64,000 nt of DNA. It comes from Acuticoccus sediminis (GTDB taxonomy: Bacteria; Pseudomonadota; Alphaproteobacteria; Rhizobiales; Amorphaceae). This document shows positions 1 through 64,000 of the stretch, piece by piece. Within the stretch, counting starts at the first letter, position 1; every line of letters starts with the position of its first letter. Made by a program: the position numbers and the translations under genes. The stretch lies in assembly GCF_003258595.1 (NCBI RefSeq), contig NZ_QHHQ01000005.1, positions 124,001 through 188,000 of the forward strand, read 5' to 3'. The notes beneath the pieces were generated by a model that had not been told where the DNA came from, ran no database searches, and worked only from the letters and a program-made list of their open reading frames with translations.

Positions 1-260
1 GGACGAACGGGGAGCGCGGCGGCCGGGCGGCTGATCCATACCGGGCCGGGCCGGGCCGGCGCCCGCTCGCGCCGGCGGCCGCGCCGCCCGTGTGCGGGCG
101 TCCGCCCACCCTCCGGTCGGGTACCGCAGGGGCCACAACCCGGTAGTGTACAGCCACCGGGATGTTGCTTTACCCTCGCCGCAGACGCTCGCCAGAGGCG
201 TCGATGGAGGGGACGGATGACGACTGGGCGGTCCGCAGCCGACGGCGTGCGGGAGAAGCC
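1..260. other. GC-rich upstream region without a recognisable gene
   Basis: No convincing reading frame ends or starts here apart from the leader of the lactonase gene at 261. It contains a short tandem of CCGGG units near 42-58. A purine-rich stretch (GGGAGAAG) at 251-258 is the ribosome binding site of the next gene. Any promoter or binding-protein gene for the sugar operon that follows would lie here or to the left of the window. Confidence 0.5.
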
Positions 261-1133
261 ATGACGACCCGGATCGACGCGCACTGCCACCTGTGGCGAC
301 TGTCGCGCGGCGACTACGGATGGCTCTCCGGCGAAGGTCTCGACACCATCCGCCGCGACTTCGAGCCGGCCGACCTCGCCGCGGTCCATGGCTCCGCGGG
401 CGTCGCCCACTCCGTCGCCGTGCAGGCCGCTCCCACCGTCGCCGAGACGCAGTTCCTGCTCGACCTCGCCGAGATCACCCCCGCCATCGCCGGCGTCGTC
501 GGGTGGGTGGACCTCTCCGCCCCCGACGCTGCCGAGACGCTGGAGGAGATCGCCAGCCCCTACCTCGTCGGCGTCCGCCCGATGCTGCAGGACCTCCCCG
601 AGGACGACTGGATCGCGACGCGCCCGGACGCCGACGCCATCGCCGCCCTGAAGGCGGGGGCGCTGCGGTTCGACGCGCTGGTGATGCCGCGCCACCTCGC
701 CCACCTCGTCCGCTTCGTCGAGGCGCACCCCGACCTCCCCGTCATCGTCGACCACGCGGCCAAGCCGGCGCTGGGCGCCCCGCCGGACGATCCGCGCCAC
801 GTCGCCTGGCGCGCGGGAATGGAGGCGCTCGGCCGGCATTCGGGCACCTACGTCAAGCTCTCCGGCCTCCTCACCGAGATGCGTCCGGACCAGCGCACCA
901 CCCCGGAGGCCGCGGCGGCGACCCTGCGCCCGCTCGTCGACGACCTCCTCGAGTGGTTCGGCCCGTCGCGCATGGCGTGGGGCTCGGACTGGCCGGTGCT
1001 CACCCTGGCCGCGCCCTACGGCGCCTGGGACGCGGCGACGGCGCTCCTCCTCGCCGACCTCACCGCCGAGGAGCGCGCGGCCATCCTGCGCAACAACGCC
1101 GCCACCTTCTACGGGCTGGAGAAGTCAGCATGA
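261..1133 (+). CDS. amidohydrolase-2 family sugar lactonase (fucono/rhamnono-lactonase or PDC-lactonase like)
   Basis: Predicted 290-residue metal-dependent hydrolase of the amidohydrolase-2 family, which opens sugar-acid or pyrone dicarboxylate lactones in the cytoplasm. An HxH metal motif (H8, H10) lies at the very N-terminus, and the family's C-terminal Asp is D243 in a GSDWP motif. The ATG at 261 is chosen because GGGAGAAG precedes it and the HxH motif then sits at the family's usual distance from the start; 99 more in-frame bases upstream lack family similarity. The stop overlaps the next start (ATGA), so it is translationally coupled to a sugar ABC ATPase and permease. That context favours a sugar lactonase, such as one for L-fucono- or L-rhamnono-lactone, over an aromatic lactonase. 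The exact substrate is inference. Confidence 0.8.
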
Positions 1134-2665
1134 CGCCGCTGGTCGAGATGCGGGGGATCGAGAAGCGCTTTCCCGGCGTGCACGCGCTCAAGGGCGTCCA
1201 GTTCGAGCTCCGCCCCGGCGAGGTCCACGCGCTGATGGGCGAGAACGGCGCGGGCAAGTCCACGCTGATGAAGATCCTCTCCGGCATCTACCAGCGCGAC
1301 GGCGGGGACATCCTGATCGACGGCACGCCGACCGAGATCGACAGCCCCCGCACCGCACAGACCCTCGGGCTGTCGATCATCCATCAGGAGCTCTCCCTGA
1401 TGAACGACCTGACGGTGGCGCAGAACATCTTCATCGGCCGCGAGCCGCGCCGCCGCTTCGGCCGCCTCGACGAGCCGGCGCTGAACCGGGCCGCCGCCGG
1501 GATCTTCGAGCGGCTCAACCTCCACCTCGACCCGCGCACACAGGTCGGCACGCTCACCATCGCCCGGCAGCAGCTCGTGGAGATCGCCAAGGCCCTCTCC
1601 TACAGGAGCCGGGTGCTCGTGATGGACGAGCCGACCGCCGCGCTCAACGACCGTGAGATCGACGAGCTCTTCATCATCATCCGCCAGATCAGGGACGAGG
1701 GCGCAGGCATCGTCTACATCAGCCACAAGATGGACGAGCTGAAGCGCATCGCCGACCGGGTGACGGTGATGCGCGACGGGGCGACCGTCGGCACCGTGAG
1801 CGCCGCCGAGACGCCCGTCGCCGAGATCATCCGGATGATGGTCGGCCGCGAGCTCGACAACGAGACGCTTCAGATCCCGGACCTTTCCGCGGCGCCGGAC
1901 CTCCTCGAGGTGCGCGGGCTCAACCGCGGGCGGGAGATCCGCGACGTCTCGTTCAGCGTGCGCAAGGGCGAAATCCTCGGCTTCGCCGGGCTGATGGGCG
2001 CCGGCCGCACGGAGGTGGCGCGCGCCGTCTTCGGCGCCGACCGCAGGGACAGCGGCGAGATCCTCGTGCATGGCAAGAAGGTGGAGATCCGCGCCCCCTA
2101 CGACGCGGTGGCGGCGGGCATCGGCTACCTCTCCGAGGACCGCAAGCATTTCGGCCTCGCGACCGGCATGGACGTGCGCGCGAACATCGCGATGGCCTCG
2201 ATGGAGCGGTTCACCAGCCGAACCGGCGCGCTCGACGAGCGCGCGATGCGCGAGACCGCGCAGGACTACATCCGCCGCCTCGGCATCCGCACGCCGTCCG
2301 ACCGGCAGGAGGTGCGGCTGCTGTCGGGCGGCAACCAGCAGAAGGTCGTCATCGCCAAGTGGCTGCTGCGCGACTGCGACGTCCTCATCTTCGACGAGCC
2401 GACGCGCGGCATCGACGTCGGCGCCAAGTCCGAGATCTACCGCCTGCTCGCCGACCTCGCCGCGGAGGGCCGGGCGATCATCGTCATCTCCTCGGAGCTG
2501 CCGGAGATCCTGCGCCTGTCGCACAGGATCGCGGTGATGTGCGAGGGGCGCCTCACCGGCATCCTGCCCGGCGGCGCGGAGACGACGCAGGAGGACATCA
2601 TGCGCCTCGCCACCCAGCGCGAGGCGGTCATGGAACCCACCACGGCCCAGGAGGCGATCCAATGA
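1130..2665 (+). CDS. sugar ABC transporter, fused double ATP-binding protein (RbsA/MglA type)
   Basis: 511-residue ATPase with two nucleotide-binding domains, typical of carbohydrate uptake transporter class 2 (ribose, galactose, xylose, rhamnose). Domain 1 has Walker A at residues 37-45 (GENGAGKST) and a Walker B with DEPTAAL. Domain 2 has the degenerate Walker A characteristic of RbsA ([10 protein letters not shown]), an intact signature LLSGGNQQ and a Walker B with [10 protein letters not shown]. Energises the permease encoded directly downstream, with which it overlaps by ATGA. Start and stop are both in 4-base overlaps, so the three genes 261-3666 form a tightly coupled operon. No periplasmic binding protein gene is visible in the window; it may lie to the left. 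Confidence 0.93.
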
Positions 2666-3666
2666 CCACCGCCGACGCACCGCGGCCGGGCGCGCTCTCC
2701 CGGATCGGCTCGTCGGGCGCGACGCAGAAGCTCCTCGCGTTCGCGAGCCTCGTGCTGTTGCTCGTCGGCTTCTCGCTCGCCTCGCCGCAGTTCATGCAGC
2801 TCTCCAACATCATCGCCATCCTGCAGGCGACGTCGGTCAACGGCGTCCTCGCCGTGGCGGTGACGCTCGTCATCATCACCGGCGGCATCGACCTCTCGGT
2901 CGGGACGATGATGACCTTCTGCGCGGTGATCGCGGGCGTGGTCCTGACCTACTGGGGTCTGCCGCTCCCCTTCGGCGTGATCGCGGCGATCGGCGCGGGG
3001 GCCTTCTGCGGGCTGTGCTCGGGCACGTTCGTCGCCAAGCTGAAGATCCCGCCGTTCATCGCGACGCTCGGGATGATGCTCATCCTGAAGGGGCTGGCGC
3101 TCGTCATCTCCGGCACGCGGCCGATCTACTTCAACGACACGCCGGGCTTCGACCTCATCTCGCGCGGGTCGCTGATCGGCTGGGTCGTGCCGGGCCTGCC
3201 GATCCCCAACGGGGTGCTGATCCTGTTCCTCGTGGCGCTCGCCGTGGCCTACATCCTCGGCCGCACGGTCCTCGGCCGGTACACCTTCGCGCTCGGCTCC
3301 AACGAGGAGGCGGTGCGTCTCTCCGGCGTCAACACGGACGCGTGGAAGATCGGCATCTACGCGCTGTCGGGGGCGATCGTCGGGATCGCCGGCATCCTCA
3401 TCGCCTCACGCCTCAACTCGGCGCAGCCGGCGCTGGGGCTCGGCTACGAGCTGGAGGCGATCGCGGCGGTGGTGATCGGCGGCACCTCCCTGTCGGGCGG
3501 CCGTGGCACGGTGCTCGGCACGGTGATCGGCGCGCTCATCATGGCGGTCCTCACCAATGGCCTGCGCATCCTCTCGGTCGCGCAGGAGTGGCAGACGGTG
3601 GTGACGGGCGCGATCATCATCCTCGCCGTCTATGCCGACCAGGCCCGGCGGCGGCGGACCGCGTAG
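2662..3666 (+). CDS. sugar ABC transporter permease (RbsC type)
   Basis: 334-residue polytopic inner-membrane protein of the ribose/xylose/galactose permease family (BPD_transp_2). Hydrophobic segments run from about residue 25 to 325. The conserved family patterns [10 protein letters not shown] near residue 75 and [18 protein letters not shown] near residue 275 are intact. Works as a homodimer with the double ATPase upstream and an unseen periplasmic binding protein. The ATG lies inside the ATPase stop (ATGA), so no separate ribosome binding site is needed. Last gene of the operon; the next gene is on the opposite strand and converges with it across only 20 bases. Confidence 0.93.
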
Positions 3667-3686
3667 GCGCCGCGCCCGCCCGATCG

Positions 3687-4772
3687 TCAGGCGGGGTCGA
3701 GCGTCAGCAGCGGGCCGACGTACTGACGCACCGGCGGGGTCTTGTCGCCGCGCAGGGGGACGACCTCGGCGAGGTCCCGGAGGTTGCCGACGCGCAGCGT
3801 GCGCCCCGTCATCCCGCGGTGGGAGGCGAAGGGATGCACCGCGATCCGCGTGACGTGGCTCATCCGGTCCATCGACACCAGCGCTTGCACGGCGCTGTCC
3901 GCACCGAAGCGAAGGTCCGCCTGCCCGCCGTAGGGACCGTAGAGGTAGACGAGCCCGAGGGCGACGACGTCGCGGCCCAGATCGACCGTCAGGGTCTCCC
4001 CCTCGTTCACCACCGCGTAGTCGAGGCCGAGGTTGCTCGCCTCCATCCGTTCGACCGCGGTGCCGGTGGGCAGTCGGTCGAGGATGTCCAGGTATCCCCG
4101 CCGGAAGCGCGGCGTCAGCGGGCGGCGGGTCAGCGGCCGCTCGATGTGGTCGAGCAGGAAGGGGAGGATCTCGTCGGCGATGAAGCGCGATCCTTCCGGC
4201 GTGGTGTGGACGTCGTCCCGGAGGATCGAGCGGACGAAGGGCTCCCCCCTCTCGGCCAGGAGGCCCTCGGCGCGGTCCAGGACGGGGACGCCGTGCGCGG
4301 CGCAGAACGTGCGCGTCAGCGCGTTGAAGTCGATCGTGCGCGTGTCGCCGTAGTCGCGGTAGAGGATCACGAAGCCCGGCTCGGCGCCGACCTCCTGCGC
4401 GGTGAGGACGATGTCGGACAGCAGCTCCACCGCGAGCTCGTCGCTGCTGAGCGGGTGGCGGGTGAAGGCGGACGTGTTGATCTCGAACAGGACGTGGCTG
4501 AACGGGCCATGGAGACGCGCCGCGAGGCGGATGAAGGCCGGCACGACGTGCGGCTGCTGCGCCCCCAGACCGACGCGCACGAAGTCGATCCCGTCGCGCG
4601 CCTCCATGAAGGACTGCTTGAGCCTCGGCGCGTAGCCGAACATCAGCGTGTTGGAGAAGCCGACGACGAGGACCTTGCGTCCGTCGTCCGGCCCGGCGGT
4701 CTTCGATGCGCCCGGAGCGGCGTCCGGCTCCGACGGTCCGGCAGCGGCCTTCACCTCGCCATGCTGCGTCAT
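3687..4772 (-). CDS. SGNH/GDSL-like hydrolase, function unknown
   Basis: 361 residues. The first 32 residues are low-complexity and Ala/Pro-rich, with no signal peptide. A Rossmann-like core follows with residues that fit the SGNH quartet: S40 in GFSNT, a Gly in the loop near G70, N99 in FEINTS and a DxxH pair D186/H189 in DDVHTTPEG. These are esterase/acyl-hydrolase hallmarks, often found in polysaccharide or lipid deacetylases, but the first block deviates from GDS. The ATG at 4772 has a strong GGAGGGG site upstream. Transcribed divergently from the PotB/PotC-like permeases, with 191 bases between. I cannot name the substrate. The motif assignment is by eye and moderately secure. Confidence 0.6.
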   Translation of the reverse strand: MTQHGEVKAAAGPSEPDAAPGASKTAGPDDGRKVLVVGFSNTLMFGYAPRLKQSFMEARDGIDFVRVGLGAQQPHVVPAFIRLAARLHGPFSHVLFEINTSAFTRHPLSSDELAVELLSDIVLTAQEVGAEPGFVILYRDYGDTRTIDFNALTRTFCAAHGVPVLDRAEGLLAERGEPFVRSILRDDVHTTPEGSRFIADEILPFLLDHIERPLTRRPLTPRFRRGYLDILDRLPTGTAVERMEASNLGLDYAVVNEGETLTVDLGRDVVALGLVYLYGPYGGQADLRFGADSAVQALVSMDRMSHVTRIAVHPFASHRGMTGRTLRVGNLRDLAEVVPLRGDKTPPVRQYVGPLLTLDPA

Positions 4773-4963
4773 CGAAGCCCCCTCCTCACCACGGCCGGCC
4801 GAACCCGGCCGCCCCGGGGTGCGGGACGTGGAGACGGGCTGGTTGCCGTGTGGGGTCTATTGCACGGGAATGATGGCCGTAAAGCCGGTCCGCCGGGGGA
4901 CGGATCTGGACAACGCTCCCACCACGCGACACGCTTGCCCGGACTTGACGGGAGCGGTTGCGG

Positions 4964-5914
4964 ATGAGCGTCGGCGATTTGCAGGCTTTGGAGGGCGAAG
5001 AAGCGTCTCCAAGGGTGGGAATGGCCGATCGGCTCCGCAGCATCGCCGTCGCCCTGCCGCCGTACATCTGGCTGCTCGCCTTCTTCCTCGCGCCGTTCAT
5101 CATCGTGCTGCGGATGTCGTTTTCCGAATCGGTGATCGCGCAGCCGCCCTACAGCCCGACGTTCGACATATCGCAGGGCCTCTCCGGGCTGTGGGAGAGC
5201 GTCAAGGAATTCTCGACCTTCAACTACACCTTCCTCGCCGAGGACTCGCTCTACTGGCGCGCCTACCTCTCATCGGTGCGGATCGCGGCGATCTCGACGG
5301 TGATCACGCTCCTGATCGGCTTTCCGATGGCGTACGCGATGGCGCGCGCGCCGCTTCGGTGGCGCCCGCTCCTCCTCGCGCTGGTGATCCTGCCGTTCTG
5401 GACGTCGTTCCTGATCCGCGTCTACGCCTGGATCGGGATCCTGAAGCGGGACGGACTGCTCAACCAGCTCCTCATGTCCCTCGGGGTGATCACCGAGCCG
5501 CTGACGATCCTCAACACGGAGCCGGCGGTGTTCATCGGCATCGTCTACGCCTACCTGCCGTTCATGGTGCTGCCGCTCTACGCCTCGCTGGAGCGGCAGG
5601 ACCCCGCGTTGCTGGAGGCGGCCTCCGACCTCGGCAGCCCGCCCTGGCTGGCGTTCTGGCAGATCACCGTGCGCCTCGCCGTCCCCGGGATCCTCGCCGG
5701 GTGCCTCCTCGTCTTCATTCCGGCGGTGGGCGAATTCGTCATCCCCAACCTTTTGGGCGGATCCAGCACGCTGATGATCGGGCAGACGTTGTGGGACGAG
5801 TTCTTCTCCAACCGCGACTGGCCGCTCGCCAGCGCAGTGGCAGTGATCCTCGTGCTGGTGCTGGTGGTGCCGATCACCATCTTCCAGCGCGCCCAGTCGC
5901 GGACGACCGGCTGA
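4964..5914 (+). CDS. ABC transporter permease, PotB-like (spermidine/putrescine/Fe class)
   Basis: 316-residue inner-membrane permease with about six transmembrane helices and the cytoplasmic EAA loop (EAASDLGSPPWLAFWQITVRL, residues about 205-225) that docks the ATPase. Belongs to the polyamine/opine/compatible-solute class of ABC importers. The ATG at 4964 is preferred over an in-frame TTG at 4958 because GGGAG at 4950-4954 is correctly spaced for the ATG. The PotC partner starts one base after its stop. Neither an ATPase nor a periplasmic binding protein is adjacent, so the transporter must borrow these from elsewhere in the genome. Confidence 0.88.
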   Translation: MSVGDLQALEGEEASPRVGMADRLRSIAVALPPYIWLLAFFLAPFIIVLRMSFSESVIAQPPYSPTFDISQGLSGLWESVKEFSTFNYTFLAEDSLYWRAYLSSVRIAAISTVITLLIGFPMAYAMARAPLRWRPLLLALVILPFWTSFLIRVYAWIGILKRDGLLNQLLMSLGVITEPLTILNTEPAVFIGIVYAYLPFMVLPLYASLERQDPALLEAASDLGSPPWLAFWQITVRLAVPGILAGCLLVFIPAVGEFVIPNLLGGSSTLMIGQTLWDEFFSNRDWPLASAVAVILVLVLVVPITIFQRAQSRTTG

Positions 5915-5915
5915 C

Positions 5916-6704
5916 ATGGCCCGGTTCACCCGCTTCAACGCCGTTTCCCTCGCGCTCGGGATGGCGTTCCTCTACCTGCCGATCGTCCTCCTGATCATCT
6001 TCAGCTTCAACGAGTCGCGGCTGGTGACGGTGTGGGGCGGCTTCTCCACCAAGTGGTACGTGGAGCTTTTCCGTAACCAGCAACTGCTGGACGCGGCGCG
6101 CGTGTCGATCCTGGTGGGGCTCACCACGGCGTGCATCGCGACGGTCCTCGGCACGCTGGCGGCCGTCGCGCTGACGCGGACGGCACGCCTTCCCGGCCGC
6201 TCGCTGTTCACGGCGATGACCTACGCGCCGCTCGTGATGCCGGAGGTGATCACCGGCCTCTCGCTGCTCCTGCTGTTCGTCGCGCTGGGCATCGACCGCG
6301 GGTTCTGGACCATCACCATCGCGCATACTACCTTCGCGCTGTGCTTCGTCGCGGTGGTCGTGCAGTCGCGCCTCGCAGCGTTCGACATGAGCATCGAGGA
6401 GGCGGCGCAGGACCTCGGCGCGCCGCCCTGGAAGGCGTTCCTCCTGGTGACGCTGCCGGCCATCGCGCCGGCGGTCGCCGCGGGCTGGCTCCTCGCCTTC
6501 ACGCTGTCGCTCGACGACCTGGTGATCGCGAGCTTCACCTCCGGGCCGGGGTCGACGACGCTGCCAATGAAGATCTTCTCGGCCGTGCGCCTCGGCGTCT
6601 CGCCGGACATCAACGCGGCGTGCACCATCCTCATCGGCATCGTCGCGGTCGGCGTCGTGGCGGCGACCTTCGCCACGGGGTACCGGACGCGGCGCGCGGG
6701 CTGA
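5916..6704 (+). CDS. ABC transporter permease, PotC-like
   Basis: 262-residue second permease of the heterodimeric pore, paired with the PotB-like protein that ends one base upstream. About six hydrophobic segments, with the EAA loop in EEAAQDLGAPPWKAFLLVTLP around residues 160-180 and the C-terminal LDDLVIASF pattern of PotC proteins. Expected to import a small cationic or amine-containing solute. The substrate cannot be inferred without its binding protein. The gene converges with the quinone oxidoreductase on the minus strand, with a GC-rich stem-loop between them. Confidence 0.88.
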   Translation: MARFTRFNAVSLALGMAFLYLPIVLLIIFSFNESRLVTVWGGFSTKWYVELFRNQQLLDAARVSILVGLTTACIATVLGTLAAVALTRTARLPGRSLFTAMTYAPLVMPEVITGLSLLLLFVALGIDRGFWTITIAHTTFALCFVAVVVQSRLAAFDMSIEEAAQDLGAPPWKAFLLVTLPAIAPAVAAGWLLAFTLSLDDLVIASFTSGPGSTTLPMKIFSAVRLGVSPDINAACTILIGIVAVGVVAATFATGYRTRRAG

Positions 6705-6734
6705 CCGGCGCGCGCCGCCGGTCCCGCGCGCCGG
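6705..6734. terminator. GC-only stem-loop between convergent genes
   Basis: Perfect 10-base arms CCGGCGCGCG at 6705-6714 and CGCGCGCCGG at 6725-6734 with a 10-base loop, just past the potC-like stop and before the minus-strand oxidoreductase stop at 6741. There is no T-run, so intrinsic termination is doubtful. A role in ending or stabilising both convergent transcripts is an inference from position. Confidence 0.4.
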
Positions 6735-6740
6735 GCCCGC

Positions 6741-7739
6741 TCAGTCCATCGTGACGACGACCTTGCCGATGGCTTGGCGCGAGGCGAGGTGCTTGATCGC
6801 CTCGGCGCCTTCGGCGAGCGGCCAGGTCCTGCTGACGCGCGGGCGGACCTTCCCCTCGCCCCACCACGCGATGAGCTGGGCGATGTGCGCGCGGTTCTTC
6901 TCCGGGAAGCGCCGGGCGAACGCGCCCCAGAAGACGCCGCGCACGTCGCAGCTCTTGAGGAGCGTGAGGTTGAGCGGCAGGCGCGGGATGCCGGCGGTGA
7001 AGCCCGTCACCAGGTAGCGCCCCTCCCAGGCGATGGAGCGCAGCGCCGGCTCGGCGTAGTCGCCGCCCACCGGGTCGTAGACGACGTTGGCCCCGTTCTC
7101 GCCCACCGCGGCCTTGAACTCGGCGGCGAGCGCCTTGGAGGCGTCCTTGTCGAGCGGACCGCGGCCGTAGACGACGGTGGCGTCGGCGCCCGCCTCGCGC
7201 ACCGCGGCGGCCTTCTCCTCGCTGGAGACGGCGCCGACGACGCGCGCGCCGACGGCCTTGCCGATCTCCACCGCCGACATGCCGATGCCGCCCGCCGCGC
7301 CGAGGACGAGGAGGGTCTCCCCCGCCTTCAGCTCGCCGCGGTCGAGCAGCGCATAGATGGTCGTGCCGTAGGTGAAGAGGAGCGCGGCGCCCTCCACGGC
7401 CGAGGCCCCCTCGGGCAGCGCGAACGTCTCCTCCGCGGAGGCCGTCGCGAGGGTCGCCATCCCGCCGAAGCGCGTGTCGGCCATCACCCGGTCGCCGGCC
7501 TTGAACCGTGTGACGCCCTCGCCGACCGCCTCGATGACGCCGGCCACCTCGCCGCCGGGGGCGAACGGGCGCTCGGGCCGGTACTGGTACTTGTCCTCGA
7601 TCACCAGGACATCCGGGAAGTTCAGCGCGCAGGCCTCGGTGCGGATGAGCACCTCGCCGGCGGCGGGGACCGGATCGGGCATCTCGGCGTATTCGAGTGT
7701 GTCTGGCGGCCCCGGCTTGCGCGAAATCAGTGCCTTCAC
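6741..7739 (-). CDS. NADPH:quinone oxidoreductase (zinc-independent MDR superfamily)
   Basis: 332-residue medium-chain reductase. It has an N-terminal GroES-like domain, then a Rossmann nucleotide-binding domain with VLGAAGGIGMSAVEIGKAVGARVVG near residue 150. The cysteine cluster of zinc alcohol dehydrogenases is absent, as in quinone/enoyl reductases. Expected to reduce quinones or enones with NADPH in the cytosol. I place the start at a GTG (7737-7739) because GGGAGGA precedes it and because the protein then begins KALISRKPGPP as relatives do; extension upstream to an ATG at 7850 would add a basic, non-homologous tail. Divergent from the universal stress protein, sharing a 149-base promoter region that contains an ATATTGC-N3-GCA motif. 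Confidence 0.88.
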   Translation of the reverse strand: MKALISRKPGPPDTLEYAEMPDPVPAAGEVLIRTEACALNFPDVLVIEDKYQYRPERPFAPGGEVAGVIEAVGEGVTRFKAGDRVMADTRFGGMATLATASAEETFALPEGASAVEGAALLFTYGTTIYALLDRGELKAGETLLVLGAAGGIGMSAVEIGKAVGARVVGAVSSEEKAAAVREAGADATVVYGRGPLDKDASKALAAEFKAAVGENGANVVYDPVGGDYAEPALRSIAWEGRYLVTGFTAGIPRLPLNLTLLKSCDVRGVFWGAFARRFPEKNRAHIAQLIAWWGEGKVRPRVSRTWPLAEGAEAIKHLASRQAIGKVVVTMD

Positions 7740-7821
7740 GAACGTCCTCCCAATGTTTGACCGGCACCTTAAACCCAGTCGGACCGGATTGTGCACCGCC
7801 CTGTGCCATCCAGTGCCCGCG

Positions 7822-7837
7822 CGTTGCACCGCAATAT
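7822..7837 (-). promoter_or_regulatory. PhaR-like motif ATATTGC-GGT-GCA
   Basis: On the minus strand this reads ATATTGCGGTGCAACG. It shares ATATTGC-N3-GCA with sites at 37283 and 43064. The core TGC-R-N-Y-GCA matches the motif I recall for PhaR, the polyhydroxyalkanoate-responsive repressor of rhizobia, though the three flanking bases (ACG) do not. It lies in the divergent promoter region of the oxidoreductase and usp genes, 83 bases upstream of the oxidoreductase start. PhaR binding is an inference. Confidence 0.4.
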
Positions 7838-7888
7838 CAGTTTGGCGCAAGCGCCCCGGCGCACTCTGGCCTCCTCAGGGAGGGCCCT

Positions 7889-8731
7889 ATGGCTGTCGGC
7901 AAAGTCGTCGCCCTCGTCGATGGATCGAGCTACTCGACGAGCGTCTGTGAACATGCGGCCTGGATCGCCAGCCGGCATCAGGTCCCGGTGGAGCTGGTCC
8001 ACGTCATCGGGCGCCGCGAGACGGCGCCGCACGACCTGCTGGAGGACAGCGCGCGCGGCGACCTCCTCGACAGGCTGCGGGAGATGGAGGGCCAGCGTCA
8101 CGCGCTGGCGGACCAGATGGGCGAGGCGATCCTCGCCGAGGCCGCCGCGCTGACGACGGCGGCCGGCGCGCCGGAAGTCCACCGCAAGGTGCGCCACGGC
8201 GACCTGATCGAGGCGCTTCACGAGCTCGAGGTGGACGCGCGCTACATCGTCGTCGGCAAGCGCGGCGCGGCGGCGGACTTCGCCAAGCTGCACCTCGGCT
8301 CCAACATCGAGCGGGTGGTCCGTGCCTCGCGCGTCAACGTGATGGTCGCGAGCCGGGCCTTCTCGAAGGTCAAGCGGTTCCTGGTGGCCTACGACGGCGG
8401 CCGATCGGCGAGGAAGGCGATCGAGCTGATTTCGCGCAGCCCGCTCTATACCGGGCTGAAGCCGCACATCCTGACCGTCTCGCCCAACACCGCCGAGGCG
8501 CAGAGGCAGCTCGAAGCCGCCGAGGAGGCGCTGAACTGGAGCGGCGACGTGGTGACGGACGCGGCCCCGGGCGACGCGGAGAAGGTGATCGCCGGCTACG
8601 TCGAGGAGAACTGCATCGACCTCCTGGTGATGGGCGCCTACGGCCACAGCCGCGTGCGCAACCTCCTCGTCGGGTCGACGACGTCGCAGATGATGCGCTC
8701 CTGCAGGATCCCGGTTCTCATCGTGAGATAA
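7889..8731 (+). CDS. universal stress protein, tandem UspA domains
   Basis: 280 residues made of two UspA-fold domains (about 1-145 and 150-280). Domain 2 keeps the ATP-binding signature G-x2-G-x9-GST (GAYGHSRVRNLLVGSTTSQ near residue 250). Domain 1 has a variant (GKRGAAADFAKLHLGSN). Tandem Usp proteins of this layout are cytoplasmic and linked to starvation, oxygen limitation and membrane stress. The ATG at 7889 is preceded by CAGGGAGGG. It is monocistronic, and the 149 bases after it show no gene. Which stress or ligand it senses cannot be told from sequence. Confidence 0.9.
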   Translation: MAVGKVVALVDGSSYSTSVCEHAAWIASRHQVPVELVHVIGRRETAPHDLLEDSARGDLLDRLREMEGQRHALADQMGEAILAEAAALTTAAGAPEVHRKVRHGDLIEALHELEVDARYIVVGKRGAAADFAKLHLGSNIERVVRASRVNVMVASRAFSKVKRFLVAYDGGRSARKAIELISRSPLYTGLKPHILTVSPNTAEAQRQLEAAEEALNWSGDVVTDAAPGDAEKVIAGYVEENCIDLLVMGAYGHSRVRNLLVGSTTSQMMRSCRIPVLIVR

Positions 8732-8880
8732 GGGACGCCCGGACCGGGGAGGAGCAAAAAACCGGCCCGGGCGCTGTCGGTCGCGAGGGACAGTCTACCG
8801 GATGGGCCACCACACCCCCCGGACGCCAGACGCCCTACGCTGTCCCTGACGTGCGTCGCTCGAACAGAGCGGCCGACGCG

Positions 8881-10500
8881 TCAGGTGACCGACACATTCG
8901 CAAACGATCCGAACACGCCTTCCAGGTCGTCGGTGATGCCCGAGACACGCGTGTTGTAGACGGTCGTGTAGTCGATGTTCAGGAGCGGGATGATGGGCAG
9001 TTCCGTCATCGCCAGCACCTGCATTTGATAAAAAAGCGCTTCACGCTCGGCGGGATCCACCGCGGTCTGCGCCGCCTCCAGTATCTGGTCCATCTCCGCG
9101 CTCGCGTAACCCGATCCATTGGTATAGGGCACGCCCGGCCGGATGTTCTTCGACCAGAACATGCGCTGCACGCCGATGGTCGGATCCGGCAGGTTAAAGA
9201 TGCCGTAGGACGCGGTCTGGTACTCGTTCGTGCCCCAGACGCGGCGGCTGAAGGTCGGCGCGTCGGTGTTCATCACCTCGACCTCGATGCCGATGACCTT
9301 CATCGCCTGGCGGAAGTATTCCGCAAAGCGGCGGTACTGCTCGGTGTAGGTCGAGGGGTCGTGGGTCATGCGGAACCGCACGCCATCGCTCTGGCGCGGG
9401 AAGCCCGCCTCGTCCAGCAGTGCCTCGGCCTTCGCGGTGTCGAACGGATAGCTCGGCACGTCCGGGTTGTACCAGCGGGAGAGCTTCTGCGAGATCGGCC
9501 CGGTCGCCGGCGAGGCGAAGCCGAACCAGATGTTCTGGGCGACGAAGTCCTTGTCGATCGCATGGGCGACCGCCTGGCGCACACGCACGTCCTGGAACTG
9601 CGGGTCGCGCATGTTGAACTCGAAGTAGTACATCGCGCCGCACAGGGCATAGCCCTCGGTCGTCACGGCGAGGTCCGGCAGCTCCTCCACCCGCGCGATG
9701 TCGCTCAGCGAGACCGGGTCGGTGCCGCCGAGGTCGATCTCGCCGGTCTCGAATGCGGCCGCGCGCGTGCCCGCGTCGGGGATGAAGCGATAGAACAGGC
9801 GGTCGAGCAGCGGGCGGCCCTCCTGCCAGTAGTCCTCGTTCTTGTCGAGGAGGAGGTACTGGCCCTTCTCCCACTTGGAGAACTTGAACGGGCCGGTGCC
9901 GATCGGCTTCGTGTTCGCCGGGTTCCCGATCGGATCGGAGCCTTCGTAGATGTGCTTGGGCAGCATCGGCGACTCGGAGGCCGAGAGCGCCGACATGATG
10001 TAGTTCGACGGGGTCGACAGCTTCATCACCGCGGTCAGCTCGTCCGGCGTCTCCACCTCGGTGAGGTTGGCGAAGGTGGCCCGGCCGCGCGGGTGGTGCT
10101 GGCTGAGGATCTCCTCGAAGGTGAACTTCACGTCCGCCGAGGTGAACGGCTTGCCGTCGTGCCAGGTGACGCCGTCACGCAGCTTGAAGGTGATCGACAG
10201 GCCGTCGTCCGCCAGCTCCCACGCCGTCGCCAGCGAGGGGGTCGGGTTGAATTCCTTGTCGTAGCCGATCAGCCCTTCCAGCATCTTGGGCGAGATCTGC
10301 TGCACCATGATCGCGGTGTTGAAGGCGGTGTTGAGCGTCGGCGGCTCGGGCACGAGGACGGCGCGCAGCATGTTCTTCGGCGTGGCCGCGACGGCCTGTC
10401 CGACCACATCGCCGAGCGATACCAGCCCGGTGGACTGGAGGGCGGCATAGCCGGCCAAACCGCCCAGAAGCTTCAGTCGGTCGCGAGCCGTCAGGTTCAT
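8881..10500 (-). CDS. ABC transporter substrate-binding protein, dipeptide/oligopeptide class (SBP_bac_5)
   Basis: 539-residue periplasmic binding protein of the DppA/OppA family. The N-terminus has a basic RDRLKLL stretch followed by a hydrophobic segment to about residue 38, giving an export signal of somewhat Tat-like character. The SBP_bac_5 pattern LRDGVTWHDGKPFTSADVKFTF lies near residue 107, and GTGPF near 200 is typical. No cognate permease or ATPase genes are nearby, so it is an orphan that probably feeds a transporter encoded elsewhere. A GGGGAA site precedes the ATG. The promoter region, shared divergently with the AtzG/AtzE genes, holds a 21-base inverted repeat that recurs at the IclR promoter, so it may supply the substrate of that catabolic cluster. 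Confidence 0.9.
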   Translation of the reverse strand: MNLTARDRLKLLGGLAGYAALQSTGLVSLGDVVGQAVAATPKNMLRAVLVPEPPTLNTAFNTAIMVQQISPKMLEGLIGYDKEFNPTPSLATAWELADDGLSITFKLRDGVTWHDGKPFTSADVKFTFEEILSQHHPRGRATFANLTEVETPDELTAVMKLSTPSNYIMSALSASESPMLPKHIYEGSDPIGNPANTKPIGTGPFKFSKWEKGQYLLLDKNEDYWQEGRPLLDRLFYRFIPDAGTRAAAFETGEIDLGGTDPVSLSDIARVEELPDLAVTTEGYALCGAMYYFEFNMRDPQFQDVRVRQAVAHAIDKDFVAQNIWFGFASPATGPISQKLSRWYNPDVPSYPFDTAKAEALLDEAGFPRQSDGVRFRMTHDPSTYTEQYRRFAEYFRQAMKVIGIEVEVMNTDAPTFSRRVWGTNEYQTASYGIFNLPDPTIGVQRMFWSKNIRPGVPYTNGSGYASAEMDQILEAAQTAVDPAEREALFYQMQVLAMTELPIIPLLNIDYTTVYNTRVSGITDDLEGVFGSFANVSVT

Positions 10501-10701
10501 CTACGTTCCCCGTGCGTGAGAGGCATGAATGCGGTGGCCCGAGGGCCTTCATCTCGGTGCCTCGCTCGCAGCCATCGTGCGGGCGAAGCTGGGCATTTCC
10601 ATAGACGGAAGCGGCGGAGCGTGCCCACTGACGGGGGCGCCTTTTCGCCGACCAGCGAAGTTTAATGATGGACATCCCGTCCGTGTCAATATATAAAATT
10701 A

Positions 10702-10722
10702 TTGTTCCGACATTTGGAACAA
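10702..10722. promoter_or_regulatory. IclR-type operator, TTGTTCC-N7-GGAACAA
   Basis: Perfect inverted repeat with 7-base arms (10702-10708 and 10716-10722) around a 7-base centre, in the 361-base region between the divergent binding-protein gene and the AtzG gene. It is the strongest copy of a TTCC-N7-GGAA motif also present at 16498 and 18208. Its AT-rich setting in a GC-rich genome and its presence at the IclR gene itself support an IclR operator. The rest of 10501-10861 shows no gene. Confidence 0.7.
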
Positions 10723-10861
10723 CGGCGTACAATGCCCGCCCCCGTCCTTTCAGGACGATTGGAGCCGCGATCCCCCAGGCCAGGACCGCACGATTCTGCG
10801 GCGCCCTCGCCGGACGGGCTCGCCCGGACGTGTTGTCGCAGCGATCGAGGGAGGGCCGCCG

Positions 10862-11068
10862 GTGCCGGACGACCGCACAATCAGTGCCGACAACGCGGTG
10901 GCTGACGCCGAACTGGACGCCATGGCGAAACTCGTCGGGCTCGACATCCCGGCCGCCTTTCGTGACGGGGTGCGGCATCAGCTCGCACTGAACGCGCGCC
11001 TCGTCGCCCCGCTGGAGCGCTTCACTCCGGACGCCGACGCGGCCCCCGCCCCGGTCTTCGAGCCTTGA
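10862..11068 (+). CDS. AtzG-like small amidase subunit (DUF4089)
   Basis: 68-residue helical protein resembling AtzG, the small partner of 1-carboxybiuret hydrolase AtzE. The AtzG-AtzE pair is structurally related to GatC-GatA, and AtzG packs on the amidase and is needed for a stable heterotetramer. The GTG start at 10862 follows GAGGGAGGG with 6 bases between. The Pro/Ala-rich C-terminal tail (about 54-68) resembles the extended tails of GatC-like proteins. The stop overlaps the amidase start (TTGA), so the two subunits are translationally coupled. Small size and context make the call fairly secure; the substrate is unknown. Confidence 0.78.
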   Translation: MPDDRTISADNAVADAELDAMAKLVGLDIPAAFRDGVRHQLALNARLVAPLERFTPDADAAPAPVFEP

Positions 11069-12426
11069 AGGCGCTGGACGCCGCGACGATCGCGCGCAGC
11101 GTCGCGGCCGGCGCGACCCGTGCCCGCGACGTGGTCGACGCCTCGCTCGAGCGGATCGAGGCCGGCGACGGGGCGATCAACGCCTTCACCGCCGTGACCG
11201 CGGAGCGCGCGCGCGCCCGGGCCGATGCCGTCGACGCCGACGTGGCGGCCGGCCGGCATGTCGGGCCGCTCGCCGGTGTCCCGTTCGCGGCCAAGAACCT
11301 CTTCGACGTCGCCGGGCTCACGACGGTCGCCGGTTCGGTGATCCTCGCCGACAATCCGCCCGCGGCGGCGGACGCGCAGTGCATCGCCGACCTCGAGGCG
11401 GCCGGCGCCGTCCTCGTCGGCGCGCTCAACATGGAAGAGCTCGCCTACGGCTTCCTGACCGACAACGCCCATTATGGCCGCACCCACAACCCGGTCGACA
11501 CCGCGCGGACCGCCGGCGGCTCCTCCGGCGGGTCGGGCGCGGCGGTCGCCGCCGGGTTCGTGCCGCTGACCCTCGGTTCGGACACCAACGGGTCGGTGCG
11601 CATTCCGGCCGCGTTCTGCGGCGTCGTCGGCCTGAAGCCGACCTACGGGCGGATCAGCCGGCGCGGGATGGTGCTCCTCGCCCCCAGCCAGGACCACGTC
11701 GGGTGGCTCGCGAACACGGTCGACGACGTCGCCGCCGCATGGCGCGTCAGCCACCCCTCGCCCGGCGCCCTCGCAACCGATGGCGCCGCGCCGCGGGAAG
11801 CGACGATCGGCCTCGCCGGCGGCTATTTCGCCGAACTGATGAGCCGCGACGTGCGCGCGGCCGTCACAGAGGCGGCCGAATTGCTCGGCCCGACGGTGCC
11901 GGTGGAGTTTCCCGAGCCCGACATGGCCCGCGCCGCGGCCTACGCGATCACCTCCATCGAGGCGTCCTCGCTGCGGATGGACGACCTCCGCCGCCAGCCG
12001 GAGCGGTTCGACCCTGCGACGCGCGACCGCTTCCTCGCCGGCGCGCTCCTGCCGGCCCACTGGTACGTCAGGGCGCAGGTGTTCCGCGACTGGCTGCGCG
12101 CCCGCGTGCGGGAGCTGTTCGAGCGTGTCGACGTCGTCATGATGCCGGCGAACCCCTTCCCCGCCCCCCGGTTCGGCGAGGAGGAGGTCGAGATCGACGG
12201 CGCGATCCACCCTGTGCGGCCGACCATCGGGCGCTTCACGCAGGCCGTGTCCAGCCTCGGCCTACCCATCGTGTGCGTGCCGGTGGCACGGCCGGGCGCC
12301 CTTCCCGTCGGCGTGCAGCTGATGGGCCGGCCGGACAGCGAACCCCTGCTCCTCGACGTCGCGCGCCGCCTCGAGGGCGCCGTCGCAGCCCGCAACGCCG
12401 CGGCCGTCACCGCACACAGCGCCTGA
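11065..12426 (+). CDS. AtzE-family amidase (amidase signature enzyme)
   Basis: 453-residue amidase-signature hydrolase. The Ser-cisSer-Lys triad is visible: K77 in FAAKNLFDVAG, the cis-Ser S153 in GGSSGGSGAAVAAG and the nucleophile S177 in GSDTNGSVRIP. Best fits the AtzE/GatA-like branch because an AtzG-like subunit is encoded directly upstream and overlaps it. AtzE hydrolyses 1-carboxybiuret in cyanuric-acid breakdown, but many AtzE homologues act on other amides. The start is TTG at 11065, inside the upstream stop. It is followed by two RidA genes, and no AtzD (cyanuric acid hydrolase) or allophanate hydrolase is in the window, so the classical triazine pathway is not supported here. Confidence 0.85.
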   Translation: MKALDAATIARSVAAGATRARDVVDASLERIEAGDGAINAFTAVTAERARARADAVDADVAAGRHVGPLAGVPFAAKNLFDVAGLTTVAGSVILADNPPAAADAQCIADLEAAGAVLVGALNMEELAYGFLTDNAHYGRTHNPVDTARTAGGSSGGSGAAVAAGFVPLTLGSDTNGSVRIPAAFCGVVGLKPTYGRISRRGMVLLAPSQDHVGWLANTVDDVAAAWRVSHPSPGALATDGAAPREATIGLAGGYFAELMSRDVRAAVTEAAELLGPTVPVEFPEPDMARAAAYAITSIEASSLRMDDLRRQPERFDPATRDRFLAGALLPAHWYVRAQVFRDWLRARVRELFERVDVVMMPANPFPAPRFGEEEVEIDGAIHPVRPTIGRFTQAVSSLGLPIVCVPVARPGALPVGVQLMGRPDSEPLLLDVARRLEGAVAARNAAAVTAHSA

Positions 12427-12474
12427 CGGCCGTGCCGCCACGGCCAGAGACCTGATCAACGACAAGGACGCTTC

Positions 12475-12825
12475 ATGGACATCAAATACGTCGGATCCGG
12501 CACCCGCTACAGCCGGGCGGTGATCCACAACAACACAGCCTATCTGGCCGGGAACGTCGCCAAGGATCCCGCGCCGACGGCCGCCGAGCAGTGCCGCCAG
12601 ATCCTGAAGCAGATCGAGGCGACCCTGGCGCTCTGCGGGACGGACAAGACCAAGCTGCTCACCGCCAACATCATCTTCGCCGACATGCGCGACTTCGACG
12701 CCGTCAACGAGGTGTGGGACGAGTGGGTGTCGGACGGCGGCTCGCTGCCGACGCGCACGCCGATGGAATCGAAGCTCGTGACGCCGCGCCACCTGGTGGC
12801 GATCCAGGTCACCGCGGCGGTCTGA
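12475..12825 (+). CDS. RidA family (YjgF/YER057c/UK114) protein
   Basis: 116-residue single-domain protein of the RidA superfamily, trimeric enzymes that hydrolyse reactive imine/enamine intermediates to keto acids and ammonia, or catabolic relatives such as RutC. The key carboxylate-binding arginine is present (R94 in LPTRTPMESKLV), so imine deaminase activity is plausible. ATG with AAGGA upstream. Sits 48 bases after the amidase and 4 bases before a second RidA gene, in what looks like one transcript from 10862. In this context it probably processes an unstable amine or enamine made by the pathway. Confidence 0.85.
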   Translation: MDIKYVGSGTRYSRAVIHNNTAYLAGNVAKDPAPTAAEQCRQILKQIEATLALCGTDKTKLLTANIIFADMRDFDAVNEVWDEWVSDGGSLPTRTPMESKLVTPRHLVAIQVTAAV

Positions 12826-12829
12826 GGCG

Positions 12830-13177
12830 ATGCAGATGCGCCATATGGGCGACGGCCCGGGCTCGGCCGAAGCGGTGATCCACGACCACGTGGTCTACCT
12901 GCCGGTCATCACCGCGCCGGTCTACACGCCGTCGGTCACCGGCCAGACGCAGCAGGTGCTGGACGCCATCGACGCGCGCCTTGCCGCCGCCGGCACCAGC
13001 AAGAACCGCATGCTGAGCGTCACGGTGTTCGTCTCGGACGCGCGCTTTCTCGATGAGATGCACGCGCTTTGGGATCAGTGGGTCCCGTGGCACGATCCCC
13101 CCGTCTGCACCGAGCTCGTCGCCAAGATGGCGCCGGAGGGGGCCAAGGTCGGTGTGCAGGTGATCGCGGCCGAATAG
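12830..13177 (+). CDS. RidA family protein lacking the key arginine
   Basis: 115 residues, clearly related to the preceding RidA protein (shared WDxWV near residue 81 and a similar C-terminal strand). The loop that carries the substrate-binding arginine is five residues shorter, and the equivalent position is Asp89 (in WHDPPVC). Without the Arg the canonical imine deaminase reaction is unlikely. It could be a non-catalytic partner, forming mixed trimers with its neighbour, or a catabolic RidA subgroup with altered chemistry. The ATG is 4 bases past the upstream stop, so it is co-translated. Confidence 0.78.
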   Translation: MQMRHMGDGPGSAEAVIHDHVVYLPVITAPVYTPSVTGQTQQVLDAIDARLAAAGTSKNRMLSVTVFVSDARFLDEMHALWDQWVPWHDPPVCTELVAKMAPEGAKVGVQVIAAE

Positions 13178-13241
13178 GCCGCGGCGGCGCCCGCTCCCCC
13201 GGGCTCGATGGAGCGGGCGCAGCTGGTGATCGTCAGTCGGA

Positions 13242-13275
13242 GCGTCCTGCCTGCATGCGACAATGCGCAGGACGC
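13242..13275 (+). repeat. inverted repeat / stem-loop in the leader of the molybdenum hydroxylase gene
   Basis: Perfect 9-base arms GCGTCCTGC (13242-13250) and GCAGGACGC (13267-13275) with a 16-base loop, ending 48 bases before the hydroxylase start. There is no T-run after it, so it is not a standard terminator. It may be an mRNA processing or stabilising hairpin, or an operator separating the two parts of the operon. Confidence 0.5.
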
Positions 13276-13323
13276 AGAGGCCAGGGTGGCGGCATCTCCC
13301 GCCGCCGTCGGACGGATGCGCGT

Positions 13324-15618
13324 ATGAAGTTCGGAGCCGGCGGCCGGCCAAGCCGCCTCGAAGATGGCCGACTGATCACCGGCACGGCGGCGTTCACCGA
13401 CGACATGGCGCCGGCGGGGCACCTCGTCCTCGGAGTCCTGCGCGCGCCGTTCGCTCATGGACGCATCGCCAGTATTTCGGTGGACGGCGCTCTGGCGATG
13501 CCGGGGATCGTCGCCGCCGTCACCGGGCGCGACCTCGTGGCCGACGGCGTCGGCCCGATCCCGGTGCTGCGGGACTATCCCGGTCCGGACGGAACCGGGG
13601 CGATGACGGCTCCGCCGCGCCATGCGGTGGCGGTCGACATGGTCCGCCACGTGGGCGAGATCGTCGCCGCGGTGGTCGGCGAGACGCTCGCGGCGGTCAA
13701 CGACGCGCTGGAGGCGATCGCGTTCGAGATGGACGAGCGGGACGCGGTCCTTTCGCTCGCCGCCGCGACCGCCCCCGGCGCCCCTCTTGTGGCACCCGAA
13801 GCGGGCGGCAACGTCGTCACCGGCCGCACTCACGGCGACCCGGAGCGCGTCGCCGCCGCGTTCACCGCGGCGGCGCATGTGGTGGAGCTCGCGGTCGAGA
13901 ACCAGCGCGTCACCGCGCTGCCGCTCGAGCCACGCGCCTCGGTCGCGATCCCGTCAACTGACGGGCGCGTCACGCTGCACACCGGGTCGCAGAACCCGAC
14001 GGCGACCCTGCAGCAGCTCGCCGAGACGCTGGGCGGCGACAAGGCCTCGCTGCGCATCAGGGTGCCGGACATCGGCGGCGGCTTCGGCCTCAAGGGCTAC
14101 CTCTACCCTGAGGACGTCCTCGTCACCTACTTCGCCGCGCGCCTAGCCCGTCCGGTGCGCTGGCGGGCGGTCCGGGTCGACGAATTCCTCGGCGCGACCC
14201 ACGCGCGCGACCAGGTCACGACCATCGCGGCCGCATTCGATGCGGACCTCCGCGTCACCGCCATGCGAAGCCACACGCTGGTGAACGTCGGCGCCTACCC
14301 GCACCCGGCCGGCCCCATCCTCGCCCTTATGCTGGGGCCGAAGGTCGCCGCGAGCGTCTACGACATTCCGGCGGTCGCCATCGCCGTCGAGGGCGTCCTG
14401 ACCAACACGCAGGCGACCGCCCCCTACCGCGGGGCGGGCCGGCCGGAGGCGATCTACGCGATGGAGCGGCTGATGGACCACGCCGCCGCGCGCTTCGGCG
14501 TCGACCCGGCCGAGCTGCGTGCGCGGAGCCTCATCAGGCCCGAGGCGATGCCCTACCGCACGGCGCTCGGCGAGACCTTCGATTCCGGCAACTTCCCGGA
14601 AGTCCTCGCGCAGATCCTGCGCGCGGCGGACTGGGACGGTTTCCCCTCGCGGCGGAGCGGGAGCGCGGCGCAAGGGCGACTGCGCGGACGCGGCCTCTCG
14701 ATGTTCGTCGAGTGGACCGGCGGCGGCGCCTTCACCGAGGACGTGACGATCGCCGTCCACGCGGACGGGACCGTCTCGCTCGAAACCGCGACGATCCCGA
14801 TGGGCCAGGGCCTCCACACCTCGTTCGCCCAGATGGCGGGGGCGATCCTGGAGATCCCGCCGGAGCGAATCCGCCTGCTGTCCGGCGACACGGATGTCGC
14901 GAACGGGTTCGGGTCCTTCGGCTCCCGCTCCCTCTTCGTCGGCGGCAGCGCTCTCGCGGTGGGCACGCACCACACGCTGGACGTCCTGCGCCAAAAGGCC
15001 AGCGACAGGCTGGAGGTCGACGGTGCGGACCTCGAATACCGGGCGGGACGGTTCGATGTCGCGGGGACGGACGTCGGCGTCTCGATCTTCGACCTCGCGG
15101 CGGAGGCGGGCGGCACCATCGGCGTCCCGTTCTCGCACACCGTCTCGGGGGAGACCTGGCCCAACGGCGCGCACGTCTGCGAGGTGGAGGTCGACCCCGT
15201 GACGGGTGAGGTCGCCGTGGTGCGCTACACCTGCGTCGACGACGTGGGCACCGTGGTGAACCCGCAGATCGTCGAAGGGCAGATCCACGGCGGCGTGGTG
15301 CAGGGCATCGGCCAGGCGCTGTCGGAGCGCATCGTCTACGACGAGGCGTCGGGCCAGCTCCTGACGGCCTCGCTGCAGGACTACGCCGTGCCCCGGGCGG
15401 ACGACCTCTGCCCCATTCACAGCGTCCTCGACGAGCGCTGGCCGTGCCGCAACAATCCGCTCGGCGCCAAGGGGGCGGGCGAATCCGGAACCGTCGGCGC
15501 GCCGCCGGCGGTGATGTCGGCGTTGCTAGACGCGCTCAGGCCGCTCGGCGTCGAGACGCTGGACATGCCGGCGACGCCCGACCGGGTCTGGGCCGCGCTT
15601 CAGGCCGCCCGGCGATAG
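13324..15618 (+). CDS. molybdopterin-binding large subunit, xanthine dehydrogenase/CO dehydrogenase (CoxL form II-like) family
   Basis: 764-residue molybdenum hydroxylase large subunit. The active-site loop is PYRGAGR (residues 367-373), the form II pattern, rather than the Cys-containing AYxCSFR loop of true CO dehydrogenase. The catalytic glutamate is E720 in GAKGAGESGT. A molybdopterin-cytosine-dinucleotide binding pattern (IPMGQGLHTSFAQM) lies near residue 495. Such subunits hydroxylate N-heterocycles or aldehydes with water as oxygen source, but need a [2Fe-2S] small subunit and usually an FAD subunit; neither is encoded nearby. The start at 13324 gives the usual length. It is convergent with the IclR gene, with 31 bases between. 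Probably hydroxylates an intermediate of the amide/heterocycle pathway. Confidence 0.85.
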   Translation: MKFGAGGRPSRLEDGRLITGTAAFTDDMAPAGHLVLGVLRAPFAHGRIASISVDGALAMPGIVAAVTGRDLVADGVGPIPVLRDYPGPDGTGAMTAPPRHAVAVDMVRHVGEIVAAVVGETLAAVNDALEAIAFEMDERDAVLSLAAATAPGAPLVAPEAGGNVVTGRTHGDPERVAAAFTAAAHVVELAVENQRVTALPLEPRASVAIPSTDGRVTLHTGSQNPTATLQQLAETLGGDKASLRIRVPDIGGGFGLKGYLYPEDVLVTYFAARLARPVRWRAVRVDEFLGATHARDQVTTIAAAFDADLRVTAMRSHTLVNVGAYPHPAGPILALMLGPKVAASVYDIPAVAIAVEGVLTNTQATAPYRGAGRPEAIYAMERLMDHAAARFGVDPAELRARSLIRPEAMPYRTALGETFDSGNFPEVLAQILRAADWDGFPSRRSGSAAQGRLRGRGLSMFVEWTGGGAFTEDVTIAVHADGTVSLETATIPMGQGLHTSFAQMAGAILEIPPERIRLLSGDTDVANGFGSFGSRSLFVGGSALAVGTHHTLDVLRQKASDRLEVDGADLEYRAGRFDVAGTDVGVSIFDLAAEAGGTIGVPFSHTVSGETWPNGAHVCEVEVDPVTGEVAVVRYTCVDDVGTVVNPQIVEGQIHGGVVQGIGQALSERIVYDEASGQLLTASLQDYAVPRADDLCPIHSVLDERWPCRNNPLGAKGAGESGTVGAPPAVMSALLDALRPLGVETLDMPATPDRVWAALQAARR

Positions 15619-15649
15619 GCCGACCGGAACCGGGCAGCCCGGACGCCCG

Positions 15650-16426
15650 TCAGGCCGAGGAGGCGGACAGGGCGTCGGACGCGGCCCGCCCGGCCTCGAC
15701 GACGGCCGGCGCGATCTCCCGGATCCGCTGGCGGGTGAGACGCTGGGTCGGGCCGGAGATGCCGATGGCCGCAACCGCCGCCCCGCCCAGAGCGAAGACG
15801 GGGGCGGCGATGCCGGCAACGTCCGCCCGATGCTCGCCGGTGTTGCGGGCGTAGCCGAGCTTGCGGATCTGCGCCATCTCGGCGTCGAGCGCCTCGGGGT
15901 CGGTGATGGTACGCGGGGTGAACCGGATCATTGACTGGATCGCCGCGTCGCGAAGATGCTCGTAGTTGTAGGCGAGGAGGACCTTGCCGGACGCGACGCA
16001 GTGGAGCGGCGCCGTCTCGCCGCGCTCGGTGTAGGCGCGTACGGTCTGGTCACTGTCGATCTTGTCGATATGCATGACGTGCGCGCCCTCGATGACCGAG
16101 AGGTGCACGCTCTCCCCCGTCGCCTGGACGAGGCCGTGCATCGCCGAGACGCACAGGCCGGCGATACGCTGGTGGCTCATCAGGGCGGTGCCGAGACGCC
16201 AGAGCTTGAGGCTCGCCCGGTAGGTCCGGTCGGGCTCCTGCGCGGCGTAGTTCATTTTGCACAATGTCTTCACAAGCCGATGAACATTTGATTTGTTCAT
16301 CGACAGCTGCGCCGCGATCTCCGTGATTCCGAGAGGCTTCGGGGACGCCGCGAGGGTCTCCAGGATCTGAAGCCCTTTGGACAGGGTGCTGTCCACCCGC
16401 TCCGTGCTCTCCCCACGCTCGGTCAT
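15650..16426 (-). CDS. IclR family transcriptional regulator (cluster 1)
   Basis: 258 residues with an N-terminal winged helix-turn-helix (about 12-75; LGITEIAAQLSMNKSNVHRLVKTL is the recognition region) and a C-terminal IclR effector domain (about 90-255) with the usual AIGISGPTQRL motif near 220-230. Binds DNA as a dimer or tetramer and responds to a small organic ligand. ATG with AAGGGG upstream. Divergent from the glyoxalase-fold gene. A TTCC-N7-GGAA repeat is centred 79 bases upstream of its start, and the same repeat occurs at two other promoters of the region, which supports autoregulation plus control of the catabolic genes. Confidence 0.92.
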   Translation of the reverse strand: MTERGESTERVDSTLSKGLQILETLAASPKPLGITEIAAQLSMNKSNVHRLVKTLCKMNYAAQEPDRTYRASLKLWRLGTALMSHQRIAGLCVSAMHGLVQATGESVHLSVIEGAHVMHIDKIDSDQTVRAYTERGETAPLHCVASGKVLLAYNYEHLRDAAIQSMIRFTPRTITDPEALDAEMAQIRKLGYARNTGEHRADVAGIAAPVFALGGAAVAAIGISGPTQRLTRQRIREIAPAVVEAGRAASDALSASSA

Positions 16427-16497
16427 GTCGCCCCTTCTCGTCGTGAACGCCGCAGCTTGAGAAGCCTAACACCGCGTGCCAATATCTAGAACTGTCG

Positions 16498-16512
16498 TTC
16501 CATATATTGGAA
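16498..16512. promoter_or_regulatory. IclR-type operator, TTCCA-N5-TGGAA
   Basis: Inverted repeat TTCCATATATTGGAA with 5-base arms, fitting TTCC-N7-GGAA. It sits almost midway between the divergent IclR gene (start 16426) and the VOC gene (start 16572), so one site could control both promoters. Confidence 0.65.
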
Positions 16513-16571
16513 GAATCAAACAATACCAGCCCGTTCACGGCACTGTGCGCGCGCCGGCCGTCGGAGATCCC

Positions 16572-17213
16572 ATGCAAAACGTCATAGACCACGTCGCGAT
16601 CGGAGCGGCCACACTGGAAGCCGGCGGCGCGGCCCTGAAGGATATGCTGGGCGTCGAGCTGGCGCCGGGCGGCAAGCATCCGGACATGGGAACGCACAAC
16701 CGCCTCACGCGAACGGGCCCCGGCGAATTCGTCGAGCTGATCGCGATCGACCCCGAGGCCCCCGCCCCCGGCCATCCCCGGTGGTTCGGCCTCGACGAGG
16801 CGGCCACCAGGGCCCGCCTCGCCGCGGGGCCCGCGCCGGTCTCCTGGGTCGTGCGCACCGACGATCTCAACGCCGTGCTCGCGGCGACGCCGGAGGACGT
16901 CGGCACCCCGCGCCGCCTCAGCCGCGGCAACCTGACCTGGACACTCACCGTGCCGGAATCGGGCGTCGCGGCGCTCGGCGGGCTGGTGCCCTCGTTCATC
17001 CAGTGGGATGCCGAGCCGCATCCGGCGACGGGCATGCAGGACGCCGGACTGAAGCTCGCCGGCATCACCCTGAAGTCGCCGGAACCGGCGAAGGTCGAGG
17101 CCTTCCTCGAGGCGGTCGGCATCGCCCATCTCGCCACCGTGGAGGAGGCGCCCGTGGCCGGCCTCGGCTTCACGCTGCTGACGCCGGACGGACGGACCGT
17201 CACGCTCGGCTGA
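16572..17213 (+). CDS. glyoxalase-like (VOC fold) domain protein
   Basis: 213 residues of the Glyoxalase_3-like group: VIDHVAIGAATLEAGGAALKDMLG at the N-terminus, then NRLTRTGPGEFVELIAID, and a second half-domain from about residue 140. VOC enzymes use a metal to isomerise, hydrolyse or cleave small molecules; H6 and an acidic residue in the EFVELIAID strand are candidate ligands. Starts at ATG 16572 behind GGAG; an in-frame ATG at 16476 would overlap the IclR operator and adds non-homologous residues. Divergent from the IclR regulator and probably controlled by it. Reaction unknown. Confidence 0.72.
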   Translation: MQNVIDHVAIGAATLEAGGAALKDMLGVELAPGGKHPDMGTHNRLTRTGPGEFVELIAIDPEAPAPGHPRWFGLDEAATRARLAAGPAPVSWVVRTDDLNAVLAATPEDVGTPRRLSRGNLTWTLTVPESGVAALGGLVPSFIQWDAEPHPATGMQDAGLKLAGITLKSPEPAKVEAFLEAVGIAHLATVEEAPVAGLGFTLLTPDGRTVTLG

Positions 17214-17298
17214 CGCCGCCGCCTCGACCCGCCCCTGTTTCAGCCCGCCCCTGTCTCGACCCGCGCGTGTCTCGGCCCGCTCCGGCCCCGTCCCGCGC

Positions 17299-18054
17299 TC
17301 AGACCGTGTAGTTGAGCGCCAGGCGGCCGCCGTCGACGAAGATCGTCTCACCGGTGATGTAGCTCGACTTGTCGCTGGCGAGGAAGGTGACGACGTCGCC
17401 GATCTCGCTCGGCTGGCCGAGGCGGTGGATGGGGGTGCGTGACATCACCATCCGCATCGCCTCCTCGCTGGCGGCGACGCCCTTCATCATGTCGGTGAGG
17501 ATCGAGCCGGGGCCGACCGCGTTGACGCGGATGCCGTGGTCGATGAGCGCCAGCGCGGACGCCTTGGTCAGCTGCGCCACGCCGCCCTTGGAGGCGCAGT
17601 AGGCCGCGATCGCCGGGATCGCCACCACCGCGTTGATCGAGGACATGTTGACGATGCTGCCCTTGATCCCTTCGGCGACCATGTGCCGCGCGACCGCCTG
17701 GGTGGTGCGGAAGGTGCCTGTGAGGTTGACCGCGAGCACCTTCTCGAAGTCCGCGACCTCGAGGTCGAGGAACGGCTTGCCGATGGCGATGCCGGCGTTG
17801 TTGACCAGCACGGAGATCGGGCCGAGGGCGACGATGGCGGCGTCGAGCATCGCGGCGACGCTGGCGTCGTCGGCGACGTCGCAGTGAATGGCGACGGCGT
17901 CGCCGCCGATCGACGCGGCGGTGGCCCTGGCGGCCTCGAGGTCGATGTCGGTGACGGCGACCTTGGCGCCCTCGGCGGCCAGCGCCTCGGCGCACGCGCG
18001 GCCGATCCCCTTGGCCGCGCCGGTCACGATGGCGCTTCGCCCTGAAAGTAGCAT
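17299..18054 (-). CDS. SDR family oxidoreductase
   Basis: 251-residue classical short-chain dehydrogenase. Cofactor motif TGAAKGIG at residues 11-18, NNAG near residue 88, catalytic Ser in NMSSINAV and YxxxK in YCASK near residue 153. An Asp at the end of the second strand (VTDID) suggests NAD(H). ATG with AAGGAGAG upstream. Its promoter region (18055-18240) contains the TTCC-N7-GGAA repeat shared with the IclR gene, so it is a likely member of that regulon although separated from it by the VOC gene. Substrate unknown. Confidence 0.9.
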   Translation of the reverse strand: MLLSGRSAIVTGAAKGIGRACAEALAAEGAKVAVTDIDLEAARATAASIGGDAVAIHCDVADDASVAAMLDAAIVALGPISVLVNNAGIAIGKPFLDLEVADFEKVLAVNLTGTFRTTQAVARHMVAEGIKGSIVNMSSINAVVAIPAIAAYCASKGGVAQLTKASALALIDHGIRVNAVGPGSILTDMMKGVAASEEAMRMVMSRTPIHRLGQPSEIGDVVTFLASDKSSYITGETIFVDGGRLALNYTV

Positions 18055-18207
18055 GTCGTCTCTCCTTCGCCGCGCCGGGCGCCAGCGTCCGCGCGGTGTC
18101 CGGACGGCGGGCGCCCGGGTCCGCGATCGGCCGATGCGCGCACCGCCGTCAGGCGCCCGAAGCGGCCCGGGACGGACGCGTGGGCGCGCCGCGCGTTGGC
18201 CCTATCG

Positions 18208-18232
18208 TTCCGAATACCGGAAACATTGTTCC
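18208..18232. promoter_or_regulatory. IclR-type operator TTCCG-N5-CGGAA with an extra TTCC half-site
   Basis: Inverted repeat at 18208-18222 fitting TTCC-N7-GGAA, followed by another TTCC at 18229-18232 that also pairs with the GGAA in opposite order. It lies 154 bases upstream of the SDR start, in the 391-base gap before the L,D-transpeptidase. Apart from this site and the terminator at 18361 the gap shows no gene. Confidence 0.6.
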
Positions 18233-18360
18233 GTATAAAGACACGCCGTCCGGCCCGCCGCAAGTGCCGCGCGCCTGACGGCTGCCGCGGCGACGGCCCG
18301 GCCGGAACCCACCGGGACGGCGGACCGGAAGCGGCGCCGTCCCGCGCCGTGCCGCAAGCG

Positions 18361-18395
18361 AAACGAGCCCGCCGCCATGGGCGCCGGGCTCGTTT
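18361..18395 (-). terminator. probable terminator of the L,D-transpeptidase gene
   Basis: Arms AAACGAGCCC (18361-18370) and GGGCTCGTTT (18386-18395) with a GC-rich 15-base interior that can pair further. On the minus strand the stem ends in TTT, 51 bases beyond the transpeptidase stop. The T-run is short. Confidence 0.55.
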
Positions 18396-18445
18396 CAGGA
18401 TCGGCCTCGGGACGAGACGCTCCGGGGATCGCCCGGAGCGGCGGG

Positions 18446-19783
18446 TCAGTTGAAGAGGTTGCCGGCCTTGCGAAAGAGACCGCGGCTGCTCTTGGCGACC
18501 GAGGAGAAGAAGCCGGTATCCTCCTCCTCCGCGGCGTAGCCGAGCGGAGCGGTATTGTCCGGATTGGCTGTGGAGGCGACCGGCGTGTCGGCCGGGACCT
18601 CGGGCGCCGGCGGAGCGGCGGCTGGAGCCGGTGCGGGTGCCGGCGCGGACGGCTGCGTGCCGGACGTCGACGCCACGGCGGGCGGCGCGGCAGGAGCCGG
18701 CTCCGGCTTGGTGGCCGCCGGAGCCGCGGCCGGGGCCGGGGCCGGGGCCGGGGTCGCCGCCGCAGGCGCTGCGGCCTCGGTGTTCGTGTCGGCGGTCGCC
18801 GCGGCCGCAGGCTCGGGGCTGTCGGCACGGGCGCGCGAGAAGAAGCCGGAGATCGCCTGCTCGCGCTCCTCCCACCGCTCCTCACGCTGCTTGCGCATCT
18901 CGACGCGCGCGACCAGCGATGCGCGCTTCTCGAGGTCCGTGTCGCGCTTCTTGGTGACGAGTTGGGCCACCTGCGGGTCGACCGTGTAGCTCGGGCACGA
19001 CGCCGACGGGATGAAGCGGCCGGAGGACGAGGCGTTGAAGACGTAGCGCCGTTCGCACACGTCCACCTTCGGCGCGACGCCGGTCACCTCGAAGTGATCG
19101 GCCCCCTCCTTCAGGTTCTCCCAGAACTCGAGGTTCTCGCTGTCGGCGTGCTTGGCCATGTTCTCCGGCGTCATCCGGAACGGGAAGGCCTGCACCTGGA
19201 ACGCCTGCTGGCCGCCGACGAACGCCTCGCGCGCCAGGGCGTAGATCTCGCGGATCCCCTCGTCCTCCATCGCGTAGCAGCCGCGCGAGGAGCAGTCGCC
19301 GTGGACCATCAGGTTCGAGCCCGTGCGGCCGTAGCTGCGGTCGAAGGAGTTCGGAAAGCCGAGATTGAAGGACAGGTAGTAGGACGAGTTCGGGTTCATC
19401 TGGCCACGGTTGACCATGTAGAAGCCCTCCGGCGCCTGGCGGTCGCCCTCCTTGAGCTTCGGACCGAGCTTCCCGGACCAGGCACAGATGTCGTATTCCT
19501 TCAACATCTTGTACTTGCCGGCCTTGTCCTGCTTCCACACCTCGAGGACGCTGTCCTCCTTGTAGATGCGCAGCATGATCGGCGAGCGCTTGTCCATGTT
19601 CATGCGCGAGATCTTGGTCTCGAGCGCGGACGGGACGGGAGCGAGGTGCTTCGCCGTGCTGAGGTCGGAGACCTGGCAGCCCGAAAGGATGGTCGCACCC
19701 AGCATCAGCGTCGCAAGCGTCAGACCGACACGCGTCCGACGGCGGATCGAGCGAGGCGAGGTGCGGAGGGGGTCATGCGTCAT
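18446..19783 (-). CDS. L,D-transpeptidase (YafK-like) lipoprotein with Pro/Ala-rich tail
   Basis: 445 residues. A signal peptide ends in the lipobox LSGC with Cys36, predicting an outer-membrane-anchored periplasmic lipoprotein. The YkuD-type catalytic domain covers about 65-200, with the motif HGDCSSRGC holding His161 and nucleophile Cys169. It would cross-link peptidoglycan 3-3 or attach proteins to it. Residues about 340-425 are an Ala/Pro/Thr-rich linker, followed by a basic amphipathic C-terminal segment (SSVAKSSRGLFRKAGNLF). ATG 19783 is preferred to an in-frame TTG at 19825. Upstream lies accA on the same strand, 150 bases away, so it may have its own promoter. The long low-complexity tail is unusual for the family. 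Confidence 0.85.
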   Translation of the reverse strand: MTHDPLRTSPRSIRRRTRVGLTLATLMLGATILSGCQVSDLSTAKHLAPVPSALETKISRMNMDKRSPIMLRIYKEDSVLEVWKQDKAGKYKMLKEYDICAWSGKLGPKLKEGDRQAPEGFYMVNRGQMNPNSSYYLSFNLGFPNSFDRSYGRTGSNLMVHGDCSSRGCYAMEDEGIREIYALAREAFVGGQQAFQVQAFPFRMTPENMAKHADSENLEFWENLKEGADHFEVTGVAPKVDVCERRYVFNASSSGRFIPSASCPSYTVDPQVAQLVTKKRDTDLEKRASLVARVEMRKQREERWEEREQAISGFFSRARADSPEPAAAATADTNTEAAAPAAATPAPAPAPAAAPAATKPEPAPAAPPAVASTSGTQPSAPAPAPAPAAAPPAPEVPADTPVASTANPDNTAPLGYAAEEEDTGFFSSVAKSSRGLFRKAGNLFN

Positions 19784-19933
19784 GCGTGGATCCCGCGGTC
19801 TCTGGCGACAGGTACGCGCCGCCAATCATTGCCTCTACCGTCTGACGGCACGCATGACAAATCACGGACCGGGCTTGTTCCCAGCTTGCGTCCGCGAATC
19901 AAGGCGACCGTCACCTTTGGGCAACGGTCCAGA

Positions 19934-20890
19934 TTAAACTTCGAGGCTGCGGCCGATGTTCAGGAAGCGCTGCGCCCGCATCGACTTCAGTGCGGCGCCG
20001 TCCTCCTGGCGCAGCTCGCGCAGCGCCGAGGCGATCTTCTCGCCGACACGGTCGATCGCGACGTTGCGGTCGCGGTGCGCGCCACCGACCGGCTCCTCGA
20101 TGATGTCGTCGATGACGCCGAGGCGCAGGAGGTCCTGCGCCGTGATCTTCATGTTGGCGGCGGCGTCCTGCGCCCGGGCAGCGTCGCGCCACAGGATCGA
20201 GGCGGCGCCTTCCGGCGAGATCACCGAGTAGATGGCGTGCTCCAGCATCATGACGCGGTTGGACGCGGCGAGCGCCAGCGCGCCGCCCGAGCCGCCCTCG
20301 CCGATCACCACGGCGACGGTGGGGACGGTGAGGGTCAGCGCCTGCTCGGTCGAGCGGGCGATCGCCTCGGCCTGGCCGCGCTCTTCCGCGCCGATGCCGG
20401 GATAGGCGCCGGCGGTGTCGATCAGGGTGACGACCGGGAGGCGGAAGCGCTCCGCCATCTGCATGATGCGCTTGGCCTTGCGGTAGCCCTCCGGCCGCGC
20501 CATTCCGAAGTTGTGCCGCAGGCGGCTCTCGGTATCGACGCCGCGCTCGTGGCCGAGGACTGCGACGGAATGACCGTCGAGGCGGCCGACCCCGGCGATG
20601 ATCGCCGCGTCTTCCGCGTACGCACGGTCACCGGCGAGCGGCGTGAAGTCCTCGAGCAGGCGGGCGATGTAGTGCGACGTATGCGGCCGGTCGGGGTGGC
20701 GCGCGACCTCGGTCTTCTGCCAGGGCGAGAGCTTGGCGTAGATCTCGCCGAGCGCCTTCTCGGCCTTGTCCTTCAGCTTCTGGATCTCGTCACGCGCATC
20801 GACGGCGGACGAGTCGCCCAGCGAGCGGAGCTCCTCGATCTTGCCGAACACATCGGCGACGGGCTTTTCGAAGTCGAGGAATGTACGCAT
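19934..20890 (-). CDS. accA: acetyl-CoA carboxylase carboxyltransferase subunit alpha
   Basis: 318 residues, the full length of AccA. With AccD it transfers CO2 from carboxybiotin to acetyl-CoA, giving malonyl-CoA for fatty-acid synthesis. Diagnostic stretches are DRPHTSHYI, the oxyanion-hole glycines in IGEGGSGGALALA and the SPEGAASILWRD segment. It starts 67 bases after the xerD stop on the same strand, an arrangement common in Hyphomicrobiales, and the two may be co-transcribed. Confidence 0.97.
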   Translation of the reverse strand: MRTFLDFEKPVADVFGKIEELRSLGDSSAVDARDEIQKLKDKAEKALGEIYAKLSPWQKTEVARHPDRPHTSHYIARLLEDFTPLAGDRAYAEDAAIIAGVGRLDGHSVAVLGHERGVDTESRLRHNFGMARPEGYRKAKRIMQMAERFRLPVVTLIDTAGAYPGIGAEERGQAEAIARSTEQALTLTVPTVAVVIGEGGSGGALALAASNRVMMLEHAIYSVISPEGAASILWRDAARAQDAAANMKITAQDLLRLGVIDDIIEEPVGGAHRDRNVAIDRVGEKIASALRELRQEDGAALKSMRAQRFLNIGRSLEV

Positions 20891-20957
20891 TCGTCCGCAA
20901 TGCAGGTTGGGGGTCGGCGGGACCCTTTAAGTGGGTGGACCGCCCTGTCAAGCCGCG

Positions 20958-21872
20958 TCAGCCAAGTGGATGGCAATCGGCGACGACGGAGGCCAGGTGG
21001 TCTGTGCCGACGTGGGTATAAATCTCCGTCGTGGCAATATCCTGATGGCCCAAAAGCGCCTGGACGACGCGAAGGTCCGCGCCACGGGCCACCAGATGCG
21101 TCGCGAATGCATGGCGGAGCACGTGCGGCGAGACACTCTCCGCCCTGAGGCCGGCCGCGCCGGCGAGCGCCTTCAGCTCCCGCGCGAACGCCTGGCGGGT
21201 CAGGTGGCCGGTCTGCGACGTGGCCGGGAACATGAAGCGCGACGGGCCGCGCACGGTGCGCCAGCGGGCCACCGCCGCCTTGGCGTGGCGCGACAGGGGC
21301 ACGACACGCTCCTTCTCGCCCTTGCCGCGGACCACCATCATGTCGCTCTCCGCCCGCGGCGCCGCGTCCGGCAGGCCGACGAGCTCGGAGACGCGCAGGC
21401 CGCCCGCATAGAGAAGCTCGACCAGCGCCGCGCGGCGGATCGCGCCGGGATCGCCGCGCTGCGCCGCCTCCTCGGCGATGGTCAGGAGGCGGTCCACCTC
21501 CTCCACCGAAAGCACCTTGGGGAGCGGCCGGGTCTTCTTGGGGCTCGCCACCTGGGCGCCGGGATCGTCCCCGCGCGCGCCCTCCGCGTAGAGGAAGCGC
21601 AGATACCGCCGCACCGCCGAGAGGCGCCGGTTCTGGGTGGAGACGGCCGCCCCGTCCGCGGCCATCGCGCGCACGAAGCTGGTGATGTCCTCGGCCCCCG
21701 CCCTGTCGGCGGCGGTGCCGCGGCGGGCACAGTGGCCGGAGAAGGTCAGAAGGTCGTGACGATACGCCGCCAGCGTGTGCGGCGAGGCGGCCTTTTCCAC
21801 CGCCATCATCTCCAGGAACGCGTCGATCAGGTGCAGATGCGCGTCCGGGGCCTTCGATCTGGTCGCTTGCAT
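20958..21872 (-). CDS. xerD: tyrosine recombinase XerD
   Basis: 304-residue site-specific recombinase that resolves chromosome dimers at dif with XerC and FtsK. The N-terminal SAM-like core-binding domain covers 12-98. The catalytic domain has all six key residues: R160, K184, H250, R253, H276 and nucleophile Y285. They follow the XerD spacing, and the gene sits next to accA and opposite aroK as in many rhizobia. ATG with GGGAGGG upstream. It is a housekeeping gene, not a sign of a mobile element. Confidence 0.93.
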   Translation of the reverse strand: MQATRSKAPDAHLHLIDAFLEMMAVEKAASPHTLAAYRHDLLTFSGHCARRGTAADRAGAEDITSFVRAMAADGAAVSTQNRRLSAVRRYLRFLYAEGARGDDPGAQVASPKKTRPLPKVLSVEEVDRLLTIAEEAAQRGDPGAIRRAALVELLYAGGLRVSELVGLPDAAPRAESDMMVVRGKGEKERVVPLSRHAKAAVARWRTVRGPSRFMFPATSQTGHLTRQAFARELKALAGAAGLRAESVSPHVLRHAFATHLVARGADLRVVQALLGHQDIATTEIYTHVGTDHLASVVADCHPLG

Positions 21873-22093
21873 GGCACGCCCTCCCTCGCACGGGAGACCA
21901 TGCGGCCTTGCCGTTGACCAACCGTCGCCGCGGCCATTCGAATTGTATCGAGGGGAGAGAATGCGGCCGGATCACTTGACGGCCGGCCGGGGGTCAGGCA
22001 GCAAGTCCGGCTTCAATGAATGGGTGGATAAGGGCTTGCCCTCGCCACGGATTTCGGGTCCGCTGAGCGGACGCCGACGTGGTGTGAACTGGG

Positions 22094-22732
22094 ATGGAGA
22101 CGACGTTGAGCCAGGATCGACCTGGGCTGGTGACGGCGCTGGGGCGCAACCCGGTTCTGGTCGGCTTGCCAGGCGCAGGCAAATCGAGCGTCGGCAAGCG
22201 ACTCGCGGCCCGGCTGGGTGTCCCGTTCGTCGATGCGGACACCGAGATCGAAAAAGCCGCCGGCATGACGATCGACGAGATTTTCAAGATGCATGGCGAA
22301 CCCGCATTCCGCGACGGCGAGGCGCGGGTCATCGCCCGCCTCGTCACCGGCGGCCCGCAGGTCATCGCCACCGGCGGCGGCGCGTTCATGCGCGCCGACA
22401 CGCGCGAGGCCATCGCCCGGGACGGCATCGCCATCTGGCTCGACGCGTCGACCGACGTCCTGCTGTCGCGCATCGTGCGCCGCACCAACCGCCCGCTGTT
22501 CCACAACGTGGACCCGCGCCAGAAGCTCGTCGACCTGCGCGCCGTGCGCGACCCGGTGTTCGCCGAGGCGCCGATCCGGGTCACCTCGTCCGCCGGTCCG
22601 CATGACCGCGTCGTCAACGCCATCATCCGCGAACTGAAGGCGCGGGTGGACGGCATGCCGCAGGGCGACGCGGGCGAGACCGACTGCAAGGCCAGCGGCA
22701 TGGCCGAACCCCAGGTGGCCGATCAGGCATGA
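22094..22732 (+). CDS. aroK: shikimate kinase
   Basis: 212 residues. Phosphorylates shikimate at the 3-hydroxyl in aromatic amino-acid synthesis. P-loop GLPGAGKS at 24-31, the DADTEIEK shikimate-binding stretch, GGGAF near 99 and a lid with RTNRPL. An extra tail of about 20 residues follows the core. It overlaps aroB by ATGA. The 221-base region upstream, shared with divergent xerD, shows no gene. Confidence 0.95.
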   Translation: METTLSQDRPGLVTALGRNPVLVGLPGAGKSSVGKRLAARLGVPFVDADTEIEKAAGMTIDEIFKMHGEPAFRDGEARVIARLVTGGPQVIATGGGAFMRADTREAIARDGIAIWLDASTDVLLSRIVRRTNRPLFHNVDPRQKLVDLRAVRDPVFAEAPIRVTSSAGPHDRVVNAIIRELKARVDGMPQGDAGETDCKASGMAEPQVADQA

Positions 22733-23853
22733 CAACTCTCGACACCCTCCGGCCGCAGACGGTTCACGTCCCGCTCGGAGACCGCGCGTACGACGTGCTG
22801 ATCGGCGAGGGCCTCCTCGCCAACGCCGGCGCGCTGATCGCCGAGCGTCTCGGCCGCCGCCGCGCGCTGGTGGTGACGGACGACGTCGTCGCCGGCCTGC
22901 ACCTCCCCGCCCTCATGGAGAGCCTCGCCGCTGCCGGCATCGGCGCGACGCACATCGTGCTGCCGGAAGGCGAGGCCACCAAGTCGCCCGAGCGGCTGCT
23001 GGAGACGGTGGACGCGATCCTCGACGCCGGGCTGGAGCGCAACGACATCGTGATCGCGCTGGGCGGCGGCGTCATCGGCGACCTAGCGGGCTTCGCGGCC
23101 GCGGTGGCGCGCCGCGGCATGCCCTTCGTGCAGGTGCCGACGACGCTGCTGTCGCAGGTGGATTCGTCCGTCGGCGGCAAGACCGGGATCAACACGCGCC
23201 ACGGCAAGAACCTCGTCGGCGCCTTCCACCAGCCCGCGCTGGTCCTGTCCGACCTCGGCGTCCTCGCGACGCTCTCCGAACGGCACAGGCGCGCCGGCTA
23301 TGCCGAAATCGTGAAGATCGGCCTCCTCGGCGACGTGGACTTCTTCGACCGCCTCGAGGCGCTCGGACCCCGCGTCTTCACCGACGGCCTCCAGGAGGCG
23401 ATCGCGACCGCGGTCGCCGCCAAGGCCGAGATCGTGGTGGCGGACGAGCGCGAGGCCGGCCGCCGCGCCCTCCTCAACCTCGGCCATACCTTCGCCCATG
23501 CGGTGGAGCGCTGCGCCGGGTACGATGGTCGCGTGGTGCATGGCGAGGCTGTCGGACTGGGTCTTGCCCTCGCCTTCCGCTTTTCGCAGACTCTGGGCCT
23601 CTGCCCCGGTCAGGATACGGTCCGGGTCGAGCGTCACCTCGCCGCGGTGGGCCTGCCCACCACCTTCGGCGCCCTTCCGGTGACCTTCGACGCCCCGTCG
23701 ATCATCGCCGCGATGGCACAGGACAAGAAGGTGAAGGACGGGATCGTGCGCTTCGTTCTGGTGAACCGAATCGGCGATGCGTTCGTGTCCGACGGTGTGG
23801 CGCCCGAAGCGCTACGGGACTTCCTGACCGCCGAGGGTCTCGCCACACCATGA
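22729..23853 (+). CDS. aroB: 3-dehydroquinate synthase
   Basis: 374 residues. NAD- and metal-dependent conversion of DAHP to 3-dehydroquinate, the second step of the shikimate pathway. Signature stretches are GGGVIGDLAGFAAA, PTTLLSQVDSSVGGKTGIN, and the metal ligands in the GHTFAHAVE and VVHGEAVGLG segments. Translationally coupled to aroK by an ATGA overlap, a conserved pair. The CorC-family gene follows 40 bases later. Confidence 0.96.
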   Translation: MTTLDTLRPQTVHVPLGDRAYDVLIGEGLLANAGALIAERLGRRRALVVTDDVVAGLHLPALMESLAAAGIGATHIVLPEGEATKSPERLLETVDAILDAGLERNDIVIALGGGVIGDLAGFAAAVARRGMPFVQVPTTLLSQVDSSVGGKTGINTRHGKNLVGAFHQPALVLSDLGVLATLSERHRRAGYAEIVKIGLLGDVDFFDRLEALGPRVFTDGLQEAIATAVAAKAEIVVADEREAGRRALLNLGHTFAHAVERCAGYDGRVVHGEAVGLGLALAFRFSQTLGLCPGQDTVRVERHLAAVGLPTTFGALPVTFDAPSIIAAMAQDKKVKDGIVRFVLVNRIGDAFVSDGVAPEALRDFLTAEGLATP

Positions 23854-23893
23854 CCGCCATCGCCATGACCGTGGCAACGGATCGAGCCTGACG

Positions 23894-25165
23894 GTGATCG
23901 ACTGGTCTCTCTGGCTGACAGTGGGCGCGATCGCCGTGCTTCTCGCCCTGTCCGCCTTTTTCTCCGGCTCCGAGACGGCGCTGACGGCCGCCTCGCGCGC
24001 CCGGCTGATGCAGCACGAGAAGCAGGGCTCGGAGCGCGCCGGCACCGCAGCCAAGCTGATGGAGATGCGTGAGCGGCTTATCGGCGCGCTGCTCGTCGGC
24101 AACAACCTCGTCAACATCCTCTCGTCCGCGCTCGCGACGTCGGCGCTGATCCGCATCTTCGGCGACACGGCGATCGTCTACGCGACGTTCATCATGACCG
24201 CCCTCGTGCTGATCTTCTCCGAGGTGCTGCCGAAGACGCTGGCGATCCTGCGGCCGGAGAGCTTCGCGCTCGCGGTCGCGCCGACGGTGCGCGTCATCGT
24301 CATCGTCTTCGCGCCGGTGACGAACCTCGTGAACCACATCGTGGCCCTGATCCTGCGCCTCTTCGGCGTCAGGGCGGACATGGCGACGGTGAGTTCGGCG
24401 CGCGAGGAGATCCGCGGCGCGGTCGACCTGCAGCACGCCGAGGGCGGCCTGCACAAGTCCGACCGCGACCGGCTGGGCGCCATCCTCGACCTCGCCGAGC
24501 TCGACGTGTCGGACGTCATGGTCCACCGCACCCGGATGCGCATGATCGACGCCTCGCTGCCCCCGGCCGCGATCGTCGAGGAGGCGGCCAACTCCCCCTA
24601 CACCCGCATGCCCCTCTTCGAGGGCGAGACGGACAACATCGTCGGCGTCCTCCACGCCAAGGACCTCCTGCGCGCGGTCCAGTCGCTCGGCGGGGACATG
24701 GAGCGGCTGAACGTCAGGGCGATCGCCAAGCCGCCCTGGTTCGTGCCCGAATCGACGATGCTGCAGGACCAGCTCAACGCCTTCCTGAAGAAGAAGGCGC
24801 ACTTCGCGCTGGTGGTGGACGAGTACGGCGAGGTGATGGGCCTCGTCACCCTCGAGGACATCATCGAGGAGATCGTCGGCGAGATCGAGGACGAGTACGA
24901 CAACGAGGTCGAGGGCCTGCGCGTCGAGCCGGACGGCACGGTCATGGTGGACGGCTCGGTATCGATCCGCGACCTCAACCGCGCGCTCGACTGGGACCTC
25001 CCGGACGACGAGGCGACGACGGCCGCCGGCCTCGTGATCCACGAGGCGCAGATGATCCCGGAGGTGGGTCAGGCCTTCACTTTCCACGGGGTGCGCTTCG
25101 AGGTCGCGGAGCGCGAGCGCAACCGGATCACCCTGTTGAAGCTGAACCAGCAGGACGGCGAGTAG
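23894..25165 (+). CDS. HlyC/CorC (CNNM) family transporter with CBS domains
   Basis: 423 residues: DUF21/CNNM membrane domain with three to four helices (about 1-165; FFSGSETALTAASRARL is the family motif), a CBS pair (about 195-330; VMVHRTRMRMID and VVDEYGEVMGLVTLEDIIEEIVG) and a C-terminal CorC_HlyC domain (about 340-420). Relatives are linked to Mg2+/Co2+ efflux and resistance. The start is GTG at 23894 without an obvious Shine-Dalgarno site. Follows aroB on the same strand, as in other Hyphomicrobiales, and its stop abuts the convergent NUDIX gene. Confidence 0.9.
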   Translation: MIDWSLWLTVGAIAVLLALSAFFSGSETALTAASRARLMQHEKQGSERAGTAAKLMEMRERLIGALLVGNNLVNILSSALATSALIRIFGDTAIVYATFIMTALVLIFSEVLPKTLAILRPESFALAVAPTVRVIVIVFAPVTNLVNHIVALILRLFGVRADMATVSSAREEIRGAVDLQHAEGGLHKSDRDRLGAILDLAELDVSDVMVHRTRMRMIDASLPPAAIVEEAANSPYTRMPLFEGETDNIVGVLHAKDLLRAVQSLGGDMERLNVRAIAKPPWFVPESTMLQDQLNAFLKKKAHFALVVDEYGEVMGLVTLEDIIEEIVGEIEDEYDNEVEGLRVEPDGTVMVDGSVSIRDLNRALDWDLPDDEATTAAGLVIHEAQMIPEVGQAFTFHGVRFEVAERERNRITLLKLNQQDGE

Positions 25166-25630
25166 TCACCAGTCGGTGGAGGTCGGGACGCTCTCGAACG
25201 CCTCGGCCAGGCGGCGCATGGTCGAGGCGGTCGTGCCGTCCGGAAGGCCGGCGATGGGCGCGGCGACGACCTCGGCGATCTCCAGCGCCTGGGCCCGCAG
25301 GGGGAAGCTGTTGAGATCGTCGACCACGTCGACGGCGTAGGTGACGACGTGGTCGCGGTTGGAGTAGCCGCGGTTGAAGTGCACGCCGACGAGGCGCAGG
25401 GCTCCGTCCGGGACGTAGCCGGTCTCCTCGCGACACTCGCGGACGGCCGCCTCCTGGGCGGTTTCGCCGACGTCGACGCCGCCGCCGGGAAGATGCCAGC
25501 CGGCGGTATAGGTGTGCCGGACGAGGAGGATGGTGCCCGCAGGGTCACGTACGATCAGGCGGACTCCCAGGCTGACAGGCGGTTTCAGCAACGCGGCAAC
25601 TCGCCAGCGCAGCGCGCGTGATAGCCCCAA
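25166..25630 (-). CDS. NUDIX hydrolase
   Basis: 154 residues with a complete Nudix box from G50 to G71 (GX5EX7REUXEEXG; here GGVDVGE...RECREETG), which binds Mg2+ and hydrolyses nucleoside diphosphates linked to another group. The TTG at 25630 is chosen as start because AAGGAGGG lies 5 bases before it; the alternative ATG at 25795 would overlap the divergent phosphoesterase gene start and add a non-homologous, Arg-rich leader. Its end touches the stop of the CorC-family gene on the other strand. Substrate unknown. Confidence 0.85.
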   Translation of the reverse strand: MGLSRALRWRVAALLKPPVSLGVRLIVRDPAGTILLVRHTYTAGWHLPGGGVDVGETAQEAAVRECREETGYVPDGALRLVGVHFNRGYSNRDHVVTYAVDVVDDLNSFPLRAQALEIAEVVAAPIAGLPDGTTASTMRRLAEAFESVPTSTDW

Positions 25631-25794
25631 ATTGGCCCTCCTTCTTGCGAACGCGCGCCCCACTCGGCGCGTTAACTGGTTGTAAAGCCGATTTGGATCG
25701 ACACCACCCCTCGGCCGATCGGAAACTCGATATTGGTGTTTGCGCCCCAGATTGGACGCTTGCACCCCGCCACAGGACTCTCTCAAGGACTGCA

Positions 25795-26670
25795 ATGCGA
25801 CTACGCTTGGCCCACTTGTCCGACCCGCATCTCAGCCCCTTCCCGAAGCCGACGCTGGGCGAGCTCGTCTCCAAGCGCGTCTTCGGGTACGCGAACTGGG
25901 TGAAGAACCGCAAAGGGTCGCTGGTGCAGGCCGACCTCGACCGGCTCATCGCCGACATGCGGGCGCAGAACCCGAACCATTACTGCGTCACCGGCGACCT
26001 CGTGAACATCGCCACCGACGCCGAGGTGGCCGCCGCGCGCGCGTGGCTCGAGAAGCTGGGGCCGGCGCAGCGGGTGAGCGTCGTCCTCGGCAATCACGAC
26101 GCATACGTCCCCGGCGCCGCCTGCCGCGCGGTCCAGGCCTATGGCTCCTATATCCCGGGCGGGAACTTCCCCTACGCGCGGCGGCTGGGCGCGGTGGCGC
26201 TGGTCGGCGTCTCGACCGCCGTGGCGACGCCGCCGCTGGTGGCCTCCGGCCGCGTCGGCGGCTCGCAGCTGTCGAGCCTCGCCGCCCTCCTCGACCGGCA
26301 CGACGACGCCTACAAGGTGGTGATGATCCATCATCCGCCGGACGCCTCGCTCGCCTCCGGCCGGCGCGGGCTGACGGACGTCACGGCCGTGCGCGAGGTG
26401 CTGGCGGCCGGCTGCGCCGACCTCGTCCTGCACGGACACACCCACAAGCCGTCGCTCACCTTCCTCGAGACGCCGCGCGGGCGTGCCGCGGTGATCGGCG
26501 TGCCGTCCGCCTCCTCCGACGGATCGTCGCACCCGCCGGGCGCCTGGGCGATGATCGACATCGACACGGATGCGCGCACCGTGCACCTGACCCGGCGCGG
26601 ACGCGTGAATGGCGGGGAGAGCATCCGCACGATCGAGACCGTGGAAATCGAGGCCAACGCGGTGGCGTGA
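25795..26670 (+). CDS. metallophosphoesterase (calcineurin-like, cAMP phosphodiesterase-type)
   Basis: 291 residues with the dinuclear metal motifs in order: DPH at D10/H12 (LAHLSDPHL), GDLVN near 61-65, GNHD near 98-101, a HH pair in MIHHPPD and HGHTHKP near 215. This is the class III phosphodiesterase/DNA-repair-like group; substrates vary from cyclic nucleotides to phosphodiesters. ATG with AAGGA upstream. Divergent from the NUDIX gene; the 164-base region between them includes GTTAAC and TAAA elements resembling half of a CtrA site. Confidence 0.88.
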   Translation: MRLRLAHLSDPHLSPFPKPTLGELVSKRVFGYANWVKNRKGSLVQADLDRLIADMRAQNPNHYCVTGDLVNIATDAEVAAARAWLEKLGPAQRVSVVLGNHDAYVPGAACRAVQAYGSYIPGGNFPYARRLGAVALVGVSTAVATPPLVASGRVGGSQLSSLAALLDRHDDAYKVVMIHHPPDASLASGRRGLTDVTAVREVLAAGCADLVLHGHTHKPSLTFLETPRGRAAVIGVPSASSDGSSHPPGAWAMIDIDTDARTVHLTRRGRVNGGESIRTIETVEIEANAVA

Positions 26671-26796
26671 GGGTCTCATCGGGCGGGGTGTCGCGGCGTT
26701 TCTGGGACCGGCCGGAGCCACGGTCCGGAACGCTGCCGCGGGGCCGCTGGGGCGACAGCGCGATGGCGGCCGGGCGGACCCGGCCTGCCGTCACGT

Positions 26797-27072
26797 TCAG
26801 GCGCGGTACTGCTGGACCTTCGTGGCACGCAGTCCGGCGAGGCCATGGCGATCGATCAGCGCGTTCCAGGATAGGAACTCCTCGACCGTGAGGGTATACC
26901 GCTCGCAGGCTTCGTCCATGGACAAGAGCCCGCCGCGGACTGCGGCCACCACCTCGGCCTTGCGGCGGATCACCCACCGCTTGGTATTCTTCGGTGGCAG
27001 GTCCGCCAGGGTTAACGGAGTGCCATCCGGACCGATGACATAACGATAACGCGGCTGTGGATACTCAGACAT
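26797..27072 (-). CDS. sciP: CtrA inhibitor SciP (DUF1153)
   Basis: 91-residue helix-turn-helix protein almost entirely made of the highly conserved SciP core (YVIGPDGTPLTLADLPPKNTKRWV, then RRKAEVVAAVRGGLLS and DEFLSW-like EEFLSW, GLAGLR). In Caulobacter SciP binds CtrA-controlled promoters and blocks transcription in G1, helping set cell-cycle order. The ATG at 27072 is preferred over 27093 because family members begin within a few residues of the core. A near-consensus CtrA box lies 53 bases upstream, consistent with sciP being CtrA-activated. Its presence is a strong alphaproteobacterial marker. Confidence 0.94.
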   Translation of the reverse strand: MSEYPQPRYRYVIGPDGTPLTLADLPPKNTKRWVIRRKAEVVAAVRGGLLSMDEACERYTLTVEEFLSWNALIDRHGLAGLRATKVQQYRA

Positions 27073-27124
27073 GACGCCTCGACATACGCCCAATTTCTGT
27101 CCTTTCGATAAGCCGCGACTCCTA

Positions 27125-27139
27125 TTAACGCGAAGCTAA
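27125..27139 (-). promoter_or_regulatory. near-consensus CtrA box upstream of sciP
   Basis: TTAA at 27125-27128, seven bases, then CTAA at 27136-27139, one mismatch from TTAA-N7-TTAA. It is 53 bases upstream of the sciP start, in an AT-rich patch. CtrA is known to drive sciP in Caulobacter. Confidence 0.5.
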
Positions 27140-27211
27140 TGTGACGCGGCGAGGTCCCCTCACGCGAGGTACGTTGCCGTCAGAGCGGTTTGTTATTAGC
27201 TAACGGTCGTG

Positions 27212-28375
27212 ATGCATTCGTCAGAACCTTCGAATTCGTTGGGCTTGCCCGGGCGCGCCGAGGACCACCGTGTCGTCGTCGCGATGTCGGGGGGTGTCGA
27301 TTCGTCCGTCGTCGCGGGCCTCCTCGCGCGCGAGGGCTTCAACGTGGTCGGCATGACGCTGCAGCTCTACGACCACGGCGCCGCCACCGCGAAGAAGGGG
27401 GCGTGCTGCGCGGGGTCGGACATCCATGACGCGCGCGTCGTCGCCGAGCGGCTGGGCATCGCCCACTACGTGCTCGACTACGAGAGCCGCTTCCAGGAAG
27501 GCGTGATCGCGGCGTTCGCGGACGCCTACGCCCGGGGCGAGACCCCGGTGCCGTGCATCGCCTGCAACCAGACCGTCAAGTTCACCGACCTCCTGTCGGC
27601 TGCGCGCACGCTCGGCGCCTCGGCGCTCGCGACCGGGCATTACGTGGCCAGCCGCGTGGAGCGCGGCCGGCGGCGCCTCTTCCGCCCGCACGACGCGCAG
27701 CGCGACCAGAGCTACTTCCTGTTCGCCACCACGGCCGAGCAGCTCGACTACGTGCGCTTCCCCCTCGGCGACCTGCCGAAGGACCGGGTGCGCGAGCTCG
27801 CCGCAGAGATGGGGCTCGTTGTGGCCGACAAGCCGGACAGCCAGGACATCTGCTTCGTGCCGGACGGGCGCTACTCCAACATCGTCGCCGCCATGCGCCC
27901 CGACGCCACCGAGGAGGGCCCGATCCGCCACGTCGACGGGCGCGTCCTCGGCCGTCATGCCGGCGTGATCGGCTACACCGTCGGCCAGCGGCGCGGCCTC
28001 AACATCGCGGTCGGCGAGCCCCTCTTCGTGGTGCGGATCGACGCGGAGACCAACGAGCTGATCGTCGGCCCGCGCGAGGCGCTGCGGACCCGCCGGATCA
28101 TCCTGCGCGACACCAACTGGCTCGGCGACCCGCTCGAGATCGGCGACGAGACCTCGATCTACGCGCGCGTGCGCTCGACGCGGCCGCCGGCGCCGGGGCT
28201 CGTGCGCCGCACCGCCGACGGGCTGGAGGTGGAGCTAGACGAGGGCGAGGAGGGCGTGGCACCCGGCCAGGCCTGCGTGCTCTACGCCTCCAACGCGCCG
28301 CGGGCCGAGATACTCGGCGGCGGCTTCATCCAGCGCACCACGGCGAACATGGCCCCTCGCCTCGTCGACGCCTGA
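27212..28375 (+). CDS. mnmA: tRNA-specific 2-thiouridylase MnmA
   Basis: 387 residues. Thiolates U34 of tRNA-Lys, -Glu and -Gln using a relayed sulfur. PP-loop SGGVDSS at 26-32, the two catalytic cysteines in PCIACN and [11 protein letters not shown], then the central and C-terminal beta domains. The ATG at 27212 directly follows an in-frame GTG at 27209; neither has a clear Shine-Dalgarno site, so the start is uncertain by one codon. It is divergent from sciP, with 139 bases between that include a TTAGCTAA palindrome. Followed by pmtA after 16 bases. Confidence 0.95.
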
Positions 28376-28391
28376 ACCTAAAACGGACCTG

Positions 28392-29024
28392 ATGACTTCG
28401 ACCAACCGCACCGTCGAGGGCCGCGACGTAAAGTCGGCCTATGCCCGCTGGGCGCCGATCTACGAGTTCATCGCGACGCCGACCGTTCCGGCCCGCAAGA
28501 TCGCGGCCAAGCGCGTGAACGCCATCGGCGGGCGCTTCCTGGAGGCCGGCGTCGGCTCCGGGTCGGCGTTGCCGCTCTACGACGACAACGTCAGCCTCGT
28601 CGGCGTCGACCTCTCGCACGACATGCTCAAGATCGCGCGCGAGCGGGTCGACAACGGCCTGAAGAACGTCGAGGCCATCCTCGAGATGGACCTCATGAGC
28701 CTCGCCTTCCCGGACGCCTCGTTCGACGGCGTCGTGTGCATGTTCACCATCACGGCCGTCCCCGACGCCTCCAGGGTGATGGCCGAGTTCGCGCGCGTGG
28801 TGAAGCCGGGCGGCATCGTCATGATCGCCAGCCACTTCGAGGCGAAGGCCGGCCCGTGGCAGGTCACGGACCGCATCCTGACGCCGTTCTCCAAGCGCCT
28901 GGGCTGGAACCCGTCGATGTCGATCGACGGTGTCCTCGACACGCCGGGCCTCACGCTGGAGAAGCGCGAGGAGCTCCCGCCGGTCGGCCTCATCACGCTG
29001 CTGAGCTTCCGCCGGACCGCGTAG
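28392..29024 (+). CDS. pmtA: phosphatidylethanolamine N-methyltransferase, Rhodobacter type
   Basis: 210-residue class I SAM-dependent methyltransferase. SAM motif I is FLEAGVGSGSALPLY near residue 50, with the acidic residue GVDLS and the post-motif VVKPGG near 140. The N-terminal YARWAPIYEFI stretch matches the soluble PmtA enzymes that convert phosphatidylethanolamine to phosphatidylcholine in Rhodobacter and rhizobia. The gene follows mnmA by 16 bases on the same strand. The family call is firm; the lipid substrate is inferred from similarity to PmtA rather than from a unique motif. Confidence 0.8.
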   Translation: MTSTNRTVEGRDVKSAYARWAPIYEFIATPTVPARKIAAKRVNAIGGRFLEAGVGSGSALPLYDDNVSLVGVDLSHDMLKIARERVDNGLKNVEAILEMDLMSLAFPDASFDGVVCMFTITAVPDASRVMAEFARVVKPGGIVMIASHFEAKAGPWQVTDRILTPFSKRLGWNPSMSIDGVLDTPGLTLEKREELPPVGLITLLSFRRTA

Positions 29025-29065
29025 GAGAAGTTGCGAGAGGCGGTGCGAATCGCGCGTTTGCCCGC

Positions 29066-29096
29066 TTGACTTTCACGGCGCGCCAACGCACTTAGG
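29066..29096 (+). promoter_or_regulatory. putative promoter of tRNA-Met
   Basis: TTGACT at 29066-29071 resembles a -35 element. A weak -10 lies around 29090-29096, 10-15 bases before the mature tRNA, which is plausible for alphaproteobacterial stable RNA promoters. Confidence 0.4.
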
Positions 29097-29105
29097 CGCG
29101 ACCCG

Positions 29106-29182
29106 GGCGGAGTAGCTCAGTTGGTTAGAGCAGCGGAATCATAATCCGCGTGTCGGGGGTTCGAGTCCCTCCTCCGCTACCA
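29106..29182 (+). tRNA. tRNA-Met (CAT), elongator type
   Basis: 77 bases including an encoded 3' CCA. The cloverleaf folds fully: a 7-bp acceptor stem (first pair G-U), D-arm AGCTCAGTTGGTTAGAGC, anticodon stem GCGGA/TCCGC around loop ATCATAA with anticodon CAT, and T-arm GGGGGTTCGAGTCCCTC. Elongator Met rather than initiator, because the first pair forms and the anticodon stem lacks three G-C pairs next to the loop. A lysidine-modified Ile2 tRNA also has CAT, but the body matches alphaproteobacterial elongator Met. Confidence 0.93.
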
Positions 29183-29393
29183 ATCCTTTCCCATCCAGTT
29201 CCCATCGTGACCGCGGCGCTTCGGCTTCGTGCAGCCATGTCTGTCAGCCGTCGCACGCCTGCAGGGCGAGCCGCAATGCGTCGGGGCTCTTGACGGTCGC
29301 TGCGGTCCGGGCGTCGCTTGTGGGCCTATGGTGGCTCAACCGCGGCCGGGTGGGATCGCGCTTCGAGCCGCCGGAGCCCCGGGGGAGGCGAGG

Positions 29394-30260
29394 ATGGGCA
29401 AGAAGCACAAGAACAAGGACCGGAAACACGACGTCGCGGCGACGGGCACGCCCGCTCCCGCGAAGGACGCTGCCGCTCCCTCCAAAAAGGAGCGCAACGC
29501 CGCATACGAGCGCGAGCTGGAGCGGCTCCAGGAGGAGGTCGCCTATCTCCAGGCCTGGGTGAAGGCAACGGGCGCGCGCATCGTCATCATCTTCGAGGGG
29601 CGCGACGCGGCGGGGAAAGGCGGCGTCATCAAGCGCCTCGTCGAGCGGGTCAGCCCGCGCGTGTTCCGCGTCGTGGCGCTCCCCGCGCCGAGCGACCGCG
29701 AAAGGACCCAGATCTATTTCCAGCGCTACATCAACCACTTCCCCGCTGCGGGCGAAGTCGTGATCTTCGACCGGTCCTGGTACAACCGGCCTGGCGTGGA
29801 GCGCGTCATGGGCTTCACGCCGGAGGAGACGGTCAAGCGCTTCCTCGAGGTCCTGCCGGCGCTCGAGGGGCTGCTGGTGGAGAGCGGCATCGTCCTCCTC
29901 AAGTACTTCCTCGATGTCAGCGAGGCGGAGCAGGAGCGGCGCTTCAATCAGCGCATCGACGATCCCATGCGCCAGTGGAAGCTCAGTCCCATGGACCTCG
30001 AGAGCTTCCGCCGCTGGTGGGACTACACGAGGGCGTACGACGACATGATCCGGGCCACCGACACGCCGCACGCGCCGTGGTGGATCGTCGACTCGGACGA
30101 CAAGAAGGCGGCGCGCATCAACTGCATCACGCACATCCTGAACTCGATCCCCTACGAGCGCATCCCGTTCGAGGTGCCCGAGCTCGGCAGGCGTCAGAAG
30201 CGCCCCGACGACTACGTGGAGGATCCGATCGCCCGCAACGTCGTCCCGTCCATATTCTGA
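29394..30260 (+). CDS. polyphosphate kinase 2 (PPK2) family protein
   Basis: 288 residues. A charged, Lys-rich leader (1-35) precedes the P-loop kinase core. Walker A is GRDAAGKGG at 69-77, Walker B is VVIFDRSWYNR near 120, with lid arginines downstream (EQERRFNQRIDDPMRQWK). PPK2 enzymes transfer phosphate between polyphosphate and nucleotides, usually polyphosphate-driven GDP/ADP phosphorylation, or AMP in class II. The ATG at 29394 has GGGGGAGG upstream. It is convergent with regA, with 37 bases between. The 211 bases between the tRNA and this gene show no further gene. Confidence 0.92.
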   Translation: MGKKHKNKDRKHDVAATGTPAPAKDAAAPSKKERNAAYERELERLQEEVAYLQAWVKATGARIVIIFEGRDAAGKGGVIKRLVERVSPRVFRVVALPAPSDRERTQIYFQRYINHFPAAGEVVIFDRSWYNRPGVERVMGFTPEETVKRFLEVLPALEGLLVESGIVLLKYFLDVSEAEQERRFNQRIDDPMRQWKLSPMDLESFRRWWDYTRAYDDMIRATDTPHAPWWIVDSDDKKAARINCITHILNSIPYERIPFEVPELGRRQKRPDDYVEDPIARNVVPSIF

Positions 30261-30297
30261 CGGGCCTGCGAGGGGTCTCGCGGGATTGCGACCGGGG

Positions 30298-30831
30298 TCA
30301 GTGGACCCGCAGCTTCTCCAGCTTGCGGGCGAGCGTGCGGCGATGCATGCCGAGACGGCGCGCGGTCTCGGAGATGTTGAAGCCCGTGTCGGCCAGCGTC
30401 TCGTGGATGCGCTCCCACTCCAGCGTCTTGATCGACGTTGTGCGCGGCGAGAGGGCGACGTTGGCGTTCCCGGACGTGCGGCAGAACGCTTCCTCGATGT
30501 CGTCGGTGTTGGCCGGCTTCACGAGGTAGTGGCAGGCGCCGAGCTTGATGGACTCCACCGCGGTGACGATCGACGCGTAGCCGGTCAGAACGACGATCAG
30601 CATGTCCGGGTCGCTCTTGTGGAGCATGTCGACGGCGACGAGGCCGGACGCGTTGGCGAGCTTCAGGTCGACGACGCTGAAGCGGATGTCGTGGACGGCG
30701 AGGATGTCCGGAATATCGTCCGGGCTGGAGCCGACCACGACCTCGTAGCCGCGCCGCTCGAACGAGCGCTTGAGCGTGCGGGCGAAAGACTCGTCGTCCT
30801 CCAGGATGAGCAGCTGGCGGTCAGTGGACAT
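30298..30831 (-). CDS. regA: redox response regulator RegA/ActR/PrrA
   Basis: 177 residues. Receiver domain with acidic pocket D12/D13, phosphorylation site D55 in VVDLKLANASG, T83 and K105. A short Pro-containing linker leads to a Fis-type helix-turn-helix (about 140-177, GFNISETARRLGMHRRTLARKL) that is nearly invariant across RegA/PrrA/ActR/RegR. Controls respiration, CO2/N2 fixation and hydrogen genes under low oxygen. It overlaps the regB stop by 11 bases and is the last gene of the cyo-surf1-regBA array. Confidence 0.95.
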   Translation of the reverse strand: MSTDRQLLILEDDESFARTLKRSFERRGYEVVVGSSPDDIPDILAVHDIRFSVVDLKLANASGLVAVDMLHKSDPDMLIVVLTGYASIVTAVESIKLGACHYLVKPANTDDIEEAFCRTSGNANVALSPRTTSIKTLEWERIHETLADTGFNISETARRLGMHRRTLARKLEKLRVH

Positions 30832-32155
30832 GGCCCTGCCCCTCCAGCGCCAGCACGCCGAGCGGCAGGCGGATCGTCACGCGGGCGCCGCCGGACGGGC
30901 GGTTCTCCGCCCTCGCCTCCCCGCCGAACTTGCGCAGGACATTGACGACGAGGAAGAGCCCGAGGCCGCCGCCGGGCCGTCCCTTTGTCGAGTGATAGGG
31001 GCGGCCGAACTCGGCGATCATGCCCGGCGCGAAGCCCGGGCCGCGGTCGGTCACGATGATCAGGAGGTCCTCGTGGTCGCGCTCGGCGCGAAGCTCGACG
31101 TAGTTTGGCGAGGCCTCGTAGGCGTTGTCGAGAACGTTGGTGACGACCTGCTTCAGCGCCTCGTCGGAGACGATCGACAGGTCCGGCGCGAAGTCGTTGC
31201 GGTAGTGCAGGCTGTTGGTGCCGCGCGCCTCGATCCACGCGGTGACGAGGGTGTCGAGGAATGCGCTGACCGACGTGACCGACGGCGCCTCGCCGCGGAT
31301 GTCACCGGCGGATACGAGGATGCCGGTGACGATCGACTTGCACCGCTTCACCTCCGCCTGCATCTCTGCGATCTCCTGTGCGCGATCCGGGTCGTTGGCG
31401 AACTCCGGCATGTGCTGCCAGTCACCCAGCGTGACCGACAGCGAGGCGAGCGGCGTGCCGAGCTCGTGCGCGGCCCCCGATGCCAGAAGTCCCATTCGCA
31501 CAATATGATCTTCTTCGACTGCGTTCTGGCGCAAGGCCGCTATGCGGGCGTCACGTTCGCGCAGGTTGCCGGCGATGCGGGTGAGGAAGGCGACAAGGAG
31601 GCCGGCCATCAGCACGAAGCAGGTCAAAAGCCCCAACGTATGCAAGCGGAAGAGCTCGGAATCGTTGCGGCCGGGAACCTGAAGCGGCTCGTACTTGAGC
31701 GTGAGGCCGATGTAGCAGGCGGTCGTCATGGCGACGATAAGCCACGCCGACCTTGCGTCGAGCAGGACCGCCGCGAGCGCGACCTGCAGCAGGTAGAGCG
31801 CGGCGAACGGGTTGGCCCCGCCGCCGCTCATGTAGAGTTGAGCCGTCAGCGCCGCGACGTCGAGCACCAGCACCAGCAGGAGCGTCTCCGGCGCGACCCT
31901 CTCGCGCCGCCGCACCCAGCGCAGGCTGACGAGGCTGAGGGCGATCTGGGCGAGGACGACGATGCCCATCTCCGGGAGCGGCAGCGCCACGCCGAAGCCG
32001 GGGCCGACGACGAGGATGGTCACCACCTGCCCCGCCACCGCGATCCAGCGGAGCTGGATCAGGAGGAGCATGTTCTTCTTGCCGCTGTCGTCCGCGCCGG
32101 ACCCTGGCCGAAGCGCGTCGGCAGCGCTGACCCGCGCCGCGCCGGTGCCGCTCAA
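30821..32155 (-). CDS. regB: redox sensor histidine kinase RegB/ActS/PrrB
   Basis: 444 residues. Six hydrophobic segments (about 28-195), including the quinone-binding GGGANPF motif at 111-117. Then comes an H-box with His230 (AAHELGTPL), the redox-active cysteine in RCKS at C272 (42 residues after the His, close to the RegB spacing) and an ATPase domain with N, G1 (DRGPGF) and G2 (GGGLGLFL) boxes. It senses the ubiquinone pool and phosphorylates RegA. The TTG start at 32155 is chosen because GGAGG lies 7 bases upstream. Confidence 0.93.
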   Translation of the reverse strand: MSGTGAARVSAADALRPGSGADDSGKKNMLLLIQLRWIAVAGQVVTILVVGPGFGVALPLPEMGIVVLAQIALSLVSLRWVRRRERVAPETLLLVLVLDVAALTAQLYMSGGGANPFAALYLLQVALAAVLLDARSAWLIVAMTTACYIGLTLKYEPLQVPGRNDSELFRLHTLGLLTCFVLMAGLLVAFLTRIAGNLRERDARIAALRQNAVEEDHIVRMGLLASGAAHELGTPLASLSVTLGDWQHMPEFANDPDRAQEIAEMQAEVKRCKSIVTGILVSAGDIRGEAPSVTSVSAFLDTLVTAWIEARGTNSLHYRNDFAPDLSIVSDEALKQVVTNVLDNAYEASPNYVELRAERDHEDLLIIVTDRGPGFAPGMIAEFGRPYHSTKGRPGGGLGLFLVVNVLRKFGGEARAENRPSGGARVTIRLPLGVLALEGQGHVH

Positions 32156-32254
32156 ATTCTCGCCTCCAAAATTCGGGGCGTCCGTTCGCCGCCGGGTGCC
32201 GGCCCCGGCGTGCCGCCGGACCGTCCGCGCGGGCACGCAAGGCCTGTGGCCGGG

Positions 32255-33031
32255 CTAACCGCCGACGGCCACCCGCTTCGTATCGCCCCGCCCGCTTTCG
32301 GACCGCGCCGTCCCGGATCGTCCGGCCTCGGACGGTCCCCTCTCACGGCGCAGTCCGAGCGCCGTGATCGCGATGGATGTCAGCGCCAGGGCGAACCATG
32401 TCAACGCATAAACGAGGTGGGAATTGCGGAACTGGACGACCGTGAGGCCGCCGACCGGGACCTCGCCCGGCGCGTCCGCGTCCGCGTCGATAAAATAGGG
32501 CGCGACCGCGCCGAGGCCCCCGGCGGTGGCGATCGCGGCGGTGTCGCGCGAGTACCAGCGGCCGGCGTCCGGGTCGTTGGAGCGCAGGAAGGCGCCGCCC
32601 GGCTCCGTGACGCGCAGGAGGCCGGTGACCGTCACCGGTCCCTCCGGCGGCGCGATGTCGGCGGGGGTGCGGCGGTCCGGCGGCGCGAAGCCGCGGTTGA
32701 CGAGGACGGTGAAGCCTTCCGCCGTCGCGAGCGGGGTCAGGACCCAGCTGCCGGGGCCGAGTTCGGTGACGGCCTGCACCAGCGTGTCGTGGCCGGTCTC
32801 GTAGGTGCCCGTGGCGGTGACGCGGCGGTAGGCGTCCCCGTCGGCGGTGATGCCGGCCCAGCCGTCGGGGCCGGGCGCGGCGACCGGCGCGGCGGCGAGG
32901 CGCGCGTCGACCCGGGCGATCAGGTCGAGCTTCCACTCCCGCCGCTGCAGCTGCCACACGCCGAGGCACACGAAGACGACCGTCGCGAAGGCGGCGAATC
33001 CGATGGCGAGCGTACGGCGCTTGCGTCCCAC
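32255..33031 (-). CDS. SURF1 family protein
   Basis: 258 residues with one N-terminal and one C-terminal transmembrane helix flanking a periplasmic domain, as in SURF1/Shy1. N-terminal FVCLGVWQLQRREWKLDLI and the internal VNRGFAPP segment are typical. SURF1 proteins assist heme insertion into subunit I of heme-copper oxidases. Its place 7 bases after cyoD indicates service to this bo3-type oxidase. The C-terminal 35 residues are charged and Ser/Gly-rich, beyond the family core. Confidence 0.9.
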   Translation of the reverse strand: MGRKRRTLAIGFAAFATVVFVCLGVWQLQRREWKLDLIARVDARLAAAPVAAPGPDGWAGITADGDAYRRVTATGTYETGHDTLVQAVTELGPGSWVLTPLATAEGFTVLVNRGFAPPDRRTPADIAPPEGPVTVTGLLRVTEPGGAFLRSNDPDAGRWYSRDTAAIATAGGLGAVAPYFIDADADAPGEVPVGGLTVVQFRNSHLVYALTWFALALTSIAITALGLRRERGPSEAGRSGTARSESGRGDTKRVAVGG

Positions 33032-33038
33032 GGCGGTC

Positions 33039-33446
33039 TCAGCCCCCGCTGGCCGCGCTCCCGGAGAGGGGCGCGACGTTCCACGGCATCATGTTGGTGT
33101 TCATGTGGTACATGACCCAGAGCGAGCCGGCGAGCGTGATCACCACCAGGACGAGGGTGAAGATCAGCGCCATCATCGTCCAGCCGCCTTCCGCGCTTGG
33201 CGTCATGTGCAGGAAAAACACCATGTGCACGACGATCTGGACCACGGCGAAGCCCATGACGAGGAGCGCCGTCGTCGTCTTGTCCGGGATATACCCGCTC
33301 ATCACCAGCCAGAACGGGATCGCCGTCAGGATGACCGACAGGATGAAGCCGGTCATGTAGCCGGAGAAGGTGCCGCCGGGGTGACCGGCGTCGTGTCCGT
33401 GGCCGTGGTCGTCGTGGTGAGCGTCGGTGTGGGTCTCAGCGCTCAT
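33039..33446 (-). CDS. cyoD: cytochrome bo3 ubiquinol oxidase subunit IV
   Basis: 135 residues with a His/Asp-rich N-terminal leader (1-30), then three transmembrane helices with the CyoD pattern GFILSVILTAIPFWLV and VQIVVHMVFFLHM. Small accessory subunit of the quinol oxidase. The ATG at 33446 shares one base with the cyoC stop (TGATG), so it is translationally coupled; ORF extension beyond this would run into cyoC. Confidence 0.93.
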   Translation of the reverse strand: MSAETHTDAHHDDHGHGHDAGHPGGTFSGYMTGFILSVILTAIPFWLVMSGYIPDKTTTALLVMGFAVVQIVVHMVFFLHMTPSAEGGWTMMALIFTLVLVVITLAGSLWVMYHMNTNMMPWNVAPLSGSAASGG

Positions 33447-34078
33447 CACAGGGCTCCCAGGAGATAGACGAAGGTGAAGACGCCGATCCAGATGACGTCG
33501 AGGAAGTGCCAGAACAGGCTGAGGCACATCAGACGGCGGCGGTTGGCGGCGATCAGGCCGAGCTTCCTGACCTGGACCATCAGCACGATCAGCCAGACGA
33601 TGCCGACGGTCACGTGCAGCCCGTGGGTGCCGACCAGCGCGAAGAAGGCCGACAGGAAGGCCGAGCGGCCCGGGCCCGCCCCCTCGTGGATGAGGTGGGC
33701 GAACTCGTAGAGCTCGATGCCGATGAACGCGGCGCCGAAGAGGCCCGTGACGACGAGCCAGCGCTGCACCTGCGGCACCGACCCCTTCTCCATCGCCAGC
33801 ATGGCGAAGCCGTAGGTGATGGAGGAGAGGAGCAGCATCGTCGTGTTGATCGCGACGAGCGGCAGCTCGAACAGCTCCGCCGCTCCGGGACCGCCCGCGG
33901 TCGCCTGGCTCAGCACACCGTAGGTGGCGAACAGGCTCGCGAAGATGAGACAGTCGCTCATCAGGTAGATCCAGAAGCCGAGCATGGTCGAGCCGCCCGA
34001 CTCATGCGCGTGCTCGTCCGTCAGGTAGAAGGTCGGCGTCGTCATCTCGCTCTCGGGCGCGGGTGTTGCAGTCGACAT
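33446..34078 (-). CDS. cyoC: cytochrome bo3 ubiquinol oxidase subunit III
   Basis: 210 residues with five transmembrane helices (the short CyoC/CoxC form). [22 protein letters not shown] at the first helix and [12 protein letters not shown] near 140 are characteristic. It starts directly after the cyoB stop (TGA then ATG) and overlaps cyoD by one base. Confidence 0.94.
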
Positions 34079-36076
34079 TCAGGCCCCCTGCCCCAGGAGC
34101 GTGGTGCGCTGGGCCTCGGTCTCGACGACCACATCGGCCGGCACGTCCATGTCACGGTCGTAGTTGAAGGTGTGGTGGATCGCGGTGGCGATCATCGCGA
34201 CGAAGGCCACGACGGCGAGCCACCAGATGTACCAGACCAGGGAGAAGCCGCAGATAAAGGCGAGGCCGGCCAGGATGATCCCCGTGCCCGTGTTCCTGGG
34301 CATGTGGATCGACTTGAAGCCTTCCAGCGGCCGCGTGTAGCCGCGCCTCTTCATGTCCCACCAGGCGTCCGAGTCATGGATGACCGGGGTGAAGGCGAAG
34401 TTGTAGTCCGGCGGCGGCGAGGAGGTGGACCACTCCAGCGTGCGGCCGTTCCACGGGTCGCCCGTCGTGTCCCGCAGCTTCTCGCGGTTCTTGATCGACC
34501 AGGCGATCTGGATGAGGAAGGCGAGGATGCCCACCGCGATCAGCGCGGCGCCGAAGGCGGCGATGATGAACCAGATCTGCAGCGACGGATCGTCGAAGTG
34601 GTTCAGGCGGCGCGTCACGCCCATCAGGCCGAGCACGTAGAGCGGCATGAAGGCGAAGTAGAAGCCGATCACCCAGAACCAGAAGGAGACCTTGCCCCAG
34701 AACGGGTCGAGCTTGAAGCCGAACGCCTTCGGCCACCAGAAGCTGATGCCCGCGAACATGCCGAACAGCACGCCGCCGATGATCACGTTGTGGAAGTGCG
34801 CGACCAGGAACAGCGAGTTGTGGAGGACGAAGTCCGCCGGCGGCACGGCCAGCAGCACGCCCGTCATGCCGCCGATCACGAACGTCAGCATGAAGGCGAT
34901 GGTCCACATCATCGGCAGCTCGAAGCGGATGCGGCCGTGGTACATCGTGAACAGCCAGTTGAACATCTTCGCCCCGGTCGGGATCGAGATGATCATGGTC
35001 GTGATGCCGAAGAACGAGTTCACGCTCGCACCCGACCCCATCGTGAAGAAGTGGTGCAGCCACACGATGTAGGCGAGCACGGTGATGACCACCGTCGCAT
35101 AGACCATCGACGTGTAACCGAAGAGGCGCTTGCCGCAGAACGTCGAGACGACCTCGGAGAAGATGCCGAAGGCCGGCAGGATGAGGATGTACACCTCCGG
35201 GTGACCCCAGATCCAGATGAGGTTGATGTACATCATGGCGTTGCCGCCACCGTCATTGGTGAAGAAGTGCGTGCCGACGTAGCGGTCGAGCGTCAGCATC
35301 GCGAGCACCGCCGTCAGGACCGGGAAGGCCGCGACGATGAGGATGTTGGCGCACAGCGCGGTCCACGTGAACACGGGCATCTTCATCATGCCCATGCCCG
35401 GCGCGCGCATCTTGATGATGGTCGCGATCAGGTTGACGCCCGATAGGAGTGTGCCCACACCCGCGATCTGCAACGCCCATATGTAATAGTCGACGCCGAC
35501 GTCCGGACTGTAGGTGATGTCCGACAGCGGCGGGTAGGCGAGCCAGCCGGTCCGCGCGAACAGGCCGATGAACAGCGACGTCATCACCAGGACCGCGCCG
35601 GACACCGTCATCCAGAACGAGAAGTTGTTCAGGAACGGGAAGGCGACGTCGCGCGCGCCGATCTGCAGCGGCACCACGTAGTTCATGAAGCCGGTGACGA
35701 ACGGCATCGCCACGAAGAAGATCATGATCACGCCGTGCGCGGTGAAGATCTGGTCGTAGTGGTGCGGCGGCAGGTAGCCCTCGTTCCCGCCGAACGCCAT
35801 CGCCTGCTGCGCGCGCATCATGATCGCGTCCGCGAAGCCGCGCAGCAGCATGATGAGCCCGAGCACCATGTACATGATGCCGATGCGCTTGTGGTCGACG
35901 GTGGTGAACCACTCACGCCACAGGTAGCCCCAGAGCTTGAAGTAGGTGATCGCGCCCAGGACCGCCGCGCCGCCGATCGCGACCGCGATGAAGGTCACGA
36001 TCAGGATCGGCTCGTGGAACGGCAGGGAGTCGAACGAGAGGCGCCCGAACAGGAACGCCCAAAGCTGAGAAAACAT
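34079..36076 (-). CDS. cyoB: cytochrome bo3 ubiquinol oxidase subunit I
   Basis: 665 residues, the catalytic heme-copper subunit. The quinol-site residues of E. coli CyoB are conserved ([10 protein letters not shown] and [13 protein letters not shown]), which separates it from cytochrome c oxidases. Low-spin heme and CuB ligands appear in AHG, the His-Tyr pair WGHPEVY, the HH pair in LHHFFTMG and HFH near 420; the D-channel start is in [15 protein letters not shown]. It reduces O2 to water and pumps protons. Starts 12 bases after the cyoA stop. Confidence 0.97.
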
Positions 36077-36088
36077 TACTGGGCTCGG

Positions 36089-37168
36089 TCAGAGTTGCGT
36101 GGGGGCGGGAAGCGCGGCTTCCGTCGCTTGCCAGGACTTGTCGGTGGGCGTCTTCATGCCGGCGCCGCGGACGGGGGAGAGGCCCGTGCCGTGCGGCCGC
36201 GACATCGGCGCGTCGACGGTGAAATCGGCTTCGTTGAGGCTCGCGGTCGTGAGCGGGCCGCACAGCGGCGAGCCGTCGTCCGCGACCATCCACTCGCTCA
36301 TGCAGAGCGAGCCCGGCTCGACGCACTGCTCGACGATCGCCTGGAACAGCGACGGGTCGACGTTCGTGAAGGTCTCGGCGGGGACCTTCTCGCTGGGCTT
36401 GGCGAGTTCCAGGTAGGCGTCGCGGTCGAGGGTCCTGGCGGAGCTCCGGGCCGCCTCGATCCAGGCGTCGAAACCGGCGTCGTCGACCGACTTCATGACG
36501 AAGCGCATGCCCGAGAAGCCTTCGCCGCTGTAGTTGCTCGAGAAGCCCTCGAACTCGCCCGGCTGGTTCATGACCGCGTGAAGCTGCGTCTCCATGCCGG
36601 CCATCGAGTAGATCATGCCGGCCATGGCGGGGACGTAGAAGGCGTTCATCACCGACCCGGAGGTCAGGCGGAAGCGGACCGGACGGTCCACCGGGACGGC
36701 CACTTCGTTGACCGAGGCGACGCCGGATTCGGGGTAGATGAAGAGCCACTTCCAGTCGAGCGAGACGACCTCGATCTCGAGCGGCTTGGTGTCGGCCGGG
36801 ACGGGCTGGTCGTGATTGATCCGGGCCAGCGGGCGGTACGGGTCGAGAAGGTGGGTGCCGAGGTAGGTCAGCGCCCCGAGACAGATGATGATCGCCAGCG
36901 GAGCCGCCCAGATGACGAGCTCCAGCATTGTCGAGTGGTCCCAATCCGGCTCATACTTGGCGGCGTTGTTCGAGTGGCGGTAGCGCCAGGCAAACAGCAC
37001 CGTCAGCGCCATCACCGGGATGATGATGATGAGCATCAGCCCGGTCGAGATGACCAGGAGGTCGCGCTGCTGGGCAGCGATATGCCCTGACGGATCGAGG
37101 ACAACGAAATTACACCCTCCAAGTCCCGCCAGAAGCGGAAGGAGGAGAAGAAGCTTTAGAGGACGCAA
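36089..37168 (-). CDS. cyoA: cytochrome bo3 ubiquinol oxidase subunit II (lipoprotein)
   Basis: 359 residues. N-terminal lipobox (LAGLGGC, Cys19), two transmembrane helices and a periplasmic cupredoxin domain that lacks the CuA ligands, as in CyoA. The C-terminal region (about 240-330) is the COX_ARM extension. The start is TTG at 37168 with an AGGA site upstream, which places the signal peptide correctly; an ATG at 37342 would bury it behind 58 extra residues and run through the promoter. First gene of the cyoABCD-surf1-regBA array. Divergent from an MFS gene. Confidence 0.92.
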   Translation of the reverse strand: MRPLKLLLLLPLLAGLGGCNFVVLDPSGHIAAQQRDLLVISTGLMLIIIIPVMALTVLFAWRYRHSNNAAKYEPDWDHSTMLELVIWAAPLAIIICLGALTYLGTHLLDPYRPLARINHDQPVPADTKPLEIEVVSLDWKWLFIYPESGVASVNEVAVPVDRPVRFRLTSGSVMNAFYVPAMAGMIYSMAGMETQLHAVMNQPGEFEGFSSNYSGEGFSGMRFVMKSVDDAGFDAWIEAARSSARTLDRDAYLELAKPSEKVPAETFTNVDPSLFQAIVEQCVEPGSLCMSEWMVADDGSPLCGPLTTASLNEADFTVDAPMSRPHGTGLSPVRGAGMKTPTDKSWQATEAALPAPTQL

Positions 37169-37222
37169 GACGAATCCTGTCTTTGGGAGACTCGCGGCCG
37201 GACCGCACGCGGGCGTTCTAGC

Positions 37223-37299
37223 TGCAGCGCAACAAAGGAGGCATTGGGCATTTTGCCCACCCCCAATCGACTTAGCTCTTCGTATATTGCGTCGCAGCA
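37223..37299. promoter_or_regulatory. cyoA/MFS divergent promoter: two PhaR-like motifs around an inverted repeat
   Basis: TGCAGCGCAACA at 37223-37234 and TGCGTCGCAGCA at 37288-37299 both have the TGC-R-N-Y-GCA core; the second also matches the flanking S-M-A of the motif I recall for rhizobial PhaR and is preceded by TATAT. Between them lies a perfect inverted repeat TGGGCA-TTT-TGCCCA (37245-37259). All three are 55-131 bases upstream of cyoA and 156-232 upstream of the MFS start, in a region with no gene. Confidence 0.45.
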
Positions 37300-37454
37300 C
37301 AAACGAGGCTTGGACAAATCGTCCAATCTCGCATGTGCACAATCTGTGCGATGGAAGAATGGCCGCCGATTGGCGAACCGCTTACACGCGCCTAGTTTAC
37401 CCAGCGCTCATGCCAGCGCGCATGTCGCCCCCTAGCCGAGGACCGAACGCTCCC

Positions 37455-38792
37455 GTGAGTTCATCGACCGCCTCCACCGATTCGATTCTGGCCGACGCCA
37501 CCCGCGTCAACTCGCACCTCGGCCCCGTGCGGCCCGCCGAGATCGCCATCGGTGTCATCATCGGGCGCACGTCCGAGTTTTTCGACTTCTTCGTGTACGC
37601 GATCGCCTCGGTGGTCGTGTTCCCGCAGCTCATCTTCCCGTTCGTCGATCCGGTGCAGGGCACGATCTACTCGTTCGCCCTCTTCGCGCTCGCCTTCATC
37701 GCCCGGCCGATCGGCACGATGATCTTCATGTGGATCGACCGGAACCACGGCCGTGGCGCGAAGCTGACGACGGCGTTGTTCCTGCTCGGAACGTCCACCG
37801 TCGCGATCGCCTTCCTGCCCGGCTACGAGAGCATCGGCGCCGCGGCGATCGTCATCCTCGCCATCTGCCGGATCTGCCAGGGCCTCGCGCTCGGCGGCTC
37901 GTGGGACGGCCTCGCCTCGCTGCTGTCGCTCAACGCCCCCGCCCGGCATCAGGGCTGGTATGCGATGATCCCGCAGCTCGGCGCACCGCTCGGCCTCATC
38001 GTCGCGAGCGCCCTCTTCGCCTTCTTCCTCGCCAACCTGTCGGCGGAGGACTTCTTCTCGTGGGGCTGGCGCTACCCGTTCTTCGTCGCCTTCGCGATCA
38101 ACGTCGTCGCGCTCTTCGCGCGCCTGCGCATCGTCGTGACGCCGGAGTTCGAGCGCCTCTTCCGCAACCGCGAGCTGCAGCCCGCCTCGATCATGCAGAC
38201 GCTGCGCAACGAGGGCGGCACGGTCGCCATCGGCACCTTCGTGCCGCTGGCGAGCTTCGCGCTGTTCCACATGGTGACGGTGTTCCCGCTCTCCTGGATC
38301 TTCCTCTACACTCAGGAGCTGCCGGCCAACTTCCTCATCATCGAGATGATCGGCGCAATGTTCGGCGTCGCGGCGGTGGTCGCCTCCGGCATCCTCGCCG
38401 ACCGCTACGGTCGCCGCCTCCTCCTCGCGATCTGCGCGGTCGCCATCGCCGTCTTCTCCGGCTTCGCGCCGCAGCTTCTGGACGCGGGCAGCGTCGGCGA
38501 AGGCGTGTTCATGGTGCTAGGCTTCATCCTGCTGGGCCTTTCGTTCGGCCAGAGCTCGGGCGCCGTCGCCTCGAACTTCTCGCAGCAGTACCGCTATACC
38601 GGCTCCGCGATCACCTCGGATTTGTCCTGGCTCTTCGGTGCCGGGTTCGCGCCGCTGGCGGCGCTGCTCCTCGCCAGCAACTTCGGCCTGATCTCCGCCG
38701 GCGCCTACCTGCTGTCGGGTGCGGTGTGCACGCTGGTCGTGCTGTCGCTCAACCGCCGGCTGGTCCTGCGCGGCCACGAAGACGAGAACTGA
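37455..38792 (+). CDS. MFS transporter, metabolite:H+ symporter (MHS) family
   Basis: 445 residues with twelve predicted transmembrane helices. The MHS hallmarks are RTSEFFDFFVYAIASVVVFP in helix 1, RPIGTMIFMWIDRNHGRG in loop 2-3, and DRYGRR in loop 8-9. MHS carriers take up organic acids or betaines with protons. The GTG at 37455 is my preferred start (GAGGA 12 bases upstream); in-frame ATGs at 37410 and 37422 have no Shine-Dalgarno site and would add 11-15 residues. It ends at a strong terminator. Confidence 0.85.
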   Translation: MSSSTASTDSILADATRVNSHLGPVRPAEIAIGVIIGRTSEFFDFFVYAIASVVVFPQLIFPFVDPVQGTIYSFALFALAFIARPIGTMIFMWIDRNHGRGAKLTTALFLLGTSTVAIAFLPGYESIGAAAIVILAICRICQGLALGGSWDGLASLLSLNAPARHQGWYAMIPQLGAPLGLIVASALFAFFLANLSAEDFFSWGWRYPFFVAFAINVVALFARLRIVVTPEFERLFRNRELQPASIMQTLRNEGGTVAIGTFVPLASFALFHMVTVFPLSWIFLYTQELPANFLIIEMIGAMFGVAAVVASGILADRYGRRLLLAICAVAIAVFSGFAPQLLDAGSVGEGVFMVLGFILLGLSFGQSSGAVASNFSQQYRYTGSAITSDLSWLFGAGFAPLAALLLASNFGLISAGAYLLSGAVCTLVVLSLNRRLVLRGHEDEN

Positions 38793-38833
38793 GCCGGACG
38801 TCCGGGGCTTCGGCCCCGGCTTCGGACGGAACG

Positions 38834-38872
38834 AACGGCGGGCGGGGACACGTTTCCCCGCCCGCCGTTTTT
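38834..38872 (+). terminator. rho-independent terminator after the MHS transporter
   Basis: Perfect 14-base arms (38834-38847 and 38856-38869) with an 8-base loop, GC-rich, followed by a T-run on the plus strand. It abuts the stop codon of the convergent Bcr/CflA gene. Confidence 0.9.
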
Positions 38873-40203
38873 CATTTCACCGTCACCGGAGCGACCACGA
38901 CCTCCCCGGCGACGGGGCTGCGCCCGGCGAAGCGCCGCGCGGCGTGGAACGCGACCTGGGCGAGGACGCCCGCCACCACCAGCACCACCGCCGCGGCGAC
39001 GGCCGGGTTCGACCCCAGCCCGGCGAGCGAGGTGCAGAGGGCGCCGATCACCATCTGCGCCGCCCCGTAGAGCCCGGACGCGGACCCGGCGGCGAGCGGG
39101 TTGACGCTCATCGCCTCGGTCAGCGCCGCCGGGGCGGCGAGACCGGCGCCGAAGGTGAAGACCATCATCGGGATGACGACGCCCGGCACGCTGAGCTCGC
39201 CGACGAGCGCCAGCACCAGCATCGCCACCGCGCCGCAGACGCTGACGATGTTGCCCGCGACCATGATGCGCATCGGCGTCACCAGCCGCACGAGACGGCT
39301 CACAAGCAGGCTGCCGAACCAAAGGCCGAGGACGTTGAGCGCGAGGTAGACGCCCACCTCCCCGCTCGGCCGGCCGAGCTGGTGGACGAACACGAACGGC
39401 GCCACGCTGACATAGGCGTAGAGCGCCGTGGTCGCGCACCCGCCGCCGATCGCGAACCCGAGGAAGGCCGGCGAGCGCATCAGGCGCAGATAGTCGCGCG
39501 CCACCACGCGGGCGCTGCGGCCCTTGCCGCCCCCCGTCTCCGGCATCAGGCGGATGACGAGGAAGAGGTTGGCGATACCCATCGCCGTCAGCGCCAGGAA
39601 GATCGAGCGCCAGCCCGTCACCTCGACGAGCACCACGCCGATCATCGGCGCGATGCCGGGACCGATGGTGACCATGAGGTTCATCAGCGCGAGGCGCCGC
39701 GTCGCCTCCCCCGCCGCCGACCCGTCGCGCACGATCGCCCGGCCGAGCACGATGCCGGAACAGCCGCCCAGCGCCTGAAGGAGCCGCGCGATGTTGAGGA
39801 GGTGGAGGTTCGGGGCGAAGTAGGCGGCGATGCTGGCAAGGGTGAAGACGGTGATCCCGAACATCAGGACCGGCCGCCGCCCGTACTTGTCCGCGACCGG
39901 CCCGTAGATGAGTTGCCCCACACCGAGGCCGAGGATGTAGAAGCTGATCGTCAGCGCCATCGCGCCGCTGTCGACCCCCAGCCCCTTCGCCGCCTCCGGG
40001 AGCGCCGGCACGAAGACGTGCATGGCGATGGTACCGCTGAAGGTCACGAGCGCCAGAAGCCAGAGCGGCACGATCGGCGTTGCGGGAACCGCCGCGCGGG
40101 ACGGCGCGGCGGTTCCGGTACTCGACGGGCCTGATGGGGCGGGATCGGCCGCCTCGCCGTCGGCGATCGAGACGTCGATGGTGCTCAAGGGAGGCGGGCT
40201 CAT
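38872..40203 (-). CDS. Bcr/CflA family multidrug efflux MFS transporter
   Basis: 443 residues. A disordered Ser/Ala/Pro-rich leader (1-42) precedes twelve transmembrane helices. The drug:H+ antiporter-1 motif A is GPVADKYGRRPVL near 110. Motif C (antiporter) lies in NLMVTIGPGIAPMIGVVLVE near 180. Exports drugs or metabolites in exchange for protons. Its ATG overlaps the stop of the MarR gene (ATGA), so the regulator and pump form one operon driven by the promoter with the operator at 40684. Confidence 0.9.
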   Translation of the reverse strand: MSPPPLSTIDVSIADGEAADPAPSGPSSTGTAAPSRAAVPATPIVPLWLLALVTFSGTIAMHVFVPALPEAAKGLGVDSGAMALTISFYILGLGVGQLIYGPVADKYGRRPVLMFGITVFTLASIAAYFAPNLHLLNIARLLQALGGCSGIVLGRAIVRDGSAAGEATRRLALMNLMVTIGPGIAPMIGVVLVEVTGWRSIFLALTAMGIANLFLVIRLMPETGGGKGRSARVVARDYLRLMRSPAFLGFAIGGGCATTALYAYVSVAPFVFVHQLGRPSGEVGVYLALNVLGLWFGSLLVSRLVRLVTPMRIMVAGNIVSVCGAVAMLVLALVGELSVPGVVIPMMVFTFGAGLAAPAALTEAMSVNPLAAGSASGLYGAAQMVIGALCTSLAGLGSNPAVAAAVVLVVAGVLAQVAFHAARRFAGRSPVAGEVVVAPVTVK

Positions 40204-40655
40204 TCGGCGTTCGCCTCCTCGGTCATGCGGCAGAGCCTGTCGCAGATCGTCGTCAGGATCCGCGTCGCGGCGGCGATGTCGGCATCCGGTACGGGGCCGA
40301 GCAGCTCCTCACGGACGGCGCTGGCGACCGCCTCGACCTCCTTGACGCGTCGCCGCCCTTCGTCGGTGAGCTCGATCGTCTTGGCCCTGCGGTCGTCCGC
40401 ATCCTCGCGCCGCTCGATGAGGCGCTCGTTCTCGAGGCCCTGGAGGATGCGCACGACGGACGAGGAGTCGAGCGTCAGCGAGGCGGCGAGGTCCTTCTGG
40501 CGCATCGGCGCCCTCGCGCGGGCGAGGTGCAGGAGGGGCAGCCATGTCGCCTCGGTCAGGCCGTAGGCGTTGAGGCGGGTGTCGACCACTCGCCGCCATT
40601 GTCGGGACACATACGCAATCTTCGCCCCAAGTTCCGCGCGTTCTCCGCCGTCCAT
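40200..40655 (-). CDS. MarR family transcriptional regulator
   Basis: 151 residues with a winged helix-turn-helix (about 50-115; MRQKDLAASLTLDSSSVVRILQGLENERLIERRED with the wing DDRRAKTIELT) and dimerising helices at both ends. Such repressors release DNA when bound by phenolic or drug ligands. It is encoded upstream of, and overlapping with, a Bcr/CflA pump, and its own promoter carries a perfect 6-base-arm operator, so it most likely represses this operon. Confidence 0.92.
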   Translation of the reverse strand: MDGGERAELGAKIAYVSRQWRRVVDTRLNAYGLTEATWLPLLHLARARAPMRQKDLAASLTLDSSSVVRILQGLENERLIERREDADDRRAKTIELTDEGRRRVKEVEAVASAVREELLGPVPDADIAAATRILTTICDRLCRMTEEANAE

Positions 40656-40683
40656 CGTCGGTTCTCAACCACTGCAGTACAAA

Positions 40684-40701
40684 TAGATGCCATATCATCT
40701 A
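40684..40701. promoter_or_regulatory. probable MarR operator TAGATG-N6-CATCTA
   Basis: Perfect inverted repeat with 6-base arms (40684-40689 and 40696-40701), AT-rich, 29 bases upstream of the marR start. The size and position suit a MarR dimer blocking its own promoter. Confidence 0.65.
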
Positions 40702-40836
40702 ACTTGACTGCACCGCCCCTACAAGATCACCGTAAGGATGCAGGCGGCGGATGCCCCGGCCGCGCCCCGCGTCTCGGCACGGCGCGCGGTGGAGGACGGC
40801 GGCGATCGCGGCGCGGGCGGCCCGGCCGCGGCCCCG

Positions 40837-41592
40837 TCAGTCGGCGAGGTAGTCGTGAACGACCTCGCCGAGGCCGAGCGTGATGTCGGCGACGTAGTGC
40901 GTCGCGGAGACGACCTCGCGGACCGGCAGGCGGGCGACGTCGCACATCGCGTGCTCGAAGAACTGCAGCGCCGCGGGGCCGGTCCAGGCGCCCTTCAGCG
41001 TGACGTCCTCCATGTAGTAGCGCACCAGCTCGCACACCCGGGCGGTGCCGTCGACGTGGGGGATGATCTTGATGAGGAAGGCGGGCTTCTCCATCCCCTT
41101 CGCGACGGGCGCGAGGTCGAGCTCGACGTGCTTGTAGCCCATGGTCGCGACCACGCACGGGATCGTCCCGTAGTGGAGCGTGCACACGAGCGTCTCCTTC
41201 TCGTGCCGGATGACCGGGGTGGCGAGCTTCTTGGGAAAGCCCCACAGCTCGCGGCCGCCGGCGATCGGCGAGTTGTCGTCGAGGTACATCGCGTGGACGT
41301 AGCCGCCCTCCTGCACCTCGCCGGAGGGCGTGGTGAAGCGCACGGGGATCACCTGGCCGCTCTCGGTGTAGTCGCCGAAGCCCGTCGAGTCGGGCATGCG
41401 GATGAACTCGTAGGCGACCGTGTCGCCGACGACCTCCAGCGGCTCCGGCACGACCTCGCGCAGGCGCTCGGGGTCGGTGCGGTAGTTGATGATGATGAAT
41501 TCGCGGTTGTAGAACTTGTACGGCGGGCGCGGGTAGGCCGGGTTGTTGAGCGGCATCGCGAACGCCTTGGCGCGCACATCAGCGATCTTCAT
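40837..41592 (-). CDS. adc: acetoacetate decarboxylase
   Basis: 251 residues, full length for the family. Converts acetoacetate to acetone and CO2 through a Schiff base on a lysine with lowered pKa; the [18 protein letters not shown] segment, with its active-site environment and candidate lysines, is intact, as is the N-terminal [21 protein letters not shown] at 41592 behind GAGG. Lies 175 bases downstream of a patatin-like gene on the same strand. In rhizobia these two flank a 3-hydroxybutyrate dehydrogenase gene in the ketone-body/PHB locus; no such dehydrogenase sits between them here. Confidence 0.93.
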
Positions 41593-41767
41593 GGTGTCCT
41601 CGTCATTGAAGGGTCGGTCATGGCGATCCGGGATCGCGCACGGCACCGCTCATGGCGCGCTGTGGCATCGAACGCCCCGGCCAGGGATGAAACTCGCACT
41701 CGGCCGGCCCCCGGGGGCCGGGACACGCTGGGCGCGCCGGCCCGTCCGGCACGGCGCGCGGGGGCGC

Positions 41768-42952
41768 TCAGTGGCGCGACACGTCGAAGGTCTTGACCCC
41801 TTCCGGGTTGGTCGGGCGGCTCAGCGCTTCCGGGTGGCGCAGGGTGCGCACCATGTCGTTGTAGCCGGTGGCCCAGTGCTCCTCCATCGTCAGCCGGGAG
41901 AACTCGTAGTCCTTCGAGGCCCCCTCGTACTGCTTGGCGTGGTAGATGAGGTGGACGATGTTGAAGACCTTGTCGTCCGCCTCGTCGATCAGTTCCCTGA
42001 GCGCCGGGTCGTCCTTCAGCGCGTCGGCGTCGGGCACGTGCTCGAGGAGGCGGCCGAGCGCCCGGCGCATTCGCTGCATGCGCTTGAACTGATCCGTCGA
42101 GGCGCGCGTGCGGCTCGAGTAGCGGATGTCCTTCTGGCGCACTTCCTGGCTGATGAGGTCGCGCGGGAACTCGCCCAGCGCGCTCCACAGGTCGACCTGG
42201 AAGGCGAGCGTGTCCTTGCGCGGGCGGCTGTCCAGCACCCAGTCCAGCGGCGTGTTGGAGACGAGCCCGCCGTCCCAGTAGAACTCGCCGTCGACCTTCG
42301 CGGCGGGGAAGCCCGGCGGCAGCGCGCCGCTCGCCATGATGTGCTCGGGACCGATCTCGTGGGTGTCGTTGTCGAAGTAGACGAAGTTGCCGTTGCGCAC
42401 CTTCACGGCGCCGACGCTGAAGCGCGTCTCCCCGGCATTGATGCGGTCGAAGTCGACGAGGCGCTCCAGGGTCAGGCGCAGCGGCGAGACGTCGTAGAAG
42501 CTCTGCGCCTCGATGCTGCCCGGCGGGGAGAAGAAGGGCGGGATCGGGCGCGGGCTGAAGAAGGTCGGCGCCCCCGCCATCAGGTTGCCGAACGCGCGGA
42601 CCTGGTTGATGAGGGAATGGGCCAGGTCGCCCTTCGGCTGGGGCACGCCGAGGTCGGCCCAGAATGCCGGAGGCGGCGCCAGGAGCGGCGACGACGTCAC
42701 CCCCTCCCAGAACTTGCGCAGCGCGGGGACCCGGTTCTCCGGGGCGTTGCCGGCGATCAGGGCCGCGTTGATGGCGCCGATGGAGATCCCGGCGATCCAG
42801 TCCGGCATGATCCTGGCCTCGTCGAGAGCCTGGTAGACCCCGGCCTGATACGACCCCAGCGCACCGCCCCCCTGGAGGAGCAGCGCGATCCTCTCGAACG
42901 GCGGATTGTCATACACCCGCGGCTTTCTCGTCGAAGGAGCGTCCGTCGTCAT
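41768..42952 (-). CDS. patatin-like phospholipase with C-terminal DUF3734 domain
   Basis: 394 residues. Patatin domain about 22-215 with the glycine-rich oxyanion loop GGGALGSYQAG, the nucleophile elbow GISIG (Ser near residue 56) and the Asp of the dyad in WDGGL near 200. The C-terminal part (about 230-385) is the DUF3734 region seen in proteins of polyhydroxybutyrate loci. ATG at 42952 with GAGG upstream; a frame extension to 43081 would cover a PhaR-like motif and is rejected. Its partner adc and the motif suggest a role in PHB granule or ketone-body metabolism. Confidence 0.88.
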   Translation of the reverse strand: MTTDAPSTRKPRVYDNPPFERIALLLQGGGALGSYQAGVYQALDEARIMPDWIAGISIGAINAALIAGNAPENRVPALRKFWEGVTSSPLLAPPPAFWADLGVPQPKGDLAHSLINQVRAFGNLMAGAPTFFSPRPIPPFFSPPGSIEAQSFYDVSPLRLTLERLVDFDRINAGETRFSVGAVKVRNGNFVYFDNDTHEIGPEHIMASGALPPGFPAAKVDGEFYWDGGLVSNTPLDWVLDSRPRKDTLAFQVDLWSALGEFPRDLISQEVRQKDIRYSSRTRASTDQFKRMQRMRRALGRLLEHVPDADALKDDPALRELIDEADDKVFNIVHLIYHAKQYEGASKDYEFSRLTMEEHWATGYNDMVRTLRHPEALSRPTNPEGVKTFDVSRH

Positions 42953-43063
42953 TCGCCTCAACCCTGCCCAACCACAGTAAGTCTTATCGAGAATGGGCCC
43001 GGATCGAAAGGCGACGGACAAGTCCCTCTTGCGAAAGGTGATAATTTGGTTTGCCAAACTTGT

Positions 43064-43080
43064 TATATTGCAACGCAGCA
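43064..43080 (+). promoter_or_regulatory. PhaR-like motif TATATTGC-AAC-GCAGCA upstream of patatin
   Basis: The 12-base core at 43069-43080 matches every position of the TGCRNYGCASMA motif I recall for PhaR of Bradyrhizobium. It lies 112 bases upstream of the patatin gene, in a 318-base divergent region that shows no gene. A second inverted repeat, TTTGG-TTTG-CCAAA, lies just beside it at about 43045-43059. Confidence 0.55.
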
Positions 43081-43270
43081 TGAGTGGACCGCGCCGCGAC
43101 GCGAATCATCTCGACCCCGCCACGGCGATGCCCGGAAAAAGGTGCGGCGAAGGGCCCGTTCGTGTGGTCCTCGATTTGCATGCCATTTCGTCCGAGCGCC
43201 GTCGCTTGACGGCCCGTGTCGGATCGGCACACCGGTCCGCTGCCAGAAACCGCCATACAGGAGTCCTCGT

Positions 43271-44308
43271 TTGACCATTCGCCGCACGCTGCGCGCCCTC
43301 GCCGCCGGCACCGCACTGACCCTGTCCGGCTTCGCCGCCCACGCCCAGGACAAGACCGACGTCAGCTTCGTGCTCGACTGGGCCTGGCAGGCGATGCACG
43401 GCCCCTTCCTCATCGCCCTCGACAAGGGGTACTACGAGGAGGAAGGCCTCGACGTGACCATCGACCGCGGCTTCGGCAGCGGCGACACCATCTCGAAGGT
43501 GGCCTCGGGCGCCTACGACGTCGGCTTCGCCGAGGGCACGGGCCTCTTCAAGTTCAACACCGACAACCCGGAGAACCGCGTCATCCAGGTGATGGTCATC
43601 AACGACCAGTCGCCGACGGGCGTGATCTCCATGGCCGACACCGGCATCGAGAAGCCGGAAGACCTGATCGGCAAGAAGATCTCCGCGACGCAGAACGAGG
43701 CGACGGTGCTGACGTGGCCGGTCGTCGCCAAGCTGCACGACCTCGACCCGGCGGGCGTCGAGTTCCTGTACGTCGAGCCGAACCTGCGCGACGCGCTGGT
43801 GATCCAGGGCCAGGCCGACGCCACCTTCGGCTTCGCCACCACGACGGTCCTCAACATGGTGCAGGCCGGCGTCGACCGCGACGACATCGCCTACTCGACC
43901 TTCGCGCAGTGGGGCCTGAAGCCCTACAGCTCCGGCATCCTCGTGAAGGCCGACTACGCCGAGGAGCACCCGGACGTGGTGAAGGGTTTCGTGAAGGCCA
44001 CCATGCGCGGCCTCATCGAGATGCTGGAGAACCCCGAGGAGGGCCTGCAGCTCCTGAAGGAGCGCGAGCCGCTGGTCGACCTCGACGTCGAGACGGCGCG
44101 CTGGGAGCTCGCCAAGGAGCTGTCAATCCTGACGCCGGACGTGATCGAGAAGGGCATCAGCGAGGTGGACCCGGAGCGCTTCGCCACGGCCGCGAAGCAG
44201 ATCGCCGAGGCCTACGGCATCACGCTCACCCCGGAGTCGGAGAGCTACTTCGACGCCAGCTTCCTGCCCCCGCTCGACGAGCGCCAGGTTCCGGCTGACG
44301 TGAAGTAA
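43271..44308 (+). CDS. ABC transporter substrate-binding protein, NMT1/THI5-like (NitT/TauT class)
   Basis: 345 residues with a signal peptide (1-about 26, cleavage after AHA). NMT1/THI5-like periplasmic fold: KTDVSFVLDWAWQAMHGPFLIALDKGYYEEEGLDV, then GSGDTISKVASGAYDVGFAEG. This class binds thiamine precursors, taurine, nitrate, aromatic or amine compounds; the substrate is not obvious. The TTG at 43271 is the start because AGGAG lies upstream and the signal peptide then begins correctly. It faces its presumed permease and ATPase genes across a bidirectional terminator instead of sharing their operon. Confidence 0.88.
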   Translation: MTIRRTLRALAAGTALTLSGFAAHAQDKTDVSFVLDWAWQAMHGPFLIALDKGYYEEEGLDVTIDRGFGSGDTISKVASGAYDVGFAEGTGLFKFNTDNPENRVIQVMVINDQSPTGVISMADTGIEKPEDLIGKKISATQNEATVLTWPVVAKLHDLDPAGVEFLYVEPNLRDALVIQGQADATFGFATTTVLNMVQAGVDRDDIAYSTFAQWGLKPYSSGILVKADYAEEHPDVVKGFVKATMRGLIEMLENPEEGLQLLKEREPLVDLDVETARWELAKELSILTPDVIEKGISEVDPERFATAAKQIAEAYGITLTPESESYFDASFLPPLDERQVPADVK

Positions 44309-44442
44309 GGCGGGGCGCCTCGGCGCCTCCCCTTTCGTGGCAGGGCGGCCCCGCCCCGCCACAACGCGGCACGGCGGATCCCGGTGCCTGTTCGCTGGTG
44401 AAGCCCGAGCCCCCTCGGCCTCGCCCATCCTCCATCTGCACA

Positions 44443-44471
44443 AAAAAGGCGGCGCCAGGCGCCGCCTTTTT
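44443..44471. terminator. bidirectional rho-independent terminator
   Basis: Perfect 13-base arms AAAAAGGCGGCGC and GCGCCGCCTTTTT around a 3-base loop. The A-run on one side and the T-run on the other let it terminate both the binding-protein gene (plus) and the permease/ATPase operon (minus). Confidence 0.92.
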
Positions 44472-44492
44472 CGTTTCGGCGGGGCGCGCCGC

Positions 44493-45377
44493 TCAGCCGC
44501 CGCCGGCGTCGAAGCGGGCGAGCTGGCCGCGGACGGCCCAGCCCGTGGTCCGCGTCTCGATGGCCGCGAAGATCGCGTAGATCGCGACGCCCATCACCGC
44601 GATGACGAAGAGGCCGGCGAACACCAGCGGCACGTCGAAGCGCGAGCTGGCGTTCAGCATGAGGTAGCCGATGCCGGCGTTCGAGGCGATCGTCTCGGAG
44701 ATGACCGAGCCGACCAGCGCCAGCGTGATCGCGACCTTGAGGGAGGCGAAGAAGTACGGCAACGACCGCGGCAGGCCGACCTTGAAGAGGATCACCCGCC
44801 GAGAGGCCCCGAGCGAGCGCAGGACGTCCTCGAGTTCCGGTTCCACCGTCGCGAGGCCGGCAGCGACGTTCACCGCGATCGGGAAGAAGGACAGCATGAA
44901 GGCGGTGATGACCGCCGGGATGGTGCCGATGCCGAACCAGATCACCAGAACCGGGACGATCGCCACCTTCGGGACCGAGTTGAAGGCGATGAGGATCGGG
45001 TAGAGCGCCTTGTAGAGGACGCGCGAGTAGCCGACGGCGATGCCCAGCAGCAGGCCGCCGGCGACGGCAAAGATGAAGCCGAGCACCGTGGTGTAGAGGG
45101 TCTGTCCCGCGTGCATCAGGATGACCTCCTTCCACTTCCAGAGGCTCATCGCGATGTCGCTCGGGGCCGGCAGGACGAAGCGCTTGATGCCGAACACCCA
45201 GCAGGCAAGCTGCCAGACGACGAGCGTGGCGCCGGCGATGATCCAGGGCGCGGCGTTCTCGCGCATCAGGCTGCGCCGGGCGGAGGCGCCGTCGTCCTCG
45301 AATTCCAGCTCCAGGTCCGACGCGGCGGGGTCGGAGGCGGCGGGGGCTGGCGTGTCGGGATGGCTCGTCGTGGTCAT
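44493..45377 (-). CDS. ABC transporter permease (SsuC/TauC type)
   Basis: 294 residues. An acidic cytoplasmic leader (1-38) precedes six transmembrane helices; the EAA loop lies in LEDVLRSLGASRRVILFKVGLPRSLPYFF near residue 200. Paired with the ATPase by an ATGA overlap at 45374-45377, and presumably with the NMT1-like binding protein facing it. ATG at 45377. Confidence 0.9.
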   Translation of the reverse strand: MTTTSHPDTPAPAASDPAASDLELEFEDDGASARRSLMRENAAPWIIAGATLVVWQLACWVFGIKRFVLPAPSDIAMSLWKWKEVILMHAGQTLYTTVLGFIFAVAGGLLLGIAVGYSRVLYKALYPILIAFNSVPKVAIVPVLVIWFGIGTIPAVITAFMLSFFPIAVNVAAGLATVEPELEDVLRSLGASRRVILFKVGLPRSLPYFFASLKVAITLALVGSVISETIASNAGIGYLMLNASSRFDVPLVFAGLFVIAVMGVAIYAIFAAIETRTTGWAVRGQLARFDAGGG

Positions 45378-46210
45378 GCCTGGCGCTCCCGGCCAATGTG
45401 GTCGCGCAGCTCGTGCACGATGTCGACGAACTCCGGCCTGAAGGTGTCGTCGAGGGTGCGGGGGAAGTCGAACGGCACGTCGCGGGTCGCCACGATCCGC
45501 CCCGGACGGGCGGACATGATGTGGATCGTCTTGGCGAGGTAAACGGCCTCGCGCAGGTCGTGGGTCACCAGGATCACCGTGAACTTGCGCTCCATCCAGA
45601 GCTTCTGGAGGACGCCCCAGAGCTCCTCGCGGGTGAAGGCGTCGAGGGCGGCGAACGGCTCGTCGAGCATCAGGAGGTCGGGCTCGTGGATGAGCGCGCG
45701 GCAGAGCGAGGCGCGCTGCTGCATGCCGCCGGAGAGCTGCCAGGGCGAACGGGAGCCGAACCCCTTGAGGCCGACCGCCTCGAGGAGCTCCTCGGCGCGC
45801 GCCTCGTACTCCTTGCGCTGGCGGCGGAGCCTGCCTCGGTGCGGCTCGACGATCTCGAGCGGCAGCATCACGTTGGAGAGCGTGGAGCGCCAGGGGAGCA
45901 GGGTCGGGTTCTGGAAGGCCATCCCGGCGATCTTGAGCGGGCCGTCCACCGGCTTGCCGTCGACGCGGACCGAGCCGAGGGTGGGCCGCATCAGCCCCGT
46001 CACCAGCTTCATCAGCGAGGACTTGCCGCAACCGCTCGGTCCGACGACGGCGCTGAAGCCGCCGCGCTCCACGTTGATCGTCGCCCCGCGCAGCGCGAGC
46101 GTGCGCCCCGGCCCGCGGCCGTAGGCAAGGCTCACATTGTCGATTTCGACGAGAGCGTCGCGGGGCGGTGGGTTGACGCCACTCCCCGCGACCGGTTCGG
46201 CGATTGCCAT
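45374..46210 (-). CDS. ABC transporter ATP-binding protein (SsuB/TauB type)
   Basis: 278 residues. Walker A GPSGCGKSS near 58, Q-loop FQNPTLLPW, signature LSGGMQQR near 150, Walker B LLMLDEPFAALD and the switch His in LVTHD. NitT/TauT subfamily, which energises uptake of nitrate, taurine, sulfonates or thiamine precursors. ATG at 46210, preceded by AAGGAA; upstream extension would add a non-homologous 45 residues. It is the first gene of a two-gene operon with the permease. The 275 bases before the divergent CoA-transferase gene show no further gene. Confidence 0.92.
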   Translation of the reverse strand: MAIAEPVAGSGVNPPPRDALVEIDNVSLAYGRGPGRTLALRGATINVERGGFSAVVGPSGCGKSSLMKLVTGLMRPTLGSVRVDGKPVDGPLKIAGMAFQNPTLLPWRSTLSNVMLPLEIVEPHRGRLRRQRKEYEARAEELLEAVGLKGFGSRSPWQLSGGMQQRASLCRALIHEPDLLMLDEPFAALDAFTREELWGVLQKLWMERKFTVILVTHDLREAVYLAKTIHIMSARPGRIVATRDVPFDFPRTLDDTFRPEFVDIVHELRDHIGRERQA

Positions 46211-46485
46211 CAATTCACGTTCCTTTTCAATGCGTCGAGCGCGTGGGTCGTGGGACGCAACGATCACGCCATCCGCCCCTGGCAAAGCGACGCGGTGCTT
46301 CATGTGCGCCAGCTGGGGGGCCGCGGTCAAAGCGGCGCCGCTCATGCCGGCCCTGCAACCGCCCGGGCGGCGCCCCCGCCGGTCTGCCGCCGCCGTGATC
46401 TTCGCTCTCGCGCTCGCCGCCGCTTGCGGCCATCATTGCCGCAAAACGAGCCGGTCGCGACGACGGGCGGCGTGGGAGGGCGACC

Positions 46486-47667
46486 ATGAAGGACATGCTG
46501 GGCGGCGTCAGGATCGTCGACGTGACCACCATCGTGATGGGACCGATGGCGAGCCAGATCCTTGCCGATCTCGGTGCCGACGTCGTCAAGGTCGAGCCGC
46601 CGGAGGGGGACCTTGCCCGCTATTCCGGCACGCCGGGGCCGGACGGGATCAGCTCGATCTTCGCCAGCAACAACCGCAACAAGAGGAGTATCGCGCTGGA
46701 CCTCAGGCGTCCCGACGGGCAGGAGGTGCTGCAGCGGCTGATCGAGGGCGGCGACGTGGTGCTGCACAACATGCGCCCGAAGGCGGCCGAACGGCTCGGC
46801 CTCTCGGCGGAGGCGGTGCGGCGGATCAAGCCGTCCATCGTCCACTGCGTCGCGGTCGGCTTCGGCAGCGGCGGCCCCTACGCCGGTACGGCCGCGTACG
46901 ACGACGTCATCCAGGCCGCGTCCGGGCTCGCGGCGCTGCCGCTGAAGGTCGGGCGGCAGCCGGACTACGTGCCGAGCATCATGGCCGACAAGGTGGCGGC
47001 GCTGCACATCGTCTACGCCGTCCTCGCGGCGCTGATGCGCCGGGCGCGCACGGGCGAAGGCTGCGCCATCGAGGTGCCGATGTTCGAGGCGCTCGCGGCC
47101 TTCATCCTCAACGAGCACCTCGGCGCCGCGACGTTCGAGGCGGGCGGCAAGCCCGGCTACCAGCGGCTGCTGAGCCCGCACCGCCGGCCCTTCGCGACCG
47201 CCGACGGCTGGATCTCGGCCCTCCCCTACACCGAGGCGCAGTGGCGCCGGACGCTGGCCGAGATCGGCCGCATGGACGTTACCGAGGCGCCGTGGTTCGC
47301 CACCGCGCCAGGGCGCAACGCCAACACGGCGACGCTCTACCAGATCCTCGGCGCGGCGCTCGCCACCCGGACGACGGCGCAGTGTCTCGCGATGTTCGAG
47401 GCGCTCGACGTGCCGCACGCCAGGGTGAACACGCTGGACGACCTGATCGACGACCCGCACCTCGCCGCGACCGGCTTCTTCCGGCCGACGGATGACCTCG
47501 AGGGCCGCGCGCGCTCGGTTCCCCAGCCGGTGGCCTTCCACGGCGTCGAGGACCGGCCGGACCGCGCGCCCCCCGCGCTCGCGGCGGACGGCGCGACGGT
47601 GCTGGAGGAGCTCGGCTACTCGAAGGCGCAGGTCGCGCGGATGCGGGCCGACGGCACGATCCTCTGA
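46486..47667 (+). CDS. CaiB/BaiF family (class III) CoA-transferase
   Basis: 393 residues. Moves CoA between carboxylic acids through an Asp-bound anhydride. The CaiB fold is shown by GVRIVDVTTIVMGPMASQILADLGADVVKVEPP at the start; the catalytic Asp is D165 in IMADKVAAL, aligned with D169 of formyl-CoA transferase. ATG with GGGAGGG upstream. Convergent with an SDR and close to an acyl-CoA ligase and TRAP transporter, so a role in activating an imported organic acid is plausible. The acid is unknown. Confidence 0.88.
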   Translation: MKDMLGGVRIVDVTTIVMGPMASQILADLGADVVKVEPPEGDLARYSGTPGPDGISSIFASNNRNKRSIALDLRRPDGQEVLQRLIEGGDVVLHNMRPKAAERLGLSAEAVRRIKPSIVHCVAVGFGSGGPYAGTAAYDDVIQAASGLAALPLKVGRQPDYVPSIMADKVAALHIVYAVLAALMRRARTGEGCAIEVPMFEALAAFILNEHLGAATFEAGGKPGYQRLLSPHRRPFATADGWISALPYTEAQWRRTLAEIGRMDVTEAPWFATAPGRNANTATLYQILGAALATRTTAQCLAMFEALDVPHARVNTLDDLIDDPHLAATGFFRPTDDLEGRARSVPQPVAFHGVEDRPDRAPPALAADGATVLEELGYSKAQVARMRADGTIL

Positions 47668-47675
47668 CCGCCGCC

Positions 47676-47707
47676 GCCCGGGCCGCATCCCGCGCATCGG
47701 CCCGGGC
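47676..47707. terminator. stem-loop between convergent CoA-transferase and SDR genes
   Basis: Perfect 10-base arms GCCCGGGCCG (47676-47685) and CGGCCCGGGC (47698-47707) with a 12-base loop, 9 bases after the CoA-transferase stop. It lacks a T-run, so it is a weak or rho-assisted terminator at best. Confidence 0.4.
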
Positions 47708-47760
47708 ATCGCGTGCGGTGCGCCGCCGGCCGCGCCGCCGGCTTCCGTCCGGGCGGGGTC

Positions 47761-48537
47761 CTAGACCTGAGCGGGCTGAATGTTGCCGTGCATGACGCCG
47801 GCGATCGTCATCCCGCCGTCGACGGCGATGTTCTGGCCGGTGATATAGCCCGACTTCGACCCGTCGAGCAGGAAGACCGCCGTGGAGGCGATCTCGGCAG
47901 GCGTGCCGTAGCGGGCGGCGGGCACGCGGTCGTAGTAGGCCTTGCGTGCCTCCGCCGTGTGGACGGCGGCGACCATCGGCGTCTCGATCGGCCCCGGCGA
48001 GATGGTGTTCACGCGGATGCCGTGCTTGGCCCACTCGATCGCGAGGACCTTCGTCGCGGTGATCACCGCGCCCTTGGAGGCGCCGTAGGCGACGCGGCCG
48101 CTGCTGCCGACCATGCCCGAGATCGAGGCGATGTTGACGATCGCGCCGTCGCCGCGCCTCGCCATGTACCGCGCCGCCTCGCGCGCCACCACGAACGAGC
48201 CCACCACGTTGACCTCGAGGATCGTCCGAAAGAGGTCCGTCGACGTCTCGAAGGCGGGGATGTCGGCGGCGATGCCGGCGCAGTTGACGACGCCGGACAG
48301 CGCGAGACCCTCCGCCTCGAGCCCGTCGATGAGCGCCTTGGCGGCCTCCTCGTCGGTCACGTCGAGCGGCAGGCAGACGAGGTGTTCGCCCGCCTCGGCG
48401 AGGTCCTCGCGGCACTTGGCGAGCATCTCCTCGGAACGGTCGACCGCGACGGCGCGCCAGCCTTCGGCGAGCACCGCCTCCGTGACCGCACGGCCGATGC
48501 CCGACGGACCGCCGGTGACGAGTATCGTTCTTGTCAT
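47761..48537 (-). CDS. SDR family oxidoreductase
   Basis: 258-residue classical SDR: TGGPSGIG at 8-15, NCAG near 88, a catalytic Ser in NIASISGM, YxxxK in YGASK near 153 and SPGPIETPM. An Asp after the second strand (AVDRS) favours NAD(H). ATG with GGGAGGGGG upstream. Starts 13 bases after the stop of the next SDR and is the last gene of the minus-strand TRAP-SDR-SDR operon. Confidence 0.9.
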   Translation of the reverse strand: MTRTILVTGGPSGIGRAVTEAVLAEGWRAVAVDRSEEMLAKCREDLAEAGEHLVCLPLDVTDEEAAKALIDGLEAEGLALSGVVNCAGIAADIPAFETSTDLFRTILEVNVVGSFVVAREAARYMARRGDGAIVNIASISGMVGSSGRVAYGASKGAVITATKVLAIEWAKHGIRVNTISPGPIETPMVAAVHTAEARKAYYDRVPAARYGTPAEIASTAVFLLDGSKSGYITGQNIAVDGGMTIAGVMHGNIQPAQV

Positions 48538-48550
48538 CGCCCCCTCCCTC

Positions 48551-49369
48551 TCATGCTGATGCGTTGCCCATCAGGAGCGCCATTCCGCCGTCGACGCGCA
48601 GGTCCACGCCGGTGATGAACCCCGCCGCGTCCGAGGCGAGGAAGACTGCCGCGTTGGCGACGTCCCAGCCGGTGCCCTGCCGCTTCATCGGCACCATCGC
48701 CGCGCGGCCCGACCGGATCGCCTCGACGTCCGGTCCCTTGTCGACGTGGGCGAGGACATGCGGCGTGTCGATCAGCCCGGGCACGACCGTGTTGGAGCGC
48801 ACGCCGCGCGCCGCGTACTCCACCGCGATGGAGCGTGAGAGCCGGCAGAGCGCGGCCTTCGAGGCCTCGTAGGCGACGTAGGGGTACGGCCCGTTGCGCT
48901 GGGCGGCGAGGGTCGACACGAAGACCAGCGCGCCGCCGCCGTCCGCCTCGACCAGCGGCAGCAGCGTCTGGGTCAGCACGAAGGCGCTGTCGAGGTTCAC
49001 CTCGAAGACGCGGCGCCAGTCGGCCATCGGCGTATCCTCGACGCCGCCGCGGGTGGAGATGCCGATGTTGAAGTGCAGGATGTCGAGCCCGCCGAGGCGT
49101 TCGGCGGCGGTGTCGCGCACCGTCGCCGCGGCCCCCTCGGCGGTGAGGTCGACCGCGAGCACCTGCGCGCTGCCGCCTTCGTCCCGGATGATCGCGGCGG
49201 TCTCCTCCGCGGCCGCGAGGTCGCGGTCGACGGCGAGGACGTGGCCGCCTTCGCGGGCAAAAAGCACCGCCGCGGCCTTGCCGTTGCCCCAGCCCGGCCC
49301 CACCGAGCCGGCCCCGATGACGGCCACGCGCTTGCCCGCGACGCGCCCCTTCGCGCTGCCGCCGGTCAT
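48551..49369 (-). CDS. SDR family oxidoreductase with atypical glycine motif
   Basis: 272 residues. The usual TGxxxGxG cofactor loop is replaced by IGAGSVGPGWGNG (about residues 18-30), which looks like an extended loop. The NNAG element is NIGIS. Catalytic Ser (VSTLAAQ) and YxxxK (YEASK) are retained, as is the IDTPH segment. Cofactor preference may therefore differ from normal SDRs, though an AVDRD acidic residue suggests NAD. Its ATG overlaps the TRAP permease stop (ATGA), so dehydrogenase and importer are co-expressed. Confidence 0.85.
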   Translation of the reverse strand: MTGGSAKGRVAGKRVAVIGAGSVGPGWGNGKAAAVLFAREGGHVLAVDRDLAAAEETAAIIRDEGGSAQVLAVDLTAEGAAATVRDTAAERLGGLDILHFNIGISTRGGVEDTPMADWRRVFEVNLDSAFVLTQTLLPLVEADGGGALVFVSTLAAQRNGPYPYVAYEASKAALCRLSRSIAVEYAARGVRSNTVVPGLIDTPHVLAHVDKGPDVEAIRSGRAAMVPMKRQGTGWDVANAAVFLASDAAGFITGVDLRVDGGMALLMGNASA

Positions 49370-50733
49370 TGCATCACGTTCTCGGGTAGCCACAGGACGA
49401 TCTCCGGAAATGCGATGCACAGGCCCAGCACGACGAGCTGCACCAGGACGAAGGGAACGATGCCGCGGTAGACGTCGGCCATCGTGATGGTCTTGCCGGC
49501 GGCGCCCTTCAGGTAGAACAGCGCGAAGCCGAACGGCGGCGTCAGGAAGGACGTCTGGAGGTTCAGCGCCACGAGGATCGCGAACCAGTAGATCATCTGC
49601 GCGGACGTGACGTGGTCGCCGAGGTCCATCACCTTCACCACCGGCGCGAAGATGGGCAGCATGATGAGCGTGATCTCGATCCAGTCGAAGAAGAAGCCCA
49701 TCACGAAGATCATTCCCATCATCGCGATGAGGAGACCCCAGTCGCCGAACGGCAGCGCCCGCGCGGTCTCGACGATGAAGTGCTCCCCGCCGACGATGCG
49801 GAAAATGTAGGAGAAGGCCGTCGCGCCGACGAAGATGAAGAACAGCATCGCGAGCTGGCGGATCGACCCGTCCATCGACTCGTTGAGCGTGGTCCAGTTG
49901 ATCCGCCCGCGCAGCAGGCCGAGGACCAGCGCGGCGAGGACGCCGACGCCCGACGCCTCCGTCGGCGTCGCGATGCCACCGAGGATCGAGCCCAGCACGG
50001 CGACGATGAGGATGAGCGGCGCGACCACCGACTTCACCGTCTCGAGCCACAACCCCTTGCGGTCCTCCGCCGTCTCGGCGGGCGCGGCGGGCGCGAGCTT
50101 CGGCTGCAGCGCGCTGCGGCCGACGATGTAGACGACGTAGGCCGCCGACAGGAGGAGGCCCGGCAGGAGCGCCGCGACGAAGAGGTGGCCGAGCGAGACC
50201 GACAGCAGGTCGCCCATGAAGACCAGCATGATCGATGGCGGGATCAGGATGCCGAGCGTGCCCGCCGAGGCGACGGTGCCGGCCGCGAGCCCCTTGTCGT
50301 AGCCGCGCTCGACCATCGTCGGGAGCGCCAGCACCGTCAGCATCACCACCGAGGCGCCGATGATGCCGGTCGCGGCGGCGAGCACGGTGCCCATCAGCAC
50401 AACCGCCAGCGCGAGGCCGCCGGGGACGGCGCGCATCAGCCGTTGCAGCGTCAGGAGAAGATCCTCCGCGAGCCGCGTCTTCTCCATGATGATGCCCATG
50501 AAGATGAACATCGGCGCCGCGACCAGCACGGCGTTGTCGATCGTGCCGGAGAAGATGCGGTTGGGGATCAGCGTCGCCTGCACGACGCGCATCTCGCCGA
50601 CGGCGATGGCGAGGAGGCCGAAGGTGAGGCTGACCCCCATCAGCATGATCGCCACCGGCGCGCCGGAGAACAGCGTGACGATCAGGGCGAGGAACATCGC
50701 GCCCGGGAGGGCGTCGGCGATCATCTGGGTCAT
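49366..50733 (-). CDS. TRAP transporter large permease (DctM type)
   Basis: 455 residues with about twelve transmembrane helices of the DctM/ion-transporter superfamily. GILIPPSIMLVFMG near 165 and GGIATPTEASGVGV near 255 are diagnostic. It couples Na+ flow to uptake of a carboxylate or related acid delivered by the DctP protein. Overlaps both neighbours by ATGA (small permease upstream, SDR downstream). Confidence 0.95.
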   Translation of the reverse strand: MTQMIADALPGAMFLALIVTLFSGAPVAIMLMGVSLTFGLLAIAVGEMRVVQATLIPNRIFSGTIDNAVLVAAPMFIFMGIIMEKTRLAEDLLLTLQRLMRAVPGGLALAVVLMGTVLAAATGIIGASVVMLTVLALPTMVERGYDKGLAAGTVASAGTLGILIPPSIMLVFMGDLLSVSLGHLFVAALLPGLLLSAAYVVYIVGRSALQPKLAPAAPAETAEDRKGLWLETVKSVVAPLILIVAVLGSILGGIATPTEASGVGVLAALVLGLLRGRINWTTLNESMDGSIRQLAMLFFIFVGATAFSYIFRIVGGEHFIVETARALPFGDWGLLIAMMGMIFVMGFFFDWIEITLIMLPIFAPVVKVMDLGDHVTSAQMIYWFAILVALNLQTSFLTPPFGFALFYLKGAAGKTITMADVYRGIVPFVLVQLVVLGLCIAFPEIVLWLPENVMQ

Positions 50734-51269
50734 GACCGGTCCACCCACGGGTCGGCGAGGAGGTCCGGCCGGCGCAGCGCCACGATGGCACGCATCAGCA
50801 CCGAGACGCCGCCCATGATGGCGAGCACGGCAGCCGCGGGAATGGCGGTCTTGATGATCCAGCGGTCGGACAGGCCGACGCCCCCGGGGCTCCCCTCGCC
50901 GCGCTCGTAGGAGCGCATGACGAAGTCGAGGCCGAACCAGAAGATGAGCGCCATGAAGGGGATGAGGAAGACGATGATGGCGAGGATCTCGATGCGCATC
51001 TTCGTCGCGGTCGAGAACGAGTTCGAGAACACGTCGATCCGCACGTGCGCGTTGTGGACGTAGGCGTAGCCGAAGCCCAGCACCGCGATCGCGCCGTGGA
51101 TGTGCCATTCGAGCTCCTGGAGCTTGAAGGACCCGGTCGAGAAGAAGCGGCGGCCGATGACGTCGTAGATGATGACGGCCATCAGGACGAGGAGCAGCCA
51201 GCCGATGATGCGCGCCACGATGCGGCACGGCACGGCGAGGACTTCGGCGATGATGAGCAGCGAACGCAT
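50730..51269 (-). CDS. TRAP transporter small permease (DctQ type)
   Basis: 179 residues with four transmembrane helices. The first helices carry GWLLLVLMAVIIYDVIGRRFF and ELEWHIHGAIAVLGFGYAYVHNAHVRIDVF, typical of DctQ. Forms a membrane complex with DctM. ATG at 51269 is preferred over a TTG two codons upstream. No clear Shine-Dalgarno site. Begins 44 bases after the dctP stop. Confidence 0.9.
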   Translation of the reverse strand: MRSLLIIAEVLAVPCRIVARIIGWLLLVLMAVIIYDVIGRRFFSTGSFKLQELEWHIHGAIAVLGFGYAYVHNAHVRIDVFSNSFSTATKMRIEILAIIVFLIPFMALIFWFGLDFVMRSYERGEGSPGGVGLSDRWIIKTAIPAAAVLAIMGGVSVLMRAIVALRRPDLLADPWVDRS

Positions 51270-51313
51270 GGGCAAACAGGCGGGAGGCGCCCGGATGGGC
51301 GCCCCCCGTCAGA

Positions 51314-52336
51314 TCATTTCACGTAGCCGATGTCGGACCACTGCTTGTAGTCCTCACGGAACTTGGAAAGGCTGTCCCAGGCGCGCTTGAAGTCCGGATC
51401 GGCCGCCGACTGCTCGGCGACGACCTCGTCCCATGCGCCGCGGAAGGCGTCCATCATCGCGTCGTTCCACTTGTGGACCTGGACGCCCGCGGCCTCCAGC
51501 TCGGCCAGCGGCTTCAGCTGCTCGGCCTCGCCGCGCGCGGAGGTGGTGGCGACGTTCGCCGCGCAGGCCGTCTGGATCGCGAACTGGTTCTGTTCGGACA
51601 GGTTGTCCCAGGCGTCCTGGTTGATGATGAAGGTGATCAGCGAGGTCTGCTGGTGCCAGCCGGGGAAGTAGTAGTGCGAGGCGTACTCGTTCATCCCCAG
51701 CGACTTGTCGATCAGCGGGAAGGAGATCTCCGCCGCGTCGATGGTGCCGAGGCGCAGGCCCGTCATGGTGTCGGCGACGGGCATCGACTGGGCTTCCGCG
51801 CCGAGCTTCTGCATCACCGCCGCGCCGAGGCCGAAGATGCGCATCTTCAGGCCGGCGAGGTCCTCGGGGCTGTTGATCTCCTTGGCGAACCAGCCGGACG
51901 CTTCCGGCACGAGGATCGCGCAGAGCTCGGTGTGGATGTTGTACTTGGCGGTGATGTCCGCCCACAGCTCCTTGCCGCCGCCGAAGTACCACCACGCGGT
52001 GTACTCGCGCACGTCCGGTCCGAAGGGAACGGCGGTGAAGATGCCGGCGGAGGGTATGATGCCCTGCGCGAAACCGGGGCTGTACCAGCCCGCGTCGACC
52101 GCGCCGGTGGAGATCGCGTCCCACATCTCGTTGCCGGAGACGATGGCGTTGGGCTCGTTGAACTCGATCTGGAGGTCGCCGCCGGTGAGCTTGGACACCT
52201 GCTCGGTGAGCCTCACGCCCGTGTCGCCGAGGAGCGGCAGGGACGAGGGGTAGACGCTCTGCATGATGAGCGTGTCCGCCTGCGCTGCGGACGCAAAGCC
52301 GAGTGCGGCGACGAGCGCCGTGGCCAAAGTCTTCAT
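51314..52336 (-). CDS. TRAP transporter substrate-binding protein (DctP family)
   Basis: 340 residues with a signal peptide (1-20, ending SAAQA). DctP fold: LTGGDLQIEF near 53 and the long IDAAEISFPLID stretch; the usual ligand-binding Arg lies in KMRIFG near 160, followed by MTGLRLGTIDAAE. Ligands of this family are carboxylates or sugar acids; here unknown. ATG with GGGAGGA upstream. Divergent from the IclR gene, with an ATCCAC-ATT-GTGGAT operator 48 bases before its start. Confidence 0.92.
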   Translation of the reverse strand: MKTLATALVAALGFASAAQADTLIMQSVYPSSLPLLGDTGVRLTEQVSKLTGGDLQIEFNEPNAIVSGNEMWDAISTGAVDAGWYSPGFAQGIIPSAGIFTAVPFGPDVREYTAWWYFGGGKELWADITAKYNIHTELCAILVPEASGWFAKEINSPEDLAGLKMRIFGLGAAVMQKLGAEAQSMPVADTMTGLRLGTIDAAEISFPLIDKSLGMNEYASHYYFPGWHQQTSLITFIINQDAWDNLSEQNQFAIQTACAANVATTSARGEAEQLKPLAELEAAGVQVHKWNDAMMDAFRGAWDEVVAEQSAADPDFKRAWDSLSKFREDYKQWSDIGYVK

Positions 52337-52383
52337 GGTTCCTCCCAAAACCTATGTTGTTTCCGCGATCTGGGCCGCGGTTC

Positions 52384-52398
52384 ATCCACATTGTGGAT
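52384..52398. promoter_or_regulatory. IclR-type operator 1, ATCCAC-ATT-GTGGAT
   Basis: Perfect 6-base-arm inverted repeat of the form TCCA-N5-TGGA, between dctP and the divergent iclR gene. A second palindrome GTTGC-A-GCAAC (52403-52413) is adjacent. Confidence 0.65.
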
Positions 52399-52503
52399 AT
52401 TGGTTGCAGCAACATAACGGATCGCTTTGGCGTCCGTAAAGCAATTTTCGGGATTGAATCTCAGGAAAGCCTATGCGGGAATAGATCGACCGTCTAAAGC
52501 ACC

Positions 52504-52516
52504 TCCACAATATGGA
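52504..52516. promoter_or_regulatory. IclR-type operator 2, TCCA-CAATA-TGGA, over the iclR start codon
   Basis: Same TCCA-N5-TGGA pattern as operator 1, 119 bases away centre to centre. The ATG of the regulator gene (52512-52514) lies inside it, so bound regulator would also sit on its own translation start region. Confidence 0.6.
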
Positions 52517-53324
52517 CATTGCCGACACAGAGCCCGACAGCCGGGGCGGAACCCAGAGCGTCGACCGCGCCCTTTCGCTGCTGGCGCACATCGCCCGCGC
52601 CGGCGGCGGCGTGTCGATCGTCGCCCTCGTGGCCGAGACGGGACTGAGCCGCCCGACCGTGCGGCGACTGCTCCTCGCTCTCATGCGCTCGGGCCTCGTC
52701 GAGCAGGACGCGGTGACGCGCGACTACGCGCTGGGCCCGGAGGCCTACCTCGTCGGCCTCATGGCGCAGCGCCGCTTCGACCTCGTGGACCTCGCCATCG
52801 ACAGCCTCGTCAAGCTCTCGGCCGAGAGCGGCGACACCTCTTTCCTCACCGTCCGGCGCGGCGCCCACGGCGTGTGCATGCACCGCGAGGACGGCGACTT
52901 TCCGATCCGCACGCAGGCGCTGCAGGTGGGCGACCGCCACCCGCTCGGCGTCGGCGCGGGCTCGCTGGCGATCCTCGCCGCGCTGGAGCCGGCGGAGGCG
53001 GAGGCGGCGATCGCCCAGAACGCCTGCGCCCTGACGAACTATTACCCGAACTACTCGCTGCCCCTCGTGCGCCGTATGGTCGAGGAGACGCGGGCGCGCG
53101 GCTGGTCGCTCAATCCGGGTCTCAACGTCGCCAATTCCTGGGGCATCGGGATGGCGCTCAGGGCGCCGGGCGGCGCGATCATCGGCGCCTTCTCCATCGC
53201 CGCGCTGGACGTGCGCCTCGGCGCCGAGCGGCAACAGGAACTCGCCGTGCTGCTGCGGCGCCAGGCCGCCACCTTCGAGGAGCGCCTGGAGCGAAGGCTG
53301 AACGTCACCGCAGCCGTCGCCTGA
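52512..53324 (+). CDS. IclR family transcriptional regulator (cluster 2)
   Basis: 270 residues. Winged helix-turn-helix about 14-78 (SIVALVAETGLSRPTVRRLLLALMRSGLVEQD) and effector-binding domain about 90-265 with MHREDGDFPIRTQALQVGDRHPLGVGAGSLAILAAL. Divergent from the TRAP-SDR operon and followed 30 bases later by the acyl-CoA ligase on the same strand. The ATG has no Shine-Dalgarno site, suggesting a leaderless or very short-leader mRNA, and it lies inside an operator half-site pair. Likely controls both the TRAP operon and its own operon in response to the imported acid or its CoA ester. Confidence 0.92.
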   Translation: MDIADTEPDSRGGTQSVDRALSLLAHIARAGGGVSIVALVAETGLSRPTVRRLLLALMRSGLVEQDAVTRDYALGPEAYLVGLMAQRRFDLVDLAIDSLVKLSAESGDTSFLTVRRGAHGVCMHREDGDFPIRTQALQVGDRHPLGVGAGSLAILAALEPAEAEAAIAQNACALTNYYPNYSLPLVRRMVEETRARGWSLNPGLNVANSWGIGMALRAPGGAIIGAFSIAALDVRLGAERQQELAVLLRRQAATFEERLERRLNVTAAVA

Positions 53325-53354
53325 ACAACAAAACGATAAAACGGGAGGACAGGC

Positions 53355-55001
53355 ATGGAACGATCAGAGACGGGCGGCACAGGTTCGCCGGGCGGCGCCG
53401 CGGGCGGGCTTCCCGTCAGCCGGCGCGTCGCCAACCTCTCCTACATCCTGCGCCAGAACGCGCGCCGGTTCGGCGGCGAGATCGGCTTCGTCTGGGGCGA
53501 CGACACCTGGACCTGGAGCGAGATGGAGCGCCGCGTCGACGCCATGGCGGCGGCGCTGCGGGCGCGCGGCGTATCGAAGGGCGACCGCATCCTGGTGCAG
53601 TCGAAGAACTGCAACCAGATGTTCGAGTCGATGTTCGCCACCTTCCGCGTCGGTGCGGTCTGGGTGCCGACGAACTACCGGCAGACGCCGGACGAGGTCG
53701 CCTATCTCGCGACCGCCAGCGGCGCGCGCGCCCTCATCTGCCACGCCGCCTTCCCGGACCATGCCGCCGCCGTGCGCGCCGCCGCGCCGGCGATCGACAT
53801 CGCGATCTCCATCGGCCCGTCCGACTTCGCCGAGGACTACGACGCCATCGTCGCCCGGCATCTGGGCGAGACCGGCCCGCTGGCGGACGTCGAGTACGAC
53901 GACCCGTGCTGGTTCTTCTTCACCTCCGGCACCACCGGCCGCCCCAAGGCCGCGGTCCTGACGCACGGGCAGATGGCCTTCATCGTCACCAACCACCTGT
54001 GCGACCTGATGCCCGGGACGACCAGCGCGGACGCCTCGCTGGTGGTCGCCCCCCTCTCCCACGGCGCCGGCGTCAACCAGTTGGTCCTCGCGGCACGTGG
54101 GGCAAAGTCCATCCTGATGCCGGGCGAGCGGCTCGACGTCGAGGAGGCGTGGCGTCTCGTCGAGACGTGGCGCGTCACCAACATCTTCACCGTGCCGACC
54201 ATCGTGAAGATCCTCACCGAGCATCCGGCGGTCGACACCTACGACCACTCCTCGCTGAAGGTGGTGATCTACGCCGGTGCACCGATGTACCGGGAGGACC
54301 AGAAGTACGCCCTCGCCAAGCTCGGCAAGGTTATGGTGCAGTACTTCGGCCTCGGCGAGGTGACCGGGTGCATCACCGTTCTGCCGCAGGCGCTGCACGA
54401 GGCGGAGGACGGCCCGGGCGTGAAGGTCGGGACCTGCGGGTTCGAGCGCACGGGCATGCAGCTCACCATCCAGGACGCGGCGGGCAACGAGCTTCCGGCC
54501 GGCGCGTCGGGCGACATCTGCGTCACCGGGCCGGGCGTCTTCGCGGGCTACTACAACAACCCCGAGGCCAACGCGAAGTCGTTCCGCAACGGCTGGTTCG
54601 TCACCGGCGACATCGGCTACGTGGACGCGGAGGGCTTCCTCTACATCACCGGCCGCGCCTCGGACATGTACATCTCCGGCGGTTCGAACGTGTACCCGCG
54701 CGAGATCGAGGAGCTGCTCCTCACCCACCCCACCGTGAAGGAAGTCGCGATCATCGGCATTCCGCACCCGAAGTGGGGCGAGGTCGGGCTCGCCGTGGTG
54801 ATCGCCGCCGAGGGCGAGACATTGTCGGAAGCCGCGCTGGCGGCGCACCTCGACGGCAAGCTGGCGCGCTACAAGCTCCCGGCGCGGTACGTCTTCCTCG
54901 ATGAGATGCCCAAGACCGGATACGGCAAGATCGCCAAGAAACTGGTCCGCGAGACGCTGGAGGCGAAGGGCCTCCTCGGCACCGAGCCCGCCCGCGCATG
55001 A
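53355..55001 (+). CDS. AMP-dependent acyl-CoA synthetase/ligase
   Basis: 548 residues of the ANL superfamily. P-loop FFFTSGTTGRPKAA near 195, the A5-like YFGLGEVTG segment near 330, the TGD in VTGDIGYVD near 415, the hinge GRASDMYISGGSNVYP and the catalytic Lys in PKTGYGKIAKK near 525. Activates a carboxylic acid to acyl-AMP then acyl-CoA. ATG with GGGAGGA. Overlaps the downstream PCC-domain gene by ATGA. The chain length or aromatic nature of the acid is not predictable by eye. Confidence 0.93.
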   Translation: MERSETGGTGSPGGAAGGLPVSRRVANLSYILRQNARRFGGEIGFVWGDDTWTWSEMERRVDAMAAALRARGVSKGDRILVQSKNCNQMFESMFATFRVGAVWVPTNYRQTPDEVAYLATASGARALICHAAFPDHAAAVRAAAPAIDIAISIGPSDFAEDYDAIVARHLGETGPLADVEYDDPCWFFFTSGTTGRPKAAVLTHGQMAFIVTNHLCDLMPGTTSADASLVVAPLSHGAGVNQLVLAARGAKSILMPGERLDVEEAWRLVETWRVTNIFTVPTIVKILTEHPAVDTYDHSSLKVVIYAGAPMYREDQKYALAKLGKVMVQYFGLGEVTGCITVLPQALHEAEDGPGVKVGTCGFERTGMQLTIQDAAGNELPAGASGDICVTGPGVFAGYYNNPEANAKSFRNGWFVTGDIGYVDAEGFLYITGRASDMYISGGSNVYPREIEELLLTHPTVKEVAIIGIPHPKWGEVGLAVVIAAEGETLSEAALAAHLDGKLARYKLPARYVFLDEMPKTGYGKIAKKLVRETLEAKGLLGTEPARA

Positions 55002-55834
55002 GCCGTGCGGAGAGGATTACCCACCCGGGGCCGCGGAACGCGATCCGCCAGCACGTGGTCCCGGGTATCGCGCGCCGCGTGCCGGTGCGCCTCGCGGCGG
55101 GCCGCATCCTGATGGACGCGGTCGCGGACGCGATGGAGGAGATCGGCTGCGACAGCGCCATCCTGGTGCTCGACGGGCTGGCGCTGGGGCCATACCGCTT
55201 CGTGATGCCGCGCTTCGGCTCGCCCGACGGGATCCGCGTCGCCTGGTATAGCGACACGCACGAGGGCGTGTCGGCGGTGCTGGAGCACGGGGTCGCCTCG
55301 GTCGGCCGCAAGGACGGCGCCTGGTTCCTCCACTGCCACGCGGTGTGGGACGTCGACAGCGAGCCGAAGTCCGGCCACCTGCTCCCCGATCAGGTGACCA
55401 TCGGCGCCGACAGCACGGTCACCGCCTTCGCCTTCTGGGGCGGTGTCTTCGACGTCACCGCCGACGAGGAGACGCACTTCTCCTTCTTCCGCGCGCGGCC
55501 GACGAGCCCGCCGGCCGGGGCGCCCAACGCTGCCATCGCGACGCTCGCCCCGTTCGAGGATCTGGTGACCGTCATGCCGGGGCTCGCGGCGCCCTACGGC
55601 GGCACGTCGGCACCTCTTTACGGCCTCGGCAGCGTGATCGGCGCCGACTTCGCCGAAGGGCCGTCGATGGAGTCGCTCGCCTCGGAGGTGCTGACGCTGC
55701 CGGGGGCCACGGCGGGCCGGATCCCGCTCCACTGCGTCGATCCGGACGGCGGGATGTTCCGCGGCGACCTCCTGAAGGGCGCGGGGCCGGTGCTGATCAC
55801 ATTCGAGCTGATGCTGACCTCGCCGGAGGTCTAG
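54998..55834 (+). CDS. probable tandem PCC/DUF296-domain protein
   Basis: 278 residues. Two similar halves are visible. The first (about 30-170) ends in LHCHAVWDVD...GHLLPDQVTIG, the second (about 185-278) in IPLHCVDPDG...GDLLKGAGPVLITFEL. These resemble the PCC (DUF296) core, whose HxH and GGH residues bind metal in bacterial members. Copy 1 keeps HCH and GHL; copy 2 has HC and GDL, so its metal site is probably lost. Function of bacterial PCC proteins is largely unknown. The ATG lies in the ligase stop, so the two are made together. Recognised by pattern only, hence moderate confidence. Confidence 0.55.
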   Translation: MSRAERITHPGPRNAIRQHVVPGIARRVPVRLAAGRILMDAVADAMEEIGCDSAILVLDGLALGPYRFVMPRFGSPDGIRVAWYSDTHEGVSAVLEHGVASVGRKDGAWFLHCHAVWDVDSEPKSGHLLPDQVTIGADSTVTAFAFWGGVFDVTADEETHFSFFRARPTSPPAGAPNAAIATLAPFEDLVTVMPGLAAPYGGTSAPLYGLGSVIGADFAEGPSMESLASEVLTLPGATAGRIPLHCVDPDGGMFRGDLLKGAGPVLITFELMLTSPEV

Positions 55835-56101
55835 CACCCGCGCGACCTCTCCGGGCGGCCGGAAGCGCGCGGGCGGGCCGGGCCGCCGCGCCGGTTCGGG
55901 GCCCGCACCGGCGGGCTCCGCGGCGGGGACGATGCCGGACCGGGGCGCGCTCCGGGTGGGGCGGGTGCATGGCGAACCGTGATGCGTGCCTTGCACTCCG
56001 TCCCCACCTGGCCCAGGGCTTGATCCGGCGATGGCCGGGCCGGGGTGCGAACGCCCCCGGCAGTGCCAACGCCCCGTCCCGTTCCCACCGGCAGAGCTTT
56101 G

Positions 56102-57892
56102 ATGACCCCGCCTTTCACGACCCGACCCGACATCCGCGGCACCTTCGGCGTGGTGACGTCCACGCACTGGATCGCCTCCGCCGTGGGATTCGGCGTGCTG
56201 GAGCGCGGCGGCAACGCGTTCGACGCGGCCGTCGCGACGGGCTTCGCGCTGCAGATCGTCGAGCCGCACCTCAACGGCCCCGGCGGCGAGCTGCCCGTGC
56301 TCTTCCACGAGGCGGCGAGCGGCCGGACCGCGGTCCTGTGCGCGCAGGGGATCGTCCCCCAGGCCGCCACCATCGCAAGGTTCCGGGAGCTGGGCCTCGA
56401 CATGGTCCCCGGCTCGGGCCTCCTGCCGACGGTGGTGCCGGGGTCGTTCGACGGCTGGATGCTGCTCCTGCGCGAATACGGGACGATCACGGTGCGGGAG
56501 GCTCTGGCGGCGGCCATCGACCTCGCGCGCGACGGCCACCCCGTCATGCCGCGCGTCGCCAACACGCTGGCGGGCCTCGCCGACTTCTTCGCCACCGACT
56601 GGCCGACCTCCGGCGCCACCTGGATGCCGGACGGCACGGCTCCCGCCGCGCACGAGCTCCTCGCCAACCCGGAGACCGCAGCGATGTACGCCCGGATCGT
56701 CGAGGAGGCGGAGCGCGCCGGTCCTGACCGCGTGGCGCAGATCGAGGCGGCCCGCACGGCCTGGCGCGAGGGCTTCGTGGCGGACACGATGTTCGCCTAC
56801 CTCGACACCGCGTCGGTGCCGGACATGACCGGCCGCTCGCACGGCGCGCTGCTGACGCGCGATGACGTCGCCCAGTGGCGCGCCACCATCGAGTCCCCGG
56901 TCAGCGGGACCTATCACGGCTGGACCGTCCACAAGACGGCGCCGTGGAGCCAGGGGCCGGTTCTGCTTCAGGCGCTGGCGATCCTCGAGCACATCGACAT
57001 CGCCGGCATGGACCCCGACGGGGCCGTGTTCGTGCACACCGTGACCGAGGCGATCAAGCTCGCCTTCGCCGACCGCGAGACCTTCTACGGCGACCCGGCC
57101 TTCTGCGAGGTGCCCCTCGCCCGGCTGCTCGACCCGGAGCACAACCGCGCCCGGGCCGCGCTCATCGCCGAGACGGCGAGCCTGGAGCAGCGGCCGAGCC
57201 GCCTCCCCGGCTTCGAGCACCTCGCCGACGCGTTCGTGGAGCGGGCCGCACGCGACAGCGCGCCGGACATCAGCCCGCTCGAGCCCACCATGGCGCACCT
57301 CACCGAGCGGCGGGGCGACACCGTGCACCTCGACGTCATCGACCGCTGGGGCAACGTCGTCTCGGCAACGCCGTCGGGCGGCTGGTTCCAGAGTTCACCG
57401 TCGATCCCGGGGCTCGGATTCTCGCTCAACACGCGCGCGCAGATGTTCTGGCTGGAGGAAGGGCTGCCGACCTCGTTGATGCCGGGCGCCCGCCCGCGCA
57501 CGACGCTGACGCCCACCATCGCGGAGAAGGACGGCATCCGCCTCGCCCTCGGCACGCCCGGCGGCGACCAGCAGGACCAGTGGCAGCTCATCGCCTTCCT
57601 GCGCCACGTTCATCACGGAATGAGTCTGCAGGCGAACCTCGACGCCCCGCTCTTCCACTCGATGCACGTGCAGGGATCGTTCTACCCGCGCGCGGCGAAG
57701 GCGGGCGAGCTGACGCTCGAAGCCTCGTTCGGCGCGGAGGTGATCGACGAGCTGACCCGGCGCGGCCATCGGGTGACGGTCGTCGACGAATGGAGCGTCG
57801 GCCGGCTCACGGCGGCGGAGCGGCGCGCGGACGGGCGCCTCTGCGCCGCCGCCTCGCCGCGCCTGATGCAGGCCTACGCGGTCGGCCGCTGA
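56102..57892 (+). CDS. gamma-glutamyltransferase family protein (oxamate amidohydrolase/HpxW-like)
   Basis: 596-residue Ntn-hydrolase precursor that should self-cleave before the catalytic Thr407 (GDTVHLDVIDRWGNVVSATPSGGW). N-terminal HWIASAVGFGVLERGGNAFDAAVATGFALQIVEPHLNGPGGE is typical of the family. No signal peptide, so a cytoplasmic amidohydrolase such as the oxamate-type enzymes is more likely than a periplasmic glutathione hydrolase. The ATG at 56102 is chosen for fit with homologous N-termini; its Shine-Dalgarno site is weak. It is 267 bases downstream of the PCC gene, and that gap shows no gene. Link to the IclR cluster is by position only. Confidence 0.85.
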   Translation: MTPPFTTRPDIRGTFGVVTSTHWIASAVGFGVLERGGNAFDAAVATGFALQIVEPHLNGPGGELPVLFHEAASGRTAVLCAQGIVPQAATIARFRELGLDMVPGSGLLPTVVPGSFDGWMLLLREYGTITVREALAAAIDLARDGHPVMPRVANTLAGLADFFATDWPTSGATWMPDGTAPAAHELLANPETAAMYARIVEEAERAGPDRVAQIEAARTAWREGFVADTMFAYLDTASVPDMTGRSHGALLTRDDVAQWRATIESPVSGTYHGWTVHKTAPWSQGPVLLQALAILEHIDIAGMDPDGAVFVHTVTEAIKLAFADRETFYGDPAFCEVPLARLLDPEHNRARAALIAETASLEQRPSRLPGFEHLADAFVERAARDSAPDISPLEPTMAHLTERRGDTVHLDVIDRWGNVVSATPSGGWFQSSPSIPGLGFSLNTRAQMFWLEEGLPTSLMPGARPRTTLTPTIAEKDGIRLALGTPGGDQQDQWQLIAFLRHVHHGMSLQANLDAPLFHSMHVQGSFYPRAAKAGELTLEASFGAEVIDELTRRGHRVTVVDEWSVGRLTAAERRADGRLCAAASPRLMQAYAVGR

Positions 57893-57919
57893 CGGGCCGG
57901 CCGCGTCGCGGCGGCGGCG

Positions 57920-58594
57920 TTACGCCGTCAGCGGCGCGCTCTGCGGGCGCACGATGACGCGGCTTCCCGACGGCACCCGCTCGTAGAGGTCGATGATGTC
58001 CTGGTTGAGGAGACGGACGCAGCCCGACGACACCGCGCGGCCGATGGAATAGGCCTCGTTGGTGCCGTGCAGGCGGTAGAGCGTGTCCTTGCCGCCCTGG
58101 AAGAGGTAGAGCGCGCGGGCGCCGAGCGGATTGCCGAGGCCCGGGGGCATGCCGTTGCGGTACTTCTCCAGCTCCGGCTGGCGGGCGATCATTTCCGCCG
58201 GCGGCGTCCAGGTCGGCCACGCGCGCTTGTACTGGATCTTCGCCTCGCCGTTCCACGAGAACCCGTCGCGGCCGACGCCGATGCCGTAGCGGATCGCCCG
58301 CCCGTTCTCGCGCACGAGGTAGAGGTAGCGGGTGCCGGTGTCGACGACGACGGTGCCCGGACGCTCGCCCGTCGGGTCGCGCACCTCACGGCGCAGGTAC
58401 TGCGGCTGCACCTTGGAGAGGTCGACCGCCGGCAGCGGGAACTGCTCCTCGGGCCGCGGCCCGTACATGGCAGCGACGTCGTAGGGGAGCGGGCTCTGCA
58501 TCGGCCCGACGGCCGCGTCGGGCGTCATCTGGCAGCCGGCGAGCGAGAAGGCGCCGAGGCCGAGGGTAAAATTGCGTCGGTTGATCAGGGTCAT
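57920..58594 (-). CDS. L,D-transpeptidase (YkuD domain), twin-arginine/lipoprotein signal
   Basis: 224 residues. The N-terminus has INRRNFTLGLGAFSLAGC: a twin-arginine-like RRNF and a lipobox with Cys21. YkuD domain about 80-220 with His176 in LHGTNE and nucleophile Cys192 in SSGCVRL. Makes 3-3 peptidoglycan cross-links or anchors outer-membrane proteins. Convergent with the GGT-family gene, with 27 bases between. A weak ribosome binding site. Confidence 0.92.
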   Translation of the reverse strand: MTLINRRNFTLGLGAFSLAGCQMTPDAAVGPMQSPLPYDVAAMYGPRPEEQFPLPAVDLSKVQPQYLRREVRDPTGERPGTVVVDTGTRYLYLVRENGRAIRYGIGVGRDGFSWNGEAKIQYKRAWPTWTPPAEMIARQPELEKYRNGMPPGLGNPLGARALYLFQGGKDTLYRLHGTNEAYSIGRAVSSGCVRLLNQDIIDLYERVPSGSRVIVRPQSAPLTA

Positions 58595-58981
58595 TGTTCG
58601 GCCTCGTGGAGCACGGCTTGATTGAGGCCGTGACGCGATTGGGTCTGGAGATAGAAAGCGTTGAGGCCGCTGCCCGTTCCGAACGGGCTGGCCTCATATC
58701 CTGTCGCGGCGGCCGGGCGCCGTCCGGCGGCCCGTTTCGACTGCGCACGCCCGGGGGCTGCTCGGGCGCGATCTGGGTCTGTCATGACGAAATCCGATTG
58801 GTCCTCCGCACGCCGACCGTGGCGCAGCGCGAGGCAGCACGCCCCGGGGAGCGCGCGCGCAACCACCGGCCCGACCGCGAGCGGCGCGGACGAGCCTCAC
58901 CCGGCCCGCGCGCGCATCGAGCGTGCGGCGGTCCGGCCGGCCTCCCTGGCGCGGCGCCTTGCGGCAGCCCCGCAGCGGGCC
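58595..58981. other. 387-base GC-rich gap with no supported gene
   Basis: Region upstream of the L,D-transpeptidase and downstream of the small secreted protein gene. Frames here are Arg/Ala/Pro-rich in all directions without a ribosome binding site or recognisable pattern. It should hold the transpeptidase promoter, but I see no clear element. Confidence 0.5.
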
Positions 58982-59347
58982 CTACACGGGGACGGGTCGG
59001 GGAGGCGGTGGGTCGGCGGCGGCCGTATCCCACGTACAGCCGGTGTCCTCGGTGGCGACGGCGGATGTGGCGCGGCGATGGCTGAGCGACGGCAGGCTCG
59101 GCAGGATGGCCGCGAGCGCCGTCGTGCAGTGCGCGGCGTTGGCGAGGCAGTCGAGCTGGTTGCGGTTGATCCGGACGGTGCACTCGCCGTCCGAACACTC
59201 CTTGATGGAGTGGAGGCGGGCCTCGGCGGCGGCGATCGCGCGCTGGACCTTGGCGATCTTGGCGGACGCTGCGGACGCCGTCATCGGTGCGGCGGCAACG
59301 AGCCCCACAAGTACAGCGACCTTAACAAGAAACAAAACCAACCGCAT
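58982..59347 (-). CDS. small secreted protein of unknown function
   Basis: 121 residues. A clear signal peptide (1-about 25, MRLVLFLVKVAVLVGLVAAAPMTASA) precedes a helical segment rich in Ala/Lys, then cysteines at CSDGEC, DCLANAAHC and GC near 103. The C-terminal 25 residues are Pro/Ala-rich. The spacing of four central cysteines suggests disulfides in the periplasm or outside the cell. No family recognised. ATG at 59347 lacks a good Shine-Dalgarno site. It follows the efflux operon on the same strand after 117 bases. Confidence 0.55.
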   Translation of the reverse strand: MRLVLFLVKVAVLVGLVAAAPMTASAASAKIAKVQRAIAAAEARLHSIKECSDGECTVRINRNQLDCLANAAHCTTALAAILPSLPSLSHRRATSAVATEDTGCTWDTAAADPPPPRPVPV

Positions 59348-59464
59348 ACCAGCGAATATGTTCGGCCCGCCCGGGGTGTCAACGACCGGCCGCCCGGTTC
59401 CCCGCCCCGCGGCATGACGCGGGCGGCGCAGCGTGACATCGCTGCACTCCCTCCCGTCCCGCGC

Positions 59465-61069
59465 CTACCCGCCGGCGCCGTCGGAGCGGACCTTAAGCAC
59501 CAGGACCAGCGGGATCACCGCGACGATCATCCACGCGAGGAGGCGGAAGGTCTCGTTGTAGCTCAACATCGCCGCCTGGGTCTGGACCTGCTGGTAGAGG
59601 AGCGCCATCGCCTCGGTCTGCGATCCGACCTGCGCGGTGAGGGAATGAAGCGCGCCTGAGAAGGTCGGATTGAGGCCGGACAGCCCCTCGACGAGGCGCG
59701 ACTGGTGGAACTGTTCGCGCTGGGCGAGCAGCGTCTGGCACAGCGAGATGCCGAACGCCCCGCCGAGGTTGCGGAAGAAGTTCAGCATCGCCGACGCGCG
59801 GGAGGCATAGCCCGGCGGAATGCCGAGATAGGCGACCGTCGAGATCGGGATGAAGAGGAACGGCAGCCCGCAGGAGAGGACGAAGCGCGCCATCGCCGCA
59901 TCCGCGAAGGTCGACTGCGTGCTGAAGACCGACAGGAGATAGAAGGACAGCCCCGCCAGCCCGAAGGCCGGGACGAGGAGGACGCGCGTGTCCACCCTGC
60001 CGGTGACGAAGCCGGACAGCGGCATCATGATCGCCGCGCTCCAGCCGCCGTACGTCAGCGCGAGGCCGGCATCGTACGCGTCGTAGCCGAACACGCCCTG
60101 AAGCATCTGCGGCACGAGCTGGATGGTGCCGAAGACCAGGAGCCCGAGCAGCAGCATCAGCAGCGCGCAGATGGCGAAGTTGCGGTAGGCGAGCATCCTG
60201 AGCGGCACGATCGGATCGTCGTGGTTCAGCTCCCACACGACCATGCCGCCGAGGCCGAGGAAGGCCATGATCGCCGTCGTCACGATGAGGTCCGAGGAGA
60301 ACCAGTTCTCCGTCTGCCCCCGGTCCAGCATGATGAGGAGCGAGCCGAGGCCGACCGCCAGCAGCAGGAAGCCGACCCAGTCGATGCGGATCCCCCTGGC
60401 GAAGAGTTCCGCCCGCTCGCGCTGGAGGAGCTCCGGCTCGCGCACCGCGACGAGCGTCGCGAAGAAGGCGAGGATGCCGACCGGGATGTTGATCAGGAAG
60501 ATCCAGTGCCACGAGATCGAATCGGTGATCGCGCCGCCGATGGTGGGACCGATGATGGGCGCGACGATCACCACCATGCCGAATGCCGCGAACGCCTGGC
60601 CGCGTTTCGCCGGCGGGAAGGAGTCGGCGATCATCGACTGCTCCACCGGGGCAAGCCCCCCGCCGCCGATCCCCTGGAAGACGCGGGCGAGCACCAGGGC
60701 CCCGAGGCTCGGCGCGAAGGCGCAGGCGAACGAGGACACGGTGAAGAGCACGATCGAGATCAGGAAGTAGCGCTTGCGCCCCAGTACCGCCGAGAGGAAG
60801 CCCGAGATGGGGATGATGATGGCGTTGGCGACGAGGTAGCTCGTCACCGTCCACGTCCCCTGGTCGACCGCGACGCCGAGGTTGCCGGAGATCGTGTCGA
60901 GCGCGACGTTGGCGATGGAGGTGTCGAGGATCTCCATGAAGGTGGCGATGGAGACGATGGTCGTCATCACCCACGGGCCGCCGAGTCCGGCGGCGGAGCG
61001 GGGCAGCGGGTCGGCGCGGCGGGGCGCCTCGGGCACCCCCGCCGCGTCCGCCGTCGTGGCCGCGCTCAT
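59465..61069 (-). CDS. emrB: DHA2 family (EmrB-type) MFS efflux permease
   Basis: 534 residues with 14 predicted transmembrane helices. ILDTSIANVALDTISG in helix 1 (motif D1 of DHA2), SGFLSAVLGRKRYF (motif A) and VAPIIGPTIGGAITD (motif C) are all present. It pumps drugs through a tripartite system with the EmrA adaptor, whose stop it overlaps by ATGA. An outer-membrane TolC partner would be encoded elsewhere. Confidence 0.9.
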   Translation of the reverse strand: MSAATTADAAGVPEAPRRADPLPRSAAGLGGPWVMTTIVSIATFMEILDTSIANVALDTISGNLGVAVDQGTWTVTSYLVANAIIIPISGFLSAVLGRKRYFLISIVLFTVSSFACAFAPSLGALVLARVFQGIGGGGLAPVEQSMIADSFPPAKRGQAFAAFGMVVIVAPIIGPTIGGAITDSISWHWIFLINIPVGILAFFATLVAVREPELLQRERAELFARGIRIDWVGFLLLAVGLGSLLIMLDRGQTENWFSSDLIVTTAIMAFLGLGGMVVWELNHDDPIVPLRMLAYRNFAICALLMLLLGLLVFGTIQLVPQMLQGVFGYDAYDAGLALTYGGWSAAIMMPLSGFVTGRVDTRVLLVPAFGLAGLSFYLLSVFSTQSTFADAAMARFVLSCGLPFLFIPISTVAYLGIPPGYASRASAMLNFFRNLGGAFGISLCQTLLAQREQFHQSRLVEGLSGLNPTFSGALHSLTAQVGSQTEAMALLYQQVQTQAAMLSYNETFRLLAWMIVAVIPLVLVLKVRSDGAGG

Positions 61070-62388
61070 GACCCGAGGTGCACCGTCGGCACCACGGACA
61101 TGCCCGGACCGACCGGGTAGTCCGCGATGGACGGGCTGTCGATGACGATCTTCACCGGGACGCGCTGCACCACCTTGACGAAGTTCCCCGTCGCGTTCTG
61201 CGCCGGGAGGATGGCGAACGCCTGGCCGGCGCCGTGCTGGATGGAGTCGACGTGACCCTTGAAGTCGACGTCCGGGAAGGCGTCGATGCGGATGTCCACC
61301 GGCGCGCCGGGCTCGATCCCCTCGAGCTGCGTCTCCTTGAAGTTGGCGGTGACGTAGAGATCGTCCGGGACGATGGCCATGAGCTGGTTGCCGGGCGCGA
61401 CGTAGCTGCCGTCGTTGACCGCGACCTGGGCGACGTGGCCGGCGATGCGCGACTGGACGGAGAGAAAGTCGACCGTCACCTCTGCGTCGGCGAGCTGGGC
61501 CTCGGCGGCCTTCACCTCGGCCGCGGCCTGCTCCTGCTGGGCGGTGGCGCCGACGACGGCGGCCTCGGCCTCGGCGGTGGCGCCCTTCGCCTCGGCAAGG
61601 TCGGCGGCGGCCTGGTCGGCGGTGGAGCGGGCGTCCTCGATGTCCTGCTGGGAGATCGCGAGGTTGCCGGAGCGGTGGGCGAGGCTCTCGTAGCGGTCGG
61701 CGGTGTCGGAGGTGTTCTTGGCGGCGACCTCGGCGGCGTTCTGGGCGCTCCGGCGGGCGTCCAGCGTCGCCTGCGCCTCGCCGACCTGCGCGTCGGCGAC
61801 CTTGAGGGCGGCCCTCGACTGGCTGAGCTGGGCGGCGGCGACGTCGCGCTGCGCGTTCGCCTGGCGCGGGTCGATCCTCGCCAGCACCGTACCCGGCTCG
61901 ACCCGCTGGTTCTCCGTCACCGACACGTCGAACAGGACACCCGAGGTCTCGGCGGAGACGCGCACGATCTTGCCGTCGATGAAGGCGTCGTCCGTGCTCG
62001 CGTAGTGGACGGCGTAGAGGAAGTAGTAGGCGGCGAAAGCCGCGGCGAGCAGCACGACCGAAAGGCCGAGGAACAGGAGCAGCCGGCGCCGTCGCGTCCG
62101 GGCGCGCGGGTCGGCGGCGGGCTGTGCGGCGGGTTCGCCGGTCCCCTCGTGAGACGGCGGAGCTTCGGCAGCGGGAGTGTCAGCCGGCGGCGCGGCGGGT
62201 TCGGGATGCTCCGGTTCGGGTACCTCGCGGCGGCGGCCTTCTCCGGCGCCGGGCGGCGGTGCATCGGCGGGCGGGGCGTCCGGCGCACGGGCGGTGGTCT
62301 CCGGCGCTGGGTCGGGTGGGTCGACGCGGTCGCGGGCGTGATCCTCCCTCGCGCCACGCTCCTCGAAACGCGTGATCTGGTCGGTCAT
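61066..62388 (-). CDS. emrA: HlyD/EmrA family membrane-fusion protein
   Basis: 440 residues. An unusually long proline/acid-rich cytoplasmic leader (1-about 105) precedes one transmembrane helix (LLLFLGLSVVLLAAAFAAYYFLY). Then a biotinyl-lipoyl half (DGKIVRVSAETSGVLFDVSVTENQRVEPGTVLARID), an Ala-rich coiled-coil hairpin of about 130 residues, the second lipoyl half and a beta-barrel. Links EmrB to an outer-membrane channel. ATG with GGAGAA upstream. A 14-base palindrome lies 65 bases upstream and may control the operon. Confidence 0.9.
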   Translation of the reverse strand: MTDQITRFEERGAREDHARDRVDPPDPAPETTARAPDAPPADAPPPGAGEGRRREVPEPEHPEPAAPPADTPAAEAPPSHEGTGEPAAQPAADPRARTRRRRLLLFLGLSVVLLAAAFAAYYFLYAVHYASTDDAFIDGKIVRVSAETSGVLFDVSVTENQRVEPGTVLARIDPRQANAQRDVAAAQLSQSRAALKVADAQVGEAQATLDARRSAQNAAEVAAKNTSDTADRYESLAHRSGNLAISQQDIEDARSTADQAAADLAEAKGATAEAEAAVVGATAQQEQAAAEVKAAEAQLADAEVTVDFLSVQSRIAGHVAQVAVNDGSYVAPGNQLMAIVPDDLYVTANFKETQLEGIEPGAPVDIRIDAFPDVDFKGHVDSIQHGAGQAFAILPAQNATGNFVKVVQRVPVKIVIDSPSIADYPVGPGMSVVPTVHLGS

Positions 62389-62452
62389 CGGGCATTCTCC
62401 GAACCGCGAACGTGTCGCAGTTAAGCTAGAGTGCGCCTGGACCCGGCTGAAT

Positions 62453-62466
62453 CATCCCTAGGGATG
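62453..62466. promoter_or_regulatory. perfect palindrome CATCCCTAGGGATG upstream of emrAB
   Basis: 14-base self-complementary sequence, 65 bases upstream of the emrA start. It fits a dimeric regulator of TetR, LuxR/NarL or similar type; no regulator gene is adjacent. Confidence 0.5.
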
Positions 62467-62628
62467 TCCGGCCTATATTCGGGTGGGGCGGGCTCTGCAG
62501 TCTGGCATCGGCGAGGCGACCCGACTGCGCAAGACAGGCCGTCCGAAGTGCCAAGGACAAATCGTCTCCGCGCGCGAGGGTTCCCGCGCGCCGCTGCACA
62601 TCAGCCCTGCGCCCAGCGGCGGCGGCGC

Positions 62629-63324
62629 TCAGGCCGCGAGGTAGCCGCCGTCCACCGGGACGATCGCGCCATGGACGTAGGACGCCTCGGGGGAGAGAAG
62701 AAACGCCACGACCCTGGCGATCTCCGACGTGTCGGCCCAGCGGCCGAGGGGGATGCGGGCGTCGATCCGCGCGCGGCGGGCGGCGTCGTTGCGCGCGCCC
62801 TCGGAGATGCGCGTCTCCACCCAGCCGGGCGCGACCGCGTTGACGCGGATGCCGCGCTGCCCCCACGCCACCGCGAAGGAGCGGGTGAGCGCGGCGACGG
62901 CGCCCTTGCTGGTCCCGTAGGCCGGCGCGGCCGGGTTGCCGAACCAGCTCCACATCGAGGCGATGTTGACCACCGAGCCGCCGCCAGCCGCCAGCGCTTC
63001 GGCCGCCGCGTTGATCGACGCCAGGACGCCGGTCACGTTGACGGACATTACCTTCTCGAACACCGCCGGGTCCCATTCCTCGCCGTAGCGGATCGTGCCG
63101 GCGCAGGTGACGAGGCCGCCGAGGCGTCCGATCGGCTCGAACACGTCCCGGAGCGCCGCCGGGTCGGTCACGTCGCACTCCGCGAACCGCGCGGCCCCGG
63201 GGAAGCCGGCGTCCCGTTCAAGGCCGGCGGCCGTCACCTCCCAGCCGCGTTCAGCGAGGAGCGTCGTCGTCGCGAGGCCGATCCCGGTGCCGCCGCCGGT
63301 GACGACGACGGTCCGCGCGCTCAT
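62629..63324 (-). CDS. SDR family oxidoreductase
   Basis: 231 residues. TGGGTGIG at 9-16, a CAG element in LVTCAGTIRYGEE, Ser in NIASMWSWFG and YxxxK in YGTSK near 147. ATG in an ATGA overlap with the glycerol-dehydrogenase-like gene, so both are in one operon reading out of the right edge of the window. The pairing suggests a polyol or sugar-alcohol oxidation pathway. Substrate unknown. Confidence 0.88.
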   Translation of the reverse strand: MSARTVVVTGGGTGIGLATTTLLAERGWEVTAAGLERDAGFPGAARFAECDVTDPAALRDVFEPIGRLGGLVTCAGTIRYGEEWDPAVFEKVMSVNVTGVLASINAAAEALAAGGGSVVNIASMWSWFGNPAAPAYGTSKGAVAALTRSFAVAWGQRGIRVNAVAPGWVETRISEGARNDAARRARIDARIPLGRWADTSEIARVVAFLLSPEASYVHGAIVPVDGGYLAA

Positions 63325-64000
63325 CGGATGGCCCCGGGCGCTGCGGCGAGCGCGGTGTCGAGCGAGCGCATCGCGGCGACGAGATCGGCCGCGGTGAGCG
63401 GCCGGGCGTAGTTCGTGGCGTAGGGCGCCCGCAGGGAGACCTCGGCGATGTGCTCGAAGTCCGCGTGGTCGGTGACGCCGTAGTCCGCGAAGGACGTCGG
63501 CAGCGAGAGGCGGCGGAAGAAGGCGGCGAGCTCGGCGATCTCCGACTCGCTCCCCTGCCCCGCCGCGAGTTGCGTCAGCGTGCCGAGGGCCACCAGCTCG
63601 CCATGCAGGAGACCGGAGAGCTGCGGCATCACCGAGAAGCCGCGCACCATCGAGTGCGCGATGGAGAGGCCGCCGCTCTCGAACGCCAGACCGCTGAGGA
63701 GGATCGCCGCCTCCACCACGCGCTCGAATGCGGCGTCCGGCGTCGTGACCGCGAGCGCCGCCTCCCCGTCGGCCAGCAGGATCTCGCGGGCGCGGCCGAC
63801 GATCGCCTTCGTCAGCTCGGTCGGCGCACCGCCGAAGAAGTTGAGGCCGCCCGCCGAGAGCGCGCCGGCGAGCTCGTAGGTCTTCGACATGGCGTCGCCG
63901 ATCCCGGCCGCGAGGAAGCGCCGGGGGGCGCCGGCGATCACCGCGGTGTCGACGAGGACCAGCGCGGGATTGGTCTTCATGCGGATCACGCCGTCCACCT
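63321..64000 (-). CDS. glycerol-dehydrogenase-like iron-containing alcohol dehydrogenase (5' part beyond the window)
   Basis: 226 codons of the C-terminal two thirds; the N-terminal NAD-binding part lies beyond base 64000. The metal ligands of the glycerol dehydrogenase family are visible: Asp in GIGDAMSK, His in SIAHSMV and His in LLHGELVALG. The DTAVIAGAPRRFLAAGIGDAMSK stretch closely matches GldA-type enzymes. It probably oxidises glycerol or a related polyol. Truncated by the window, not by mutation. Confidence 0.85.
   Translation of the reverse strand, partial: VDGVIRMKTNPALVLVDTAVIAGAPRRFLAAGIGDAMSKTYELAGALSAGGLNFFGGAPTELTKAIVGRAREILLADGEAALAVTTPDAAFERVVEAAILLSGLAFESGGLSIAHSMVRGFSVMPQLSGLLHGELVALGTLTQLAAGQGSESEIAELAAFFRRLSLPTSFADYGVTDHADFEHIAEVSLRAPYATNYARPLTAADLVAAMRSLDTALAAAPGAIR

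Follow-up and report, generated by a model that had tools for sequence, protein, structure and literature searches.

Background

Three intergenic gaps in the genome of Acuticoccus sediminis carry the same short inverted repeat, and the gene for an IclR-type protein lies among them. Do the repeats mark operators of that protein, and which genes would it then control? An initial annotation of a 64,000-nucleotide stretch of contig NZ_QHHQ01000005.1 (hereafter "the window"; positions count from its first letter) proposed TTCC-N7-GGAA as the shared operator of an IclR regulon. The genes concerned are the following.

8881 to 10500, minus strand: SBP, solute-binding protein family 5 (PF00496, 6.9e-91)
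10862 to 11068, plus strand: atzG, AtzG-like subunit (PF13318, 2.2e-8)
11065 to 12426, plus strand: atzE, AtzE-family amidohydrolase (TIGR02715, 536.4 bits, above the cut-off of 425.75)
12475 to 12825, plus strand: ridA, first RidA-family protein (PF01042)
12830 to 13177, plus strand: ridA, second RidA-family protein (PF01042)
13324 to 15618, plus strand: coxL, molybdenum hydroxylase large subunit, CoxL/XdhA type by Pfam (PF20256, PF02738, PF01315); no NCBIfam model reached its cut-off
15650 to 16426, minus strand: iclR, the probable regulator (258 residues), with an N-terminal HTH_IclR (1.5e-15) and a C-terminal IclR_C domain (8.8e-44), both above the Pfam cut-offs
16572 to 17213, plus strand: VOC / Glyoxalase_3 protein (PF13468, 1.2e-42), divergent from iclR
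17299 to 18054, minus strand: SDR oxidoreductase, by profile matches

The inverted repeat in the window and in the genome

An exact-pattern search of the window returned the 15-bp core at three places, 10705-10719, 16498-16512 and 18208-18222, in the SBP/atzG gap, the iclR/VOC gap and the gap upstream of SDR, respectively, where the annotation had put them. The mean chance expectation for the window is 0.52, and none of 100 shuffles reached three. Other details of the annotation also held: the SBP/atzG copy has seven-base arms (TTGTTCC/GGAACAA, 10702-10722), an extra half-site follows position 18222 at the SDR promoter, and the regulator gene carries its own copy, at 16498-16512. The annotation had taken random genome-wide occurrence of the motif as evidence against its proposal, and across the 7.76-Mb genome the core as written does occur at chance level (76 places versus 69 for the pattern read backwards). 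A genome scan with the 15-bp repeat alone would thus mislead.

The repeats belong to 36-bp pairs of IclR-type boxes

In the portion of the published IclR survey used here (Suvorova and Gelfand 2021, PMC8222616), group 1 operators follow the consensus GKTYCRYW3-4RYGRAMC, and tandem sites with centres 18-22 nt apart are reported for 94 groups, though not for all. In the window, each inverted repeat is one half of a 36-bp pair of group 1 boxes, TGYCWWTATHYRRAA-N6-TTCSRNHWDTYRRAA, so that the shared operator of the initial annotation stands as a member of a known IclR class, but its unit is a tandem of two boxes rather than the 15-bp repeat. The three copies point toward atzG, VOC and SDR.

10684 to 10719, plus strand: composite operator 1, box A TGTCAATATATAAAA at 10684-10698 and box B TTCCGACATTTGGAA at 10705-10719; toward atzG, SBP divergent
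16477 to 16512, plus strand: composite operator 2, box A TGCCAATATCTAGAA at 16477-16491 and box B TTCCATATATTGGAA at 16498-16512; in the iclR/VOC gap, toward VOC
18208 to 18243, minus strand: composite operator 3, box A TGTCTTTATACGGAA at 18243-18229 and box B TTCCGGTATTCGGAA at 18222-18208; toward SDR

Both boxes at all three sites match the 15-position core GKTYCRYW3RYGRAMC well, if imperfectly (12, 14 and 13 positions for box B; 12, 11 and 13 for box A), and the box centres are 21 bp apart in all three copies and in the iclR/VOC sites of two congeners, within the published 18-22 nt. The summed score of a second box at 21 bp on either side of the three cores was reached by none of 20,000 flank shuffles. 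With any spacing from 18 to 22 allowed, the joint P value is 0.00065; taken singly, the sites give 0.062, 0.16 and 0.006, two of the three being non-significant. Pairs with a summed score of at least 24 occur in the window three times at 21 bp and twice each at 15, 18, 20, 22, 23 and 24 bp; the spacing in this pair-scan form is therefore modest evidence.

The 36-bp pattern, which was built from the window and congener sites, fits three places in the window without a mismatch, and one of these also fits on the opposite strand with 3 mismatches; 100 shuffles gave no match. Among 50 of the 76 genomic core places, mismatches to the composite run 0, 0, 0 and then at least 9, and when the places are ranked by published box score together with that of a second box 21 bp away, the window sites are in the top four. 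A second box scoring at least 11 accompanies five of these 50 cores, the two beyond the window being L178 and L168; we left out L178, which lies at G000:C2:785866 with an AsnC-type regulator on one side and a PALP enzyme on the other and has 9 mismatches. A looser pattern, GTTCCRNNWNNYGGAAV, has six hits at five distinct places in its own genome (three of them the window sites) versus eight control hits; since it was built from the three sites, and is thus circular, and is unenriched over the control, we did not use it as proof. In this way, a loose palindrome has become a precise, testable 36-bp operator.

Box A departs from the survey's group 1 operators (PMC8222616, in the portion used here) in its outer arm: all three window copies have TGYC there, as do the congeners' iclR/VOC sites, which makes the pair asymmetric and oriented. 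The distance to the start codon is 142 bp from the end of composite operator 1 and 153 bp from that of composite operator 3, farther than is usual for sites in the IclR family. Three-box IclR operators of the PcaU type consist of a palindrome and an external half-site that is required for binding. The extra half-site of the initial annotation falls within composite operator 3, where it may be part of a second box centred 21 bp away or the external half-site of a PcaU-type three-box operator.

The iclR/VOC operator is conserved, and A. yangtzensis has an orphan copy

A family search found an iclR orthologue in two of nine relatives, and both congeners retain the pair between iclR and VOC, with one degenerate arm in G003; there is thus a site at the regulator's own promoter that is kept in relatives. 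Acuticoccus yangtzensis has, in addition, an orphan composite operator. It lies in a gap with no recognisable genes, at the place that SBP-atzGE-ridA-ridA-coxL occupies in the window strain. This copy weakens our first idea, a recent gain of the block in the window strain, and probably remains from a block that was lost. The regulon thus appears to be in change: regulator and VOC are kept in two relatives, the block is absent there, and one of them keeps the operator.

All matrix scans covered at most 15% of the genome. A matrix made from the two congeners' iclR/VOC sites alone, with no window site, ranked iclR/VOC first in the scanned sequence (46.9), SBP/atzG second (27.2), a place at L092 third (23.2) and SDR fourth (20.2), recovering the SBP/atzG site strongly and the SDR site weakly. 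With a three-species iclR/VOC matrix, SDR fell to fifth (17.2), behind L092 and L088. A matrix from the three non-window sites (the two congener iclR/VOC sites and the orphan, itself found with the window sites) placed the window sites first to third in 1.12 Mb (50.7, 41.5 and 27.3), the next other place scoring 23.3. Composite operator 3 is the weakest of the three in these tests, and the SDR site alone could be chance.

Which protein reads the operators

The genome encodes 19 IclR_C genes (E ≤ 1e-10), and a different paralogue might bind some or all of the sites, with the local IclR one of several readers. Congener G002 (L111) has a perfect GTTCC-N7-GGAAC in the gap separating a PALP gene from another IclR gene, 27% identical overall, so the motif alone cannot name the regulator. 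A related tandem also precedes the L088 paralogue and outscores some chance places; with a six-site matrix it scores 28.5, near the leave-one-out values for SDR (29.7) and the orphan (28.6), but its palindrome arms are ATCCC/GGGAT. The exact core is found at three of the 19 IclR loci and in front of the IclR gene only at the window iclR; at the other 18 it occurs in two, each time outside the IclR_C match, on its 3' side. We favour the window IclR because the composite is conserved at this iclR in three species, and consider such reading by a paralogue, alone or alongside it, distinctly unlikely.

A role of the sites as promoters or terminators rather than operators is very improbable. On the other strand, the outer arm of box A forms a -35-like hexamer (TTGACA toward SBP, TTGGCA toward iclR), conserved bases run about 20 bp past box A on the iclR side in the congener comparison, and site 1 was flagged as terminator-like on the minus strand. 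Against this, sites 2 and 3 had no terminator-like match, a promoter scan found no sigma-70-like match in any of the three gaps, and paired inverted repeats 21 bp apart are a published IclR class. That a common short palindrome fell into three AT-rich gaps by chance is hardly credible: the eight-base core is at chance level genome-wide and box pairs at other spacings occur in the window, but the joint second boxes at 21 bp, the second rank of SBP/atzG under a matrix made without it and the orphan at the equivalent position in A. yangtzensis all speak against it.

The shared operator very probably belongs to the IclR regulator encoded between the sites, so that the breakdown genes around it are probably under joint control.

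The candidate target genes and their relatives

The initial annotation tied genes of different operons into one pathway; the candidate targets do lie in separate transcription units, while their common pathway is something that we infer. Counting the strain's own genome, 63 of the 397 genomes of the order contain AtzE relatives (E ≤ 1e-110). In other genomes, 29 AtzE loci (L028-L056), viewed with roughly 1.5 kb of flank on either side, had no SBP, atzG, ridA or coxL homologue at E ≤ 1e-6; one SDR homologue (36% identity) was present. Among the 385 genomes of the class, 10, the strain's own being one of them, have CoxL relatives; the loci of these relatives, nine viewed at short range and five of these at greater length, contained no ridA or atzG homologue, with low-identity matches to SBP (L073, 28%), part of atzE (L076, 39% over 142 residues) and SDR (L075, 32%). 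SBP relatives were found in 14 of 376 genomes (own included), with a 31% identical amidase at one (L142) of 16 loci checked. The loci fetched for SDR relatives in six genomes (L154-L159) lacked the exact core. Plasmid records held AtzE relatives in 31 cases (E ≤ 1e-80) and IclR relatives in four (E ≤ 1e-40), all below 60% identity. Within the part of the matching literature covered, we found no report of AtzE with RidA and IclR, or of this regulator in Acuticoccus. An uncharacterised AtzGE/RidA/molybdenum-hydroxylase block is hereby linked to a specific, predicted regulator.

Proposed mechanism and comparison with known systems

We consider it likely, judging from the sequence, that the local IclR binds the three composite operators and controls iclR with VOC, SBP with the divergent atzG-atzE-ridA-ridA-coxL unit, and SDR. 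The protein would bind both group 1 boxes of each copy, which are separated by two DNA turns; a pair of dimers, making a tetramer, is the presumed form. With the -35-like hexamer in the outer arm of box A, occupancy would shut off the putative leftward promoters of SBP and iclR; toward atzG, VOC and SDR the operator points the same way, and the effect there may be repression or activation. A small metabolite would change occupancy, perhaps one derived from an amide or other nitrogen-containing compound handled by SBP, AtzGE, RidA and CoxL. We also offer, as a doubtful joint speculation, that the operator outlives the operon, the A. yangtzensis orphan being a still-bound fossil of a deleted operon that serves as a decoy for the regulator or drives transcription of an unannotated small RNA, and that the directional, asymmetric TGYC-box/TTCC-box pair is a distinct IclR operator subtype.

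BhcR of Paracoccus denitrificans, an IclR-type protein believed to act as a repressor of its own gene and an activator of its target (PMC11323563, in the part used here), is the best NCBIfam match of the window IclR and likewise has a divergent promoter. The match to NF045644 scores 177.2 bits against a cut-off of 350, so the window IclR is not BhcR. At the operator level, GenR of Corynebacterium glutamicum (ATTCC-N7(5)-GGAAT; Table 1 of PMC8222616) is alike in arms and spacer length, whereas its targets differ, belonging to 3-hydroxybenzoate/gentisate metabolism. With group 1 operators as described in the portion of that survey used here, the sites share the odd-length box, the 7-base spacer, the TTCC/GGAA arms, the AT-rich centre, the tandem at 21 nt and the presence of a copy at the divergent promoter of the regulator itself. 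By box class and spacing, as given in that portion (PMC8222616), this is a known kind of switch in a well-preserved example.

A probable tandem operator in three gaps

The initial annotation had placed an inverted repeat, TTCC-N7-GGAA, at three promoters and read them as the regulon of one IclR-family protein. We observe the exact 15-bp repeat three times in the window, in those same three gaps (0.52 copies expected; none of 100 shuffles gives three). Genome-wide, it occurs 76 times versus 69 for the reversed pattern (7,759,911 bases, 44 contigs), so that the core alone is at chance level and the motif as first written is refuted as a genome-wide signature. The shared repeat stands; the unit needs correction, as each site is a tandem with a second box 21 bp away.

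The repeat is the core, in the W3 form, of the published group 1 consensus for IclR-family operators, GKTYCRYW3-4RYGRAMC, and the same source counts 94 regulator groups with tandem IclR sites whose centres lie 18-22 nt apart (PMC8222616). Scored against this consensus (maximum 15), a second box is found exactly 21 bp from each window site, and each resulting 36-bp composite (box A plus box B) is oriented toward a gene whose start codon is as assigned here.

Core repeats in the window and the regulator gene
10705-10719, gap between the solute-binding protein gene (SBP) and atzG; second box at -21, score 12; oriented toward atzG, ending 142 bp before it
15650-16426, minus strand, iclR, 258 aa, probable regulator
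16498-16512, iclR/VOC gap; second box at -21, score 11; oriented toward VOC, ending 59 bp before it
18208-18222, gap upstream of the SDR gene; second box at +21, score 13; oriented toward SDR, ending 153 bp before it

None of 20,000 flank shuffles attains the summed score at ±21, a spacing that was picked after the sites were seen; with the spacing left free between 18 and 22, the joint P becomes 0.00065 (singly 0.062, 0.16 and 0.006). The oriented pattern TGYCWWTATHYRRAA-N6-TTCSRNHWDTYRRAA is common to the three window pairs and to their iclR/VOC counterparts in G007 and G003, two Acuticoccus congeners. Scanning the window at up to three mismatches returns the three sites at 0, one of them again on the opposite strand at 3, and nothing in 100 shuffles, which is description more than test, as the pattern was built from the same sequences. 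Among 50 of the genome's 76 core places, mismatches to the composite run 0, 0, 0 and then at least 9, and the TGYC outer arm occurs at three of these 50, all of them window sites. Elsewhere in the genome, the gap between an AsnC-type regulator gene and a PALP enzyme gene (L178:1501-1536; G000:C2:785866) carries TTCC-N7-GGAA and, 21 bp from it, a second box scoring 11; this site has 9 mismatches to the composite.

Matrix tests

The cleanest test for the SBP/atzG and SDR sites is a matrix built from the two congeners' iclR/VOC sites only. Scoring 667,004 positions on both strands, it gives 46.9 for the window's iclR/VOC site, 27.2 for SBP/atzG, 23.2 for locus L092:992 and 20.2 for SDR; once the window's iclR/VOC site joins the matrix, SDR comes fifth, after L092 and L088, the latter an own-genome locus. 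A matrix from three non-window sites (the iclR/VOC sites of G007 and G003 and an orphan operator in G007) ranks the window sites first to third among distinct places, at 50.7, 41.5 and 27.3, followed by 23.3 for the next (1,124,019 bases, overlaps included); it falls short of full independence, as the SBP/atzG and SDR sites supplied the matrix that had found the orphan. In leave-one-out scoring, the six sites range from 28.6 to 50.4, and the best other place with the six-site matrix reaches 28.5, upstream of the IclR paralogue at L088. By sequence, the SBP/atzG site is thus well supported as a copy of the composite, and the SDR site and the orphan lie near the edge by matrix score alone; the orphan's position adds weight to it.

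Assignment of the regulator

The window IclR protein has both IclR domains and is one of 19 IclR_C genes in the genome (E <= 1e-10). The exact core is present in 3 of the 19 fetched loci, and only this iclR has it in front of the gene together with an AT-rich spacer, which bears out the earlier statement that the regulator gene carries its own copy. The search gave an orthologue for 3 of the family's 10 genomes and for 4 of 397 order genomes (own included in both), the fourth being 45% identical and without the exact composite. Both G007 and G003 keep the divergent iclR and VOC genes with the same genes on either side, Usp and YkuD. The conserved part of the gap covers both boxes and some 20 bases more next to box A, toward iclR; outside it the alignment is poor. 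Box B of G003 is degenerate (TTCG...AAAA).

Related repeats accompany other IclR genes. A third congener, G002, has a perfect single GTTCCATTAAGTGGAAC (GTTCC-N7-GGAAC) near L111:1501-1517, in the gap that separates another IclR gene from a gene for a PALP enzyme; this is the same motif class with a different regulator. Upstream of the IclR paralogue, L088:1127-1162 (G000 contig C9) is a related tandem with ATCCC-N7-GGGAT arms. The motif class thus belongs to the IclR family, and it is conservation and position that point to this member as the predicted regulator. The window holds a second IclR-family gene (52512-53324, plus strand, ORF of 270 aa, IclR_C match G000:C5:176773-177267), whose fetched locus has no exact TTCC-N7-GGAA. 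What survives of the regulon reading is a predicted regulon with well-supported iclR/VOC and SBP/atzG members and a less well supported SDR member.

Putative targets

The putative targets are a solute-binding protein, an AtzGE-type amidase, two RidA proteins, a molybdenum hydroxylase subunit, a VOC protein and an SDR. Their functions point to import and degradation of an amide or N-containing compound, possibly as a single pathway. The solute-binding protein is of family 5 (8881-10500) and has two paralogues at G000:C1:599430-602965; the permease genes at 4958-6704 may not be its partners, because they are kept in congeners without SBP. The molybdenum hydroxylase gene encodes the large subunit (13324-15618), and the neighbouring genes compared with Pfam include no medium or small subunit.

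An orphan composite in a congener

The most interesting by-product of the analysis is a composite in the Usp-iclR gap of G007 (L020:19598-19633), where the window carries the SBP-atzGE-ridA-ridA-coxL block. With the matrix of the three window sites it scores 30.3, the next non-operator place in 39.8 kb scores 12.5, and none of 300 gap shuffles attains its score. Its closest window operator is SBP/atzG (25 of 36 bases; the others, 17-21), and the identical 36 bases occur in Acuticoccus yangtzensis JL1095 (L016:8867-8902). The 819-nt gap holds no recognisable gene: three open frames had no Pfam match, and protein comparison gave nothing meaningful. A 97-nt segment of it is 76% similar to the DNA that follows Usp in the window. 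In G007 and G003, the roughly 20 kb flanking iclR on either side contain no match at E <= 1e-8 to SBP, atzG, atzE, either ridA gene or coxL, and SDR matches there are only 35-38% identical.

It is possible that the window strain gained the block beside an older operator. For six of seven shared proteins the closest pair is window-G003, for the seventh it is window-G007, and for none is it G003-G007. The most economical interpretation is that the block (or its operator, at the least) is ancestral and was lost in both congeners, with the operator remaining in A. yangtzensis.

Comparison with known systems

Read on the opposite strand, the outer arm of box A is TTGACA in the direction of SBP and TTGGCA in the direction of iclR; since a scan found no sigma-70-like promoter at the three gaps, promoter overlap is offered as a suggestion only. 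Tandem sites suit two IclR dimers (PMC8222616), and boxes two turns apart would let both dimers sit on the same face of the helix. The nearest NCBIfam model of the window IclR is BhcR, at 177.2 bits versus a cut-off of 350 and hence below it. BhcR is considered a repressor of its own gene and an activator of its target (PMC11323563), and, by analogy, a similar dual role is possible for the window IclR.
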